Source: Klebsiella aerogenes (GTDB lineage: Bacteria; Pseudomonadota; Gammaproteobacteria; Enterobacterales; Enterobacteriaceae). Taken from it: a DNA stretch of 64,000 bases. The stretch lies in the NCBI GenBank assembly GCA_029027985.1, contig CP119076.1:4834422-4898421 (forward strand), written 5' to 3'. A program made the position numbers and the translations under genes. Under the pieces are notes generated by a model. That model was not told where the DNA came from and did no database searches. It saw only the letters and a program-made list of their open reading frames with translations. Within the stretch, counting starts at the first letter, position 1, and each line of letters opens with the position of its first letter. This document shows positions 1-64,000 of the stretch, piece by piece.

Positions 1-168
1 GGTTCGCGGAGACTGACCGCGCGTGCGCAGGAAAGGCAAGAACACTAGCGCCGCCAGGCCCACGCGCATCAGCACGGAGAAATAGCTATCGACGCTACCG
101 GCAAGGTATTCGCCTATCAGGCTAAAAGAAAAGGCCCACAGGATAGTGGTGATAATTAATAGCGCCAC
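1..168 (-). CDS. yigM: Biotin/DMT-family transporter YigM (BioP), N-terminal part
   Basis: The gene runs off the left edge of the window, so only the first 56 codons are seen. They begin at a GTG (166-168 on the complement) and read MALLIITTILWAFSFS, matching the start of E. coli YigM/BioP, a multi-pass inner-membrane transporter that imports biotin. The visible part covers about one and a half membrane segments, ending in a basic loop (RTRGQSPRT). In E. coli the gene also lies directly upstream of yigL in the same orientation. The GTG start is chosen because it matches the family start; there is no upstream ATG close by. Confidence 0.85.
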   Translation of the reverse strand, partial: MALLIITTILWAFSFSLIGEYLAGSVDSYFSVLMRVGLAALVFLPFLRTRGQSPRT

Positions 169-217
169 AATGGTCGTCTCGTTGGATAAAGAATACGCAT
201 TGTAGCGGAGAGTGAGG

Positions 218-250
218 TTGACGACTGACCAGTTATTAGCCAGTCGTCAA
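218..250. other. Inverted repeat between yigM and yigL
   Basis: Arms TTGACGACTG (218-227) and CAGTCGTCAA (241-250) are perfectly complementary with a 13-base loop. There is no U-tract on either side, so it may be an mRNA-stabilising or weak termination hairpin at the 3' end of yigL rather than a classical intrinsic terminator. Confidence 0.5.
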
Positions 251-256
251 TCTTTA

Positions 257-1057
257 TCAATCGAGGTATAACTTACGCAGGTAGTGCGGTACAGCATCAT
301 CAGCGTTGCTGCCAATCACTTCCAGTTCCGGATGCAAATCCTTCAGCCGCTGGTGGGCGTTCGCCATGATGCAGCCTTTGCCGGCCATCGACAGCATTTC
401 CGCATCGTTCATGCCGTCGCCAAAGGCGATGCAATCTTTGAGGCTGTAACCAAGCATTTTCGCGACCGCTTCCAGCGCATGGCCCTTCGAGACGCCGCCA
501 GCCATCACTTCCAGGCAGGTTAGCGTAGAGAAACTCACGTTCACGCGATCGCCCCAGCGCGCGTTGATTGCCTGTTCCAGCGGCAGCAGATGTTCATGAT
601 CTTCACAGGTGAAGAAGACTTTGCTGATACCATCCGCGTCCAGTTCGCCCGGCTCATAAAGCTTATAGTTAAACACCGCTTCTTTGAAAAAACGCATCTC
701 TTCCGGGCGATGGCGGTTCATAAACCATTCATCTTCACGATAAACGTTGGTCACAATTTTCGTATCGTTACGCACCATCTCAAACAAATCAGTGGCGATA
801 TCGCGATCGAGGTTATGGGCAAAGATTTGCTTGCCCTCGCTGTCATGCACGCGTGCGCCATTGGAGGTGATCATGTACGACTTGATACCGAGATTATCGC
901 GGATCTGTCCGACGTCGATGTAGTGGCGGCCGGTGGCGAAAACAAAATTGATACCGCGCGCCGTGAGCAGCTTCAGCGTCTCTTTGGCATACGGGGTCAG
1001 GAAATGGTCGGGAGAAAGCAGTGTGCCATCTAAATCAGACGCAACAACCTGGTACAT
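257..1057 (-). CDS. yigL: HAD-superfamily (Cof-type) sugar/pyridoxal phosphatase YigL
   Basis: 266 residues, the usual length. YigL is a cytoplasmic Mg-dependent phosphatase of the Cof/HAD-IIB subfamily. In E. coli it dephosphorylates pyridoxal phosphate and phosphosugars and helps relieve glucose-phosphate stress, where SgrS stabilises its mRNA. Motif I DLDGTL is at residues 8-13, with D8 the expected nucleophile and D10 the acid/base. The C-terminal FGDGMNDAEML is the metal-binding motif IV. The gene follows pldB by about 45 bases on the same strand, the E. coli pldB-yigL arrangement. Nothing unusual is seen in the protein. Confidence 0.93.
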   Translation of the reverse strand: MYQVVASDLDGTLLSPDHFLTPYAKETLKLLTARGINFVFATGRHYIDVGQIRDNLGIKSYMITSNGARVHDSEGKQIFAHNLDRDIATDLFEMVRNDTKIVTNVYREDEWFMNRHRPEEMRFFKEAVFNYKLYEPGELDADGISKVFFTCEDHEHLLPLEQAINARWGDRVNVSFSTLTCLEVMAGGVSKGHALEAVAKMLGYSLKDCIAFGDGMNDAEMLSMAGKGCIMANAHQRLKDLHPELEVIGSNADDAVPHYLRKLYLD

Positions 1058-1101
1058 AAAAAATTTAACCTCTAAGCAGGGCGACGAGATGTATCGTCGG
1101 A

Positions 1102-2094
1102 TTAAGTATGTCGATTGAAGAACTCGACGATGGCATTTAGCGCGACTGAGCGCATAGCGTCCTTTTCAAAAAGGATCTCATGGTATGCCCCTTCTATGAC
1201 GAGTGGCTTGTCGCCTTCGCAAGGGTGTCCGGCAGCGGCCCGCAATTCACAATAGCGGTCATGCATCAGGTTATCGACCACTCGTTCATCTTGTGCCTGA
1301 ATCAACAGCGTCGGGGTCGTATCTTTTTCGACGCCGGTGAGTATCTCTTCTCCGGCGAGAATACCTTCGCGGACCCAATGGTAAGTGGGCCCGCCGACGC
1401 GCAACTGCGGATCGTCGGCATAAAAGCGCAAATTGCGGCGGTAGCGCTGGCGACTGTGGGTTAGCACATTGAGCGTAAATGGCAGCGCCCGCCAGCGGCC
1501 GGTGCCGATGGCATACTCTTCGCGAATGCGCTGATGGCCCTCAGCCCAATCGAGAATGTGTCGTACCATCCAATCCGGTAGGCGCATGATAATACCGAAC
1601 ATCGGCGCGCATAAGGCGATAGCGTCGCAATGCTGCCGGTGACGCTGCAAGAACAGCGTGGCGATCGCTCCCCCCATTGAATGGGCGAGAATAAAACGCT
1701 TACGCCAATGCCCGGGAATCACTTCCTGCTGCCAAAGCGCCGCCAGGTCATCAACATAATCGCTAAAGTGCACAACGTGGCCGCGGTGGGTATCGGACAG
1801 CAACCTTCCGGAGCGCCCCTGGCCGCGGTGATCGATAATCATCACGTCAAAGCCGCTGTGGAACAGATCGTAGGCCAGTTCCGCGTACTTGACGTAGCTT
1901 TCGATGCGCCCGGGACAAATGACCACTAGCCGGTCGTTATTTGCGGCGCAAAAACGCACAAAGCGTACCGAAACTTTATCGACGCCCGTAAATTCAGCTT
2001 CTTCCCGCTGATGCCAGAAATCCGTCAGCGGCCCCATGGTAAAGGCCGCAAACGCGTTTTCTCGTGTGTCCCAGTCCTTTTGCTGCCCAAACAT
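1102..2094 (-). CDS. pldB: Lysophospholipase L2
   Basis: 330 residues. PldB is an inner-membrane-associated alpha/beta hydrolase that deacylates lysophospholipids and can transfer acyl groups to phosphatidylglycerol. The nucleophile elbow AHSMGG lies near residue 145, preceded by DHRGQGRSGR, and a C-terminal AYHEIL carries the probable catalytic His. It is about ten residues shorter than the E. coli protein as recalled. It forms a probable operon with yigL downstream and is divergent from rhtB, with about 110 bases between their starts, as in E. coli. Confidence 0.93.
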   Translation of the reverse strand: MFGQQKDWDTRENAFAAFTMGPLTDFWHQREEAEFTGVDKVSVRFVRFCAANNDRLVVICPGRIESYVKYAELAYDLFHSGFDVMIIDHRGQGRSGRLLSDTHRGHVVHFSDYVDDLAALWQQEVIPGHWRKRFILAHSMGGAIATLFLQRHRQHCDAIALCAPMFGIIMRLPDWMVRHILDWAEGHQRIREEYAIGTGRWRALPFTLNVLTHSRQRYRRNLRFYADDPQLRVGGPTYHWVREGILAGEEILTGVEKDTTPTLLIQAQDERVVDNLMHDRYCELRAAAGHPCEGDKPLVIEGAYHEILFEKDAMRSVALNAIVEFFNRHT

Positions 2095-2203
2095 CGGGTT
2101 TACACCCCTGTTAACCGCTAAAAATCGTTTTTTTGTCGCACATCACACAATACTGATGCAATAGCGTATTGTGGCATAAAAATAGACAATCAGGGAGATT
2201 CTC

Positions 2204-2824
2204 ATGACCTTCGAGTGGTGGTTCGCTTATCTGCTGACATCAATCATTCTCAGCCTGTCGCCGGGTTCCGGCGCGATCAATACCATGACCACATCCATCA
2301 ACCACGGCTATCGCGGCGCGGCGGCTTCTATTGCCGGCCTGCAAAGCGGGCTGGCCATTCATATCGTGCTGGTCGGCGTCGGTCTCGGCACCCTCTTCTC
2401 ACGCTCGGTGATGGCATTCGAAGTGTTGAAATGGGCGGGCGCGGCTTATCTTATCTGGCTGGGGATTCAGCAGTGGCGAGCAGCGGGGGCTATCGATCTG
2501 AATACGTTGGCGAAGACTCAGAGCCGCGGTAAGCTCTATAAACGCGCAGTGTTCGTCAACCTGACCAACCCAAAAAGCATCGTCTTCCTCGCCGCTCTGT
2601 TCCCGCAGTTCATTGTTCCTCACCAGCCTCAGGTAATGCAGTATCTGGTACTCGGCGTCACCACCATCGTCGTCGATATCATCGTGATGATCGGTTACGC
2701 GACGCTGGCACAGCGCATTGCCGCCTGGATTAAGGGACCGAAGCAGATGAAGGCATTGAATAAAATCTTTGGTTCGCTGTTTATGCTGGTGGGCGCTCTG
2801 CTCGCTTCCGCTCGTCACGCATGA
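2204..2824 (+). CDS. rhtB: Homoserine/homoserine lactone efflux protein
   Basis: 206 residues, a LysE-family (RhtB) exporter with about six hydrophobic segments. The N-terminal [12 protein letters not shown] and the central [18 protein letters not shown] are the family signatures. It exports homoserine and homoserine lactone and gives resistance to them. Start preceded by an AGGGAG Shine-Dalgarno (2192-2197). In E. coli rhtB and rhtC are convergent neighbours. Here they are still convergent but separated by an Rpn-family gene. Confidence 0.93.
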
Positions 2825-2986
2825 GATCTGGAACCGCGCTCGCACGGTGCGGTTCTGGTTGCGGGCAGCGTCGCCGCCTGATGCGGGCAGGCACGCAAAG
2901 CCGAAAGAGAGTTTTTCCGCGCGCTGTCGGCCTTGTCTCTTCAGTGCCAGAATGCCGCCATTAGGTTTATTCATGGATGAACGATA

Positions 2987-3907
2987 ATGGCGGAAACGGC
3001 AACCCCTCATGATGCAATCTTTAAGACCTTTCTCTCGCGGGTCGAAACGGCGCGCGATTTTATCGAGATTCATCTTCCGCCGTCATTAATTCAGGTTTGT
3101 AAACTGGATACACTGCGCCTGGAATCCGGGAGCTTTCTGGAAGATGACCTGCGGCCTTATTACAGCGATATTCTCTATTCGCTGGAGACGACCAGTGGTC
3201 AAGGTTATATCCATGTCCTGATAGAGCACCAGAGTTCTCCCGATAAACTCATGGCGTTTCGTTTAATGCGTTACGCCGTCGCCGCAATGCAGAAACATCT
3301 GGAGAATGGTCATAAAATATTGCCGCTAGTTATTCCCATCCTCTTTTATCAAGGGCGCCGCAGCCCCTACCCCTGGTCGTTAAACTGGCTGGATAATTTT
3401 GCCGATGCCAATATCGCCAGACAGCTCTACTCGGGGGCTTTTCCGCTGGTCGATATTACGGTGATCCCTGATGATGAAATCATGCAGCACCGCAGCCTGG
3501 CGGCACTAACGCTGGTACAAAAACATATTCGCCAGCGCGATATGGCACAGCTGCTGGACAAGTTGACCCACCTCTTAATATTGGAGCAGATGAGCGGACA
3601 ACAAATCGCCGTGCTGATAAAATATATGGCTCAGGCGGGAGAAGCGCAGGATATCAGGGCACTATTGTATGGGCTGGCACAGCGCGTGCCGCAGCATGGA
3701 GGAATGCTAATGACTCTGGCAGAAACATGGCTCGCAGAAGGCATGGAGAAAGGTATAAAAGAGGGAATAAAAGAAGGTATCAAAGAAGGCAAACTGCAGG
3801 CCCTTTTGCAGGTCGCCGCCGCCATGCTCAATCGCGGCTTTGACGACACCGCGATTATGGAAATGACCGGTCTGACTAAGAACGAGCTGCAGCAGGTTCA
3901 CCGTTAA
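2987..3907 (+). CDS. Rpn-family PD-(D/E)XK nuclease (YhgA-like putative transposase)
   Basis: 306 residues. The N-terminal two thirds (HDAIFKTFLS, YYSDILYSL, VLIEHQS, RLMRYAVAAM) match the recombination-promoting nuclease family Rpn/YhgA. D, E and Q of the SDILYSL...IEHQS stretch are the likely PD-(D/E)XK active-site elements. The family cleaves DNA and has been linked to recombination and phage defence. The C-terminus carries four EGIKEG-type repeats (roughly residues 249-262) followed by a short helical domain. The gene lies between rhtB and rhtC, where E. coli has none, so it is an accessory insertion; no transposon ends are seen. An in-frame internal start is annotated separately. Subgroup (RpnA-E) not determined. 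Confidence 0.85.
   Translation: MAETATPHDAIFKTFLSRVETARDFIEIHLPPSLIQVCKLDTLRLESGSFLEDDLRPYYSDILYSLETTSGQGYIHVLIEHQSSPDKLMAFRLMRYAVAAMQKHLENGHKILPLVIPILFYQGRRSPYPWSLNWLDNFADANIARQLYSGAFPLVDITVIPDDEIMQHRSLAALTLVQKHIRQRDMAQLLDKLTHLLILEQMSGQQIAVLIKYMAQAGEAQDIRALLYGLAQRVPQHGGMLMTLAETWLAEGMEKGIKEGIKEGIKEGKLQALLQVAAAMLNRGFDDTAIMEMTGLTKNELQQVHR
3710..3907 (+). CDS. Candidate internal small Rpn protein (RpnS-like)
   Basis: Within the Rpn gene, GGAGGA at 3698-3703 lies six bases before an in-frame ATG (3710), a far better ribosome site than that of the full-length gene. Translation from there gives 65 residues starting MTLAETWLAEGME and comprising the EGIKEG repeats plus the C-terminal helical domain. 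In E. coli rpn genes an internally initiated C-terminal product (RpnS) has been reported that blocks the full-length nuclease. The analogy to that toxin-antitoxin-like arrangement is inference; the ribosome site and frame are seen directly. Confidence 0.5.
   Translation: MTLAETWLAEGMEKGIKEGIKEGIKEGKLQALLQVAAAMLNRGFDDTAIMEMTGLTKNELQQVHR
3752..3790 (+). repeat. In-frame tandem repeat (EGIKEG codons) in the Rpn gene
   Basis: Twelve-base units reading GGA/GGT-ATA/ATC-AAA-GAG/GAA occur in succession and encode GIKEGIKEGIKEGK. The units are near-identical at DNA level, so their number could vary by slippage without breaking the frame. Rpn proteins commonly carry such repeats at this position. Confidence 0.6.
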
Positions 3908-3913
3908 AGCCAG

Positions 3914-3936
3914 CCACCCGGGAAGAAACCGGGTGG
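3914..3936. terminator. Shared hairpin between the convergent Rpn gene and rhtC
   Basis: CCACCCGG (3914-3921) pairs with CCGGGTGG (3929-3936) around a seven-base loop, between two convergent stop codons. There is no strong U-tract, so termination on either strand may be weak. Confidence 0.55.
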
Positions 3937-3952
3937 ACAGCAGAGCGAAATC

Positions 3953-4573
3953 TTAACGCGAAATAATCAGATGGATACCGAAACCGGCAAACAAGGTTCC
4001 TGCAATGCCGTCGATCCACTTCGCCATCCGCTGATAGCCGCGACGCATTTTCGGCAAGGCGAAAAGGCTGGCCACGATGGTGAACCACGCCAGCGTTTCG
4101 AGGACGATCAGCAGGAAAATTCCCCAGCGCGCTCCGGCGCCGATATTATCGCCGACGAACAGTGAGAAGACCGAGCCAAAATAGATAATCGCTTTCGGAT
4201 TAGCGAGATTCGTCAGCAGTCCCTTCAGGAAGCTACGGCCGCTGCGCGCCAGTTCAACCTGCGGTTCCGCCGCCACAACGTCGCTTTTCTTCAACGCGCC
4301 GCGCAGCATTTGATAGCCCATCCAGCACAGATACAGGCCGCCGCCGACCATAATCAGCGTATGGAGCCAGGCCATTTTCTCGATGATCAGGTGCAAGCCG
4401 AGTAGCGCCACGCCCGCCCAGACCATCACGCCGCCGGTGATCCCCAGCACGCCCATCATCGCCTCTTTGCGCGAGCGGCTTACCGCCGTCTGCGACACAA
4501 AGAAAAAGTCTGGCCCCGGACTCATTAGCGCAATGATATGCACCAGCGCCACGGTAAGGAAAAGCATCAACAT
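3953..4573 (-). CDS. rhtC: Threonine efflux protein
   Basis: 206 residues, LysE/RhtB-family exporter with SPGPDFFFVSQTAV near the N-terminus and NLANPKAIIYFGSVFSLF in the middle. It is an inner-membrane protein exporting threonine, closely matching E. coli RhtC over its full length. It follows recQ on the same strand (about 60 bases), the E. coli recQ-rhtC neighbourhood. The intact family motifs and length argue for a functional gene. Confidence 0.93.
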   Translation of the reverse strand: MLMLFLTVALVHIIALMSPGPDFFFVSQTAVSRSRKEAMMGVLGITGGVMVWAGVALLGLHLIIEKMAWLHTLIMVGGGLYLCWMGYQMLRGALKKSDVVAAEPQVELARSGRSFLKGLLTNLANPKAIIYFGSVFSLFVGDNIGAGARWGIFLLIVLETLAWFTIVASLFALPKMRRGYQRMAKWIDGIAGTLFAGFGIHLIISR

Positions 4574-4634
4574 ATTTAACTCACAGAAAAATAGTGAAGA
4601 GGGAAACTATTCTGGCACCTTTTCCCGTGGCTGA

Positions 4635-6461
4635 CTACTCATCATCGCCATCGACATGAGCGCGTATCAGCGCCATGAATTCTTTACCAAAGCGCTCAAG
4701 TTTGCGGGTGCCGACGCCGTTGACGCTAAGCATTTCACCGGCGGTGAGCGGCGACTGCTCAGCCATCTCGATAAGCGTGGCGTCATTGAAGACGACGTAT
4801 GGCGGGATATTCTCTTCGTCGGCAATCGCTTTACGTAATTTACGTAGCTTCGCGAACAGCTTACGGTCGTAATTGCCACCGAAGGATTTCTGCATCGCTT
4901 TCGGCTTCAGCGCCACGATACGCGGCACAGCGAGCTGCAACGGCACCTCGCCGCGCAGCACCGGACGCGCGGCCTCGGTGAGCTGTAGCGCGGAGTGCTG
5001 GGCAATATTTTGCGTGACCAGCCCAAGATGAATTAACTGACGAATCACGCTCACCCAGTGTTCGTGACTCTGTTCACGGCCGATACCGTAAACCGGTAGC
5101 TTATCGTGGCTTAGATCGCGGATACGCTGATTATTGGCGCCGCGCAGCACTTCTACCACGTAGCCCATACCAAAACGTTGATTCACCCGATAAATCGTTG
5201 AAAGCGCCTTACGCGCATCCATCAAACCATCGTACTGCTTTGGCGGGTCAAGGCAGATATCGCAGTTGCCGCACGGTTCCTGGCGCCCTTCGCCAAAATA
5301 GTTCAGCAGCACCAGACGGCGGCAGGTCTGCGCTTCGGCAAACGCCCCCATCGCATTCAGCTTATGGCGTTCAATATCCTGCAGCGGCCCGGCAGGCTTT
5401 TCTTCCAGGCAGCGGCGCAGCCACGCCATATCCGCCGGATCGTAAAACAGCATCGCTTCCGCGGGCAGACCATCACGCCCGGCGCGGCCGGTTTCCTGAT
5501 AGTAGGATTCAATATTACGCGGGATATCGAAGTGCACCACAAAGCGGACGTTCGGCTTGTTGATACCCATACCGAAGGCCACCGTCGCGACCACGATCTG
5601 TAGATCGTCACGCTGGAATTTCTCCTGCACATCGGCACGAATATCATTTTCCAGACCGGCATGATAGGCCGCCGCGCTGATGCCGCGGCTCTGCAGTCTG
5701 GCGGCGGTGTCTTCAACTTTAGAACGGCTGTTGCAGTAGATAATACCTGATTTACCGCGCTGGTCCTGCACGTAGCGCATCAGTTGATCAAGCGGCTTAA
5801 ACTTCTCCATCAGCATATAGCGGATGTTGGGGCGATCGAAGCTGCTGACCTGAATCAGCGGATCGTTAAGTCCGAGCAGGCGAACAATATCGCGGCGGGT
5901 TGTGTCATCGGCGGTGGCGGTGAGCGCCATAAACGGAATGTGCAGCATCCGCTGACGCAGTTGGCCCAGCGCGGCGTATTCCGGACGGAAATCATGGCCC
6001 CACTGTGAGATACAGTGCGCCTCATCCACCGCCAGCATTGCTAAGTTCCAGTGGCTCAGGTGCTCAAGGAAGTTATCGAGCATCAGGCGTTCAGGCGCGA
6101 TGTACAACAGGCGAATTTGCCCACTACGGCAGCCAGCCATCACTTCTTGTTGCTGCTCGCGGCTCTGCGTCGAGTTCAGACAGGCTGCGGCTACGCCGTT
6201 CGCCAGCAGTTGATCGACCTGATCCTTCATCAGCGAAATCAGCGGCGACACGACCACCGTCAGACCGCCGAGGACTAACGCAGGCACCTGATAACACAGC
6301 GACTTACCGCCGCCAGTCGGCATGACCACCAGACAATCGCGGCCTTCCAGCGCCGTGGCGATAATGGATTCCTGGCCAGGGCGGAACTGCTGATAGCCGA
6401 AGGTCTCTTGTAAAACCTGCTTAACCAGCGACTCCTGATTTAAAACTTCCGCCTGTGCCAC
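4635..6461 (-). CDS. recQ: ATP-dependent 3'-5' DNA helicase RecQ
   Basis: 608 residues, the family length. RecQ unwinds DNA in the RecF recombination pathway and in processing blocked forks. Walker A MPTGGGKS lies near residues 48-55, the DEAH box in AVDEAHCISQWGHDFRPEY near 145, and motif VI as QETGRAGRDG. The zinc-binding module is visible as CRRLVLLNYFGE...CGNCDIC, followed by a winged-helix segment and a C-terminal HRDC domain (LRKLRKAIADEENIPPYVVFNDATL). The start gives MAQAEVLNQ, as in E. coli. Convergent with nothing; rhtC lies downstream, pldA upstream. Confidence 0.96.
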   Translation of the reverse strand: MAQAEVLNQESLVKQVLQETFGYQQFRPGQESIIATALEGRDCLVVMPTGGGKSLCYQVPALVLGGLTVVVSPLISLMKDQVDQLLANGVAAACLNSTQSREQQQEVMAGCRSGQIRLLYIAPERLMLDNFLEHLSHWNLAMLAVDEAHCISQWGHDFRPEYAALGQLRQRMLHIPFMALTATADDTTRRDIVRLLGLNDPLIQVSSFDRPNIRYMLMEKFKPLDQLMRYVQDQRGKSGIIYCNSRSKVEDTAARLQSRGISAAAYHAGLENDIRADVQEKFQRDDLQIVVATVAFGMGINKPNVRFVVHFDIPRNIESYYQETGRAGRDGLPAEAMLFYDPADMAWLRRCLEEKPAGPLQDIERHKLNAMGAFAEAQTCRRLVLLNYFGEGRQEPCGNCDICLDPPKQYDGLMDARKALSTIYRVNQRFGMGYVVEVLRGANNQRIRDLSHDKLPVYGIGREQSHEHWVSVIRQLIHLGLVTQNIAQHSALQLTEAARPVLRGEVPLQLAVPRIVALKPKAMQKSFGGNYDRKLFAKLRKLRKAIADEENIPPYVVFNDATLIEMAEQSPLTAGEMLSVNGVGTRKLERFGKEFMALIRAHVDGDDE

Positions 6462-6480
6462 GTTGACCCCATTTGCCTTA

Positions 6481-6512
6481 AAAGAAAACAGGCGCTATTT
6501 TCAGCGCCTGAG
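6481..6512 (-). terminator. Intrinsic terminator of pldA
   Basis: On the complement AGGCGCT (6504-6510) pairs with AGCGCCT (6491-6497) around a GAAAAT-type loop, followed by TTTTCTTTT. It lies 17 bases after the pldA stop. Confidence 0.8.
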
Positions 6513-6528
6513 AGCCAGAGTGCAACGA

Positions 6529-7401
6529 TTAAAACAGATCGTTGAGCATCAGCCCAACGCCGACGCGCGTCTGATTGAAGTTATAATCGATGAGCGACTC
6601 GCCATAACCGCTGTAAACCTGAGTATAGGCACGCACGTGTTTGGTGATCGGATAGCTGACTCCGATTTCCGCGCCGCCGTAGCCAGTATTCCAGTTATAT
6701 TGCCCCTGCGCGCTGAAGATAGCCTCGCCCAGCTGGTAGCCAATCTTCAGTCGGTAGTAGCCCATGTATTTGGTGATATCCGGATTATCGTCGGTGTTGC
6801 CCACCACGTACCACGGCTTCACTTCCACCAGCCAATTGCCATTTTGCGCCATCAGGCGAGTATAAAGGCGGTTCCAGCTGCGGGACGTTGGGTCGGAACG
6901 ACCATTGGAGTCGTGGTTATAGCCGACCTCAATATCGCGCAGCGTCCAGCCGGCCAACTGATAGTCAGTGGCGAAGCCGAGGAACAGCTGAGGCTCGTAG
7001 TTCGTTTCGCGAAACGGCGCTGACCCTTTACTGTTGGAGAGTTGCCACCAGGATTTTTGTGTATAAGAGGCGCCAAGCAGCGAGTTATCACCGAGAATCC
7101 CCCGCCATAACGGGAATGCCAGGCTAAGCTGGAATTTCACCTCATCCTTACGCGCGTCATCCGCCCAGTCGTAGCTGCGGATCGCTTCTTTGTTGAGATC
7201 GCTAGTCCAGGTATAGAGCAGATAGTTGCTTTCATAAGGGTAAAGCAGGAATGGGTTGTCATGATCCTGCAGCAGGTTGGCGATAATACTGCCCTGTACT
7301 GCGGGCTTATCATGAACGGATTGTTCAATCGGCGCTTCCTGCGCCAGAACGCCTGCCGGCAGCGCGCTCAGCGCGAGTAGCCAGGCCAAAGAGATACGCA
7401 T
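6529..7401 (-). CDS. pldA: Outer-membrane phospholipase A (OMPLA)
   Basis: 290 residues with a signal peptide of about 20 residues (MRISLAWLLALSALPAGVLA). OMPLA is a 12-strand beta-barrel that hydrolyses phospholipids reaching the outer leaflet, active as a Ca-dependent dimer. The active-site block YNHDSNGRSDPTSRSWNR contains the His-Ser pair, with the catalytic Asn in the preceding or following strand as known for the family. It ends in a hydrophobic residue (F) as expected of a Bam substrate. Same order (pldA upstream of recQ) as E. coli. Confidence 0.95.
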   Translation of the reverse strand: MRISLAWLLALSALPAGVLAQEAPIEQSVHDKPAVQGSIIANLLQDHDNPFLLYPYESNYLLYTWTSDLNKEAIRSYDWADDARKDEVKFQLSLAFPLWRGILGDNSLLGASYTQKSWWQLSNSKGSAPFRETNYEPQLFLGFATDYQLAGWTLRDIEVGYNHDSNGRSDPTSRSWNRLYTRLMAQNGNWLVEVKPWYVVGNTDDNPDITKYMGYYRLKIGYQLGEAIFSAQGQYNWNTGYGGAEIGVSYPITKHVRAYTQVYSGYGESLIDYNFNQTRVGVGLMLNDLF

Positions 7402-7554
7402 GACTGTTCTCCTGAAGAATGGTTCTTATTAATGTTTTGTCCTGCGGCCATTCTACCTATTTATCCTTCTCCCGCTGCGTTATCGCCTCCGAAAGTGGAA
7501 ATCAATATTTTTGAAGCATAAAATCAACATTTCGTTAACGAATGGACCTCTGCT

Positions 7555-8019
7555 ATGTCTGAATTGACTGCCGCCGCCGCGTTAAAGCTGGTGGGAGAAA
7601 TTTTTGTTTATCACATGCCTTTTAATCGCGCTTTAGGGTTGGAGCTGGAACGCTACGAAAAAGAATTTGCCCAGCTCAGCTTTAACAACCAACCGATGAT
7701 GGTTGGCAACTGGGCGCAGAGTATTCTGCACGGCGGGGTTATCGCTTCTGCGCTGGACGTCGCCGCAGGGTTGGTCTGCGTCGGTAGTACTCTAACCCGC
7801 CATGACACTATCAATGAAGAAGAGCTGCGCCAGCGCCTCTCTCGAATGGGAACGATCGATCTGCGCGTCGATTATTTACGCCCAGGCCGCGGAGAACGTT
7901 TCACCGCCACCAGCAGTCTGCTGCGCGCCGGAAACAAAGTCGCCGTTGCCCGCGTGGAGCTGCACAACGAAGAACAGGTATATATTGCCAGCGCGACGGC
8001 CACCTATATGGTGGGTTGA
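7555..8019 (+). CDS. yigI: Hotdog-fold acyl-CoA thioesterase YigI
   Basis: 154 residues, matching the YigI family of the PaaI-like hotdog thioesterases. The [16 protein letters not shown] segment around residue 58 is the typical HGG helix motif, and the C-terminal strands ([36 protein letters not shown]) complete the fold. E. coli YigI acts on medium- to long-chain acyl-CoA in beta-oxidation. Divergent from pldA, with rarD about 50 bases downstream on the same strand. Confidence 0.88.
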
Positions 8020-8067
8020 TTACCGCAGATCGAGTAACATCACTTTCTTTGGCAATGGATTCTATCA

Positions 8068-8961
8068 ATGGACGCAAAACAAACGCGGCTGGGCGTTATG
8101 CTGGCTCTGGCCGCCTATTTTATCTGGGGTATCGCGCCCGCTTACTTCAAAATTATCGACTACGTGCCCGCTGATGAAATCCTGACGCATCGCGTGATCT
8201 GGTCTTTCTTCTTTATGGTGGCGCTGATTAGCTTCAGTCATCAATGGCCGCAGGTAAAAAAGCTGCTGCAAACGCCGCATAAAGTGTTCCTGCTGGCGCT
8301 GTCAGCGGTGCTGATCGGCGGCAACTGGCTGCTCTTTATCTGGTCGGTCAATAATCACCACATGCTGGAAGCCAGCCTCGGCTATTTTATTAACCCGTTG
8401 GTGAATATCGTGCTGGGAATGATCTTCCTCGGCGAACGTTTCCGCCGCATGCAATGGCTGGCGGTGGCGTTGGCCGCCTGTGGCGTGCTGGTACAGCTGT
8501 GGACTTTCGGCTCGCTGCCGATTATCGGACTGGGACTGGCATTCAGCTTTGCTTTCTACGGGCTGGTGCGTAAGAAAATCGCCGTTGACGCACAAACCGG
8601 GATGCTGTTTGAAACCCTGTGGCTGCTGCCGGTTGCCGCCATTTATCTGTTTGGCATCGCCGATAGCCCAACCAGCCATATGGGGCAGAACAGTTGGTCG
8701 CTTAACGTTCTGCTGATGGCCGCCGGGGTCATCACCACCATTCCACTGCTATGCTTCACCGGCGCGGCAACCCGCCTGCGCCTGTCGACGCTGGGCTTTT
8801 TCCAGTATATCGGCCCGACGCTGATGTTCCTGTTGGCGGTGACGTTTTACGGTGAAGTGCCGGGCGCGGATAAGATGGTAACCTTTGCCTTTATCTGGGT
8901 AGCGCTGGCGGTATTCGTGATGGATGCGGTGTATACGCAAAGACGGGTGCGTCGGAGCTAG
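8068..8961 (+). CDS. rarD: EamA/DMT-superfamily transporter RarD
   Basis: 297 residues with about ten hydrophobic segments, an inner-membrane member of the drug/metabolite transporter superfamily (chloramphenicol-sensitivity protein RarD). The N-terminal GVMLALAAYFIWGIAPAYFK and NWLLFIWSVNNHHMLEASLGYFINPL are family hallmarks. Substrate not established. Likely cotranscribed with yigI. yigF and yigG, which follow rarD in E. coli, are absent and replaced by a REP pair. Confidence 0.93.
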   Translation: MDAKQTRLGVMLALAAYFIWGIAPAYFKIIDYVPADEILTHRVIWSFFFMVALISFSHQWPQVKKLLQTPHKVFLLALSAVLIGGNWLLFIWSVNNHHMLEASLGYFINPLVNIVLGMIFLGERFRRMQWLAVALAACGVLVQLWTFGSLPIIGLGLAFSFAFYGLVRKKIAVDAQTGMLFETLWLLPVAAIYLFGIADSPTSHMGQNSWSLNVLLMAAGVITTIPLLCFTGAATRLRLSTLGFFQYIGPTLMFLLAVTFYGEVPGADKMVTFAFIWVALAVFVMDAVYTQRRVRRS

Positions 8962-8967
8962 GAAATT

Positions 8968-9042
8968 GCCGGATGGCGGTTACGCCTTATCCGGCCGACA
9001 AAAGCACAGCACGTAGGCCGGATAAGCGAAGCGCATCCGGCA
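8968..9042. repeat. REP pair (BIME) between convergent rarD and corA
   Basis: Two head-to-head imperfect palindromes with the core GCCGGAT...ATCCGGC: unit one at about 8968-8996 and unit two at about 9013-9042 in inverse orientation. They are separated by a short spacer (ACAAAAGCACAGCAC). They fill the whole gap between the convergent stop codons, a classic site for such elements. Confidence 0.85.
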
Positions 9043-9048
9043 CAACAA

Positions 9049-9999
9049 CTACAGCCAGTTTTTACGCTTAAAGTAGAGATATGGCGCCAGACCAGCCAGC
9101 ATCATAAAGACGATAGCCCCCGGATAGCCGAAGCTCCAGTGCAGTTCCGGCATAAACTCGAAGTTCATCCCATAGCTGGACGCCACCAGCGTCGGCGGCA
9201 GGAAGACGACGGAAACCACCGAGAAGATCTTAATGATGCGGTTCTGTTCGATGTTGATAAAGCCCATCGCCGCCTGCATCAGGAAGTTCACTTTCTGGAA
9301 CAACGATTCGTTGTGCGGCAGCAGTGATTCGATATCTCGCAGGATCTCCCGCGCCTGCTCAAGCTGGCCTGCCGGCAGGCGCGCCTTGCGCACGAGGAAG
9401 TTCAGCGCGCGCTGGGTATCCATCAGACAGAGGCGTACCTTCCAGCCGATATCTTCCAGTTCCGCCAGTGTCGACAGGGCTTCATCGTATTCATCGCCCT
9501 GATGGCCTTCCATAATCACGCGGCTCAGTTTTTCCAGGTCGCTGTAGATGTTTTCAATTTCATCCGCCAGCTGTTCGATTTTGGTCTCGAACAGATCTAA
9601 CAGCAGCTCGTAGGCGTTGCCATCGACCAGCGTCTGGTTACGGACACGCATGCGGTACAGACGAAAAGCGGGCAGTTCGCGCTCGCGCAGAGTGAACAGG
9701 CGGCCTTCGCGGATGGTAAACGCCACGGTAGAGTTGCCAGCGTGATCGTCGGCATCTTCGAAAAAGAAAAAGGAGTGAATATGTAAACCATCTTCGTCTT
9801 CAAAGAAACGCGCTGACGCTTCGATGTCTTCCAGTTCCGGGCGCGTTGCCAGATTCTGGCCTAATTCCGTTTGCACACGGCTACGTTCGCCATCGTCTGG
9901 CTCGACCAGATCGACCCACACCGAGCTCGCAAGATGCTTGATCTCATCGGCCTCAAGGCGCGTTAAGCGATTATTTTCCAGTTGAAATGCGCTCAGCAT
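9049..9999 (-). CDS. corA: Magnesium/cobalt/nickel transporter CorA
   Basis: The chosen start [15 protein letters not shown] (ATG at 9997-9999) gives 316 residues, the length of E. coli CorA; an in-frame upstream ATG would add 16 non-conserved residues. CorA is a homopentameric inner-membrane channel, the main constitutive Mg uptake route. A long acidic cytoplasmic domain is followed by two C-terminal membrane helices with the signature [11 protein letters not shown] between them and the basic tail YFKRKNWL. It is preceded by an approximately 350-base leader with a strong hairpin. Confidence 0.95.
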
Positions 10000-10354
10000 G
10001 ACCGGGACTCCCAATACAAAAAATTTATCGGACAGTTCGGTGGGCACACAGAAACTATTTGTGTTTCAGACCATTAAGCCTGACTCAGAGCGACGGAAAT
10101 GGGGCGGGTCGCCGACAACCGCTAAGGCTATCGGCATAAGGGGATAGCCTTAGGAGTTGTTCCTGAATGACAGGAAGTTGAGCCAGCATCTACTGGGTGT
10201 GTCCAAGGCGAATGTCCTCTTAGCGTAATCGTGCGCGCATGTTACGCCAGCGCTAAAACGGCGTCAACACGCAAGGTAGCGCTAAAGAGCAAATCCTGCC
10301 CTTTAGCATATAAGGTTAGCAGACTATTACAAAAATATTATATTTTTCTTGATG
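10000..10354 (-). promoter_or_regulatory. corA leader/promoter region
   Basis: No conserved gene lies between corA and the uvrD stop. The complement carries a perfect 11-bp inverted repeat (CTAAGGCTATC with GATAGCCTTAG, 10122-10153) about 125 bases before corA. An ATG-initiated 34-codon frame (MLAQLPVIQEQLLRL...) overlaps this hairpin. In Salmonella the corA leader contains a short ORF, corL, and controls Rho-dependent termination. Whether this frame is the counterpart cannot be told from the sequence, and its ribosome site is weak. Confidence 0.45.
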
Positions 10355-12517
<2,163 letters not shown>

Positions 12518-12550
12518 TGGCACCGCCGGAAGAGAAGGGGTTCCACGAAC

Positions 12551-12570
12551 CCCTGTTAATATATACAGAG
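12551..12570 (-). promoter_or_regulatory. LexA (SOS) operator of uvrD
   Basis: CTGT-TAATATAT-ACAG (12553-12568) matches the LexA consensus CTGT-N8-ACAG exactly and lies about 35 bases before the uvrD start. E. coli uvrD is SOS-inducible through a box at the same place. Confidence 0.85.
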
Positions 12571-12580
12571 TTACTGGTGA

Positions 12581-13297
12581 TTATATCAGCGAGGTCAGAG
12601 ATGCCAACCGTGAAATTTCGATATGCGGCAGCAAGCGGCTATCGGCGGTTTTCATCAGCGAGGCGCCCTGCGGCTTGATCCAGCAGGCCTGCATCCCGCA
12701 GCGAATAGCGCCGGCGACGTCGGTGGTCAGGTCATCGCCGACGTGAAGAATATGCTCAAGCGGCAGATCCAGACGCTCCGCCGCCAGATGGTACATATCG
12801 GCAAACGGTTTGGAGCGGCCATCCGGGCCCGCGCGCAGCACGAAGCGGAAATAGTCGCTCAACCCGAACTGCTCGGGCTGAGCGTTACCATTAGTGATCG
12901 CCACCAGCGGCCACTTCTGCGCCAGCTTAGCCAGCGTATCGTGGGTTTCCTGCGGGACATCGACGCGGCTGCGCCAGTGGGCGAAATTTTCCATCGCCGC
13001 ATCGGCGCCCGCTTTCGCCTGGGCGGCGGAAAGCCCGGCGTCGCGCATCCCCAGTTCCAGCGCGCGGTGGCGCCAGACGGTGACGTCGTGATAAATCTCA
13101 GGCTCGGAGGCCAACAGCGTCTGGCGCAGCCGGTTGAGATCGCTGGCATCAAACTGGCTCAACGCAGGATGGTAATGGCGCACAAACGCCAACGATTCGT
13201 GCATCGTCCGGTCAATCACCGGGCGGTTATCATAAAGGGTATCGTCCAGGTCGAACGTCAATGCTGAGATCGGGCCCAGAGGTCGGTAAAAACGCAT
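12581..13297 (-). CDS. yigB: HAD-superfamily FMN phosphatase YigB
   Basis: 238 residues, the E. coli length. The HAD motif I DLDDTL is at about residues 16-21, with the first Asp as nucleophile; motif II is ITNGN, and [13 protein letters not shown] is the metal-binding motif. E. coli YigB dephosphorylates FMN in the flavin pathway and contributes to persister biology. Its ATG overlaps the xerC stop (TAATG), so it is translationally coupled in the lptM-dapF-yigA-xerC-yigB operon, with uvrD next. Confidence 0.93.
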
Positions 13298-14199
13298 TAT
13301 TTCCCCCGTTTAGCGCGCGGATGCGCGGCGTCGTACACCGAGGCAAGGTGTTGAAAATCGAGATGGGTATAGATTTGGGTGGTGGAAAGATTGGCATGGC
13401 CCAGTAGCTCCTGCACACCGCGTAGATCGCCGCTCGACTCCAGCATATGGGTGGCGAAGGAGTGGCGTAGCTTATGCGGATGCACGTGGCTATTCAGCCC
13501 CTGTTTAATGCCCCACTCGGCAAAACGCTTCTGCACGTTACGCGCGGAAATACGCTTCCCCAGCTTCGACAAGAACAGGGCGTCGTCATCGGTACCGAAC
13601 AGGCCGCGTAAATCCAGCCAGTGTTCGATCCACGCGACCGCATTGCGGCCGATCGGCAGGCGGCGCTCTTTGCTGCCTTTGCCCATCACCCACACTTCCC
13701 CTGACTCAAGATCAAGGTGCTTAATATCAAGGTTAACCAGCTCAGAGAGACGCAGCCCCGCGCCGTACATCACTTCCAGCATCGCCCGGTCGCGTACCGC
13801 CAGCGGGTCGTTGAGGTCGATGTCCAGTAGCCGGTTGACATCATCGACGTCGATATTTTTCGGCAAGTGGCGGGGAATTTTCGGCGCGGCAATCCCTTTC
13901 GCCGGGTTGGCGCTCAGCTCGCCCTGGCTGACCATCCAGTCAAAGAAACTACGTAGGGCGGAAAGTCGTAACGCCAGGCTCGCCGGGCCTAAACCCGCGC
14001 GGCGGCTGCGTACCGCAAAACTGCGTACCTGGGCGGCGTCGCACTGCTGCCAGCTTTTCAACCCGGCATCATCCGCCAGCGCAATCAGCGCCTCCAGCTG
14101 CCGCTGGTAGTTAACCAGCGTAATCGGGCTAAGCTGGCGCTCAACGCCGAGGTAGCGCAGGAAGCGATCGACGCAGGCGAACAGCGGGGAATCGGTCAT
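13297..14199 (-). CDS. xerC: Site-specific tyrosine recombinase XerC
   Basis: 300 residues. XerC acts with XerD at the chromosomal dif site to resolve dimers. The N-terminal SAM-like core-binding domain ([17 protein letters not shown]) is followed by the catalytic domain. Its expected Arg is in [10 protein letters not shown], with [12 protein letters not shown] carrying His and Arg, [12 protein letters not shown] carrying the second His, and the nucleophilic Tyr in TQIYTHL. Stop overlaps yigB and start overlaps yigA (ATGA). Order dapF-yigA-xerC is as in E. coli. Confidence 0.96.
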
Positions 14200-14903
14200 G
14201 CGCGTTCAATCCAGCGCTCCAGCAAACCGGGCAGCATGCGCGCGATTTCCTGCAGTAGCTGCGTCCCCTGGCCTTGCTGATAATGTTGCGGATCGCGGCT
14301 GCTGAAAAACATCACCCCTGGGGCATCGTCATCGCCCAGCAGCGACATCGCCACCGAACCAATAGCTTTCGCCTCCGGCAACACCACCAGCAATTCTGGC
14401 CCATTAAGCGGCCCAAGATAGTGTCGTTCCTGGCCCAGCCGCTGAATGCGGATGGGTTCAAACGCCTGCCGGCTCAGCGCCAGATGGGTAAATTTAGACG
14501 GCGCGCCAAGATGCCAGCTGTCCGGGAACAGGCGCACCGTCGCGCCCGCCAGGCCAAGCTCACGCGCCCAGCGATGAAAACGATTGAGCATTTCATCCAG
14601 ACTATCGGCCGACGCCAGACGCGTCTGCAGATGAAACAGGCGCTGAAACAGGCTTTGATTCGCCGTCGCCTGTTCCATCAGCAGCGTCATGTTTTCTTCC
14701 AGCACGTTGATATGGTTACGCGCCCGCAGCATGTGCCACTCCACCAGCGAAATGGTACCGCGCACCGGATGCGGGACGCGGATATGTTCTACCTGCGTCG
14801 CATTACGAATAAAGAACTCAGGATTTTGCAGCAGATAATCTACTACCGCGCTATCGTCCAGCGCAGTGGCGAGTTCCTGCTGTTCTTCCCCGATCTGTTT
14901 CAT
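14196..14903 (-). CDS. yigA: DUF484 protein YigA
   Basis: 235 residues, DUF484 family: a predicted cytoplasmic protein with a C-terminal GAF-like fold and an N-terminal coiled stretch ([23 protein letters not shown]). No biochemical role is established. It sits between dapF and xerC with four-base ATGA overlaps on both sides, so it is translationally coupled to both. Full length relative to E. coli YigA, with no sign of decay. Confidence 0.92.
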
Positions 14904-15724
14904 AGATGAATAAATCCGTCGTAGACGTGTGCCGCCGGGCCAGTCATAAACAACGGTTGACCCGGACCTTTCCAGGCGATGTCGAGACGCCCGCCTGGTA
15001 ATTCCACGCGTACCTCTTCGGCAAGCAAGCCCTGTTGGATACCTACCGCCACCGCCGCACAGGCACCGCTGCCGCAGGCCTGCGTTTCGCCTGCGCCGCG
15101 TTCATAGACGCGCAGACGAATATGGGAGCGTTCCACCACCTGCATAAAGCCGATATTGGCGCGTTCCGGAAAACGTTCGTGGCTTTCCATCACCGGGCCG
15201 AGCGTTTCGACCGCCGCGGTGTCCACACTGTCGACCTGAATCACGCAGTGCGGGTTGCCCATCGAGACGACGCCACACAATACTGTCTGTTCAGCCGCAC
15301 GCATAATATAGGTCTTTTCCGCTTTGTTAGCGCGGAACGGGACCTGGGACGGCTCAAAGTTCGGCTCGCCCATGTTAACGCGCACCAGATCATCTTCCGT
15401 TACGCTTAATACCATACGACCGTTGGCCGTGCTCACGCGGATATCACGTTTATTGGTCAGGCCTTTTAAACGGACAAAGCGGGCAAAGCAGCGTGCGCCA
15501 TTGCCGCACTGCGAAACTTCGCTACCATCAGCATTAAAGATACGGTAGTGGAAGTCCAAATCGGGATCGTACGGCGGTTCAACAACCAATAGTTGATCGA
15601 AGCCGACCCCAAGATGTCGATCCGCCAGGCGACGAATCAGCTCTGGTGAAAAGAAAACATTCTGCGTTACCGCATCAACAACCATGAAGTCGTTGCCAAG
15701 GCCATGCATTTTAGAGAACTGCAT
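14900..15724 (-). CDS. dapF: Diaminopimelate epimerase
   Basis: 274 residues, the family length. DapF converts LL- to meso-diaminopimelate for lysine and peptidoglycan synthesis, without PLP, using two active-site cysteines. The first is in [13 protein letters not shown] and the second in [13 protein letters not shown]. The N-terminal [19 protein letters not shown] is the standard signature. It lies downstream of lptM by about 35 bases and overlaps yigA by four. Confidence 0.97.
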
Positions 15725-15759
15725 TATCTACTCCAATTGCGCGGAACAGAACGTGATCG

Positions 15760-15963
15760 TTAATAATTAACCTGAGTCGGGCCGCCATTATCGCCGCGAT
15801 CGTTACGATCTGGCGTTGAGCTCTGAATGCCAGGATTCACCGGTTTGGTCGGCGGCGGTGCGGTTTTGTCTGCCGGCGGGAAATACAGCGGCCCTTTCAA
15901 GCCACAGCCGGTCAGGCTGAAGATTGCAAACAGAACGGCAAGCGTGGGTAAAACGTTTTTCAT
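15760..15963 (-). CDS. lptM: LPS-assembly lipoprotein LptM (YifL)
   Basis: 67 residues from MKNVLPTLAV; a longer in-frame ATG seven codons upstream is rejected because it would precede the signal peptide. The lipobox LTGC ends the signal, giving a mature protein starting CGLKGPLYFPPADK, the conserved segment of YifL/LptM. In E. coli LptM stabilises the LptD-LptE translocon during disulfide maturation. First gene of the dapF operon, divergent from cyaY. Confidence 0.92.
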   Translation of the reverse strand: MKNVLPTLAVLFAIFSLTGCGLKGPLYFPPADKTAPPPTKPVNPGIQSSTPDRNDRGDNGGPTQVNY

Positions 15964-16109
15964 TGATAGTTGCCCATGATTCATTCGTTACTGCTTTCTA
16001 TCATCGCAGGAGAAGACGTAAAAGCAAGCGTTTAGCATCCGACTGCGCGCGCTTTTGTTTCGCGCTATACTGCGGCCATCTTCAAAAATCATAAAAGCAG
16101 AATATAACT

Positions 16110-16430
16110 ATGAACGACAGTGAATTCCATCGCCTGGCTGATAGCCTGTGGATGACCATCGAAGAACGTCTGGACGACTGGGACGGCGACAGCGATATCG
16201 ACTGCGAAATCAACGGCGGCGTGCTGACCATCAGTTTTGAGAACGGCAGCAAAATCATCATTAACCGTCAGGAGCCGCTGCATCAGGTGTGGTTGGCGAC
16301 CAAGCAAGGCGGCTACCATTTCGATCTGAAGGGCGACGAGTGGATTTGCGATCGCAGCGGCGAGCGCTTCTGGGATCTGCTGGAGCAGGCGGCGAGCCAT
16401 CAGGCTGGCGAAGCGGTAAGCTTCCGTTAA
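16110..16430 (+). CDS. cyaY: Frataxin-like iron-sulfur assembly protein CyaY
   Basis: 106 residues, the E. coli length. CyaY is the bacterial frataxin, an acidic iron-binding regulator of IscS during Fe-S cluster assembly. The acidic first helix ([23 protein letters not shown]) and the beta-sheet segment [20 protein letters not shown] are diagnostic. Convergent with cyaA across a REP element and divergent from lptM. Confidence 0.95.
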
Positions 16431-16440
16431 TCACCTGTTT

Positions 16441-16477
16441 CCCGGATGACGGCGCATCGCGCCTTATCCGGGCTACC
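16441..16477. repeat. REP element between convergent cyaY and cyaA
   Basis: A single imperfect palindrome with arms CCCGGATgACGGCGC and GCGCCTTATCCGGG fills the gap between the two stop codons. It belongs to the same REP class as the pair near 9.0 kb. Confidence 0.75.
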
Positions 16478-16482
16478 CAAAC

Positions 16483-19035
16483 CTAAGAGTAGCGCTGCTG
16501 TAACACCGGCGACGCGACCGCTTCCTGGCCTGTCGGCACTGCGGCGGCAATCGCCTGGCTACGGAATGGAATCACCTGCGTACGCCCGTCGACATCGACA
16601 ATCTGATAGAACTGCGGCAGGTTGAAGTTGATAAAGCTTGAGCCGTAGGTAAAGCGATCGTGTGATGACGAATAGAAGCGGCTGACGTCGCGCACCAGCT
16701 CCTCTTTGCTTCCCTCACAGTGGTGATAAACCTCAGCACGGTTGCTTTCATCAAGAATGTAGATGTTAAAGCCGCTGTCGTTATCATCCGCATCCTCAAA
16801 GAAGAATTGAATAATCCCTTCGCTGGCGAAACCATCTACTACCGCAGGTAGCTTAACGTGGTTGGTTTCGACCTGCACCGACAGACCGTGGAGTTTGTTA
16901 TGCGAAATCGCGCCGTAGAACTCAATGGCGTTTTCCAGCTTCTGCACTGAAACATTAAGACGTTCAAAGAACAGGCCCCATGTCTGGCCGGAGACGCGCA
17001 GCGCTTTAAAGCGCCCGGTATCCTGACGGGTACTGGAGAGGCGCAGTTCAATGCACTCAGAGACCATCTGCTGCACGCGAGTACGGATCAGGCCGCGCAG
17101 GTGTTGGCTATAGCAGAACACTTCGACGCTATCCGGCGGCGCGGCGTCCTGGTGCATTTTGCCGAGAATGGTTTTTAGCGCCTCGATCATCGCCTGCTCG
17201 CCGTTAAAGTGCAGGGTACGCACTTCATTCCACGAGTTGCGATACAGCAGATCAACACTGCCAATCAGGCATTTTTGTTCTTCACCGAAGCTGAAAACAT
17301 CCAGCTTGCGGAAATCGAAGTGCACGACCTGATTGCGGAAAGCCGCCGTCGGGTCATATTCGAGATTGACGATAATCGCCAGATGGCGAATTTCGCACGG
17401 GCTGTACAGCGCTTTTGGCGTCGGCGCCGGTAGGCGTAACGGGAAGTGGTGCGACACATCGGCCACCATCTCCTGCAGCTTCGCCAAATCGACAATGCCG
17501 TTGCCCTTAATAAACAGGCGGGTGCGTGAGGTCAGCAGGCCGTTAAACCAGGCCCAGGCCACCAACTTATTAAGGTAACGGTTATATTCCAGCGGCTGAT
17601 GGCTGATAATCGATTCCATATCCGGCGCGCGATTATACAAATACCAACCGGTACGGTTGGCGCGGCCCGGCGGCACATGGATAAAGGTCAGGTTCGGTTC
17701 CGACAGATCCGGCGAAATTTGCGGGTTGACCAGCGTAACCTTGCCCGGCAGCGCTTCAAAAGCGGCGTACAGCTTACGCGTCAACACGCCGATATCCTGC
17801 GGGCTGGCGGAGACGCTGAGGTTATTGCGCCGCGCGAAACGAATCAGATTACGATAGCTCTGCATCATGGCATCGAGCAGTTCGTTATGCGCCTTGCGCA
17901 CTTCGTCGATTTTCCAGTTAGCGCGGTTGTCGAGCATCATCAGACGCTTTTCATCCCAGCCCCACTCTTTCACCAGCTGGCTGACGACTTCACGCCGCCA
18001 GCCCACGCAGGCGCGTTCGCGGCTGAGTTTTTCACACACTTTCAGGTAGAAGCAGCGACGTACCAGATCAAGGCGGGTGTCGTCTTCGATGGCCTGCAGA
18101 TAGGCGGTTACGCGCTCCAGCATCATGCAGTACGGGTCGAGACCGAATGAGACGATCTCGCCGTCATGCAGGCGCTGTTTAATGTCTTTTGCCAACAGGC
18201 GGTTGTTGGGATATTCCCAGGAGTAGGCTTCCAGCAGCAGCGTTTTCAGCACCGCTTTATACGGGGAGTCGATACTCTTATACAGCTGCCACAGGCTGGC
18301 GCCGAAGTACTCTTCCGCCGATAGCGAACTCAGGCCGCCCAGATCGAGCCACTCGTTTGGCGTCAGCACGCCCTGCGCGTACAGCCCCATCACGTAATCG
18401 TCGTAATGATCTTCTTCGTCGCACGGCACCATATTCCACAGAATACGTTTCCCGGCGAGGCGCACGGCGGTACGGTAGAACTCATCAAGCAATAAAATAT
18501 GCTGGGTCGAACCGCAGTCTTCGCCGCCGAGACTGCCGCTTTCGTTATGACGGAAGCGGTTTTCATCAATCAGGAAGAAGCTAACCTCGACGCCGAGCGA
18601 TGCCGCCCAGCTTTCAAGCAGGCTGCATTTACGCTGCAGCAGCTGGCGCTCTTCGGTATCCAGCCAGGCCTGGTGGCACACCCAGATATCGAGATCGGAA
18701 GAACAGCTTTGCCCAACGGAGGAGGTACTGCCCATCGAATAGACGCCGGTAATCGGCAGCTCGCCTTTCGGCGGCTCCTGCGTCAGCAGGCCACGATGCA
18801 GCTCAAGTTCGTCAAGGTAGTGGCGTTGGGTTTCATCAGGCGTGTAGAGGCAAATGCCGCGGGGAACGTTACCGTCAAGGTAACCCGGCATCAGCGGGTG
18901 ATGATAATGTAGTAATGTCGGCAGAAGACTGTAAACCTGCTGGAAAGCGGGTCCCATGGCAGCAAGCGCGCGATCCACGCGCAGTTGGTTGATGGCATCC
19001 AGTCTCTGTTTCAGTGTCTCAATATAGAGGTACAA
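16483..19035 (-). CDS. cyaA: Adenylate cyclase (class I)
   Basis: 850 residues from a TTG start (19033-19035) reading [15 protein letters not shown], the known inefficient TTG start of E. coli cyaA; the open frame extends 26 codons further without conservation. CyaA makes cAMP. The N-terminal catalytic domain has [19 protein letters not shown] (nucleotidyltransferase signature, about residues 98-116). The C-terminal half is the regulatory domain acted on by the phosphotransferase system (IIA-Glc). A conserved CRP site lies about 125 bases upstream. Confidence 0.96.
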
Positions 19036-19156
19036 GACATATCGCCTGATGTTCAAAAATCCGACGTACAATAGTACGGAGGATTTCAGTATTTCAACAA
19101 GAACCGTCACCATTCGTCATCGGTGTGGTTGTGATGGACTGCTCACTGACAAATGG

Positions 19157-19178
19157 TTTAAAACGTGATCAATTTAAC
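19157..19178 (-). promoter_or_regulatory. CRP-binding site of the cyaA promoter
   Basis: The complement carries AAATTGATCACGTTTT, the same core as the CRP site that represses the main E. coli cyaA promoter. The arms are ATTGATCACGTT-type rather than perfect TGTGA/TCACA. The 350-base cyaA-hemC gap holds this site plus, presumably, the divergent promoters, which were not assigned with confidence. Confidence 0.7.
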
Positions 19179-19385
19179 ACCTTGCGGATTGACCGTAAAG
19201 AAAGATGCGCTACATACAAGTGTAGCACCGTTTGCCGGGTGTAAATTCCCCACTACGCTTGCGGCAACCGTACTCGCATGAAACGTTAAAAGACGTCATG
19301 CCGGAATCCCACATTAACCGTGAAACTAACATCCATAAAGCAACAATGTTAGGATGGCTCGTGGTCGACAATGACGGTAACAAGC

Positions 19386-20327
19386 ATGTTAGACAAAGTT
19401 TTGAGAATTGCCACACGGCAAAGCCCGCTTGCGCTATGGCAGGCACATTATGTGAAAGAGCGTCTGGAGTCCTGTCATCCGGGGCTTGCCGTTGAGCTGG
19501 TGCCAATGGTCACCCGCGGCGACGTGCTTCTTGACACGCCCCTGGCGAAGGTGGGCGGCAAGGGCTTATTTGTGAAAGAGTTAGAGCTCGCCATGATCGA
19601 AGGGCGCGCCGATATCGCCGTTCATTCGATGAAAGATGTTCCGGTCGAATTCCCCGAGGGCCTGGGGCTGGTCACCATCTGCGAGCGTGAAGATCCGCGC
19701 GACGCGTTTGTGTCCAACCGCTATGCCTCTATTGATGAACTGCCGGCTGGCAGCATCGTTGGCACGTCAAGTTTACGCCGCCAATGCCAGCTGGCCGCCG
19801 AACGTCCGGACCTGGTGATCCGCTCCCTGCGCGGCAACGTCGGTACCCGGCTGGGTAAACTCGATAACGGCGAATATGACGCCATTATCCTTGCCGCCGC
19901 CGGGCTCAAGCGCCTGAAGCTGGAAGCGCGCATTCGTCAGCCGCTGTCGCCTGAGCAGTCTCTGCCGGCGGTCGGCCAGGGCGCGGTAGGTATCGAATGC
20001 CGCCTCGACGACGAATGGACCCAGGCGCTGCTGGCACCGCTTAACCATGCAGAAACCGCCGTGCGCGTGCGCGCTGAGCGGGCGATGAATACCCGCCTCG
20101 AGGGCGGCTGCCAGGTACCGATCGGCAGCTATGCCGAACTGAACAACGGCGAGCTGTGGCTACGGGCGCTGGTTGGCGCGCCGGATGGCTCACAAGTCGT
20201 GCGTGGCGAGCGCCGCGGACGCCCGGAAGAAGCGGAGACGCTGGGCGTATCGTTGGCGGAAGAGTTACTGGATAACGGCGCTCGCGAGATCCTCGCGGCG
20301 GTTTATGATGGAGAAGCCCCGCGATGA
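19386..20327 (+). CDS. hemC: Porphobilinogen deaminase (hydroxymethylbilane synthase)
   Basis: 313 residues from [20 protein letters not shown] (ATG at 19386), matching E. coli; an upstream ATG five codons earlier is less conserved. HemC polymerises four porphobilinogens into hydroxymethylbilane using a dipyrromethane cofactor attached to the Cys of [30 protein letters not shown] is the active-site segment. First gene of hemCDXY; its stop overlaps the hemD start (ATGA). Divergent from cyaA. Confidence 0.97.
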
Positions 20328-21064
20328 GTATCCTGGTCACCCGTCCGCTACCGCAAGGTGAAGAGCTAGTCAGCCGCCTGCGCGCGCTGGGACGCGTGGC
20401 CTGGAGCTTTCCGCTCATTGAATTCACGCCCGGGCGCGAGCTGGCAGCGCTGCCGCGCCAGTTGGCTGAATTAGGCGCGAACGATCTACTGTTCGCGCTC
20501 TCGCAGCATGCGGTAGAGTTCGCCCATGCTCGTCTGCTGCAGGAGGGCAAATGCTGGCCTTCCACCCCCGCCTATTTCGCTATTGGCCGCACGACGGCGC
20601 TGGCCCTGCATACGGTCAGCGGACAAAACATCCGTTACCCGTTAGATCGGGAAATCAGCGAAGTCTTGCTACAATTACCTGAATTACAAAACATTGCGGG
20701 CAAGAAAGCCCTGATTCTGCGTGGCAACGGCGGGCGGGAATTATTAGGCACCACGCTGCGTGAACGCGGTGCCGAGGTAACATTTTGTGAATGTTATCAA
20801 CGTTGTGCGAAGTACTATGATGGTGCGGAAGAGGCGATGCGCTGGCAGTCTCGCGGGGTCACCACTCTGGTGGTCACCAGCGGTGAGATGCTGCAGCAGC
20901 TGTGGTCGTTAATACCCCAGTGGTATCGCGAACGATGGCTCCTGCGCTGTAGCCTTGTCGTTGTCAGCGAACGTCTGGCCCTTCAGGCTCGGGAATTGGG
21001 CTGGCAGGATATTCAGGTTGCCGATAACGCCGACAACGATGCGCTGCTACGCGCATTACAATAA
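20324..21064 (+). CDS. hemD: Uroporphyrinogen-III synthase
   Basis: 246 residues. HemD closes hydroxymethylbilane with inversion of ring D to give uroporphyrinogen III. The N-terminal [20 protein letters not shown] and C-terminal [17 protein letters not shown] match the family, which is otherwise poorly conserved. It starts within the hemC stop and is followed by hemX after about 20 bases. Confidence 0.94.
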
Positions 21065-21085
21065 CTCTCAACATTGGAAGCCATA

Positions 21086-22261
21086 ATGACGGAACAACAA
21101 AATCAATCCGCCGTGGTTGAAGAGACCAGGGAGGCCGTGGAAACCACACCACAGCCAGAGAACAATGATAAGAAAAAGGCCGGCAACAAAACCAGCCTGA
21201 CGCTCAGCGCAATCGCCATCGCTATCGCGATTGCCGCAGGTATCGGCCTGTATGGCCTGAGCAAACAGCAAGCCTCGCGTCAAAACGAAACCAGCGCTGA
21301 ATTATCAAACCAGGTCACCGCGTTGCAAAAAGCGCAGGACAGCCAAAAAAGCGAACTGGAAGGCATTATTAAACAGCAGGCTGACCAGTTAAGCGAAGCC
21401 AGACGCCAGCAGGAAACCCTGGCCAAAGCGCTTGATGAAGTACAGCAGAAAGTCGCCGTTATTTCAGGCAGCGACGCCAAAACCTGGTTGCTGGCGCAGG
21501 CGGATTTCCTGGTCAAGCTGGCGGGACGTAAGCTGTGGAGCGATCAAGATGTCACTACCGCCGCCGCACTGCTCAAAAGCGCCGACGCCAGTCTTGCCGA
21601 CATGAACGACCCAAGCCTGATCGGCGCGCGCCGCGCCATCACGGATGACATCGCCGCGCTGTCGGCGGTAAGCCAGGTGGATTACGACGGCATTATCCTC
21701 AAGGTCAATCAGCTCGCGAACCAAATCGACAACCTGCGTCTGGCAGATAATAACGATGACGATTCCCCGATGGATGCCGATAGTGCTGAGCTTTCCAGCT
21801 CCATCGGCGAATGGCGCGTTAACCTGCAGAAAAGCTGGCAGAGTTTTATGGACAGCTTTATTACCGTGCGTCGTCGCGACGAAACGGCAGTGCCGCTGCT
21901 GGCGCCGAATCAGGACGTCTATCTGCGCGAAAATATCCGCTCCCGCCTGCTGGTTGCCGCTCAAGCGGTACCGCGCCATCAGGAAGAAACCTACAAACAG
22001 GCGTTGGAAAACGTCTCCACCTGGGTTCGCGCTTATTACGATACTGAAGACGCCACCACTAAAGCGTTCCTGGAAGAGGTGGATAAACTCAGCCAGCAGA
22101 GTATTACCATGAGCGTGCCGGAAACGCTGCAAAGCCAAAGCCTGCTTGAAAAATTAATGCAAACGCGCGTGCGCAACTTGATGGCGCAGCCTGCTGCCGC
22201 TGCCACTCCGACGCCTGAACCCGCACCGACCGCGCCAGCCCCTGCGCCGCAAGGAGAATAA
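21086..22261 (+). CDS. hemX: HemX, uroporphyrinogen-III methyltransferase-like membrane protein
   Basis: 391 residues from [13 protein letters not shown] (ATG 21086, with GGAAG upstream); an ATG four codons earlier is in the track of the same frame but less conserved. One membrane segment ([21 protein letters not shown], about residues 38-58) is followed by a coiled coil rich in Q, E and K. A conserved domain comes next, and the tail is Ala/Pro-rich. The old methyltransferase label is not supported by an obvious SAM site; its function is uncertain, probably linked to haem synthesis with HemY. Confidence 0.92.
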
Positions 22262-22263
22262 CG

Positions 22264-23460
22264 ATGCTGAAAATTCTCCTGCTTTTCGCACTGCTGATCG
22301 CCGGGATCGTCGTCGGTCCCATGATCGCCGGTCATCAGGGTTATGTCCTGATCCAGACCGATAACTACAATATCGAAACCAGCGTGACCGGTCTGGTGAT
22401 CATTATGATCCTCACGATGGTGGTGCTGTTCGCCGTCGAATGGCTGCTGCGCCGTATTTTCCGTACCGGCGCGCATACCCGCGGCTGGTTCGTCGGTCGT
22501 AAACGCCGCCGCGCCCGTAAGCAAACCGAGCTGGCGCTGTTAAAACTGGCGGAAGGCGACTACCAACAGGTTGAGAAGCTGATGGCGAAAAATGCCGATC
22601 ACGCGGAACAACCGGTAGTGAACTATCTGCTGGCGGCGGAAGCGGCCCAGCAGCGCGGCGATGAAACCCGCGCTAATCAACACCTTGATCGTGCTGCCGA
22701 ACTGGCTGGCGATGACCTGATTCCGGTTGAAATCACCCGCGTGCGTCTACAACTGTCGCGTAACGAAAACCACGCCGCCCGCCACGGTATCGACAAGCTG
22801 CTGGAAGTGACTCCGCGCCATCCGGAGGTGTTGCGCCTTGCCGAGCAGGCCTACACTCGTACCGGCGCCTGGAATTCACTGCTGGATATCATTCCTTCGA
22901 TGGCCAAGGCCAATGTCGGTGATGAAGAGCATCGCACCTCACTGGAACAGCTGGCGTGGATTGGACTGATGGATAAAGCGCTGGCCGATGGCGGCAGCGA
23001 AGGGCTGCGCGAATGGTGGCGCAACCAGAGCCGTAAAACGCGCGCGCTGGTACAGCTACAGGTGGCAATGGCCGAGCGGCTGATCGAGAGCGACGATCAC
23101 GATACCGCGCAGCAGATTATTATCGACGGCCTGAAGAAACAGTATGACGACCGTCTGGTGATGCCGATCCCGCGTCTGAAGACCAATAACCCGGAGCAGT
23201 TGGAAAAAGTGCTGCGCCAGCAGATCAAAACTGTTGGTGACCGTCCTTTGCTGTGGAGCACACTGGGACAGTCGCTGATGCGCCACGGTGAATGGCAGGA
23301 GGCCAGCGTCGCCTTCCGCGCCGCGCTGAAACAACGTCCGGATGCCTTTGATTACGCGTGGCTGGCCGATGCGCTGGACCGTCTGCATCAACCGGAAGAA
23401 GCGGCAACCATGCGCCGTGATGGCTTGCTGTTGACGCTGCATAACAATCCTCAGCAGTAA
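22264..23460 (+). CDS. hemY: HemY, TPR-containing inner-membrane protein of haem metabolism
   Basis: 398 residues. Two N-terminal membrane helices (MLKILLLFALLIAGIVVGPM and the GLVIIMILTMVVLFAVEW segment) are followed by a basic stretch and a cytoplasmic TPR-rich region (EAAQQRGDETRANQHLDRAAEL, RTGAWNSLLDIIPSM, RHGEWQEASVAFRAALKQRPD). It is distinct from the protoporphyrinogen oxidase of the same name in Gram-positives. Last gene of hemCDXY, followed by a terminator. Confidence 0.94.
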   Translation: MLKILLLFALLIAGIVVGPMIAGHQGYVLIQTDNYNIETSVTGLVIIMILTMVVLFAVEWLLRRIFRTGAHTRGWFVGRKRRRARKQTELALLKLAEGDYQQVEKLMAKNADHAEQPVVNYLLAAEAAQQRGDETRANQHLDRAAELAGDDLIPVEITRVRLQLSRNENHAARHGIDKLLEVTPRHPEVLRLAEQAYTRTGAWNSLLDIIPSMAKANVGDEEHRTSLEQLAWIGLMDKALADGGSEGLREWWRNQSRKTRALVQLQVAMAERLIESDDHDTAQQIIIDGLKKQYDDRLVMPIPRLKTNNPEQLEKVLRQQIKTVGDRPLLWSTLGQSLMRHGEWQEASVAFRAALKQRPDAFDYAWLADALDRLHQPEEAATMRRDGLLLTLHNNPQQ

Positions 23461-23469
23461 CCCACTCTG

Positions 23470-23500
23470 ACTATCGCCTCGTCTGGGGCGATAGTCCTTT
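23470..23500 (+). terminator. Terminator of hemCDXY
   Basis: ACTATCGCC (23470-23478) pairs with GGCGATAGT (23487-23495), followed by CCTTTCCT, ten bases after the hemY stop. The U-tract is short. Confidence 0.65.
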
Positions 23501-23542
23501 CCTCCTGCCAAAAGCAAATTATCACCGCCCTCCCCCTGAAAG

Positions 23543-23757
23543 AAAAAAACGCCTGCGCTGAAATCAGGGCAGGCGTTAAAACAGGTCTGTTTGACAACAA
23601 ATTGGGTGCTTCACTCAACGTTATGTCCATGGTGTTTGATGAGGCATGTTAAATGCGACATCTGTCTGTGGACGATAAGCACCGTAAGAACGGCTCTGCA
23701 TCATTCCTGGGTTTATGAGGCGCTAAGGCGAACATAAGAGATGGAATGAGCATCTAC
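23543..23757 (-). ncRNA. glmZ: Small regulatory RNA GlmZ
   Basis: The complement from 23757 begins GTAGATGCTCATTCCATC and reads on through TTATGTTCGCCTTAGCGCC, CGGTGCTTATCGTCCAC and ATGGACATAACGTTGAGTG to TGTTGTC and AACAGACCTG. It ends in an intrinsic terminator (AACGCCTGC...GCAGGCGTT then seven T). This matches E. coli GlmZ in sequence, length (about 210 nt) and location downstream of hemY. GlmZ base-pairs with glmS mRNA with Hfq to raise glucosamine-6-phosphate synthase; RapZ/RNase E processes it near the TGTTGTC region. E. coli has aslA/aslB close by, not present here. Confidence 0.93.
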
Positions 23758-23901
23758 CTGGTTATTATCGCACAGGTTCTGGGGGGATTGCATCTATCGC
23801 AGCAATCAATTGGGAGTATTCCGGACAATCATTCGCAGGCGGGAAAGGTGTATTTTATCAGGGAGATCAGAGAGATGAAGAGAGTGATACCGACACAGAA
23901 A

Positions 23902-23927
23902 ACAAAAAACCCCGCCGAAGCGGGGTT
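23902..23927 (-). terminator. Terminator of the tRNA operon
   Basis: AACCCCG and CGGGGTT arms (23908-23914 and 23921-23927) with a CCGAAG-type loop. On the complement the stem is followed by TTTTTTG. It lies seven bases after the CCA end of proM. Confidence 0.88.
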
Positions 23928-23933
23928 CAAAAT

Positions 23934-24010
23934 TGGTCGGCGAGAGAGGATTCGAACCTCCGACCCACTGGTCCCAAACCAGTTGCGCTACCAAGCTGCG
24001 CTACTCGCCG
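23934..24010 (-). tRNA. proM: tRNA-Pro (TGG anticodon)
   Basis: 77 nt including encoded CCA. The complement starts CGGCGAGTAGCGCAG; the anticodon loop is TTTGGGA, with the T-loop GTTCGAATCC. It matches E. coli proM and its position as last tRNA of the argX operon. Confidence 0.96.
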
Positions 24011-24052
24011 AAATACTGCTTTTTGAATTTTTAGTTCAATTCTTTAAAGTCG

Positions 24053-24139
24053 TGGTGCGAGGGGGGGGACTTGAACCCCCACGTCCGTAAGAACACTAAC
24101 ACCTGAAGCTAGCGCGTCTACCAATTCCGCCACCTTCGC
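24053..24139 (-). tRNA. leuT: tRNA-Leu (CAG anticodon)
   Basis: 87 nt including CCA, with the long variable arm of class II tRNAs. The complement starts GCGAAGGTGGCGGAA and the anticodon region is CTTCAGGTG. An eight-C run lies in the T-arm and acceptor stem. Matches E. coli leuT. Confidence 0.96.
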
Positions 24140-24161
24140 AATTCACAACTCTATCAAATAA

Positions 24162-24238
24162 TGGGGTGGCTAATGGGATTCGAACCCACGACAACTGGAA
24201 TCACAATCCAGGGCTCTACCAACTGAGCTATAGCCACC
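24162..24238 (-). tRNA. hisR: tRNA-His (GTG anticodon)
   Basis: 77 nt including CCA. The complement starts GGTGGCTATAGCTCAG, the anticodon loop is TTGTGAT, and the 3' end is AGCCACCCCA. It matches E. coli hisR. Confidence 0.96.
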
Positions 24239-24292
24239 ACAACAATTCTTTTACGCGGTATTAAAACCACCGCAGCTCCAGCACCGGGTAAA

Positions 24293-24369
<77 letters not shown>

Positions 24370-24390
24370 TTAGCGCCGTTGCGGGGGTGG

Positions 24391-24419
24391 ATAATACGGA
24401 CTTCCCCCCCCCCTGTCTA
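24391..24419 (-). promoter_or_regulatory. Promoter of the argX-hisR-leuT-proM operon
   Basis: On the complement TAGACA (24414-24419) and TATTAT (24391-24396) are separated by exactly 17 bases. A GC-rich discriminator (CCACCCCCGC) follows, as in stringently controlled tRNA promoters. The spacer contains a run of ten G, an unusual feature for so central a promoter. Confidence 0.75.
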
Positions 24420-24471
24420 GTGCCTTTTTAAATAAAATTTCTATTTGCTCACAGTTTGCGCGCTTTGACGC

Positions 24472-25857
24472 TTATTCCGCCGTTTTATCGAGATTACCCC
24501 GTTTTCCAAGACCAAAAACCTTATAAATAAGGGTCACCAGCGCGAGGAAAATAATGCCGACAAAGAGCGACATCCGGGTTTCATCGTTAATTCCCATGCC
24601 GATCAGCACGCAAACGAGGAACGCCATCGTCAAATAGTTCGCCCACGGGAACAGTAGCGAACGGAAAGGGTGGCTGGCCATCGCCTGCTGATGCTCGCGA
24701 CGAAAACGCAGCTGGCTAATCAGAATCACAAACCACGGTACCATTCCCGGTAGAACGCTGGCGCTATAGACGTAGACGAATACACGCTGCGGATTAGGAA
24801 TAATGTAGTTCAGGCACGAACCAATCAGCAAAATACCAATCGACAGCGCGACGCCAGCTACCGGTACGCCCTGACGCGACACTTTGGCCATGGCTGCCGG
24901 CAGTTGGCGGTTTCTCGCCAGCGCGTACAGCATACGCCCACAGCTATACATGCCGCTGTTACAGCCCGACAGCGCTGCAGTCAGTACCACAAAGTTGATG
25001 ATCCCGGCCGCCGCGGTAATACCGATTTTGGCGAAGGTCAGGACAAACGGGCTACCGGTAGAGCCAATCTGGTTCCACGGGAAAATCGTGACGATAACGA
25101 AAATCGCCCCTACATAGAAAATCAGGATACGCCACAGCACCTTGCCAACCGCGCTGCGCAAGGTGACCTGCGGATTTTTCGCTTCCCCGGCGGTGATACC
25201 GATAAGCTCAACGCCTTGATAAGAGGCGACAACAATACACAGCGCCGTCAGGAACCCCTTCCAGCCTCCGGCAAAGAAACCGCCGTGTTCGGTCAGGTTG
25301 CCGAAACCAATGGACTGCCCGCCGTTACCGAAGCCAAAGAAGATAACGCCCAGACCGATGACAATCATCACGATAATGGTGGTGACTTTAATCATCGCAA
25401 ACCAGAATTCGATCTCCCCATACAGGCGTACTGCCGCCAGGTTCGCCATCGCCACCAGCCCTACGGCGATAAGCGCCGGGATCCACTGCGCCATATCCGG
25501 GAACCAGAACTGCACATAGACCCCGATAGCGGTAATCTCCGATATTCCCACCGCCATCCACATAAACCAGTACGACCAGGCCGTGAGATAGCCAAAGAAC
25601 GGGCTCATATAACGGTGTGCGTAAACGGCGAACGAGCCGGTTACCGGTTCGAGGAACAGCATTTCGCCCATCGAACGCATGATAAAGAAGACAAATAAAC
25701 CCGCGATAATATACGCCAGCAGGACGGATGGTCCGGCCCACTTCAGCGTACTTGCCGCGCCCATGAATAACCCTACGCCAATCGTCCCGCCTAGCGCGAT
25801 TAGCTCAATATGTCGGGCCTCCAGTCCACGCTGGAGTTCCGCTTTCTTCTCAGTCAT
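24472..25857 (-). CDS. yifK: Threonine/serine transporter ThrP (YifK), APC family
   Basis: 461 residues with about twelve membrane segments. The N-terminal [31 protein letters not shown] is the amino-acid/H+ symporter signature. E. coli YifK (ThrP) imports threonine and serine, and its mRNA is repressed by GcvB and SgrS. It lies between the ECA operon and the tRNA operon on the same strand, as in E. coli. About 200 bases separate it from wecG; a GcvB site there was not searched for. Confidence 0.94.
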
Positions 25858-26062
25858 AAAGCCTCTTGTGTTTGCTGTATTCCGGGTACTCCCGGTTATT
25901 GTTATTAAATGAAACCATAGCCTTGCCGACGCGCAGGTCTCCCCCGCGCGTATGAAGCCTGCGAATGGTTAATTAATTTTGCGGAAATGGCAAATAAAGT
26001 ATCAGGCGAGTGAATACATTACACCGAATGTGTCGGTAATCTCGCCGGGTTACAGTGAAATA

Positions 26063-26809
26063 TCAGAGCTTCCCGGAATAATGCCAACATAAATAGCGCA
26101 GCAGGCGAAGCTGTCGTGTAATCCGGCTCGGCTGCAGCAACAGACGATAAAACCACTCCAGGCCAAGGTTCTGCCAGAACTTCGGCGCCCGGTGCACATG
26201 GCCGGTGAAGACGTCGTAGGTCCCGCCAACGCCCATATACAGCGCCTGAGGATAAACCAACCGACAATCGCGCATCAGGATCTCCTGACGCGGCGATCCC
26301 ATAGCCACGGTAACTATTTTCGCCCCGCTGTCGCGTACCCGCTCGAACACCAGCTGACGCTGGTCAGGAGTAAAATAGCCGTCCTGGCTGCCGACGATGT
26401 TCACATTCCAGCGTTCACGCAGCTTCACTTGCGTTTCCGCCAGCACTTCCGGCTTGCCGCCGATCAGAAATACCGGCGTCCCCTGAGCGCCCGCGCGTTC
26501 CATTAACGCTTCCCACAGATCGGCGCCAGCGACGCGCGACACCTGAGCCTGGGGATATTTTTTACGCAGTGAACGCACCACGCTGATGCCATCGGCATAT
26601 TTAAATTCAGCCGCTTCGATCAGCGCTCGCACTTCCGGGTTGTCTTCCACCGCCAGCATTTTCTCGGCGTTGATCGCCACCAACGTCCCCTGACGCAGTT
26701 CGCCGTTGGCGAAGAGATAGTTAAGCGCATGCTGCATGTCGCGCCAGCCAATAAGCTGCAGCCCTCGCAGCGCATACTGCGGCGCGGAAGTGTTATCAGT
26801 CATGTTCAT
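26063..26809 (-). CDS. wecG: UDP-ManNAcA transferase WecG (ECA lipid II synthesis)
   Basis: 248 residues, GT26 (WecG/TagA/CpsF) family. It transfers ManNAcA from UDP-ManNAcA to GlcNAc-PP-undecaprenol. [24 protein letters not shown] and [10 protein letters not shown]...[21 protein letters not shown] are the family motifs. Last gene of the ECA operon, six bases after wzyE. It needs UDP-ManNAcA made by WecB and WecC, and the local wecB is deleted, yet wecG looks fully intact. Confidence 0.94.
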
Positions 26810-26814
26810 CCTTA

Positions 26815-28161
26815 TCAGACCTGCGGTTGCGAAAGCGGCTTAACCCGCTTGTGAATCAATCCTGCGCTGTCCAGGAGCCAGTACAGCAATTTCGCCGCTA
26901 ACAAGCAGATACCAAAGATCACGAGGAAAAACACCACGCGGGAGCCAAACGAGTCCAGCCCTTCTCGCGCCAGCACTATCATGTTGAAGATAGCGCCAAA
27001 ACAGAAACTATGCAGGATAGCCGCCTTGTAGCGATTGCTTTCCTGATTACCCAGTTCATACAGCCAATCAAACCATTTAATAATAAGCCCTACCGCAACC
27101 GCGCCCAGCGGAACAAACCACACGCCGCCCATCACCACCAGCGAACCAATCAGCGTCGGCGAAATCGCCAGTCCTGAATGGTTGTTCAACACTTCCCAGG
27201 TAAAATAGTTGGCGGTGTTCAGCACCATCGTTGGACGACCATGCCACATCCAACTGGGGATAAACACGTAGAAGTCGCGGATCATTGGCGCCAGCCCCTG
27301 AAACTCGATCTTGTCGTAGTTCTGCAGCAGCAGCGCCAGGTTTTCCCACGGCGAGAAGGTATCGCGCGTAAGATAAAGGAAAGTATAAAACGCTTCATCG
27401 CCGCTCACGTTCATCCCATAGCGCTTCAACGCCAGCCAGAACATGCCGACAATCCCCAACACGCCCGCTGCCGCCAGCACCCACAAACTGATCCAGCCGC
27501 GAATAATCCCGATAAACAGGAAGATAGCGAAAGCGATAATGATATTGGCGCGAGTGCCGCCGACAATCGCGTAGGTCAGCAGCCCAAACGCCACGGTACT
27601 GACGAGGAAGAATAGCCACGCCTTATAATCCTGACGCAGGAAATAGACCACCAGCATCGCCGGAATAAAGAAATAGAAGAAGCGTTTCAACGCCACGCCG
27701 GACACTTCAGCGGAGAAAATCTGACTGTAAGAGTGGAGCTTGAACAGCAGGAAACCGTTATGGGCGAAGAAAATACCGACGCACAACAACGCCAGCCCCA
27801 TCAGAATGCCCCAGGTGAGATGGGTTTCCACCCGGTTCATGGTAAACAGCGGACGACGCGGAACATCGCGCGATGCGGAGCGCAGACGCGTTTTATAAGT
27901 CACATAGTAGACCGCGTAGAAGCACACCGCGACCAGCAGCGTCTGCAACAAAATATCCGGTGGCGCCACGCTGACGTCAAAACGGAAGACCAGAATACTG
28001 GTCAGCGGAAAGCCGAAGAAGAACGTCAGCAGGAACAACAACGAAAAGAAGACGTTGAAGTTAAAACGCACGCGGCGGAACTCAAACCAGGTCGCGGTGG
28101 CGATAAACAACGTCGACAGTAACCAGACGACCAGTAACCCGCTAAATTGCATTAACGTCAT
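26815..28161 (-). CDS. wzyE: ECA polysaccharide polymerase WzyE
   Basis: 448 residues with about eleven hydrophobic segments, an inner-membrane Wzy-type polymerase linking ECA trisaccharide repeats. Conserved periplasmic stretches such as [22 protein letters not shown] and [15 protein letters not shown] are present. The start overlaps the wecF stop by four bases (ATGA), the E. coli arrangement. Confidence 0.93.
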
Positions 28162-29234
28162 GCTTGCACCTCCGCCGCCAGTTTCAGCGCCCGCTGCCAG
28201 CCAGCCAGATAGTTCGGGCGGAAGAAGGCGATGCGGCGCTTATCGACGTTCGCCAGCTGACGCTGCGCCTCACGCACCACACCGACGTCCAGCGTATCGC
28301 TGGTGAACAGCACCGGCACCTGTTGCTCGGTCATATCCTGCCAGAACGGGTTTTCGCGGTTGAGCACGCAGGGAACGCCCGCCTGAATCAGCAAACATAA
28401 GGTGCCAATCCCCTGCTGACGCGCAAACAGGAAATAACCCAGATCGCAGCGGCGCAACAGCGCCAGATAATCGTCAAATTCCAGTTTATCACTGAGGATC
28501 TGCAGGCGTTCGCCGCTAAACAGCACCGCACCGGCCTCGCGGACTTCCTTGATGTAGGCTTCGTTGTTGGCCGGATACCCCATTGGTACGATGACATTCA
28601 CCGTATCACCAAACTGCTGATGAATCGCACGCAGCGCCGCCATATGTTCGTTGCTGCGATCGCCGGAGTTACCCACCAGAATCGTCAAGGTTTCGCCGCG
28701 CGGCGCATGATCGGCAAAGTTATTCAGTTCAGGATCCATGCGGGTCGGGAAGTAGAGCAGCTCCCCCGGCACTCGCGGATGATGGTTGGCAAACCAACTG
28801 AGATCGCCGCGGGTCGCGAAGACGCGCCCTACTCGCCCGTGCGCGATGCGGCGCAGCGGATAAAACAGGCGGAACTTCAGGCTGACGGCATTTTCATACA
28901 GATCCGCGCCCCAGATATGCCAGTTAAACTGCGACGGACGAATACCTCCGCTCAACAGCGCCAGCCACAAGCCGGTATTGAACTGACCGTGGAAGAAAAA
29001 ACGCTGCTGGCGGTTGGCTTTGGCTTTAGCGATAACCGCCTGCGCCAGCGACTTTTTGCCCGGATAGCAGGTTATTTCCAGCGCCGGATACGCGTCGCGC
29101 ATGCCTGTCGCATCACCAACGACCATAAATGTCCGGGCCTGCGCGTCGGCCGCCAGTTCGTCGTTAAAAAACCGGAGTACGGTCTGGTTGTGGTGCGGGA
29201 TATCCGATCCCAGTACATGTATCAGTGCTGTCAT
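28158..29234 (-). CDS. wecF: TDP-Fuc4NAc:lipid II Fuc4NAc transferase WecF
   Basis: 358 residues, glycosyltransferase family 56. It adds Fuc4NAc to the GlcNAc-ManNAcA lipid intermediate. Family motifs include [35 protein letters not shown] and [27 protein letters not shown]. Overlaps wzxE and wzyE by ATGA on both sides. It needs dTDP-Fuc4NAc whose first enzymes, RffH and RffG, are not encoded in this operon. Confidence 0.94.
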
Positions 29235-30481
29235 GCCCGTTTACGCCAGAGTAAAAACACGCCACTACAAAGGGCGAAATAAACAATATAAGTAGCCATA
29301 TACGCCTGCGCCGCGCCGATTGCGCCGTGCGCCGGGATAAGCCAATGTGAGAATGCGGTCAGCAAAGTGAACTGGCTGATTTCCGTCAGAATATAAAAAC
29401 GCAACGACGCTTTGGCGATCACCAGATAACCATAAACATAAGCACCGACCTTTAACACATCTCCTACCAGCTGCCAGGCGAAGAGATCGCGCATCGCGGT
29501 AAAGCTCCCGGAAAACAGCAGCCAGATAGCAAAATCGCGCAACAGCCAGACCGTCAGGCTCGCTGCGGCGACCGCTGGCAGCACGAATTTCAACGACTTC
29601 GCAATCTCGCGAGTGATGTCCTTTTTAGCCGTTAGCCGCGACAGCGTGGGCAGCAGATACACGCTGAACGAGGCGGTAATAAACTGCAGGTAGGCATCCG
29701 AGATGCTACTCACCCCCTGCCAAATCCCTACCGCTTCCCAGCCGTAATGCGCCGCCAACAGATTACGCATCATCACATAGGCGACTGGCAATGTGACCGA
29801 GGTAATCAACGCCATCAGGGTAAATTTAGAGAGCTGCCCCGCAAGGCCGTTATCCCAGCGCGGGCGCAGCGCACGCAGTGGGATCACGCCGCGCCGCCAT
29901 AAAACGATAGCCGCTGGCATCACCACCAGCGCCGGAACTAACGCCAGCCCCAGCAGCGCCCCTTGATAGCCGCCGAAATAATAACAAGCGTAATAGGCCA
30001 CGACACCAATCAGGCTACCGGCAATCAGCGAAAACGCATTACCCGCCGCATCGCGAAAGCCTTTCATCAGCGCCAGCAGGAAATTCGCCCACGCGATCCC
30101 CATCTGCACCAGCGCCACCAGCCGTACCAGATTCTGGTAGTGCGTATGGCCGAACAGCCCCTGGCTTATTGGCGCAGCTGCCAGTAAAAAAACCAACGCC
30201 AGTAGCGTTGAAAAACCGAGCACCATCGCCGATGAGGTGCCCACCACCTGTTTCAGGCGCAGGGGATCGTCGTGATGCTGGGCGACCAGCTTAGTCACGC
30301 CGTTAAAAATGCCCGCGCCCGCCAGCACGCCAAGTACGGTGACCAGCTGGCGGAAGTTACCGGCTTGCCCAACGCCAGCGGGGCCAAATGAGACCGCCAG
30401 CAGTTTAACCACCAGCAAACCGGCGCCTATTTTGACTAAGGTAGACGCCGCGGTCCACAGCGATGCTTTTGCCAACGACAT
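29231..30481 (-). CDS. wzxE: ECA lipid III flippase WzxE
   Basis: 416 residues with about twelve membrane helices, polysaccharide transporter (PST/MOP) family. It flips undecaprenyl-linked ECA trisaccharide across the inner membrane. The N-terminal [23 protein letters not shown] and [16 protein letters not shown] are as in E. coli. One base separates it from the wecE stop. Confidence 0.94.
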
Positions 30482-30482
30482 A

Positions 30483-31613
30483 TCAGGAGAAGTAGCTCAG
30501 CAGTGAGTTAATCACCGTCCGTTGGTTTACCGCAGACAGGTTATAGAACAATGGCAAACGCAGAAGGCGCTCGCTCTCCTGAGTCGTATAACGATCCTCG
30601 CCATGGAACTCGCCGAACCGCTCACCTGCCGGGCAGCTATGCAGCGGGATGTAGTGGAATACCGCCAGAATTTCCGCCTCTTTCAGCCAGTTAATCAGCG
30701 CCCCTCGGTCGTTATTATCGCGCAGCTTAATATAAAACATGTGCGCATTGTGCCCGCAGTCGGCAGGGACGATAGGCAGCTCGATACGACCAGCGCGCGC
30801 CAGCGGCAGCAGCGCGTCATAATAGGTTTGCCATAACGTTAGACGCTGCTGGTTAATACGTTCCGCGGCTTCCAGTTGCGCCCACAGATAGGCGGCCTGC
30901 AGATCGGACATCAAATAGCTGGAGCCAATATCGCGCCAGGTGTACTTATCCACCAGACCGCGGAAAAATTGGCTACGGTTGGTGCCTTTTTCGCGAATGA
31001 TCTCCGCGCGTTCCACCAGCTTAGGATCGTTGATAAGCGTCGCGCCGCCTTCACCGCCAGCGGTATAGTTTTTGGTTTCGTGGAAGCTAAAACAGCCGAT
31101 ATGGCCGATGGTGCCCAGCGCTCGTCCTTTGTAGGTTGACATCACGCCTTGCGCGGCATCTTCCACCACAAATAGCTTATATTTAGCGGCAAGCGCCATG
31201 ATAACGTCCATCTCGCAAGCCACGCCCGCATAATGCACCGGAACGATCGCCCGCGTTTTATCGGTGATCGCCGCTTCAATCAGCGTTTCGTCAATATTCA
31301 TCGTATCGCGGCGGATATCCACGAAGACGATTTCGGCGCCGCGCAGCACAAAGGCGTTAGCGGTAGAGACGAAGGTATAGCTGGGCATGATCACTTCATC
31401 GCCCGGTTGAATATCCAGCAACAGCGCCGCCATCTCCAGCGATGCGGTACAGGATGGCGTCAGCAGCGCCTTAGCGGTACCAAAGCGCTGTTCGAACCAC
31501 TGCTGACAGCGACGGGTATAACCGCCGTCGCCGCACAGTTTGCCACTCCCCATCGCCGACTGCATGTAATCGAGTTCAGTCCCCACCACCGGCGGCGCGT
31601 TAAATGGAATCAT
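30483..31613 (-). CDS. wecE: dTDP-4-amino-4,6-dideoxygalactose transaminase WecE
   Basis: 376 residues from MIPFNAPPVVGTELDYM (ATG at 31611-31613); the open frame extends 15 codons upstream into wecD, without conservation. PLP-dependent DegT/DnrJ/EryC1 family. It aminates dTDP-4-keto-6-deoxyglucose to give dTDP-Fuc4N. FSFHETKNYTAGGEGG contains the PLP lysine (K of ETKNYT). Four bases after wecD. Its substrate would come from RmlA/RmlB-type enzymes encoded elsewhere. Confidence 0.95.
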   Translation of the reverse strand: MIPFNAPPVVGTELDYMQSAMGSGKLCGDGGYTRRCQQWFEQRFGTAKALLTPSCTASLEMAALLLDIQPGDEVIMPSYTFVSTANAFVLRGAEIVFVDIRRDTMNIDETLIEAAITDKTRAIVPVHYAGVACEMDVIMALAAKYKLFVVEDAAQGVMSTYKGRALGTIGHIGCFSFHETKNYTAGGEGGATLINDPKLVERAEIIREKGTNRSQFFRGLVDKYTWRDIGSSYLMSDLQAAYLWAQLEAAERINQQRLTLWQTYYDALLPLARAGRIELPIVPADCGHNAHMFYIKLRDNNDRGALINWLKEAEILAVFHYIPLHSCPAGERFGEFHGEDRYTTQESERLLRLPLFYNLSAVNQRTVINSLLSYFS

Positions 31614-31617
31614 CTTG

Positions 31618-32292
31618 TCACCTGTATAACCAGTACGCAGTGCTTTCCACATTCGCACCGCTGAGAATGTAACGTTTAAGCGCGGCGGTGTTGCCCATCT
31701 GGGTCGCCACCCGCAGTGTCGATAGCCCGCGTTGCGCCGCCCAATGACGCGCCGCCTGCATCAGTTCATGACCGGCTCCGCGCCCGGCCAACAGGCCAAT
31801 ACGAGCATCCGTATCGTTGAGCTGACGCAGAGAAACAAACGCACGAATGTCGCCATCTGGCGCGCGGAAGAGCAGGCACTGATGGTCAAAGGTCCCCAGC
31901 ACCGCGTTTTCGATCCATTGCGCGTAGAAACGACCGCTGGCGTCCGCAGCGTACCAGGGCGCGCGAAAACGGCTCATGGAAAAGGCCTCGGCCGCCAACT
32001 CGCGCAGCCGCGCAATATCGCTCTCAACGGCCCATTCGGCGCCGATGTCTGCAGGATTGCCGACTGGCAACGCCAGATCGACCTCGCCTTCCACCAGCTG
32101 GAAACCGAGCTGCTGCAGCGCATCAAGGCACGTGGTATCGCTGGCAGCAACTTTTGCCTGCACCCGCGACCATCCTGCCAGCGCTTCAGACGTCAGCAAC
32201 GGCGCATGCTCGTCAAAGCGCACCATGGCGCTGTTGACGGCAAAGAAGCGGTTCACCCACTCCAGAGCTTCAATATTGGCGCGGACGGGCAT
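31618..32292 (-). CDS. wecD: dTDP-Fuc4N N-acetyltransferase WecD
   Basis: 224 residues from [14 protein letters not shown] (ATG 32290-32292), the E. coli length. GNAT family, with the acetyl-CoA loop [13 protein letters not shown]. It makes dTDP-Fuc4NAc. Two further in-frame ATGs upstream (32319 and the open frame from 32328) would add MTHSYLAHP or more. These extra codons lie in the rearranged wecC-wecD junction and may now be used. In E. coli rffG and rffH lie between wecC and wecD; here only 39 bases separate the wecC stop from this start. Confidence 0.92.
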
Positions 32293-32331
32293 GGGATGAG
32301 CCAGATACGAATGGGTCATGGCGCACACGTC

Positions 32332-33594
32332 TCACCGCCACACGCCTTTGGTGTCGATGATATAAGCCTGAGTCACCCTATCGCCGCTGACGGCTTTAAA
32401 TTCTTTGTGGTCGACTAACATCACCAACACATCGGCGCTGGCCAGCGCTTCGTCGAGAGTTGCCAGCGTGCACAGGCCATCAAGTTTCTTCGGTAACGTG
32501 TGAATGTTGGGCTCAACGACTTGAGTCGCGCCGCTATGCCAACGCGCGATCTGCGCGGCGATTTCCATTGCCGGGCTTTCACGCAGGTCGTCAATGTTAG
32601 GTTTAAACGCCAGGCCAAAACAGGCAATCGTCAGTTCGCTGGCGCGTTTATTGCTGGCGTTCAGGCAGTCGGCGACCTGCGCTTTCACCTGATCGATAAC
32701 CCATTCCGGCTTGTGATCGTTCACCTCGCGGGCGGTGCGGATCAGACGCGCCTGCTGCGGGTTTTGCGCCACGATAAACCACGGGTCAACGGCGATGCAG
32801 TGGCCGCCGACACCGGGGCCCGGCTGCAGAATGTTCACACGCGGGTGGCGATTCGCCAGGCGGATCAGTTCCCAAACATTAATCCCCTGATCGGCACAAA
32901 TCAGCGACAGCTCATTAGCAAACGCGATATTAACGTCGCGGAAGCTGTTTTCGGTCAACTTGCACATCTCAGCGGTGCGCGAGTTGGTCACCACGCATTC
33001 GCCTTCCAGGAAAATCTTATACAATTCGCTGGCGCGGGCGGAACAGACCGGCGACATGCCGCCAATCACGCGATCGTTTTTGATGAGCTCGACCATCACC
33101 TGACCCGGCAGCACGCGCTCAGGGCAGTAAGCGATGTTCACGTCCGCCGCTTCGCCAGCCTGCTGCGGGAAACTGAGGTCCGGGCGCATTTCCGCCAGCC
33201 ACTCCGCCATCTGTTCGGTCGCGCCGACTGGCGAGGTGGATTCCAGAATCACCAGCGCCCCTTTCTTCAGGGTGGACGCGATGGATTTGGCGGCAGACTC
33301 CACAAAGACCATATCCGGCTCATGCCCGCCTTTGAACGGCGTCGGCACAGCAATCAGGTAAGCATCAGATTCCACCGGCACGGTGGTGGCGCTTAAATAC
33401 CCCTGCTCAACCGCGGTTTTCACCACGCTGGCTAGCTCTGGTTCGACGATATGAATCTCACCACGGTTAATGGTATCAACGGCGTGTTGATTAATGTCCA
33501 CGCCAACCACCCGCCGTTGCCGGGAAGCAAATGCGGCAGCGGTTGGCAGACCAATATACCCAAGGCCAATCACTGAAATGGTAGAAAAACTCAT
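32332..33594 (-). CDS. wecC: UDP-ManNAc dehydrogenase WecC
   Basis: 420 residues, as in E. coli. It oxidises UDP-ManNAc to UDP-ManNAcA with NAD. The N-terminal Rossmann motif is ISVIGLGYIGLPTAAAFA and the catalytic Cys lies in GPGVGGHCIAVDPWF. NSFRDVNIAFANELS is the central family motif. The ATG overlaps the stop of the wecB remnant (ATGA), so the ancient wecB-wecC coupling is kept. Intact despite loss of the local source of its substrate. Confidence 0.95.
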   Translation of the reverse strand: MSFSTISVIGLGYIGLPTAAAFASRQRRVVGVDINQHAVDTINRGEIHIVEPELASVVKTAVEQGYLSATTVPVESDAYLIAVPTPFKGGHEPDMVFVESAAKSIASTLKKGALVILESTSPVGATEQMAEWLAEMRPDLSFPQQAGEAADVNIAYCPERVLPGQVMVELIKNDRVIGGMSPVCSARASELYKIFLEGECVVTNSRTAEMCKLTENSFRDVNIAFANELSLICADQGINVWELIRLANRHPRVNILQPGPGVGGHCIAVDPWFIVAQNPQQARLIRTAREVNDHKPEWVIDQVKAQVADCLNASNKRASELTIACFGLAFKPNIDDLRESPAMEIAAQIARWHSGATQVVEPNIHTLPKKLDGLCTLATLDEALASADVLVMLVDHKEFKAVSGDRVTQAYIIDTKGVWR

Positions 33595-33677
33595 AACGTT
33601 ACCTGATTATTTTTAAGAGCGGATAAAATACGTTTGGTGGTCTCTGGTCTCACGCCAAATACAGTCAGTACTTTCAC
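33591..33677 (-). pseudogene. wecB: wecB (UDP-GlcNAc 2-epimerase) remnant, in-frame internal deletion
   Basis: A GTG-initiated 28-codon frame precedes wecC exactly where wecB should be. Its first twelve residues, MKVLTVFGVRPE, match the WecB N-terminus (MKVLTVFGTRPE in E. coli), and its last part, RILSALKNNQVTL, matches the WecB C-terminus (RILEALKNNRISL). About 345 central codons are missing, including the whole active site, so no epimerase can be made. The frame is preserved through the junction and its stop still overlaps the wecC ATG. Recognition of both ends rests on recalled E. coli WecB. Confidence 0.88.
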
Positions 33678-33733
33678 ATCGATTCTCTTCGATTAGGTGA
33701 TGAAGGCGCAGAGCGCTTCATCACGGGCCTCAT

Positions 33734-34780
33734 TCATTGGACACGACGACGTGCTAACGCAACGCCTGCGCCGATGAGCGCGCCCACAATCCCCCACATC
33801 ACCATCAGAAAGACCCGTCGCGGGCTATCGCGTTTTACAGGTTCTTCCGGTGTACGCAAATATCTGTAAGTCTGAAAACGCGGATCAAGCGTTGGACCAA
33901 CATTTAGCGTGTTCAGCATGGCGCGGTTCTGGTCATAGTCGAGATCGAATTCGGGTCCCACAGCCTGCAGATTTTCCAGCCGTGCCTGTAGCATTGGCCG
34001 CCCGAGTAAGAAGAGTTCGGAGGCTGGCAGCTGTTCCGCCGGGACATCAGTCTCGCTACGGGAAATATTATGCTGCTGGGCGATTTTCAACGCCTGCTCC
34101 ACGCTCTGGACGCGGCGGTTGTAGATCTCGCTCGCCACCTCTTCCTGACGCTTCACCTGCGCTTTCATCTGCACAGTACGCGCCGCCCAGGCCCCCTTCA
34201 GTTCGTCGTTAAGATGACCTGCCGCACGCTGGCTGGCAAAAGCGACGTACTGGCGCAGCAGATTATTGGCGTCCGGCGCGGTTTCCGCCGTTAGCTTGAT
34301 GCTGTCATTGACGCTTTTCACGGGATCGCCGGGAATAAACAGAATGTCGTTAATCAGATCGTCAAGCATCGCGGCATCCGCGCGCGAGTTGCCCGACTGG
34401 CGTTGCTTGTAGTAATCAGTCTGCAACCAGAAGTCACGGCGGGTATCCCATGACGCCTGCTGCATAATGAACTCTTTGTACGCTTCATCCATGGCGGAAG
34501 GCTGATCTACCGAAGCCAGGTTGGCCTTGATATCCAGGTTACGTAAGAACTGCTGCTGCGAATAATATCCGCCCAGCATATTGACGGTTGGTCGGTCGGT
34601 AATCGCCGTCGCGCTCCACTCCTGGCGAGCAAAAAAGGAATAAATAAGAACGATCAGCGCGAATAACACGGCGATGCCGGCTATCCAGCCTTTTCCTGCC
34701 CATAAGGCGCGAAACAGCCCGCGAATATCCAGTTCGTTCTCAACGTTCACTGCTTGTGCTCCCGGTAATGGTTGAGTCAT
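33734..34780 (-). CDS. wzzE: ECA chain-length regulator WzzE
   Basis: 348 residues from the ATG at 34778-34780 (MTQPLPGAQAVNVENELD); a GTG immediately before it is also possible. Polysaccharide copolymerase (Wzz) family. It has two membrane segments (about 32-52 and 322-342) with a long periplasmic coiled-coil domain between them, and the P/G-rich second helix has PRRVFLMVMWGIVGALIGAGVAL. It sets ECA chain length and helps make cyclic ECA. Ten bases after wecA. Confidence 0.94.
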   Translation of the reverse strand: MTQPLPGAQAVNVENELDIRGLFRALWAGKGWIAGIAVLFALIVLIYSFFARQEWSATAITDRPTVNMLGGYYSQQQFLRNLDIKANLASVDQPSAMDEAYKEFIMQQASWDTRRDFWLQTDYYKQRQSGNSRADAAMLDDLINDILFIPGDPVKSVNDSIKLTAETAPDANNLLRQYVAFASQRAAGHLNDELKGAWAARTVQMKAQVKRQEEVASEIYNRRVQSVEQALKIAQQHNISRSETDVPAEQLPASELFLLGRPMLQARLENLQAVGPEFDLDYDQNRAMLNTLNVGPTLDPRFQTYRYLRTPEEPVKRDSPRRVFLMVMWGIVGALIGAGVALARRRVQ

Positions 34781-34793
34781 CACTTCCCCAGTT

Positions 34794-35897
34794 TTACTTG
34801 GTTAAATTTGGATTATTGCCGCTGTGTCGCCGAATTCTGCGTCTAATGCGCTTTACCAGGCGCGCCACTTTCCATGCGCGCTTAATGCAGTAGCCATAAA
34901 GTAAAAAAGCAAACAAAAAGAGTATTAACATCACCCATTCAGGAACAATACGGGTGTATTCCGCCACCACGCCAACCAGCGCCAGTAAAGCGGCAGCCAG
35001 CGTAATCAGGACAAAAGCCTGCCGGGAAGTAAACCCGGCACGCATGATCAAATGATGAATATGCTGACGGTCAGGGGAGAATGGGCTCATGCCTTTTCTC
35101 AGGCGACGATACATAATCGCCACCATATCCATCAACGGAATCGCGATAATCCACAGCGCGGTAACCGGGCTGATAGGATGCGTCTTACCCTGCGTCGTCT
35201 CCAACAGGATCCAGATAATGGTGAAGCCAATCATGGTGCTGCCGGCATCACCCATAAACACTTTATAACGACGACCGAGCGCGCCGAGGTTAAGTAAAAT
35301 ATAAGGCAGAATGGCGGCGATCATCGCAAAACACCACATAGCCAGGCTGTACTGGCCATCGAACCACAAGATGATGCCTGTTGCCGCGAAAGAGACGGAA
35401 GATAACCCGCCGAGCAGGCCGTCGATGCCATCCACCATATTGAAGGCGTTGATTGCCGCCCAAACGGCGAAAAGCGTGAGGAAAAAGCCAAAGGGGCCGA
35501 GCACCAGCTCCCATGAGCCGAAAATATAGCCAAGGCTGCTGAGATGCAGATTCCCTGCCGTCATCATGATAACGGCTATCGCGGCCTGAATGACCGCGCG
35601 AATTTTGACACTGATATCAAAACGGTCATCCAACGCTCCGACCAACACCAGCACGCCAGCGCAAGCCAGATACAGCGTGGCATGAGGGATATAATAATCC
35701 GCGATGGCAAAGGTAAAACAAATACCGGCATAAACTGAGATACCACCAACTAACGGAATCAAACCCTGATGCCGTTTCCGATAGTTTGGCTTATCCACCA
35801 ACCCAATTTTTTTTGCTACTTTGCGGGCAACAAATATAAAAAGGGTCGTGAATAAGAAAACACTGATTAATTCAGTAATAGCAGTGAGTAAATTCAC
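34794..35897 (-). CDS. wecA: UDP-GlcNAc:undecaprenyl-phosphate GlcNAc-1-phosphate transferase WecA
   Basis: 367 residues with about eleven membrane helices. It starts ECA (and many O-antigens) by placing GlcNAc-1-P on undecaprenyl phosphate. Conserved cytoplasmic motifs are LVGALDDRFDI, FNMVDGIDGLLGG, VFMGDAGSTMIGF and the basic His loop SPDRQHIHHLIMRAG. First gene of the ECA operon, downstream of rho on the same strand. No ops/JUMPstart element was noticed upstream. Confidence 0.95.
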   Translation of the reverse strand: MNLLTAITELISVFLFTTLFIFVARKVAKKIGLVDKPNYRKRHQGLIPLVGGISVYAGICFTFAIADYYIPHATLYLACAGVLVLVGALDDRFDISVKIRAVIQAAIAVIMMTAGNLHLSSLGYIFGSWELVLGPFGFFLTLFAVWAAINAFNMVDGIDGLLGGLSSVSFAATGIILWFDGQYSLAMWCFAMIAAILPYILLNLGALGRRYKVFMGDAGSTMIGFTIIWILLETTQGKTHPISPVTALWIIAIPLMDMVAIMYRRLRKGMSPFSPDRQHIHHLIMRAGFTSRQAFVLITLAAALLALVGVVAEYTRIVPEWVMLILFLFAFLLYGYCIKRAWKVARLVKRIRRRIRRHSGNNPNLTK

Positions 35898-36093
35898 AAC
35901 ACATGTGCTCTCAGCATAGTTAATCCGGGGAGTATAACGACGATGTCTCCACTCCTGAAGGGGAAAAGCAGAACATTACAAATTTATTGTATATATTTTA
36001 GACTGTTAAAGTCCTTTCCGCTCTACCTGCCACACATATCATACGGCAACGCTGGCGGCGCTTTTCCCTACTGGATCATACAAAGCTACAAAA

Positions 36094-36125
36094 CAAAACG
36101 CCACGCAATCGCGTGGCGTTTTTTC
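36094..36125 (-). terminator. Terminator of rho
   Basis: ACGCCACGC (36098-36106) pairs with GCGTGGCGT (36111-36119) around AATC. The T-tract is TTTTGTTTTG on the complement and TTTTTT on the plus strand, so it can work both ways. It separates rho from the wecA operon promoter region. Confidence 0.85.
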
Positions 36126-36138
36126 GGCGTATTCCGTC

Positions 36139-37398
36139 TTACGAGCGCTTCATCATGTCGAAGAAGTCATCGTTAGTTTTGGTCATCGCCAGTTTATTAA
36201 TGAGGAATTCCATCGCGTCGATTTCACCCATTGGATGGATGATTTTACGCAGGATCCACATTTTCTGCAGCTCTTCCTGGGTGGTCAGCAGCTCTTCTTT
36301 ACGGGTACCGGAACGGTTGTAGTCGATAGCCGGGAAGACGCGTTTTTCCGCAATCTTACGCGAGAGATGCAGTTCCATGTTACCGGTACCTTTGAACTCT
36401 TCGTAGATAACTTCATCCATTTTAGAGCCGGTATCGATAAGCGCAGTAGCGATGATAGTCAGGCTGCCGCCCTCTTCCACGTTACGCGCCGCGCCAAAGA
36501 AGCGCTTCGGACGGTGCAGGGCATTCGCATCCACACCACCGGTCAGGACTTTACCGGAAGCCGGAACCACGGTGTTATAGGCACGAGCCAGACGGGTAAT
36601 GGAGTCGAGCAGAATAATAACGTCTTTTTTGTGCTCAACCAGACGCTTCGCCTTCTCGATAACCATCTCAGCGACCTGAACGTGACGAGATGCCGGTTCG
36701 TCGAAGGTAGAAGCGACAACTTCACCTTTAACCAGACGCTGCATCTCGGTCACTTCTTCCGGACGTTCGTCGATCAACAGAACCATCAGCACGCAGTCAG
36801 GGTGGTTGTAAGCGATGCTCTGCGCGATGTTCTGCAGCAGCATGGTTTTACCGGCTTTCGGCGGTGCGACGATCAGGCCACGCTGTCCGCGGCCAATCGG
36901 CGAAGCCAGATCCAGAACGCGAGCGGTTAAGTCTTCGGTAGAACCGTTACCGCGTTCCATACGCAGACGTGAATTCGCGTGCAGCGGCGTTAAGTTCTCG
37001 AACAGAATCTTGTTACGCGCGTTTTCAGGCTTGTCGTAGTTAACCTCATTAACTTTCAGCAGCGCAAAGTAACGTTCACCCTCTTTAGGAGGACGAATCT
37101 TACCGGAAATGGTGTCACCAGTGCGGAGGTTGAAGCGGCGGATTTGGCTGGGGGATACATAGATGTCGTCTGGACCGGCGAGGTAGGAGCTATCTGCTGA
37201 GCGGAGGAATCCAAATCCATCCTGCAGTATCTCCAGTACGCCATCGCCAAAGATATCTTCGCCACTCTTCGAATGCTGCTTGAGGATGGCAAAAATAATA
37301 TCCTGCTTACGCATACGGGCCAGGTTTTCCAGCCCCATATTTTCGCCGAGAGTAATCAGCTCAGAAACCGGCGTATTCTTTAATTCGGTAAGATTCAT
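36139..37398 (-). CDS. rho: Transcription termination factor Rho
   Basis: 419 residues from [15 protein letters not shown] (ATG 37396-37398), identical in length to E. coli Rho. It is a hexameric RNA-dependent ATPase that ends transcription. The N-terminal RNA-binding domain has [25 protein letters not shown] (written here as family motif), Walker A is [10 protein letters not shown], Walker [12 protein letters not shown], and the Q/R loops follow. The open frame continues 76 codons upstream without a stop, through the rhoL leader region. The conserved start is kept because the upstream part has no resemblance to Rho. Confidence 0.97.
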
Positions 37399-37484
37399 AG
37401 TGGTGTGGGTTCTTAAACTCGGGGTAAATCTCGAACTTAATGTTGTGAATGGTATGGCAGGAACATCCATGCCTGTTAGCGGCT

Positions 37485-37587
37485 TCATCTCGTGTCTGTA
37501 CGTTGCCTGGTCACAGGAAAGAACGCAGAACTGAAACGACAAGACGGAATTGAGTGATAAGCCCGGAATTATTAGCCTCACGCGCAT
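37485..37587 (-). pseudogene. rhoL: rho operon leader peptide gene rhoL, +1 frameshift
   Basis: The E. coli leader peptide RhoL has 33 codons. Here an ATG (37585-37587) starts [13 protein letters not shown], aligning to MRSEQISGSSLN, but the downstream RhoL-like part is in another frame. That part reads [21 protein letters not shown], and its TGA is at 37485-37487. The span is 103 bases against the expected 102, i.e. one extra base, most simply a T in CACTCAATTCCG (near 37549-37551). Translation from the ATG now misses the leader stop and stays open into rho. Comparison rests on recalled E. coli RhoL. Confidence 0.7.
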
Positions 37588-37730
37588 AGTCTGCGGGACG
37601 CTTTGGGTAAAACAAGATTCAAACAATAGGTATGTTTAAAACGAAGTCTGGAATTAACTTAGCACGACTCAGGCCGGGCGTCCAGAGTTCCACAAAAAAT
37701 AGGAATCCGGACGCCGGAATGGCAAACCGA

Positions 37731-38060
37731 TTACGCCAGGTTGGCGTCGAGGAACTCTTTCAGTTGGCCTTTAGACAGTGCGCCGACTTTAGTCGCCGCC
37801 ACTTCGCCGTTCTTGAACAGCAGCAGAGTCGGGATACCACGGATGCCGTATTTCGGCGCCGTGCCCGGGTTCTGATCGATGTTCAGTTTAGCCACGGTCA
37901 GTTTGCCCTGATACTCTTCAGCGATCTCATCCAGAATCGGGGCGATCATTTTGCACGGACCACACCACTCTGCCCAGAAATCGACGAGGGTCAGCCCGTC
38001 AGCCTTGAGTACGTCCGTGTCAAAACTGTCGTCAGTCAGGTGAATAATTTTATCGCTCAT
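37731..38060 (-). CDS. trxA: Thioredoxin 1
   Basis: 109 residues from [15 protein letters not shown] (ATG 38058-38060); four more in-frame codons upstream are not conserved. The redox-active site is [14 protein letters not shown], with the Cys pair at about 33 and 36. It is the general cytoplasmic disulfide reductase and a donor for ribonucleotide reductase. Near-identical to E. coli. Upstream of rho on the same strand, divergent from rhlB. Confidence 0.97.
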
Positions 38061-38403
38061 ATATAACTCCACAGGAATAAGCCTGGTGTGTTGGTGTCGC
38101 GGCCATCAACGACGTGTCGATGCTACGTTATGCACGCTATTCTTCAGGATGCCTCTTTTATAAGCTACCTGCGCACAGGGATCCACCATGGACCACATGC
38201 ACAGATGCTTAAGCGCACTGTCTGCAAATCTGCTTGCGGCAGATTTATCGCCCCCGTTGCGCTTAGTAGTCTAAGCTTTCCGGGATTCATTCAGTAGCCG
38301 GAGACGCACCTTGAATAATTTCGTATATAGCCAACGAAAGGTTGACGTTATTTCACCGGATACGCTTTCTTAATGCAATAGTTAGCTGATATTCTACCAC
38401 ACT
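38061..38403. promoter_or_regulatory. trxA-rhlB divergent intergenic region
   Basis: About 340 bases without a convincing gene. It must hold the trxA promoter (complement) and the rhlB promoter (plus). Individual -10/-35 pairs could not be assigned with confidence, and no conserved small ORF or RNA is recognised. Confidence 0.4.
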
Positions 38404-39669
38404 ATGAGCAAAACACATTTGACAGAACAGAAGTTTTCCGACTTCGCCCTGCACCCGGCAGTTGTCGAAGCCCTTGAAAAGAAAGGGTTTCATAATTGCA
38501 CACCCATTCAGGCCCTCGCCCTTCCGCTGACGCTGGAAGGCCGCGATGTCGCCGGGCAGGCGCAAACCGGTACCGGTAAAACGATGGCGTTTCTGACGTC
38601 AACGTTTCATTATCTTCTCTCTCACCCGGCCATCGCAGACCGCCAGGTTAACCAACCGCGCGCGCTGATCATGGCGCCGACGCGCGAACTGGCGGTACAG
38701 ATTCACGCTGATGCCGAGCCACTGGCAGAAGCGACCGGCCTGAAGCTGGGTCTGGCTTATGGCGGCGACGGCTACGATAAACAGCTGAAAGTGCTGGAAA
38801 GCGGCGTCGATATTCTGATCGGCACCACCGGTCGCCTGATCGATTACGCAAAACAGAACCACATTAACCTCGGCGCCATTCAGGTTGTCGTGCTGGACGA
38901 AGCCGATCGCATGTACGATCTCGGCTTTATTAAAGACATCCGCTGGCTGTTCCGCCGTATGCCGCCGGCCACTCAGCGCCTGAACATGCTGTTCTCCGCA
39001 ACCTTGTCCTACCGCGTTCGCGAACTGGCGTTCGAACAAATGAACAACGCCGAATACGTCGAAGTCGAACCGGAACAGAAAACCGGCCACCGCATTAAAG
39101 AAGAGCTGTTCTATCCTTCCAACGAAGAAAAAATGCGCCTGCTGCAGACGCTGCTGGAAGAAGAATGGCCAGACCGCGCTATCGTTTTCGCCAACACCAA
39201 GCATCGCTGTGAAGATATCTGGGGTCATCTGGCGGCAGACGGTCATCGCGTAGGCCTGTTGACCGGTGACGTGGCGCAGAAAAAACGCCTGCGTATTCTC
39301 GAAGAGTTCACCCGCGGCGATCTCGACATTCTGGTTGCGACTGACGTTGCCGCCCGCGGCCTGCACATCCCGGCCGTTACCCACGTCTTTAACTATGACC
39401 TGCCGGACGACTGCGAAGACTACGTCCACCGCATCGGCCGTACCGGTCGCGCGGGCGCCAGCGGGCACTCCATCAGTCTGGCCTGCGAAGAGTACGCGCT
39501 GAACTTACCGGCAATCGAAACCTATATCGGCCATTCGATCCCAGTCAGCAAGTACAATCCAGATGCACTGATGACCGATCTGCCGAAGCCGCTGCGCCTG
39601 ACGCGCACCCGCCCGGGTAATGGTCCGCGCCGTAACGGCCCGCCTCGTAATCGTCGTCGTTCAGGTTAA
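38404..39669 (+). CDS. rhlB: DEAD-box RNA helicase RhlB
   Basis: 421 residues, the E. coli length. It is the degradosome RNA helicase that binds RNase E. Motifs in order: Q motif [14 protein letters not shown], Walker [19 protein letters not shown] ([13 protein letters not shown]), SAT, and [13 protein letters not shown]. The tail is Arg/Pro-rich ([19 protein letters not shown]) and is the likely RNase E/RNA-binding extension. Divergent from trxA, followed by gppA about 115 bases downstream. Confidence 0.96.
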
Positions 39670-39785
39670 ACATCTATGTCATACGCTAAATCTTTCAGGA
39701 TGCGCCCGGGAGTCAATCCCAGGCAACGCGCTCAGATAAGTGGATCGGGCGCCAGCGCCCAGTCGACACAGGAGCGGCCTGAAAG

Positions 39786-41294
39786 ATGAAGAGTATGAGC
39801 TCCACCTCGCTATATGCCGCCATCGACCTTGGTTCCAATAGTTTTCATATGTTGGTGGTGCGCGAGGTGGCGGGCAGCATCCAGACCCTGAGCCGCATCA
39901 AGCGCAAGGTCCGTCTGGCCGCCGGCCTGAATAACGACAACGCGCTGTCTGCAGAAGCGATGGAGCGTGGCTGGCAATGCTTGCGCCTGTTTGCTGAACG
40001 TTTGCAGGATATCCCTCCGGCGCAAATTCGCGTCGTCGCTACCGCTACGCTGCGTCTGGCGGTTAATGCCGGCGAGTTTCTGGCGAAAGCGCAGAAAATC
40101 CTCGGTTGCCCCGTCCAGGTGATCAGCGGCGAAGAAGAAGCGCGCCTGATCTATCAAGGCGTAGCGCATACCACCGGCGGCGCCGATCAGCGCCTGGTCG
40201 TGGATATCGGCGGCGCCAGCACCGAACTGGTAACCGGCACCGGCGCGCAAACCACCTCGCTTTTCAGTCTGTCGATGGGCTGCGTCACCTGGCTTGAGCG
40301 GTATTTCGCCGACCGTAGTCTGACCAAAGAAAACTTCGATCTCGCCGAAGCCGCGGCGCGCGATGTACTGCGCCCAATCGCCGATGTCCTGCGTTATCAC
40401 GGCTGGAAAGTGTGCGTCGGCGCATCCGGTACCGTACAGGCGCTGCAGGAAATTATGATGGCGCAAGGAATGGATGAACGTATCACCCTGACCAAGCTGC
40501 AGCAGCTTAAGCAGCGCGCCATTCAATGCGGCCGTCTCGAAGAACTGGAAATCGAAGGGTTAACGCTCGAACGCGCATTGGTATTTCCGAGCGGGCTCGC
40601 CATTCTGATCGCTATCTTCAGCGAATTGAATATTCAGTGCATGACCCTGGCGGGCGGCGCATTACGCGAAGGCCTGGTTTACGGCATGCTGCATCTCTCC
40701 GTCGATCAGGATATCCGCAGCCGTACGCTGCGCAATATTCAGCGCCGCTTTATGATCGACACCGAACAGGCGCAACGGGTGGCCAATCTTGCCACCCAGT
40801 TGGTCGATCAGTTGGATAATAACTGGCTGCTGGATCCGCTAAGCCGTGATTTACTCATCAGCGCCTGCGCGCTGCATGAAATCGGGCTGAGCGTTGATTT
40901 CAAACGCGCGCCACAGCATGCGGCCTATCTGGTGAATAACCTCGACCTGCCCGGCTTTACCCCGGCGCAGAAAAAGCTTATCGCCACGCTGCTGCTTAAC
41001 CAGACCAACGCCATCGACCTTTCTTCACTCCATCAGCAAAACGCGGTACCGCCGCGCATTGCCGAACATTTATGCCGTCTGCTACGGCTGGCGATTCTGT
41101 TTGCCAGCCGCCGTCGCGACGATCTCCTGCCGACAATTCAGCTCGCCGCGGACGATGAAAAGCTGACGCTGACGCTGCCGGATGACTGGCTGGAGGAACA
41201 TCCGCTGGGCCGGGAAATGGTCGAGCAAGAGTGTCAGTGGCAAAGTTATGTTCACTGGGCGCTACTGCTCAACAATGGCGATGCGGCAAGGTAG
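39786..41294 (+). CDS. gppA: Guanosine-5'-triphosphate,3'-diphosphate pyrophosphatase (exopolyphosphatase family)
   Basis: 502 residues, slightly longer than E. coli GppA (about 494). It hydrolyses pppGpp to ppGpp and can act on polyphosphate. The ASKHA-fold phosphate loops are [16 protein letters not shown] at the N-terminus and [15 protein letters not shown] near residue 140; the C-terminal half is HD-like. The ATG at 39786 is preferred (AGGAG about eleven bases upstream); an ATG three codons later is possible. Convergent with rep. Confidence 0.94.
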
Positions 41295-41319
41295 CCCCCG
41301 CCGGGTCATATATATCGCC

Positions 41320-41336
41320 AAAGGGATTAACCCTTT
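41320..41336. terminator. Bidirectional terminator between gppA and rep
   Basis: AAAGGG (41320-41325) pairs with CCCTTT (41331-41336) with T-runs on both strands. It overlaps the rep stop codon. Confidence 0.6.
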
Positions 41337-43348
41337 TTCGCCTTCGCCAGCATCGCCTTAATATTCGCGACGTTGGCCTGGCCTTTATGCATCCGCTCTT
41401 CTGCTGAAATCACCTTCCGCTCTTGCTCCCAAATCAGATCGTCCTGCGGGAGTTCCAGCAGAAAACGGCTCGGCTCCGGGCGCACCAGCTCGCCATACTG
41501 CCGACGTTCCTTACACAACGTGAAGATCAGCTCTTTCTGCGCCCGGGTGATGCCGACGTAGGCCAGACGGCGCTCTTCATCAACGTTATCTTCATCAATG
41601 CTGCTCTGGTGCGGCAACAGCCCCTCTTCCATTCCGACCAGGTAAACATACGGGAACTCCAGTCCTTTTGAGGCGTGGAGGGTCATCAGTTGGACCTGAT
41701 CCAACTCTTCGTCCGATTCACCGCGTTCCATCATGTCGCGCAAGGTGAAGCGAGTGACCACCTGCGTTAGCGTCATCGGTTCATCAATCTCGCTGCCTTC
41801 CAGCATCTCAGTCATCCAGGTAAACAGCTGGTTGACGTTTTTCATCCGCATTTCTGCGGCTTTCGGGCTGGGCGAGGTTTCATACAACCAGGATTCATAA
41901 TCAATCCCGCGAATCAAATCACGCACGGCGGCAACCGGCTCGCGCTCGGTCAACTGCTGAATTTCCCGTAGCCAGTGGGTGAAACGGGTGAGAGATTCGT
42001 ACCCGCGCCCGGTGAGCGTCTGGCTTAACCCCATATCAAAGCTGGCGGTGAACAAGCCTTTGTTGCGGCTCATCGCCCATTCACCGAGCTTTTGCAACGT
42101 CGCCGGGCCAATCTCGCGCTTTGGCGTATTGACGATTCGCAGGAAGGCGCTGTCGTCATCCGGATTGGTCAACACGCGCAGATAGGCCAGCAGGTCTTTA
42201 ATTTCCGGACGTGAGAAAAACGAGGTGCCGCCGGAGATTTTGTACGGAATGCGGTTCTGCATCAGCATCTTTTCAAAGACGCGCGACTGATGGTTGCCGC
42301 GATAGAGGATCGCGTAATCTTTATAGTCGGTTTTATTAATAAAGTGATGGGCGATCAGCTCGCCGGCAACGCGCTCCGCTTCATGATCTTCGTTGTTAGC
42401 GGAAAGCACTTTCAGTTCGGTGCCGTAACCCAGTTCAGAGAACAGCCGCTTTTCAAAGACGTGCGGGTTATTAGCGATCAGAATGTTAGCGGCTTTCAGT
42501 ATTCGCCCGGAAGAGCGGTAGTTCTGCTCAAGCTTGATCACCTGCAACGCCGGGAAGTCCTGACTAAGCAGCACCAGGTTCTGCGGCCGCGCGCCGCGCC
42601 ACGAGTAGATCGACTGATCATCGTCGCCCACCACGGTAAAGCGCGCGCGCTGCCCCACCAGCAGCTTCACCAGTTCATACTGGCTGGTGTTGGTATCCTG
42701 ATACTCATCCACCAGCAGGTAACGGATCTTATTCTGCCAGCGTTCGCGCACCTCTTCATTACGCTGCAGCAACAGCGTCGGCAGCAGGATCAGATCGTCG
42801 AAATCAAGGACATTGCAGGCCTTCATGTGCGCGTCGTACAGCCCATAACAGTGAGCGAAGATACGATCCCGCTCGCCTTTCGCGCCTGCCGCCGCCTGCG
42901 CGGGCGTTTTCAGATCGTTTTTCCAATTGGAGATCGTCGAGATCAGCTGCTGCAACACCACTTTGTCATCTTCGATCAACCCTTCGGTCAGCTCTTTAAG
43001 CAAAGCAACCTGATCAGTATCATCGAACAGCGAAAAGTTAGACTTCATTCCCAGCGCGGCATATTCGCGCTTGATGATATCCAGCCCCAGGGTGTGGAAG
43101 GTGGAAATCATCAAGCCGCGCACCTCTTTGCGCCCCAGCGTTTGCCCGACGCGTTCTTTCATTTCGCGCGCGGCTTTGTTGGTAAAGGTCACGGCCGCGA
43201 TATGGCGCGCCTGATAGCCGCAGCCGCGGATCAGGTGGGCGATTTTATTGGTAATAACGCGGGTCTTACCGGAACCGGCGCCCGCCAGCACCAGGCACGG
43301 TCCGGTAACGAATTCGACGGCTTGTTGTTGGCCAGGGTTTAAACGCAT
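41327..43348 (-). CDS. rep: ATP-dependent DNA helicase Rep
   Basis: 673 residues from [16 protein letters not shown] (ATG 43346-43348), equal to E. coli Rep; five extra in-frame codons upstream are not conserved. Superfamily 1A 3'-5' helicase that clears protein roadblocks ahead of the replisome. Walker A AGAGSGKT near residues 23-30, [21 protein letters not shown] and [10 protein letters not shown] are in order. The C-terminus should contact DnaB. Paralogous to uvrD in this window; both are complete. Confidence 0.96.
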
Positions 43349-43460
43349 GGGAATATTGCTCAATCTTCGAACGGGGTGTGGATTGTAGCAGAAAGCGGGG
43401 CCGAGATTTACCGGCGGATGGTAAAGTGTCAGCCACGCAATTCATCCTGAGAACCTGACC

Positions 43461-43742
43461 ATGGCAAAAAGCGCAGCAGCCCTGCATATTCTGGTAAAAG
43501 AAGAGAAACTGGCGCAGGAGATCCTCGCCAAACTGGAACGCGGCGTCAGCTTCGATCATCTGGCGAAGCGCTACTCAAAGTGTCCATCAGGACGCAACGG
43601 CGGTGATTTAGGCGAATTCCAACAGGGGGTGATGGTCGGCCCGTTCGATAAAGCCGTCTTCAGTTGCCCGTTGCTCAAGCCCTATGGACCGGTGCAAACC
43701 AAATTTGGCTACCATATCATCAAGGTGCTGTATCGCCGTTAA
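43461..43742 (+). CDS. Parvulin-type peptidyl-prolyl isomerase, first tandem copy
   Basis: 93 residues, the size of E. coli PpiC, and about two thirds identical to the copy immediately downstream. [30 protein letters not shown] and [12 protein letters not shown] are the parvulin core, including the conserved His and GYHIIKV. Differences cluster in the helical part ([22 protein letters not shown]). This copy is more divergent from E. coli PpiC than its neighbour, so it is the extra paralogue. Divergent from rep. Confidence 0.9.
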
Positions 43743-44072
<330 letters not shown>

Positions 44073-44082
44073 TAAGGTGTAT

Positions 44083-44159
44083 CCCGGCGTCGCTTTGCTC
44101 GGCCGGGCTACCGGTCGTTTGTAGCCCGGCCGAGCAAAGCGACGCCGGGTTTTTTATTT
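44083..44159. repeat. 29-bp perfect inverted repeat acting as terminator after ppiC
   Basis: Left arm 44083-44111 and right arm 44121-44149 are exact reverse complements over 29 bases (core CGGCGTCGCTTTGCTCGGCC) with a nine-base loop CGGTCGTTT, followed by TTTTTTATTT on the plus strand. It lies between convergent genes. The GC-rich core resembles REP-like palindromes of Klebsiella/Enterobacter chromosomes, here fused to a U-tract. Confidence 0.85.
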
Positions 44160-44519
44160 CTGCGATTGCAGCGTCTGCTGGGCGTTATGTTTCATCACGT
44201 GGGTGCTAACCGCCGCCTGGAACACCTTAAACATCAAGCCATTAATCAGCGTGGTGATAGTAATCACGATAAACGCCGTCATCACCCAGTCAATCAGCGC
44301 AAAGCCGCTGTTCAACAGCGCCGGGCGATATACCGCCATCCCGCCAAATACCACCCAGTGACTTAGGCAGTAGAAGCAGTGGAACAAGTGCCCCATTAGC
44401 ACGTTCTTTTTCGTCGTCCATTCACGAAACGCGGCAAACAACTCCGTCTGCGTCACCGTCATCGAAATACTGCTCGCCGCCATCGCAATCATCAGGCAGG
44501 TGGTTAAATTTTCAATCAT
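44154..44519 (-). CDS. Small membrane protein, DUF1360-like
   Basis: 121 residues with three hydrophobic segments (about 3-20, 47-65 and 73-95). GHLFHCFYCLSHWVVF resembles the LxCxxCxGxW motif of DUF1360 membrane proteins. No function is known. The start overlaps the end of the upstream Rrf2-type regulator by eight bases, so the two are translationally coupled and probably work together. The pair is absent from this position in E. coli, making it accessory. Confidence 0.6.
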   Translation of the reverse strand: MIENLTTCLMIAMAASSISMTVTQTELFAAFREWTTKKNVLMGHLFHCFYCLSHWVVFGGMAVYRPALLNSGFALIDWVMTAFIVITITTLINGLMFKVFQAAVSTHVMKHNAQQTLQSQK

Positions 44520-44955
44520 GGTCGTGGCCTTGGTCGTTGAAGTAGCTAATAAATTCGCTGCCGATATCCTGTAGCGTCAGGCGCTTAAAGCGATCGAGGA
44601 TCAGCGTCTGCGCATCGGCGAGCGTCTCTGACATCACCCGGTTTACCCCCTGCTCCACCAGGCACAGCGGGTTTTCGCTGCGGTTGCCAATCGCAAACAG
44701 CGTCGGCGACCCCAGCGCGAAATAGATATCGTGCAGCGTCACTTCGTTGGCCGGACGACATAGCCGCCAACCGCCGTTATGCCCTTTGGTTGCACAGACG
44801 ATTTTGTTTTCGCGTAATCCGGCCAGCAGCTTGCGGATAAATGCCGGGTTGCCGTCGATAAAATCAGCCATCTGCTCCGAAGTAAGAGGTTTATCGACCT
44901 GCTCCATATGCAGCAGGATGTGTAATGTCGCTGAGAATGAGTTATTTATTTTCAT
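44512..44955 (-). CDS. Rrf2-family transcriptional regulator
   Basis: 147 residues. The N-terminal winged helix (FSATLHILLHMEQ, LTSEQMADFIDGNPAFIRKLLAGLRENKIV, TKGHNGGWRLCRPANEVTLHDIYFALG) is that of the Rrf2/YwnA group. The region expected to bear Fe-S cysteines has only one (PLCLVEQGV), so it is likely a non-cluster, YwnA-like member. A candidate operator overlaps its start. Its partner downstream is a membrane protein of unknown role; the signal it senses is unknown. Confidence 0.82.
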   Translation of the reverse strand: MKINNSFSATLHILLHMEQVDKPLTSEQMADFIDGNPAFIRKLLAGLRENKIVCATKGHNGGWRLCRPANEVTLHDIYFALGSPTLFAIGNRSENPLCLVEQGVNRVMSETLADAQTLILDRFKRLTLQDIGSEFISYFNDQGHDHD

Positions 44956-44973
44956 GTAACTTACGATATTACA
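44955..44973 (-). promoter_or_regulatory. Candidate autoregulatory operator of the Rrf2-type gene
   Basis: TGTAA (44955-44959) and TTACA (44969-44973) form an inverted repeat with a nine-base centre, overlapping the start codon region. Rrf2 regulators commonly bind such dyads at their own promoters. Inference from position and symmetry only. Confidence 0.4.
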
Positions 44974-45051
44974 TTAAGAGTTATACGGCAACCTCTCGTG
45001 TGCAGAAAATAATCATCATCTTGATTAAAAAAGGTTTTAAGCGAATTAAAA

Positions 45052-45084
45052 AAGAAAACCCGGCGGCGCTTGCGCGTCACCGGG
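45052..45084 (-). terminator. Terminator of ilvC
   Basis: On the complement CCCGGTGACGCG and CGCCGCCGGG form a GC-rich imperfect stem followed by TTTTCTTTTTT, about 23 bases after the ilvC stop. Confidence 0.85.
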
Positions 45085-45106
45085 CTGGTAGAGATGTATT
45101 TAAGGA

Positions 45107-46582
45107 TTAACCAGCGACTGCGATGCGCTTCATATCCGTCATATAACCGCGCAGTTTTTTACCTACCGCTTCGATAGCGTGGCTGCGAATCGCTTCGTTC
45201 ACGTCACGCAGCTGAGCGTTGTCTACCGCGCCTTCGGCAATCGCTTTACCCAGATCGCCGGTCTGCAGCGTGGTCATGAACTCTTTCAGCAGCGGTACGC
45301 AAGCGTAAGAGAACAGGTAGTTACCGTATTCTGCGGTATCGGAGATAACCACGTTCATTTCGTACAGACGCTTACGGGCAATGGTGTTAGCGATCAGCGG
45401 CAGTTCGTGCAGTGATTCGTAGTAAGCAGACTCTTCGATGATGCCGGAATCAACCATGGTTTCGAACGCCAGCTCAACGCCCGCTTTCACCATCGCAATC
45501 ATCAGTACGCCTTTATCGAAGTACTCCTGCTCGCCGATTTTGCCTTCAAACTGCGGCGCGGTTTCGAACGCGGTTTTACCGGTCTCTTCACGCCAGGTCA
45601 GCAAGTTTTTGTCGTCGTTCGCCCAGTCAGCCATCATACCGGAGGAGAATTCACCGGAGATGATGCCGTCCATGTGTTTCTGGAACAGCGGCGCCATGAT
45701 CTCTTTCAGCTGTTCTGACAGCGCATAAGCGCGCAGTTTTGCCGGGTTAGACAGGCGGTCCATCATCAGGGTGATGCCGCCCTGCTTCAGCGCTTCGGTG
45801 ATGGTTTCCCAGCCGAACTGAATCAGTTTTTCTGCGTAAGCGGCATCGGTGCCTTCAGCCACCAGCTTGTCGAAGCACAGCAGAGAACCGGCCTGCAGCA
45901 TACCGCACAGGATAGTCTGCTCGCCCATCAGGTCAGATTTCACTTCCGCAACGAAGGAGGATTCCAGTACGCCAGCACGGTGACCACCGGTTGCCGCGGC
46001 CCAGGCTTTAGCGATCGCCATACCTTCGCCTTTCGGATCGTTTTCCGGGTGAACCGCAATCAGGGTCGGAACCCCGAAACCACGTTTGTACTCTTCACGC
46101 ACTTCGGTACCCGGGCACTTCGGCGCCACCATCACTACGGTGATGTCTTTACGGATCTGCTCGCCCACTTCGACGATGTTGAAACCGTGAGAATAACCCA
46201 GCGCCGCGCCGTCTTTCATCAGCGGCTGTACGGAACGCACCACGTCGGAGTGCTGTTTGTCCGGCGTCAGGTTAACCACCAGGTCAGCCTGCGGGATCAG
46301 CTCTTCATAGGTACCGACTTTGAAGCCGTTTTCGGTCGCTTTACGCCAGGACGCGCGCTTCTCGGCAATCGCTTCTTTACGCAGAGCGTAGGAGATATCC
46401 AGACCAGAGTCACGCATGTTCAGGCCCTGGTTCAGGCCCTGAGCGCCACAGCCGACGATGACCACTTTTTTACCCTGAAGGTAGCTTGCGCCATCGGCGA
46501 ATTCGTCGCGGCCCATGAAGCGACATTTGCCCAGCTGTGCCAGCTGCTGGCGCAGATTCAGTGTATTAAAGTAGTTAGCCAT
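45107..46582 (-). CDS. ilvC: Ketol-acid reductoisomerase (class II)
   Basis: 491 residues from [16 protein letters not shown] (ATG 46580-46582), the E. coli length; the frame is open 22 codons upstream but unconserved. It converts acetolactate and acetohydroxybutyrate to dihydroxy acids with NADPH and Mg for valine and isoleucine synthesis. The Rossmann motif is [13 protein letters not shown]-like ([17 protein letters not shown]) and the acidic metal ligands are in the two C-terminal knotted repeats. Expression depends on IlvY, whose gene is now 6 kb away behind a fimbrial operon. Confidence 0.96.
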
Positions 46583-46655
46583 GATGGTGTACTCCGTGAT
46601 GTTGTGTGTCTTATTGTTCGGTTCGCGTTTCAGCGAGAATGAACCCACATTACAA

Positions 46656-46786
46656 CAGGAAATTTATTGCGGAAATTGATATATTCACAACGTTACATTG
46701 CAATTTATGCAACATTGAAAACCGGAGACTCGTCTGTGAATTTACGCGATCTAAAAACCTTCCTGCATCTGGCGGAAAGCCGCCAC
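46656..46786 (+). repeat. Left copy of the duplicated ilvC-ilvY control region
   Basis: This 131-base stretch aligns to 52555-52684, upstream of the intact ilvY. They share CAGGAAATTTATTGCGG at one end, the IlvY-type operator in the middle, and the first 17 ilvY codons at the other. The two copies are roughly four-fifths identical by eye. Homology stops abruptly after the codon for His17 (46786). Confidence 0.85.
46698..46712. promoter_or_regulatory. IlvY operator, left copy (next to ilvC)
   Basis: TTGCAATTTATGCAA is an inverted repeat with the T-N11-A spacing of LysR-type sites. It lies between ilvC and the truncated ilvY start, where IlvY binds in E. coli. It should still serve the ilvC promoter. 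Confidence 0.7.
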
Positions 46787-46819
46787 GTTGAGGTGTTCAG
46801 GAAAGTTATTCTGGTTTAA
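46736..46819 (+). pseudogene. ilvY: ilvY 5' fragment truncated by the fimbrial insertion
   Basis: GTG at 46736 starts MNLRDLKTFLHLAESRH, the first 17 residues of IlvY. It is then joined to unrelated sequence that adds VEVFRKVILV and a TAA. Only the first helix of the winged helix remains, so it cannot function. The intact ilvY is at 52634. The fragment differs from the intact copy at several third positions and two residues, so the two are not a recent perfect duplication. Confidence 0.88.
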
Positions 46820-47554
46820 TAAGTACGCATGAAATACATGTTATTCATATATGTTCGTTTTACACAATACAACATTCTCACCTGCTTACCCTCTCCACCG
46901 GGCAGGTAAGCAATAACATTTAGCCAGCAAAAAAACCAACAAAGCACCATCATCCAAATGAATAATGAAAACATCATCCATTATTTTAAAATAACCATAA
47001 AAACTTCAGAATATATATTATATAAAGAAATAACCCGGCATCACAAATAGCGCCATGAACACGGACTGTTTAATTTTACCCGCATATCTGCCCAACACAA
47101 ACACTGCTCACCAAAAGCACCAATAACATACTGATTTAACTACATTAAAAAATAAAAAAACCGAAGGGGTTTAAGCTATTAATCTGGTTTTTTAACACCT
47201 TAAAGCCCTAGGCAAATTCCGAATAACAAATTATGTCATTGACTCTTTTTTTCAAAAAAAACATCCTACCCCCGAATTAATATATCTATGGTGAAATCAT
47301 TGAGCTAATTTTATCTTATAGCAATTGGGCTGTTGTCATTCATCGTGGCATTCGCTCCACTTAATTTAAGACTGAATCTTTCTGGTTGATAAGCAATATA
47401 TCAATAAGGTTATTTTTTATCATTTTACCGGCGAGCAATAATTTCATTATTCAATGGATGTGTTAGTTCTCAGGCCCCATTCATATGGCAATGAAACCGC
47501 CATTTCAGCAACCAGGGAATGGCTTTATGTTAGTTAAATTAATTAAGGAAAATC
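46820..47554 (+). promoter_or_regulatory. AT-rich leader region upstream of the fimbrial operon
   Basis: About 730 bases with no supported gene and clearly lower GC than the flanks, with many A/T runs. GCTTACC...GGTAAGC near 46885-46910 can form a hairpin that may end transcription coming from the ilvY fragment. No recombinase gene and no inverted-repeat pair typical of a fimS-like invertible promoter was found. It presumably holds the fimbrial promoter and H-NS-sensitive DNA. Confidence 0.5.
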
Positions 47555-48085
47555 ATGAAAAAGGTAATGATTGCTGCCGCGCTGGCTTCCATCGTATCAG
47601 GTTCTGCACTGGCGGCTGTAACCACCCCTGGCGGTACGATTCATTTCAAGGGGTTTATCACTGAAGATGGGTGTTCGGTCAGCACCAGCGCTAACGAGCC
47701 GGTTTCATTAGGCACCGTTCAGAAATCTGCTTTCACCACTTCCGGTGATGTTTCTACAAAGGTTCCGTTCAAAATTGAATTGACGAACTGCCCGGCAAGC
47801 TTCATCACGGCCGCAGTAACCTTTAAGGGAACTGAATCCAGCACCGCAGGCGTACTGGCACTGGACACCACAACCAGTACCGCTGAAGGCGTGGGTATCC
47901 GGATCTCTGATGATAAAGGCAAGGATGTGGATATCAACTCCGCCAGCGACCCTTATGCCCTGACCGCCGGTGGCGGCAGTACTACGCTCAATTTTGACGC
48001 TCAGTACTACGCACTCGTCGATAATGCCGATATCACCGCAGGTCAGGCCGATGGCATCGTCGACTTTGACATGACCTACAACTAA
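47555..48085 (+). CDS. Fimbrial major subunit (type 1 FimA-like pilin)
   Basis: 176 residues with a signal peptide MKKVMIAAALASIVSGSALA. The mature pilin has the disulfide pair expected of chaperone-usher subunits (Cys in EDGCSVS and LTNCPAS). It also has an N-terminal donor-strand extension (AVTTPGGTIHFKGFI) and the penultimate Tyr motif DFDMTYN at the C-terminus, bound by the chaperone. Preceded by AAGGAAA. First gene of a four-gene chaperone-usher operon inserted between ilvC and ilvY. The sequence is not close to E. coli FimA. Confidence 0.88.
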   Translation: MKKVMIAAALASIVSGSALAAVTTPGGTIHFKGFITEDGCSVSTSANEPVSLGTVQKSAFTTSGDVSTKVPFKIELTNCPASFITAAVTFKGTESSTAGVLALDTTTSTAEGVGIRISDDKGKDVDINSASDPYALTAGGGSTTLNFDAQYYALVDNADITAGQADGIVDFDMTYN

Positions 48086-48171
48086 GCATTTTTGCTGTAG
48101 AGAGTGTTAACCCAACCAGCTGGTGATCTTGCCAGCTGGTTATTTCTACCGTTTCCAGCGGAGTGAAGTGT

Positions 48172-48846
48172 ATGAAATGTCGTCTTATGGGAGTCGCAGT
48201 GGTGTTAATGGCGGCGGCCAGCGTTGCTCAGGCTGGCGTGGTGATTGGCGCGACGCGCTTAATTTACGACGGCGGTAAGAAAGAGTCTTCCCTGAATGTC
48301 AATAACCCCGACAAGGTGCCGTATCTGATCCAGTCGTGGGTGAGCACCCAGGACAGCGGCACAGAAAAGGCCCCCTTTGTTATCACCCCACCACTGTTCC
48401 GTCTGAATGGCGGGGAAGGCAATATTCTGCGCGTGGTGCGGGCGGGCGGGAATTTACCGGAAGACCGGGAGTCGCTGTACTGGATGAATATTAAATCGAT
48501 CCCGACGGCCTCAACGGATGAGCAAAAAAGCCAGTTACAGATTGCGGTCAACAGCAGGATGAAGCTGATTTATCGCCCTAAAGGCCTTAAAGGCGCACCG
48601 GACGAACGCGCCGGTGAACTGAAATGGCAACGCACAGGCGATCAGCTTCAGGTAACAAACCCGACCCCGTTTTATATGAACTTCTACTCCATCACCGTCG
48701 GGGGTAACACGTTGAAAAAGGTTACCTTTGTCCCACCGATGGGGCACACCAGCTTCCCGCTACCCAAGGGCGCTGGCAACGGTATCCACTGGAAAGTGAT
48801 CAATGACTATGGCGGCATTGGCGAGGATCACGCCGCGTCACTGTAG
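48172..48846 (+). CDS. Periplasmic fimbrial chaperone (FimC/PapD-like)
   Basis: 224 residues from MKCRLMGVAVVLMAAASVAQA (ATG 48172, GGAG upstream); a GTG three codons earlier is possible. The signal peptide ends near AQA-GVVIG. Chaperone signatures are GATRLIYDGGKKESSLNVNN-type G1 edge residues (R and K that anchor subunit C-termini), SLYWMNIKSIP, and RLIYRPKGL-like MKLIYRPKGLKGAP. It folds subunits by donor-strand complementation and delivers them to the usher 50 bases downstream. Confidence 0.9.
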   Translation: MKCRLMGVAVVLMAAASVAQAGVVIGATRLIYDGGKKESSLNVNNPDKVPYLIQSWVSTQDSGTEKAPFVITPPLFRLNGGEGNILRVVRAGGNLPEDRESLYWMNIKSIPTASTDEQKSQLQIAVNSRMKLIYRPKGLKGAPDERAGELKWQRTGDQLQVTNPTPFYMNFYSITVGGNTLKKVTFVPPMGHTSFPLPKGAGNGIHWKVINDYGGIGEDHAASL

Positions 48847-48896
48847 CCGATATAACCCTGCCTGTTATTTAAACCTGACGGCGAGAAACACGCGAT

Positions 48897-51461
48897 ATGG
48901 AAATAATACGTTGGCCCGTTCAGCAGCGGCGGTTTTTTTTCGCCGTAAACAAGGTGATTTACCGGGGCACGCTACAGGCCATGTTACTCAGTTGGCCCCT
49001 TCTGGGTGCTCAGGCGCGGGATTATTTTAACCCCGCGTTTCTGAAAACCGGCCCTGCACAACAGGCAAACGCCGACCTGTCGGTATTCGAAGAGAACGGC
49101 GCACAGTCGCCGGGAACCTACCGCGTCGATATTTACCTTAATAAAGACAAGTTCGATACCCGCGACGTCGTGTTTAAGTTCATCAAAGGCAACGATGGCA
49201 AAGAGACGCTGCAACCCTGCATCAGCGTCGCCACGCTAGCGGAGATGGGGGTAAAAACCGCGTCCTTCCCCGCGTTGGGCAGCACAGAGGCCGAATGCGC
49301 GAATCTGGCGGCGATCCCGCAGTCCAGCGCGACATTTCGCTTTAACGTGCAGCAGTTGTTACTCAGTATGCCGCAAGCCGCCGTGTCGCAGAATGCGCGC
49401 GGTTATGTCCCGGAATCTCAGTGGGATGAAGGGATCACCGCGCTGCTGCTGAACTACAGCTTGAGCGGCGCCAATAATTACACCCGCACAAACGACAGCC
49501 AGGACAGCGACAGCCAGTACGTCAACCTGCGGCCGGGGATCAACATCGGCCCGTGGCGCCTGCGCAATTACACCACCTGGAACCGCGACAGCAACGGGCA
49601 AGACAAATGGGATACCGTATATACCTATGTCCAGCGCGACATCATTCGGCTGAAAAGTCAGCTAACGCTGGGAGAGAGCAGCTCACCCGCCGATATTTTT
49701 GACAGCGTCCCCTTTCGTGGCGGGCAGCTCGCCTCTGACGACGACATGCTCCCGGACAGTCTGAAAGGTTATGCCCCCGTGGTGCGCGGTATCGCCCGCA
49801 GCAATGCGCAGGTCACGGTTCGTCAGAATGGTTATACCATCTACCAGACCTACGTCACGCCGGGCGCATTTGAAATTACCGATATGTACCCCACTGGCAG
49901 CAGCGGCGACCTGAACGTGACGATCAAAGAAGCGGATGGTAGCGAGCAGCAGCTGGTGGTGCCGTTTGCCTCTCTGCCGGTACTGCAACGCGAAGGGCGG
50001 CTTAAATATTCAATCACCGGCGGGCAATACCGCGCTTATGACAACAGCGTGGATAAAACCGGCTTTGGCCAGGCCACGGGGATTTACGGTTTACCTTTTG
50101 GTGTCACGCTTTACGGCGGCGGGCAGTTCGCCGGCCACTACCAGTCACTGGCGTTTGGGGCAGGGAAAAATATGGAGACACTGGGGGCTATCTCCACCGA
50201 CGTGACGCAATCGTGGTCCACGCAGAAAGACCGTCAGAAGCAACAAGGGCAGTCCTGGCGTATTCGTTACAGCAAAGATCTCCTCGACACGGGCACCAAT
50301 ATCACCATTGCCGGTTATCGTTATTCCACCTCCGGGTATTACACGCTATCGGAAGTGCTGGATACCTACAACAACGACAGCGATTCCACAGTGACCGATC
50401 GCCGCCGTAACCGGGCTGAAATGACGCTGAGCCAGACACTGTGGGACGACGCTGGATCGCTGTCGTTAAACCTGGTCAGCGAGGACTACTGGAACAGCCA
50501 GCAGAGCATGCGCTCGATAGGCGTGGGATACAGCAACAGCTGGCAGTACTTCAGCTACAACCTGAACTACAGCTACAACCGCAACACCCAGGACAGCGGC
50601 AATGGTGGGAAACGGTACGACAACGATCAGCAGTTTTCCCTCAACATCAGTATTCCGCTGGACAGCTGGATGAGCAGTACCTACGCCGACTACAGCATGA
50701 ACACCAGCCAGCAGGGCAATACCACCAATAACGTCGGGCTGAGTGGCTCGGCGCTGGCGGATAATAACCTGAGCTGGAGCGTATCGGAGGGTTACGGCAG
50801 CCAGGGAGAAGGCAACAGCGGCAACATGAGCGCCGATTACCGGGGCACCTACGCCGAGGTAAACGCGGCCTACGCCTACGACAGGGATATGCAGCGGGTG
50901 AACTACGGCCTGCAAGGGGGGATCGTCGCGCACGCCAACGGCATAACGCTGGGGCAATCGCTGAATGACACCATCGCCCTGGTGGCGGCGCAGGGCGCGG
51001 GCGGCGTTGGCGTCACCAACCAGACCGGGGTGAGCACGGATTTTCGCGGCTATGCCATTGTGCCTTACGTCAGCCCGTATCGTAAAACCCAGATATCGCT
51101 GAACACCGAAATGCTCCCCGATGATGTCGATATCGAAACCGCGAGCCAGAATGTCGTGCCGACGCGCGGCGCGGTGGTGCGGGCGAGCTTTAACGCCAGC
51201 GTGGGGCAGCGCGTGATGATGACGTTAGTCCGCCAGGACGGAGGCAGCATTCCTTTTGGCGCGATGGTGAGCGATCCCACGCAGAAAACGCAGGCGTTTA
51301 TCGTCGGCGATGGCGGCCAGGTGTATCTGACCGGGCTGGCGGAGAGCGGAAAACTGACGGTGAAATGGGGCAGCGACGCCGGGCAGCAGTGCCAGGTGGA
51401 TTACCAGTTGAAGCAAACAGAGGCCTCCGGCTTACAGATGCTCCAGGCGATGTGCCGGTAA
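48897..51461 (+). CDS. Outer-membrane fimbrial usher
   Basis: 854 residues. After a signal peptide ending near GAQA, the mature N-terminus DYFNPAFLKT and DLSVFEENGAQSPGTYRVDIYLN are typical ushers. Then comes the 24-strand beta-barrel with plug domain (PVVRGIARSNAQVTVRQNGY region) and a C-terminal domain ending with disulfide Cys residues (QQCQVDYQL, QAMCR). It assembles and secretes the pilus. Length is normal and no frameshift is seen. The start has a weak Shine-Dalgarno and the protein begins with an unusually long basic stretch before the hydrophobic core. Confidence 0.92.
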   Translation: MEIIRWPVQQRRFFFAVNKVIYRGTLQAMLLSWPLLGAQARDYFNPAFLKTGPAQQANADLSVFEENGAQSPGTYRVDIYLNKDKFDTRDVVFKFIKGNDGKETLQPCISVATLAEMGVKTASFPALGSTEAECANLAAIPQSSATFRFNVQQLLLSMPQAAVSQNARGYVPESQWDEGITALLLNYSLSGANNYTRTNDSQDSDSQYVNLRPGINIGPWRLRNYTTWNRDSNGQDKWDTVYTYVQRDIIRLKSQLTLGESSSPADIFDSVPFRGGQLASDDDMLPDSLKGYAPVVRGIARSNAQVTVRQNGYTIYQTYVTPGAFEITDMYPTGSSGDLNVTIKEADGSEQQLVVPFASLPVLQREGRLKYSITGGQYRAYDNSVDKTGFGQATGIYGLPFGVTLYGGGQFAGHYQSLAFGAGKNMETLGAISTDVTQSWSTQKDRQKQQGQSWRIRYSKDLLDTGTNITIAGYRYSTSGYYTLSEVLDTYNNDSDSTVTDRRRNRAEMTLSQTLWDDAGSLSLNLVSEDYWNSQQSMRSIGVGYSNSWQYFSYNLNYSYNRNTQDSGNGGKRYDNDQQFSLNISIPLDSWMSSTYADYSMNTSQQGNTTNNVGLSGSALADNNLSWSVSEGYGSQGEGNSGNMSADYRGTYAEVNAAYAYDRDMQRVNYGLQGGIVAHANGITLGQSLNDTIALVAAQGAGGVGVTNQTGVSTDFRGYAIVPYVSPYRKTQISLNTEMLPDDVDIETASQNVVPTRGAVVRASFNASVGQRVMMTLVRQDGGSIPFGAMVSDPTQKTQAFIVGDGGQVYLTGLAESGKLTVKWGSDAGQQCQVDYQLKQTEASGLQMLQAMCR

Positions 51462-51503
51462 CGACGCCACCAGCCGTTTCTATTTTATAAGGAAGATAAA
51501 TTT

Positions 51504-52529
51504 ATGCGACGTGTTATTTATCGGTCGGTCTTTTTTGCTCTGCTTATATTGCTTTGCGTTGGGCGGGAGGTCATCGCCTGTGGTCCGGCTAATTTTTCTA
51601 GCGCCACCATTTCATTTCCAGGCACAATTAACGTATCAAAGAATGACCCCATAGGAAAAGTGCTTGTTGAGAGTGCCACTGCTACAATATCGGGTACTAT
51701 CGGTGGCCCTTGCTCGGGTACCTGGGACCTGACTCCGTGGCCAATGAATACCACCTTAACGCCCTCATCTTATCCACACACGGTTAACACAAACATTCCG
51801 GGTATAGGATTACAAGTCCAGAATACTTATTATATTTCCAATCCGAAGCCGAGCTGGAATGATGGATATTTTTCGCCAACCAACCGTTATCCAGTCTATC
51901 AAATGGTCAATCTAAAGAGTAATGAGACACTGAAAATAGACCTCACATGGGTAGGAAGATTGGTTGTCACTGGCCCTGTGTCTACCCGCGACGGAAATAC
52001 GATCACTAATATTGGTGGTCTATTATTTAACCTGACCTTCGGCCAAGGCACTGCCTTTTACATGACGAATGGGAATATGTCTATATCGACGAAGGCGACT
52101 AAGGTTATACTCGAAAGCTGCGAGATAGGAACCTCTGCCATTGAAGTCCCCATGGGAACCCATGCAATAGGCCAGCTTTCCGCCCCCGGAGACACAACGG
52201 ATCGCGTTGGCTTTAGTATCGCGCTGAGAGGCTGCGCTGACACGGTAAAAGACATCACATATCAGCTTGCGCCAGCTACCTCCGTGCTGGATGACTCACT
52301 TTCCGTTATCGCATTGGATAGCACATCCTCTGCCAAAGGGGTCGGTCTGCAATTACTCGATAACGCAGGAAAGGCACTACCGCTATCAAAAGATCAGCCA
52401 TTCAATTTCATTCCTAATCCAGCCGGTGATTACGATATCCCTCTGCAAGCCCGTTATTATCGCCTGAACCAGGCAATAAGCGGCGGGACTGCAAACACCT
52501 CCGTCACGTTTTCAGTGACGTACCAATAA
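51504..52529 (+). CDS. Fimbrial tip adhesin (two-domain, FimH-like)
   Basis: 341 residues. Signal peptide MRRVIYRSVFFALLILLCVG with cleavage near EVIA-CGP. An N-terminal domain with Cys in ACGPANFSS and GGPCSGTW is the candidate receptor-binding (lectin) domain. The C-terminal pilin domain has Cys in LESCEIG and LRGCADT and ends TFSVTYQ. The lower GC and third-base usage of the N-terminal half differ from the usher, as is common for adhesins under diversifying selection. Receptor unknown. Follows the usher by 42 bases; no minor pilin gene intervenes. Confidence 0.85.
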   Translation: MRRVIYRSVFFALLILLCVGREVIACGPANFSSATISFPGTINVSKNDPIGKVLVESATATISGTIGGPCSGTWDLTPWPMNTTLTPSSYPHTVNTNIPGIGLQVQNTYYISNPKPSWNDGYFSPTNRYPVYQMVNLKSNETLKIDLTWVGRLVVTGPVSTRDGNTITNIGGLLFNLTFGQGTAFYMTNGNMSISTKATKVILESCEIGTSAIEVPMGTHAIGQLSAPGDTTDRVGFSIALRGCADTVKDITYQLAPATSVLDDSLSVIALDSTSSAKGVGLQLLDNAGKALPLSKDQPFNFIPNPAGDYDIPLQARYYRLNQAISGGTANTSVTFSVTYQ

Positions 52530-52554
52530 CGCCGGCAACCATCGCCTTTTATTG

Positions 52555-52684
52555 CAGGAAATTTATTGCGGTCGTTGATATATTTGCCACATCATATTGC
52601 AATTTCTGCAATGTAAAATCGTGGAGTGTGCCCGTGGATTTACGCGATCTGAAAATGTTCCTGCATCTGGCCGAAAGCCGTCAT
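52555..52684 (+). repeat. Right copy of the duplicated ilvC-ilvY control region
   Basis: Partner of 46656-46786. It begins with the same CAGGAAATTTATTGCGG 25 bases after the adhesin stop and runs into the intact ilvY. Only about 80 bases upstream of ilvY are retained; the ilvC promoter side is missing from this copy. Confidence 0.85.
52597..52611. promoter_or_regulatory. IlvY operator, right copy (next to ilvY)
   Basis: TTGCAATTTCTGCAA, an inverted repeat with LysR-type spacing, lies 22 bases before the ilvY start. It probably mediates ilvY autorepression. Confidence 0.65.
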
Positions 52685-53521
52685 TTTGGCCGCAGCGCGC
52701 GGGCGATGCACGTCAGCCCTTCCACGCTCTCCCGGCAGATCCAACGGCTGGAAGACGATCTCGGTCAGCCGTTGTTTGTGCGCGATAACCGCACGGTCAC
52801 GCTCACCGAAGCTGGCGATGAGCTGCGCGTGTTTGCCCAGCAAACGCTGCTGCAATATCAACAACTACGCCACACGCTCGATCAGCAAGGGCCGTCGCTG
52901 TCGGGCGAACTGCATATTTTCTGCTCGGTGACCGCGGCGTACAGCCACCTGCCGCCGATTCTTGACCGTTTTCGCGCCGAACACCCCTCGGTGGAAATCA
53001 AACTCACCACCGGCGATGCCGCCGATGCGATGGACAAAGTGGTGACAGGAGAAGCCGATCTGGCGATTGCCGGTAAACCGGAAACGCTGCCGGGCGCGGT
53101 GGCGTTTGCCATGCTGGAGAATCTGGCCGTCGTATTGATTGCCCCGGCGCTACCGTGCCCGGTACGCAACCAGGTTTCCGTTGATGAGCCCGACTGGTCA
53201 ACGGTGCCGTTTATCATGGCCGACCAGGGGCCAGTGCGCCGCCGCATCGAACTGTGGTTCCGTCGCCATAAAATCAGCAATCCGTTGATTTACGCCACCG
53301 TGGGCGGCCACGAAGCAATGGTGTCGATGGTGGCGCTGGGCTGCGGCGTGGCGCTGATTCCCGAAATCGTGCTGGAAAACAGCCCGGAGCCGGTGCGCAA
53401 CCGCGTGATGATTTTAGAGCGCAGCGATGAGAAGACGCCTTTCGAGCTAGGCGTGTGCGCACAAAAGAAACGGCTGAATGAGCCGCTGATTAATGCGTTC
53501 TGGAAGATTATTCAGGTATGA
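52634..53521 (+). CDS. ilvY: LysR-family activator of ilvC
   Basis: 295 residues from the GTG at 52634 (MDLRDLKMFLHLAESRHF), as in E. coli; a GTG two codons earlier is possible. The winged helix occupies residues 1-60 (RSARAMHVSPSTLSRQIQRLEDDLGQ), followed by the inducer-binding domain that senses acetolactate/acetohydroxybutyrate. It activates ilvC. Normally ilvY and ilvC share one divergent promoter region; here ilvY follows a fimbrial adhesin and lies about 6 kb from ilvC. Downstream is a terminator, then a toxin-like small gene and ilvA. Confidence 0.95.
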   Translation: MDLRDLKMFLHLAESRHFGRSARAMHVSPSTLSRQIQRLEDDLGQPLFVRDNRTVTLTEAGDELRVFAQQTLLQYQQLRHTLDQQGPSLSGELHIFCSVTAAYSHLPPILDRFRAEHPSVEIKLTTGDAADAMDKVVTGEADLAIAGKPETLPGAVAFAMLENLAVVLIAPALPCPVRNQVSVDEPDWSTVPFIMADQGPVRRRIELWFRRHKISNPLIYATVGGHEAMVSMVALGCGVALIPEIVLENSPEPVRNRVMILERSDEKTPFELGVCAQKKRLNEPLINAFWKIIQV

Positions 53522-53608
53522 CAAGGAAGAGAGAAGCTGGATAAATATGTACGCGGGACAGTGATCAAATAAACCAAAGCGTTATCTGGAAAGCCGATCG
53601 CAGAACAA

Positions 53609-53646
53609 TAAAAAACCCCGCTGGTGAGGCAGGGTTCTTTATTTTT
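53609..53646 (+). terminator. Terminator of ilvY
   Basis: AAAAAACCCCGC and GGCAGGGTT flank a short loop, followed by CTTTATTTTT. It lies about 90 bases after the ilvY stop. Confidence 0.75.
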
Positions 53647-53682
53647 CGCCCTCAGGCTACAGATGGCGGCCCGAGCGGCGTT

Positions 53683-53703
53683 GTGCAACAGTGCAATTCA
53701 GCA
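53683..53703 (+). repeat. 21-base direct repeat, copy A
   Basis: Contains GCAACAGTGCAATTCAGC and is identical to 53852-53872. It lies upstream of the promoter of the toxin-like gene. Confidence 0.85.
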
Positions 53704-53732
53704 CATTTAATGCTACCCCAATTTTCCCTCTG

Positions 53733-53760
53733 TTGCAAACAGACGGCCTGGATTTATAAT
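53733..53760 (+). promoter_or_regulatory. Promoter of the toxin-like small gene
   Basis: TTGCAA (53733-53738) and TATAAT (53755-53760) are separated by 16 bases, a strong sigma-70 match. CTGTT-GCA-AACAG (53730-53742) overlaps the -35 and may be an operator. It is not a LexA box, because the gap is five bases rather than eight. The predicted leader before the peptide start is about 180 bases long. Confidence 0.65.
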
Positions 53761-53851
53761 ACAAAGCGCTGAACTGTCGCGCTCTTCACCGCACCGATTT
53801 TAAGCCCTGACTACTGGACAGGTGGTGCTGCAAGTAGTGCTCTGGTCTGGA

Positions 53852-53872
53852 GTGCAACAGTGCAATTCAGCA
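53852..53872 (+). repeat. 21-base direct repeat, copy B
   Basis: Identical to 53683-53703 and 169 bases downstream of it, within the predicted 5' leader of the toxin-like gene. Confidence 0.85.
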
Positions 53873-53945
53873 AATGTACACCCCGCGCCGACAGGCAATG
53901 TAAGGGTAAGACGCGGGCGTTGCGCTCCTTCATGAAGGAGAGCGG

Positions 53946-54035
53946 ATGGACACGCTGACGCAAAAGCTGATTGTGCTCATCGCCGTACTGGAGCTATTAC
54001 TGGCTCTGCTGCGGTTGATTGATCTGTTGAAGTGA
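53946..54035 (+). CDS. Candidate type I toxin: 29-residue hydrophobic peptide (DinQ/TisB-like)
   Basis: The frame MDTLTQKLIVLIAVLELL continues with a Leu-rich helix and ends IDLLK. It is one predicted membrane span with charged ends, like DinQ (LIALLELIRFLLQLL) and TisB. The Shine-Dalgarno AAGGAG lies inside a perfect palindrome (CTCCTTCATGAAGGAG, 53925-53940), so it would be hidden in the mRNA. A second stem pairs CCCGCG near 53882 with CGCGGG near 53912. A nine-codon upstream frame (53932) overlaps the start. Not present between ilvY and ilvA in E. coli K-12. Toxicity and an antitoxin RNA are inference. Confidence 0.65.
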   Translation: MDTLTQKLIVLIAVLELLLALLRLIDLLK

Positions 54036-54055
54036 TTCTCAGGTTGAAACGCACC

Positions 54056-54085
54056 AAAGGGGGAAACCACTTCCCCCTTTAATAA
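54056..54085. terminator. Terminator hairpin after the toxin-like gene
   Basis: AAAGGGGG (54056-54063) pairs with CCCCCTTT (54073-54080) around GAAACCACTT. It is symmetrical and could end transcription of both the small gene and, from the other side, ilvA. Confidence 0.75.
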
Positions 54086-54189
54086 AGCTCCCGAATATTT
54101 TTTCATTCTTGCTAAAAATTACGCGGTGATCGTCAAACCACGCTTTGTCGTTTTCGATACGTACCTGTTGGAGAAAATCGAGGCCCTCT

Positions 54190-54207
54190 GGCGCGAATCA
54201 TCGCGCC
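54190..54207 (-). other. Hairpin after ilvA
   Basis: GGCGCGA (54190-54196) pairs with TCGCGCC (54201-54207) with a four-base loop, 23 bases after the ilvA stop. No U-tract follows at once, so it may act as a 3' stabiliser ahead of the stronger hairpin at 54056-54080. Confidence 0.5.
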
Positions 54208-54229
54208 CTGGTTTGAGGCAAAATAACGG

Positions 54230-55774
54230 CTATCCCGCCAGGAAAAACCTGAACGCCGGGTTATTCGTCTCGTCGTGGCACTCATAACCCAGTTCATTGA
54301 GTCGGGTTTCGAAATCCGGTTCGTTCTCGCCCAGTTCGAACGCCGCCAGCACGCGGCCATAGTCAGTGCCGTGGCTACGATAGTGGAACAGGGAAATATT
54401 CCAGTGCGTGCCTAAGGTATACAGAAACTTGAGTAGCGCGCCGGGAGATTCCGGGAATTCAAAGCTGTAGAGACGTTCCTGCAACGGTTTCGACGGACGG
54501 CCGCCGACCATGTAGCGCACGTGCAGCTTTGCCATTTCATCGTCGGAGAGATCCACCACGCTGTAACCGCCATCGCTCAACAACTGCAGGATCTCTTTGC
54601 GTTCCTCCAGGCCGCGGCTCAGGCGCACGCCGACAAAAATACAAGCGTTTTTCGCATCGGCGAAGCGATAGTTGAACTCGGTGACCGAACGCCCGCCTAA
54701 CAGTTGGCAGAATTTCAGGAAGCTACCCTTCTCTTCCGGGATGGTCACCGCCAACAGCGCTTCACGTTGTTCCCCCAGCTCGCAGCGTTCGGAAACGTAG
54801 CGCAGGCCGTGGAAGTTGACGTTCGCACCGGAAAGCACGTGCGCCAGGCGTTCACCGCGAATGTTGTGCTGGGCGATGTATTTTTTCATTCCCGCCAGCG
54901 CCAGCGCGCCGGAAGGCTCCGCCACCGCACGCACGTCTTCGAACAGGTCTTTCATCGCCGCGCAGATCGCATCGCTATCCACGGTGATGATGTCGTCGAG
55001 ATACTCCTGACACAGACGGAAAGTTTCGTCGCCAATGCGTTTGACCGCTACGCCTTCGGCAAAGAGGCCAACGCGCGGCAGATCCACCGGATGGCCAGCA
55101 TCCAGCGCCGCCTTCAGACAGGCAGAATCTTCCGCTTCCACGGCGATGACTTTAATTTGCGGCATCAGCTGTTTGATCAACACCGCCACGCCCGCTGCCA
55201 GACCGCCGCCGCCGACCGGTACGAATACGCGGTCAATGTGGGCATCCTGCTGCAGCAGTTCCAGCGCCAGGGTACCCTGACCGGCGATCACCATCGGGTG
55301 ATCGAACGGCGGCACCCAGGTAAAGCCCTGTTGCTGCGCCAACTCAATCGCCCGGGCTTTCGCTTCGTCAAAGTTAGCGCCGTGCAGCAGCACTTCGCCG
55401 CCAAAACCGCGAACGGCGTCAACTTTGATATCAGCGGTCGCCACCGGCATCACGATCAGCGCCTTAACGCCAAGCCGGGAGGCAGAAAACGCCACCCCTT
55501 GCGCATGGTTACCCGCCGAAGCCGTAATCACGCCATTCGATTTTTGTTCCGCCGTCAGGCCGGACATCATCGCGTAGGCGCCGCGCAGCTTAAAGCTATG
55601 CACTGGCTGGCGGTCTTCGCGTTTCACCAGAATAACGTTATCGAGGCGCGAAGAGAGCTTGTCCATTTTTTGCAGCGGCGTTTTCTGCACCGCTTCATAA
55701 ACCGGCGCGCGCAGTACCGCACGGAGATATTCCGCCCCCTCGGGGGCGGCGGATAGGGGTTGCGACTCGGCCAT
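54230..55774 (-). CDS. ilvA: Threonine deaminase (biosynthetic)
   Basis: 514 residues from MAESQPLSAAPEGAEYL (ATG 55772-55774); an ATG directly before it, overlapping the ilvD stop, is the alternative. It converts threonine to 2-oxobutanoate, the first committed step to isoleucine. The PLP Lys is in HSFKLRGAYAM near residue 62, the glycine loop is VPVGGGGLAAG, and two ACT-like regulatory domains at the C-terminus bind isoleucine and valine. Last gene of ilvLXGMEDA. Confidence 0.97.
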   Translation of the reverse strand: MAESQPLSAAPEGAEYLRAVLRAPVYEAVQKTPLQKMDKLSSRLDNVILVKREDRQPVHSFKLRGAYAMMSGLTAEQKSNGVITASAGNHAQGVAFSASRLGVKALIVMPVATADIKVDAVRGFGGEVLLHGANFDEAKARAIELAQQQGFTWVPPFDHPMVIAGQGTLALELLQQDAHIDRVFVPVGGGGLAAGVAVLIKQLMPQIKVIAVEAEDSACLKAALDAGHPVDLPRVGLFAEGVAVKRIGDETFRLCQEYLDDIITVDSDAICAAMKDLFEDVRAVAEPSGALALAGMKKYIAQHNIRGERLAHVLSGANVNFHGLRYVSERCELGEQREALLAVTIPEEKGSFLKFCQLLGGRSVTEFNYRFADAKNACIFVGVRLSRGLEERKEILQLLSDGGYSVVDLSDDEMAKLHVRYMVGGRPSKPLQERLYSFEFPESPGALLKFLYTLGTHWNISLFHYRSHGTDYGRVLAAFELGENEPDFETRLNELGYECHDETNNPAFRFFLAG

Positions 55775-55776
55775 CA

Positions 55777-57627
55777 TTAACCCCCAAGTTTTGATTTATC
55801 GCGCACGGCGCCTTTGTCGGCGCTGGTCGCGAGGCTCGCGTAAGCGCGCAGCGCGAAGGAGACCTGACGTTCGCGATCTTTCGGCGTCCACGCCTTATCA
55901 CCACGCGCTTCCTGCGCTTCACGACGGGCAGCAATTTCCGCATCGCTCAGCTGCAACTGGATGCCGCGGTTCGGGATATCAATAGCAATCAAGTCGCCAT
56001 CTTCGATGATCGCGATATTGCCGCCGCTCGCTGCTTCCGGCGATACGTGGCCAATAGAAAGCCCCGAGGTGCCGCCAGAGAAACGGCCATCGGTGATCAG
56101 CGCGCACGCTTTGCCGAGGCCCATAGACTTCAGGAAGGTTGTCGGGTAGAGCATTTCCTGCATCCCCGGCCCGCCTTTCGGCCCTTCATAGCGGATAACC
56201 ACAACGTCGCCTTCCACCACTTTGCCGCCAAGGATGGCCTCAACCGCCTCATCCTGGCTCTCATACACTTTCGCCGGGCCGGTGAACTTCAGAATGCTAT
56301 CGTCCACGCCTGCGGTTTTCACGATACAACCGTTTTCGGCAAAGTTGCCGTACAGAACCGCCAGACCGCCGTCTTTGCTGTAAGCGTGCTCCAGAGAACG
56401 GATGCAACCTTCAGCGCGATCGTCATCAAGGGTGTCCCAACGGCAGTCCTGCGAGAACGCCTGAGTGGTGCGAATACCCGCCGGGCCCGCACGGAACATC
56501 TGTTTCACCGCATCATCCTGGGTCTGCATCACATCGTAACGCTCAAGGGTTTGCGGCAACGTCAGGCCAAGAATATTTTTCACCTCGCGGTTCAGCAGAC
56601 CGGCGCGATCTAACTCGCCGAGGATCCCCAGAACGCCGCCGGCGCGGTGCACGTCTTCCATATGGTATTTCTGCGTACTCGGCGCCACTTTACACAGCTG
56701 CGGTACCTTGCGGGACAGTTTATCGATATCGCTCATGGTGAAGTCGATCTCGGCTTCCTGCGCCGCAGCTAACAGGTGCAGAACCGTGTTGGTCGAGCCG
56801 CCCATGGCGATATCCAACGTCATGGCGTTTTCGAATGCCGCCTTACTGGCGATATTGCGCGGCAGCGCGGAAGCGTCATCCTGCTCGTAGTAACGCTTGG
56901 TCAGTTCGACGATGCGCTTACCGGCGTTGAGGAACAGCGTTTTACGATCGGCGTGAGTCGCCAGCAGAGAACCGTTACCCGGCTGCGATAAACCTAATGC
57001 TTCGGTCAGGCAGTTCATGGAGTTAGCAGTAAACATCCCTGAACAAGAACCACAGGTTGGACAGGCGGAACGCTCCACCTGGTTGCTCTGATCGTCGGAT
57101 ACTTTCGGGTCCGCGCCCTGAATCATGGCATCCACCAGATCCAGTTTGATAATTTTGTCAGACAGTTTGGTCTTCCCGGCTTCCATTGGGCCGCCGGAAA
57201 CGAAAATCACCGGAATATTCAGGCGCAGAGAAGCCATCAGCATCCCCGGGGTGATTTTATCGCAGTTGGAAATGCAGACCATCGCATCGGCGCAGTGGGC
57301 GTTGACCATGTACTCTACCGAGTCAGCGATCAGCTCACGAGATGGCAGTGAATAGAGCATCCCCCCGTGACCCATGGCGATCCCATCATCCACTGCGATC
57401 GTGTTGAATTCTTTAGCGACGCCGCCTGCAGCTTCAATTTGCTCGGCAACCAGTTTACCGAGATCGCGCAGGTGCACGTGCCCCGGCACAAACTGGGTAA
57501 AGGAGTTGACGACAGCGATGATCGGTTTACCGAAATCATCATCGGTCATCCCGGTTGCGCGCCACAGCGCGCGGGCGCCCGCCATATTGCGGCCATGTGT
57601 GGTGGTGGCGGAACGGTACTTAGGCAT
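55777..57627 (-). CDS. ilvD: Dihydroxy-acid dehydratase
   Basis: 616 residues from [21 protein letters not shown] (ATG 57625-57627), the E. coli length; 18 in-frame codons upstream are not conserved. It dehydrates dihydroxy acids to branched 2-oxo acids using a labile [4Fe-4S] cluster. Cluster and metal ligands lie in [26 protein letters not shown] and the C-terminal [16 protein letters not shown]. Stop touches ilvA (TAATG). Confidence 0.97.
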
Positions 57628-57687
57628 GCTCTTTTTACTCCCATCATTGTTTATGCAATGGGACGGTGCGTGCCGTCCCATTTTTAA

Positions 57688-58617
57688 TTACTGACTTACC
57701 GGATCCAACCAGCCCCATTTATCTTCCGTTTCACCGGTGAAGAGGCCAAAGAATGCTTCCTGAATACGTTTAGTCACCGGGCCGCGGCGGCCTTCGCCGA
57801 CCTGAATGCCGTCAACGCTGCGTACTGGGGTGATTTCCGCGGCGGTACCGGACATGAAGACTTCATCCGCCAGGTACAGAGATTCACGGGACAGCACCTG
57901 TTCACGCACTTCGATACCCAGGTCCTTCGCCAGCTTGATAATGGCGTCGCGGGTAATGCCCGGCAGGGCGGAAGAGGTAAATGGCGGGGTAAACAGCACG
58001 CCATCTTTCACTTCAAACAAGTTTTCGCCCGCGCCTTCAGAGATATAACCGTTAACATCCAACGCGATACCTTCCTGATAACCATGACGACGCGCTTCGC
58101 TACCAACCAGCAGTGAGGAGAGATAGTTACCGCCCGCTTTTGCCGCGGTTGGGATGGTGTTCGGCGCCGCACGGTTCCAGGAAGAAACCATCGCATCGAT
58201 CCCCTGCTCCAGCGCTTCCGCGCCAAGGTATGCTCCCCACGGGAACGCCGCGATGATCACGTCAGTGTTGTAACCGTCCGGCGGGTTAACGCCCATGCCG
58301 ACATCGCCAACAAAGACTAACGGACGGATATAGGCGCTGGTCAGCTTATTGGTGCGGATAACTTCGCGGCAGGCTTCCATAAGCTCATCAACACTCTGAG
58401 AAACCGGGAAACGGTAGATTTTGGCTGAGTCATGCAGACGCTGCATATGTTCACGATGGCGGAACACCACTGGTCCTTTGTGAGAATCGTAGCAGCGGAT
58501 ACCTTCGAACACCGAAGTCCCGTAGTGCAGCGCGTGAGACATCACGTGCACTTTTGCCTCGCCCCATGGGGTCATCTCGCCATTGAACCAAATGTAATCA
58601 GCTTTCTTCGTCGTCAT
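57688..58617 (-). CDS. ilvE: Branched-chain amino acid aminotransferase
   Basis: 309 residues, fold-type IV PLP enzyme, performing the last step to valine, leucine and isoleucine. The PLP Lys is in TAAKAGGNYLSSLL (about residue 160), and the family signature DEVFMSGTAAEITPVRSVDGI is complete. It sits 20 bases after ilvM and about 60 before ilvD, in the standard operon order. Confidence 0.97.
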   Translation of the reverse strand: MTTKKADYIWFNGEMTPWGEAKVHVMSHALHYGTSVFEGIRCYDSHKGPVVFRHREHMQRLHDSAKIYRFPVSQSVDELMEACREVIRTNKLTSAYIRPLVFVGDVGMGVNPPDGYNTDVIIAAFPWGAYLGAEALEQGIDAMVSSWNRAAPNTIPTAAKAGGNYLSSLLVGSEARRHGYQEGIALDVNGYISEGAGENLFEVKDGVLFTPPFTSSALPGITRDAIIKLAKDLGIEVREQVLSRESLYLADEVFMSGTAAEITPVRSVDGIQVGEGRRGPVTKRIQEAFFGLFTGETEDKWGWLDPVSQ

Positions 58618-58636
58618 TTTTGTTATTCCTCTGCGC

Positions 58637-58894
58637 TTAAGCGCGGATCTGTTGTGATGTGGGTTGCTGGATCTCGACGCAGGCGACGTCTACCAGTTTG
58701 CGTAACTGACTAAACAGTAATTCGACGGGCCGCTGGCTGGCAACGGTCAGTTCGATATTTATGTTCTGGGCATCCGCCGCGGTTTCCATATTCATGGAGC
58801 AGATCTGAAAGCCACGGTGACGCACGACGCGCAGCACGCGTTCTAAGGTTTCGGGGTTGAAGCGAGCCTGTAAAGCGACCTGATGTTGCATCAT
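58637..58894 (-). CDS. ilvM: Acetolactate synthase II small (regulatory) subunit
   Basis: 85 residues, the usual length, with an ACT-domain core ([25 protein letters not shown]). It pairs with IlvG to make valine-resistant acetolactate synthase II. Start overlaps the ilvG stop by four bases, so the subunits are translationally coupled. Confidence 0.95.
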
Positions 58895-60537
58895 GATAAT
58901 TTCTCCAGCATTTCTGCATTACTGGCGCCGGGCGGCACCAACGGCCAGACATTCTCAAGTTCGTCGATTGAGACATGAAGCAGATATGGCCCCTGGCTCG
59001 AAAGCATGGTGTCGAGTGCCGCTTCAACCTGGTCTTTACGGGTGATGTGTTGGCCAGGAATGCCGAAGGCGCTGGCCAGGGTCAGGAAATCAGGGTTATC
59101 GGTGAGCGTGGTTTCGCTGTAACGCTCCTGGAAGAACAGCTGCTGCCACTGGCGAACCATACCTAAACGTTGGTTATCCAACAGCACGATTTTCAACGGC
59201 AGCTGCTTGCGCTTAACGGTGCCCAACTCTTGCACGTTCATCATGAAAGAACCATCGCCGGAGATACAGATAACGGTATCGTCCGGGCGAGCAACCTGCG
59301 CGCCGACAGCGGCCGGCAGGCCAAAGCCCATGGTGCCCAGCCCACTGGAGGTGATGAAGTTTTCCGGACGGGTATAGGTCATATGCTGAGCCGACCACAT
59401 CTGGTGCTGGCCAACATCGGTGGTCACGACGCAATCCGCCGGTTTGCGATCGGAAAGCTGCTTCAGCAGCAACGGCGCGTAGATGGCCTCGCCAGGGTGA
59501 TCGTAGCGCCAGGCGTGCTCCGCACGCAGCTGAGCATTGTGCTCGCGCCAGGTATCGATAGATAACGGCTGCTTCAGCGCTGGCAGCATCGCGTTCAAAT
59601 CGCCGGTTAAGGCAATGTGCGCCTGGCGCAGTTTGTTCAATTCAGCCGGATCGATATCCATATGAATTACTTTGGCGTGCGGGGCAAAGGTGTTCAGCTT
59701 GCCGGTCACCCGGTCATCAAAACGCGCACCGACGGCGATCAACAGATCACACTGCTGAACCGCCAGGTTTGCCGCCTTGGTGCCGTGCATTCCCAACATC
59801 CCGAGATAGTACGGGTAATCCGCTTCTACGGCGCCCAGCCCTTTCAGGGTGCAGGTTACCGGCATCTGCGTAACAGACAGAAACTCGCGCAGAGCCGGTA
59901 CTGCCTGCGCCATTCCGACACCACCGCCCACGTACAGCATCGGTTTGTGGGACTGAGCAATCATCGCTAATGCCTGTTCGACTTCCGCGTAAGGGAACTC
60001 AACATCGTCAGGTACGGTCGAGAAATGCGGGTCCAGCTCACCTTTCGCCAGCTGGATATCCTTCGGGATATCCACCAGTACCGGGCCGGGGCGGCCTGAG
60101 TTTGCCACCAGGAAAGCTTCAGCAATCACGCGCGGCAGTTCTTCCAACGATTGCACCAGGAAACTGTGTTTGGTGCAGGCCAGCGATAACCCAAGAACGT
60201 CCACTTCCTGAAAAGCATCGGTACCGATAAACGGCGCTGCCACCTGACCGGTGATCGCAACGACGGGAACGGAATCAAGCAGCGCGTCAGCAAGACCAGT
60301 GATCAGGTTGGTGGCGCCAGGGCCGGAAGTGGCGATGCAGACCCCAGTTTTGCCAGTGGCGCGAGCATAACCGATGGCGGCCATCGCGGCTCCCTGTTCG
60401 TGACGACACAGTAGGTGTTCCACGCCGCCGTCATACAACGCATCGTAAACCGGCATAATTGCGCCACCCGGGTAGCCAAATACCGTATCGACACCCTGTG
60501 CTCGCAAAGCATGTACCACCCACTGCGCCCCGTTCAT
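58891..60537 (-). CDS. ilvG: Acetolactate synthase II large subunit (intact)
   Basis: 548 residues, full length, unlike E. coli K-12 where ilvG is frame-shifted. ThDP-dependent enzyme. [15 protein letters not shown] holds the active-site region, [15 protein letters not shown] the catalytic Glu, and [21 protein letters not shown] the ThDP/Mg motif. It makes acetolactate and acetohydroxybutyrate and is insensitive to valine. Overlaps ilvM by four bases; follows ilvX by two bases. Confidence 0.97.
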
Positions 60538-60539
60538 AG

Positions 60540-60590
60540 TTAGTTCCCCGTCATAGATCGGGAGAAACAGAATTTTGTGCTAAAACTCAT
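60540..60590 (-). CDS. ilvX: Small protein IlvX
   Basis: 16 residues, [16 protein letters not shown], against [16 protein letters not shown] in E. coli K-12 as recalled. A GAGGAG ribosome site lies just upstream. It ends two bases before ilvG, so it may couple translation from the attenuated leader into ilvG. Function unknown. Confidence 0.85.
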
Positions 60591-60621
60591 CGTTTGCTCC
60601 TCGCTGATGTTTTTTAAGTTA

Positions 60622-60656
60622 TAAAAAAACCCCCGGACCTTTCGGTGCGGGGGTCT
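60622..60656 (-). terminator. ilvGMEDA attenuator
   Basis: On the complement CCCCCGCACCGAAAGGTCCG-GGGG forms a strong stem (60630-60653) followed by seven T. It is the attenuator terminator controlled by translation of ilvL. Alternative antiterminator pairing with the region between ilvL and the stem is expected but was not folded. Confidence 0.92.
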
Positions 60657-60677
60657 TAGTTCGTTAAGGCTTGATTT

Positions 60678-60776
60678 CTAAGCCTTTCCTCGTCCAAGTG
60701 CAGCCCCGCACGGTGGGATAATAATCACCACCACGCTAATCACGACCAGGCTAATCACTCGTAGAAGGGCTGTCAT
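60678..60776 (-). CDS. ilvL: ilvGMEDA operon leader peptide
   Basis: 32 residues starting MTALLRVISLVVISVVVIII and ending PPCGAALGRGKA, identical to E. coli IlvL. The Leu, Val and Ile codon clusters make the ribosome stall when any of the three charged tRNAs is short, preventing the attenuator stem from forming. A possible promoter on the complement just upstream is TTGTGA-17-TAGGTA, in the 60777-60850 region. Confidence 0.95.
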   Translation of the reverse strand: MTALLRVISLVVISVVVIIIPPCGAALGRGKA

Positions 60777-61129
60777 TTTCTGTTCTTTCTGGCTTCTTGT
60801 TCGAAGGAATACCTAAAGAGTTATCACAGACATCACAACAAGCACAAGATTTTTTTATGTTCCATTTTCTGATCTTGCTAACGATTTTTATTAAAGCAGT
60901 TGTTTTTTAACAGAAAAATATAAAGTGAAAAAAATTCAGCTTATCACCGGTTTTCATCCCGTGTTTCAGCATGCCAAAACGGCATGTTTGAAAATTTGCG
61001 CGCATTCTTCCAGAAAAATAAAAATGCAAAACTTTGCAGTCAATTGTCTGGAATAAGCGCCATAAAGTTAACTTCGTGGCGGTTACTTACCGTATATGAA
61101 TCGACATAATCACCGGCTCAGGAGGGGTT
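60777..61129. promoter_or_regulatory. ilvL-yifB divergent intergenic region
   Basis: About 350 bases without a gene. The AT-rich centre (about 60845-60935, with runs of A and T) corresponds to the destabilised, IHF-responsive upstream DNA known before E. coli ilvL. The remainder holds the yifB promoter, with AGGAGGGG just before yifB. Specific sites were not assigned. Confidence 0.45.
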
Positions 61130-62650
61130 ATGTCACTCGCAATTGTCTATACCCGTGCGGCGCTGGGGGTCAGCGCGCCGCTGATTACGGTCGAAGTTCA
61201 TATCAGCACCGGTTTGCCCGGATTGACGATGGTTGGGCTGCCTGAAACCACGGTAAAGGAGGCTCGCGATCGGGTCCGTAGCGCCATTATCAATAGCGGT
61301 TACAGCTTCCCGGCGAAGAAGATAACCATCAACCTCGCGCCAGCCGATTTGCCAAAAGAAGGTGGGAGATATGATTTACCTATCGCTCTCGCGCTCCTGG
61401 TCGCGTCGGAGCAGCTTACTGCGCCGACGCTAAATCAATATGAGTTTGTCGGCGAGCTGGCCCTGACAGGCGGCTTACGCGGCGTTCCTGGGGCTATTTC
61501 CAGCGCAATGGAAGCGATAAAAGCCGGGCGGCAAATTATTGTTGCCGGGGATAACGCCGCAGAGGTCGGGTTGATCGGCGGCGATGAATGTCTTATTGCC
61601 GGACACCTGCAGGAAGTCTGCGCGTTTCTTGAAGGAAAGCATGCGCTGCAGCCGCCAGCCAGTGAAATCGAAGTGGGTCACGATGACTACGACGATCTCG
61701 GCGATGTTATTGGCCAACAGCAGGGAAAACGCGCGCTGGAGATCGTCGCAGCCGGCGGCCACAATTTGCTGCTAATGGGGCCGCCAGGTACCGGGAAAAC
61801 GATGCTCGCCAGCCGTTTATCAGGGCTATTACCGCCGCTAAGCAATCAGGAAGCGCTGGAGAGCGCGGCTATCCTGAGCCTCGTCAATACCCATTACGTC
61901 ACGCGCCAGTGGCGTCGACGGCCATTCCGTGCTCCTCATCATAGCGCGTCGCTGGCAGCGATGGTCGGCGGCGGTTCGATCCCGGCGCCAGGCGAGATCT
62001 CTCTTGCCCATAACGGCATTCTGTTTCTCGATGAGCTGCCCGAATTCGAACGCCGGGTTCTGGATGCCTTACGTGAGCCCATCGAGTCAGGAAAAATTCA
62101 TCTTTCACGCACGCGGGCGAAAATAGACTATCCCGCCAGGTTTCAACTCATTGCTGCCATGAATCCCAGTCCAACAGGGCATTATCAAGGGCAACATAAC
62201 CGGGCCACGCCAGAACAAACATTGCGTTATCTGAGTCGGTTGTCCGGGCCGTTCCTCGATCGCTTCGACCTGTCGCTGGAGATCCCTCTCCCCCCGCCAG
62301 GCGTATTAAGTCGAGGTAGCGACGGCGAAGAACGAAGCGCGGCTATTCGCCTGCGAGTGTTAGCGGTGCGTGAACAGCAGCTCACCCGACAGGGGAAACT
62401 CAATGCGCAACTGGATAGCGGCGAGATAAAAGCCTGGTGTCGGCTAAAAGAAGATGACGCGATATGGTTGGAACAGGCGCTATCGGCGCTGGGGTTATCA
62501 ATACGCGCGTGGCAGCGGCTGCTGAAGGTTGCTCGCACTATCGCCGATATCAATGAAGATCGGGATATAGAACGCCACCATTTGCAGGAAGCACTGAGCT
62601 ACCGGGCTATCGATCGCATGCTAAACCACCTGCAAACGCTGATGGCATAA
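61130..62650 (+). CDS. yifB: ComM-type branch-migration helicase YifB (Mg-chelatase-like AAA+)
   Basis: 506 residues. N-terminal Lon-like domain (IVYTRAALGVSAPLITVEVHIS), then the AAA+ core with Walker A GPPGTGKTMLASRL and Walker B FLDELPEF, and a C-terminal Mg-chelatase-related domain. In Vibrio and relatives the orthologue ComM extends heteroduplex during natural transformation. Its start has a strong AGGAGGGG site. Convergent with yifE across a bidirectional terminator. Confidence 0.94.
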   Translation: MSLAIVYTRAALGVSAPLITVEVHISTGLPGLTMVGLPETTVKEARDRVRSAIINSGYSFPAKKITINLAPADLPKEGGRYDLPIALALLVASEQLTAPTLNQYEFVGELALTGGLRGVPGAISSAMEAIKAGRQIIVAGDNAAEVGLIGGDECLIAGHLQEVCAFLEGKHALQPPASEIEVGHDDYDDLGDVIGQQQGKRALEIVAAGGHNLLLMGPPGTGKTMLASRLSGLLPPLSNQEALESAAILSLVNTHYVTRQWRRRPFRAPHHSASLAAMVGGGSIPAPGEISLAHNGILFLDELPEFERRVLDALREPIESGKIHLSRTRAKIDYPARFQLIAAMNPSPTGHYQGQHNRATPEQTLRYLSRLSGPFLDRFDLSLEIPLPPPGVLSRGSDGEERSAAIRLRVLAVREQQLTRQGKLNAQLDSGEIKAWCRLKEDDAIWLEQALSALGLSIRAWQRLLKVARTIADINEDRDIERHHLQEALSYRAIDRMLNHLQTLMA

Positions 62651-62674
62651 AAAAAGGGCTTTCGCCCTTTTTTC
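62648..62674. terminator. Bidirectional terminator between yifB and yifE
   Basis: AAAAAAAGGGC and GCCCTTTTTTC pair around TTTC directly after the yifB stop and just before the yifE stop, with T-runs on both strands. Confidence 0.9.
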
Positions 62675-63013
62675 TTAATCGTCACTTTCAGTATAGTCTT
62701 CGGCGCCTTCAACCTGCGGCTTGCCACCAGACAGAGTGTGGAAACGCTTTGGACGCTTGATACGCGCCATATACTTAATCCAGACGCGTTCTGCTTCCGT
62801 TACTGGCTCACGTTCGCCGTGGCATACCGCTACGAACTGTTTTTCATCTTCAGTAACAGGCTCGCGTTTACCCAGTTCCAGCTCATTAAAGGCGTAACCA
62901 TGACGTTCAAGCAGTTGCGCCTCTTTGATGGTGAAATCACCGTGACGGGAGAACCCGCGCGGATAATTTTTATTGTCGAAAAAACGATTAGTCGTCGTAA
63001 AGCTTTCCGCCAT
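62675..63013 (-). CDS. maoP: Macrodomain Ori organisation protein MaoP (YifE)
   Basis: 112 residues, DUF413 family. YHRIDGDFTI-type motif is represented here by [31 protein letters not shown]. coli MaoP, with the short site maoS next to its own gene, limits long-range mobility of the Ori macrodomain. The maoS sequence itself could not be recalled, so it is not marked; the 118-base gap to hdfR is where it should lie. Confidence 0.9.
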
Positions 63014-63131
63014 CCTACACGCTCCTGATTCTTTGGCCGAGCTATTTATGGCGCGGAGTATTAGTTACGCTTGACAGAGCGTCAAACAAAACATTTAAAT
63101 CATCACGACAAATAATTTTGCGGAGAAGAGT

Positions 63132-63953
63132 GTGGACACGGAATTGCTCAAAACTTTCCTTGAAGTGAGCAGAACTCGCCACTTTGGGCGAGCAGCGGAG
63201 GCGCTTTATTTAACACAATCAGCGGTTAGCTTCCGTATTCGCCAGTTGGAAAACCAGCTGGGCGTGAATCTATTCACCCGCCATCGTAACAATATTCGTT
63301 TAACGTCCGCCGGTGAAAAGCTGTTGCCCTATGCAGAAACGTTGATGAATACCTGGCAGGCCGCGCGTAAGGAGGTCGCCCACTCTTCCCGGCATAATGA
63401 ATTCTCAATCGGTGCCAGTGCATCGCTATGGGAGTGTCTTCTGAACGGCTGGTTAGGGAAGCTCTATAAAGAACCCTATAACCTGCAATTTGAAGCGCGG
63501 ATCGCCCAGCGTCAGTCGTTGGTTAAACAATTGCATGAGCGTCAGCTCGATCTCCTGATCACCACTGAATCGCCGAAGATGGATGAATTAAGCAGCCAGT
63601 TGTTAGGAAACTTCACCCTGGCGCTCTATTGTGCCGCGCCAGCTAAAAATAAGAATGATTTGAATTACCTGCGCCTGGAATGGGGACCAGACTTTCAGCA
63701 AAACGAAGTCGGTCTGATTGGTAGTGATGATGTGCCTTTATTGACAACCAGCTCTGCTGAGCTTGCTTATCAGCAACTCAACGCACTGAACGGTTGCACC
63801 TGGTTACCCGTCAACTGGGCGCAGCAGAAAACTGGTCTGCATACGGTTACCGATAGCGCGACGCTTTCTCGTCCTCTGTATGCCATCTGGTTACAAAATA
63901 GCGATAAGCAGGCTCATATCCGCGATATCCTGAAAAGCAGCATACTGGAATAA
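63132..63953 (+). CDS. hdfR: LysR-family regulator HdfR
   Basis: 273 residues from a GTG start ([19 protein letters not shown]), close to E. coli HdfR. The winged helix is at residues 1-60 ([28 protein letters not shown]). It represses flhDC and activates gltBD in E. coli, and its gene is H-NS-repressed. Divergent from maoP. In E. coli the rrnC operon end lies beyond it; the window stops 47 bases after the stop. Confidence 0.94.
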
Positions 63954-64000
63954 AGATTGGACTCCATGGATGGAGTTAAAAGCGAGTAAGGAAAGGTGAT

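What the first reader, a model, noticed from the sequence alone, without database searches (positions are those of the whole stretch)
33591..33677. wecB reduced to a 28-codon in-frame stump inside an otherwise intact ECA operon
Between wzzE and wecC, where wecB (about 376 codons) should be, a GTG frame begins with the WecB N-terminus (MKVLTVFG-RPE) and ends with its C-terminus (RILSALKNNQVTL), with everything between removed. The stop-start overlap with wecC is kept. WecC and WecG, which use UDP-ManNAc downstream, are intact. So either a WecB-type epimerase is encoded elsewhere (for example in an O-antigen or capsule locus), or the strain cannot make normal ECA. The RPE segment has drifted (T to V), which suggests the deletion is not brand new.
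Basis: partly seen in the sequence, partly recalled or inferred. Interest (0 to 1): 0.85.

Follow-up and report, generated by a model that had tools for sequence, protein, structure and literature searches.

The report
Lost ECA epimerase covered by O-locus
A Klebsiella-group bacterium has deleted nearly all of an enzyme gene needed for a surface sugar polymer made throughout its order, and most likely gets by with a sister enzyme encoded in its O-antigen genes; a second genus shows the same loss, so one polymer's pathway can come to depend on another's.

Summary
The stub is real. Window 33591-33677 (-) is a 28-codon GTG frame keeping wecB codons 1-15 and the last 13; 348 codons' worth is missing in frame, and the ATGA overlap with wecC is kept. 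Three residues invariant in 100 intact loci (93 distinct sequences) have changed, so the deletion is old, not an assembly error. The operon is not otherwise intact: rffG and rffH are also missing. All three functions are encoded once each, intact, in the O-antigen locus elsewhere on the chromosome (rmlB, rmlA, and a TIGR00236 epimerase, 'mnaA'). The nearest relative has both wecB and a 96% identical O-locus epimerase, so redundancy came first. The remaining ECA genes stay under strong purifying selection. Of 178 family genomes, 113 have wecC and 111 have wecB beside it; the exceptions are this genome and G168, another genus, with its own in-frame wecB stub, no rffGH, and a related O-locus where exporter and glycosyltransferase genes are broken but mnaA and rmlBA are open. 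Best reading: the O-locus epimerase supplies UDP-ManNAc to WecC/WecG and ECA is still made. ECA was not measured. O-antigen/ECA precursor overlap is known; I found no report of wecB loss with such cover in eight searches of one open-access library.

The parts
33591..33677 (-). wecB stub: 28 codons, GTG start, wecB codons 1-15 fused in frame to the last 13 codons; stop overlaps the wecC start (ATGA)
34794..35897 (-). wecA, intact (367 aa)
33734..34783 (-). wzzE, intact (349 aa)
32332..33594 (-). wecC, UDP-ManNAc dehydrogenase, intact (420 aa; NF008286, 833 bits)
32329..32331 (-). place where rffG-rffH lie in other relatives; here wecC and wecD are adjacent and both genes are absent
31618..32328 (-). 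wecD, intact (236 aa)
30483..31619 (-). wecE, intact (378 aa)
29231..30481 (-). wzxE, intact (416 aa; named by position and similarity to relatives)
28158..29234 (-). wecF, intact (358 aa)
26815..28161 (-). wzyE, intact (448 aa; named by position and similarity to relatives)
26063..26809 (-). wecG, ManNAcA transferase, intact (248 aa)

Best explanation
wecB was lost because it had become redundant. An O-antigen locus between gnd and the his genes (G000:C1 about 1,711,400-1,725,600) carries rmlBADC, an ABC exporter (wzm-wzt), glycosyltransferases and a second non-hydrolysing UDP-GlcNAc 2-epimerase (mnaA, 1,723,242-1,724,375). Inferred mechanism: MnaA makes UDP-ManNAc for the O-antigen; this soluble nucleotide sugar is also taken by WecC and then WecG, so ECA is still made. 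RmlA and RmlB from the same locus likewise replace the missing RffH and RffG. The internal deletion stayed in frame because translation of the stub still delivers ribosomes to the overlapping wecC start (translational coupling). Shown: the deletion, the sole intact epimerase and its place, its presence beside an intact wecB in the sister lineage, purifying selection on the rest of the ECA genes, and a second independent case. Inferred: UDP-ManNAc sharing, continued ECA synthesis, and the coupling role of the stub.
For: One PF02350 gene in the genome, intact; TIGR00236 wecB equivalog at 514 bits, cut-off 210; aligns over 370 residues with the solved E. coli WecB 1f6d; nine active-site positions (positions recalled) conserved in it and in 3 other O-type epimerases. 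It sits in an rmlBADC-wzm-wzt-glycosyltransferase cluster beside the his genes; RmlB and RmlA each occur once in the genome, both there. Sister G001 has intact wecB plus a 96% identical O-locus epimerase; the other 18 of 20 genus genomes have only wecB. Stub codons 1-15 changed on the G000 branch 4 nonsynonymous: 2 synonymous (one more synonymous change is ambiguous), the nine retained ECA genes 55: 211 on the same branch (Fisher p 0.02, or 0.04 with the ambiguous change). Family survey: 111 of 113 wecC genomes keep wecB beside it; the exceptions are G000 and G168, both with an O-type epimerase. G168: independent 75-codon in-frame stub, rffGH absent, O-locus with wzm and three glycosyltransferase-type genes broken but mnaA, rmlA, rmlB open. 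rffGH/rmlB reciprocity: in 20 of 20 genus genomes either rffG is in the ECA operon or an RmlB of at least 60% identity lies elsewhere, never both or neither; 19 of 19 further genomes without rffGH have RmlB.
Against: No ECA or UDP-ManNAc measurement. E. coli shows that redundancy seldom leads to loss: about 270 surplus epimerase places over 5374 genomes, yet 5374 genomes hold at least 80% of wecB against 5375 with wecC. On the G000 branch the ECA genes carry somewhat more nonsynonymous change than on the G001 branch (55:211 against 29:169, p = 0.11; strict amino-acid changes 28 against 17), which would fit mild relaxation. Three of five genomes with the O-type epimerase still keep wecB. In G168 other genes of the O-locus (rmlC, rmlD, wzt, one glycosyltransferase) are also still open, so selective retention is suggestive only. 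The coupling role rests on two stubs and an invariant overlap.
Confidence: 0.85

Rival explanations
1. The strain is ECA-negative or stops at lipid I: wecB was lost, O-locus UDP-ManNAc is too little or not made under most conditions, and the rest of the operon is decaying slowly.
For: Mild excess of nonsynonymous changes on the G000 branch in the ECA genes (55:211 against 29:169, p = 0.11); no biochemical evidence for ECA.
Against: All nine remaining wec/wz genes are open and strongly constrained (pairwise dN/dS 0.009-0.093 against G001; N:S 55:211 on the G000 branch where about 3:1 would be expected without constraint from the site counts), although the stub has had time to drift at a near-neutral ratio. 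The enzyme family needed is present and intact.
Confidence: 0.1
2. Assembly or engineering artefact: a full wecB was collapsed, or a laboratory in-frame deletion was sequenced.
For: A tidy in-frame internal deletion resembles a designed one; reads could not be examined.
Against: Three residues beside the junction, invariant in 100 of 100 intact loci, are changed, and five of the 15 retained N-terminal codons changed on this branch only; an artefact would leave intact ends. No scar or foreign bases. The genome holds no other PF02350 gene than the O-locus one. A second genus shows the same kind of stub.
Confidence: 0.03
3. The 28-residue peptide has gained a function of its own (for example regulation of wecC, or a small protein).
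For: Frame, start and the region before the start are kept; the 3' part shows 1 difference in 39 nt against G001.
Against: The N-terminal part drifts with nonsynonymous changes; the conserved parts are the translation start and the wecC start region, which coupling explains without a peptide function. I did not search for homologues of the free peptide.
Confidence: 0.04

Closest known systems
E. coli WecB (RffE, NfrC), non-hydrolysing UDP-GlcNAc 2-epimerase, PDB 1f6d/1vgv
   Same: The stub's two ends are WecB ends; the O-locus protein is the same enzyme family over its full length
   Different: The stub has no catalytic domain; the active candidate lies in the O-antigen locus and is 64-66% identical to the ECA-type WecBs of the genus
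RffG/RffH (RmlB-ECA/RmlA-ECA) versus O-antigen RmlB/RmlA redundancy
   Same: O-antigen enzymes cover an ECA precursor step; two reviews state partial redundancy (PMC7439462 and PMC12212991, passages read)
   Different: Here it extends to WecB, the UDP-ManNAc step, and the ECA copies are gone altogether
O-antigen clusters with mnaA, for example E. coli O1 variant clusters with rmlBDAC, wzx and mnaA (PMC5293828, passages read)
   Same: rml genes plus mnaA in one O-antigen cluster
   Different: Those are wzx/wzy clusters; here wzm/wzt. E. coli as a species keeps wecB
   Same: In-frame wecB stub, rffGH absent, rmlBADC-wzm-wzt-GT-mnaA locus
   Different: Different deletion end points (75 codons kept), different chromosomal place (beside a fur gene), O-locus partly decayed

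Membership tests
WecB / MnaA non-hydrolysing UDP-GlcNAc 2-epimerase (applied to the O-locus gene C1:1723242-1724375) | Full-length match to the curated family model above cut-off | tested here: met
   TIGR00236 514 bits, cut-off 210, residues 4-372; PF02350 402 bits
WecB / MnaA non-hydrolysing UDP-GlcNAc 2-epimerase (applied to the O-locus gene C1:1723242-1724375) | Catalytic and binding residues (R10, K15, D95, E117, E131, R135, H213, S290, E296; positions recalled) | tested here: met
   All nine identical to the G001 ECA WecB
WecB / MnaA non-hydrolysing UDP-GlcNAc 2-epimerase (applied to the O-locus gene C1:1723242-1724375) | Interconverts UDP-GlcNAc and UDP-ManNAc | not testable with these tools
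   needs an enzyme assay
WecB (applied to the stub 33591-33677) | Complete two-domain enzyme | tested here: not met
   28 codons left of 376; the genome-wide PF02350 search lists only the O-locus gene
ECA (wec) operon | Gene set wecA-wzzE-wecB-wecC-rffG-rffH-wecD-wecE-wzxE-wecF-wzyE-wecG (full order recalled) | tested here: not met
   wecB reduced to a stub, rffG and rffH absent; the other nine genes present and open
ECA (wec) operon | Product is ECA | not testable with these tools
   needs immunoblot or mass spectrometry
Gene loss covered by a redundant paralogue | Cover was present before the loss | tested here: met
   Sister G001 has both genes, O-locus epimerase 96% identical; no tree of the O-locus gene was built
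Gene loss covered by a redundant paralogue | Rest of the pathway remains constrained after the loss | tested here: met
   N:S 55:211 on the G000 branch; mild non-significant excess over G001 noted; the branch includes time before the deletion

The most novel reading that the evidence does not exclude
ECA biosynthesis in some Enterobacteriaceae has become dependent on the O-antigen locus: variable O-loci that carry rmlBA plus mnaA repeatedly strip the ECA operon of rffG, rffH and then wecB, in frame at wecB to spare coupled wecC. This ties a conserved order-wide glycan to a variable one, so that loss or exchange of the O-antigen locus in such lineages should abolish ECA too.
Probability: 0.6. 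Interest if true: 0.6.

Novelty: new variant of a known kind. Interest (0 to 1): 0.5.

Why it matters
ECA is treated as the constant glycan of the Enterobacterales and the O-antigen as the variable one. If ECA precursors come only from the O-antigen locus, the two are no longer genetically independent: O-locus exchange or loss would also remove ECA, and a survey that scores a missing wecB would wrongly call the strain ECA-negative. It also gives a natural test of whether soluble UDP-ManNAc is freely shared between glycan pathways, and of translational coupling between wecB and wecC.

Tried and rejected
Brand-new deletion or assembly error: rejected because invariant residues beside the junction have changed. 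Capsule locus as the source: the epimerase lies with rmlBADC-wzm-wzt beside the his genes, after gnd, manC, manB and ugd. Junction microhomology: no direct repeat found in window 33500-33800; the two RPEA motifs of WecB (residues 10 and 313) share only 7-9 of 12 bases in the 12 sequences printed and do not match the right end point here, so the deletion mechanism is left open. E. coli strain CH4790, the one E. coli genome with a wecB match under 80%, is a wecA-to-wecB deletion that also removes wzzE and about half of wecA, a different kind of event. Other low-identity WecB hits in the family survey (G166, G171, G136, G201, G113) are ECA genes beside wecC, G201 and G113 degenerate, not unlinked epimerases. 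Naming the species: the first 20 kb of contig 2 match conjugative plasmids of several genera and gave no name; G001 has the length of Klebsiella aerogenes KCTC 2190, which is recalled, not tested. A first translation of the G168 stub was in the wrong frame and was repeated correctly. No structure prediction and no tree of the epimerases was run.

Full report
What is there. Window 33591-33677 (-) is a 28-codon open frame between wzzE and wecC. Against the intact 376-codon wecB of the closest relative held (G001, same genus), the frame keeps codons 1-15 and the last 13 codons; 348 codons' worth is missing, in frame, with no extra bases. The GTG start and the ATGA overlap with wecC are kept; both are found in all 93 distinct intact wecB sequences from 100 loci. 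Of those 100 other ECA loci (20 taken by G handle, 80 named records kept of 147 found by the search for related loci; some genomes occur twice), none lacks wecB: the wzzE-wecC spacing is 1177-1243 bp in all 100 and 143 bp here.

Age. In the 15 retained N-terminal codons, T9V, A13T and I14T fall on residues identical in 100 of 100 intact loci. Polarised with eight outgroup genomes of the genus, five of the six codons that differ from G001 are changes on the window's branch and one is ambiguous. The retained 3' part, which overlaps the start region of wecC, shows one difference from G001 in 39 nt. The deletion is therefore not recent and not an assembly error. The reads themselves could not be seen.

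The operon is less intact than the finding says. rffG and rffH are also absent: wecC and wecD are adjacent. That is common: 9 of the 20 genus genomes, this one included, lack rffGH, and the Dickeya operon described in PMC7877592 (passages read) lists no rffGH either, though it lists wecB. Among the 20 genus genomes, all 9 without rffGH have an RmlB of at least 75% identity elsewhere, and all 11 with rffG have no second RmlB above 60%. Partial redundancy of RffG/RffH with RmlB/RmlA is in the reviews (PMC7439462, PMC12212991; passages read).

Where UDP-ManNAc can come from. The genome has one Epimerase_2 gene at E <= 0.001, at C1:1,723,242-1,724,375, open over 378 codons. It matches TIGR00236 at 514 bits against a cut-off of 210, aligns over 370 residues with E. 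coli WecB 1f6d, and keeps nine active-site residues whose positions I recalled. Its neighbours, named by Pfam or NCBIfam matches and by position, are gnd, manC, manB, ugd, an epimerase-type gene on the other strand, then rmlB, rmlA, rmlD, rmlC, an ABC-2 permease, a Wzt-like ATPase, a methyltransferase/capsule-synthesis-like protein, three glycosyltransferases around the epimerase, and hisIE. RmlB (other hits 31% identity or less) and RmlA (other hits 40% over about 54 residues) occur once each in the genome, both in this locus. All three nucleotide-sugar functions missing from the ECA operon are thus encoded there. By contig coordinates the locus and the ECA operon lie about 3.1 Mb apart; I did not test whether the contig is circular.

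Order of events. G001 has an intact wecB and also an O-locus epimerase 96% identical to the window genome's, beside rmlA/rmlB and the his genes; the remaining 18 of 20 genus genomes have only wecB. So the cover very probably existed before the deletion; I built no tree of the O-locus gene. The nine remaining ECA genes have changed on the window's branch by 55 nonsynonymous and 211 synonymous steps, against 29 and 169 on the G001 branch (p = 0.11; strict amino-acid changes 28 against 17), while the N-terminal part of the stub changed 4 to 2 (p = 0.02 against the ECA genes, or 0.04 if the ambiguous codon is counted). Pairwise dN/dS against G001 is 0.009-0.093 for the nine ECA genes and 0.033 for the O-locus epimerase. 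The branch includes time before the deletion. The slight excess on the window's branch is against my reading, but far from decay.

How unusual it is. I searched the same sample of 178 family genomes for WecB (114 matched at 1e-60) and WecC (113 matched at 1e-110). Comparing the two tables by eye, WecB lies within about 300 bp of WecC in 111 of the 113 (one of these, G201, with a disrupted wecB); the exceptions are this genome and G168. In E. coli, 5375 of 5426 genomes match wecC, 5375 match wecB and 5374 have at least 80% of wecB; the odd one is a larger wecA-wecB deletion. A second epimerase by itself does not force the loss: a distant search with the O-locus gene finds 5648 places over 5374 E. 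coli genomes, so up to about 270 surplus copies coexist with wecB.

A second case. G168, with a 3.46 Mb main contig and of another genus in the family, has wzzE, a 75-codon in-frame frame and wecC in order; the frame joins wecB residues 1-11 to about the last 58, with different end points from ours. rffGH are absent there too, and the other ECA genes are open. Its only full epimerase lies 2 Mb away in a locus with the gene order rmlB, rmlA, rmlD, rmlC, wzm, wzt, glycosyltransferases, mnaA, next to a fur gene. In that locus wzm, the GT871 homologue (a transposase-type gene with an rve domain inserted), one GT632 homologue and the GT382 homologue are broken, while rmlB, rmlA, rmlD, rmlC, wzt, the second GT632 homologue and mnaA are open. 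An epimerase kept open beside a broken exporter is what dependence of ECA on it would predict, though other genes there are open as well.

Association. In 391 family genomes, five carry an O-type epimerase at 72% identity or more (G000, G001, G140, G414, G168, E <= 1e-166). All five lack rffGH and two of five lack wecB. Within the 113 wecC genomes that is 2 of 4 carriers against 0 of 109 others; by hand, the exact probability of both losses falling in carriers is 6/6328, about 0.001. Counting any second epimerase seen (7 genomes, one of them with a stop inside) it is 21/6328, about 0.003. Relatedness is not corrected for, and a genome must have some epimerase to lose wecB and keep ECA, so the association is a consistency check rather than proof.

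Mechanism. Established pathway knowledge: WecB makes UDP-ManNAc, WecC oxidises it to UDP-ManNAcA, and WecG transfers ManNAcA to lipid I (reviews above). Because UDP-ManNAc is a soluble intermediate, the O-locus epimerase can feed WecC; this is inferred. The in-frame nature of both stubs and the invariant ATGA overlap suggest that translation through the remnant is kept to initiate wecC; also inferred, and two in-frame stubs would occur by chance once in nine.

What is new. O-antigen/ECA sharing of WecA and of RmlAB is known (PMC7439462, passages read), and O-antigen clusters with mnaA are known (PMC5293828, passages read). In eight searches of the held open-access library (listings read) I found no report of a wecB lost from the ECA operon with an O-locus epimerase as cover. 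Subscription papers are largely not in that library. I file it as a new variant of a known kind.

Noticed in passing
window 32329-32331 (wecC-wecD junction): rffG and rffH are absent from the ECA operon here and in 8 of the other 19 genus genomes; in all 20 either rffG is in the operon or an RmlB (at least 60% identity) lies elsewhere, never both or neither.
   Followed up: yes
L180:13026-13253 (-), genome G168: Independent 75-codon in-frame wecB stub in another genus, with an unlinked O-locus epimerase.
   Followed up: yes
L181:2442-11211, genome G168: O-antigen-type locus beside a fur gene with wzm and three glycosyltransferase-type genes broken (transposase-type insertion, frame breaks) while rml genes and mnaA are open.
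   Followed up: partly
L160/L161, genome G001: Two nearly identical rmlB-rmlA copies in the O-antigen region, one beside the epimerase and one beside rmlD- and rmlC-like genes.
   Followed up: no
L220, E. coli CH4790: Deletion joining a truncated wecA to the 3' third of wecB; of 5375 E. coli genomes with a wecB match it is the only one under 80% coverage.
   Followed up: partly
window 43461-44075: Two adjacent parvulin-type (PpiC-like) frames of 93 and 109 codons with very similar sequence, apparently a tandem duplication (named from recall).
   Followed up: no
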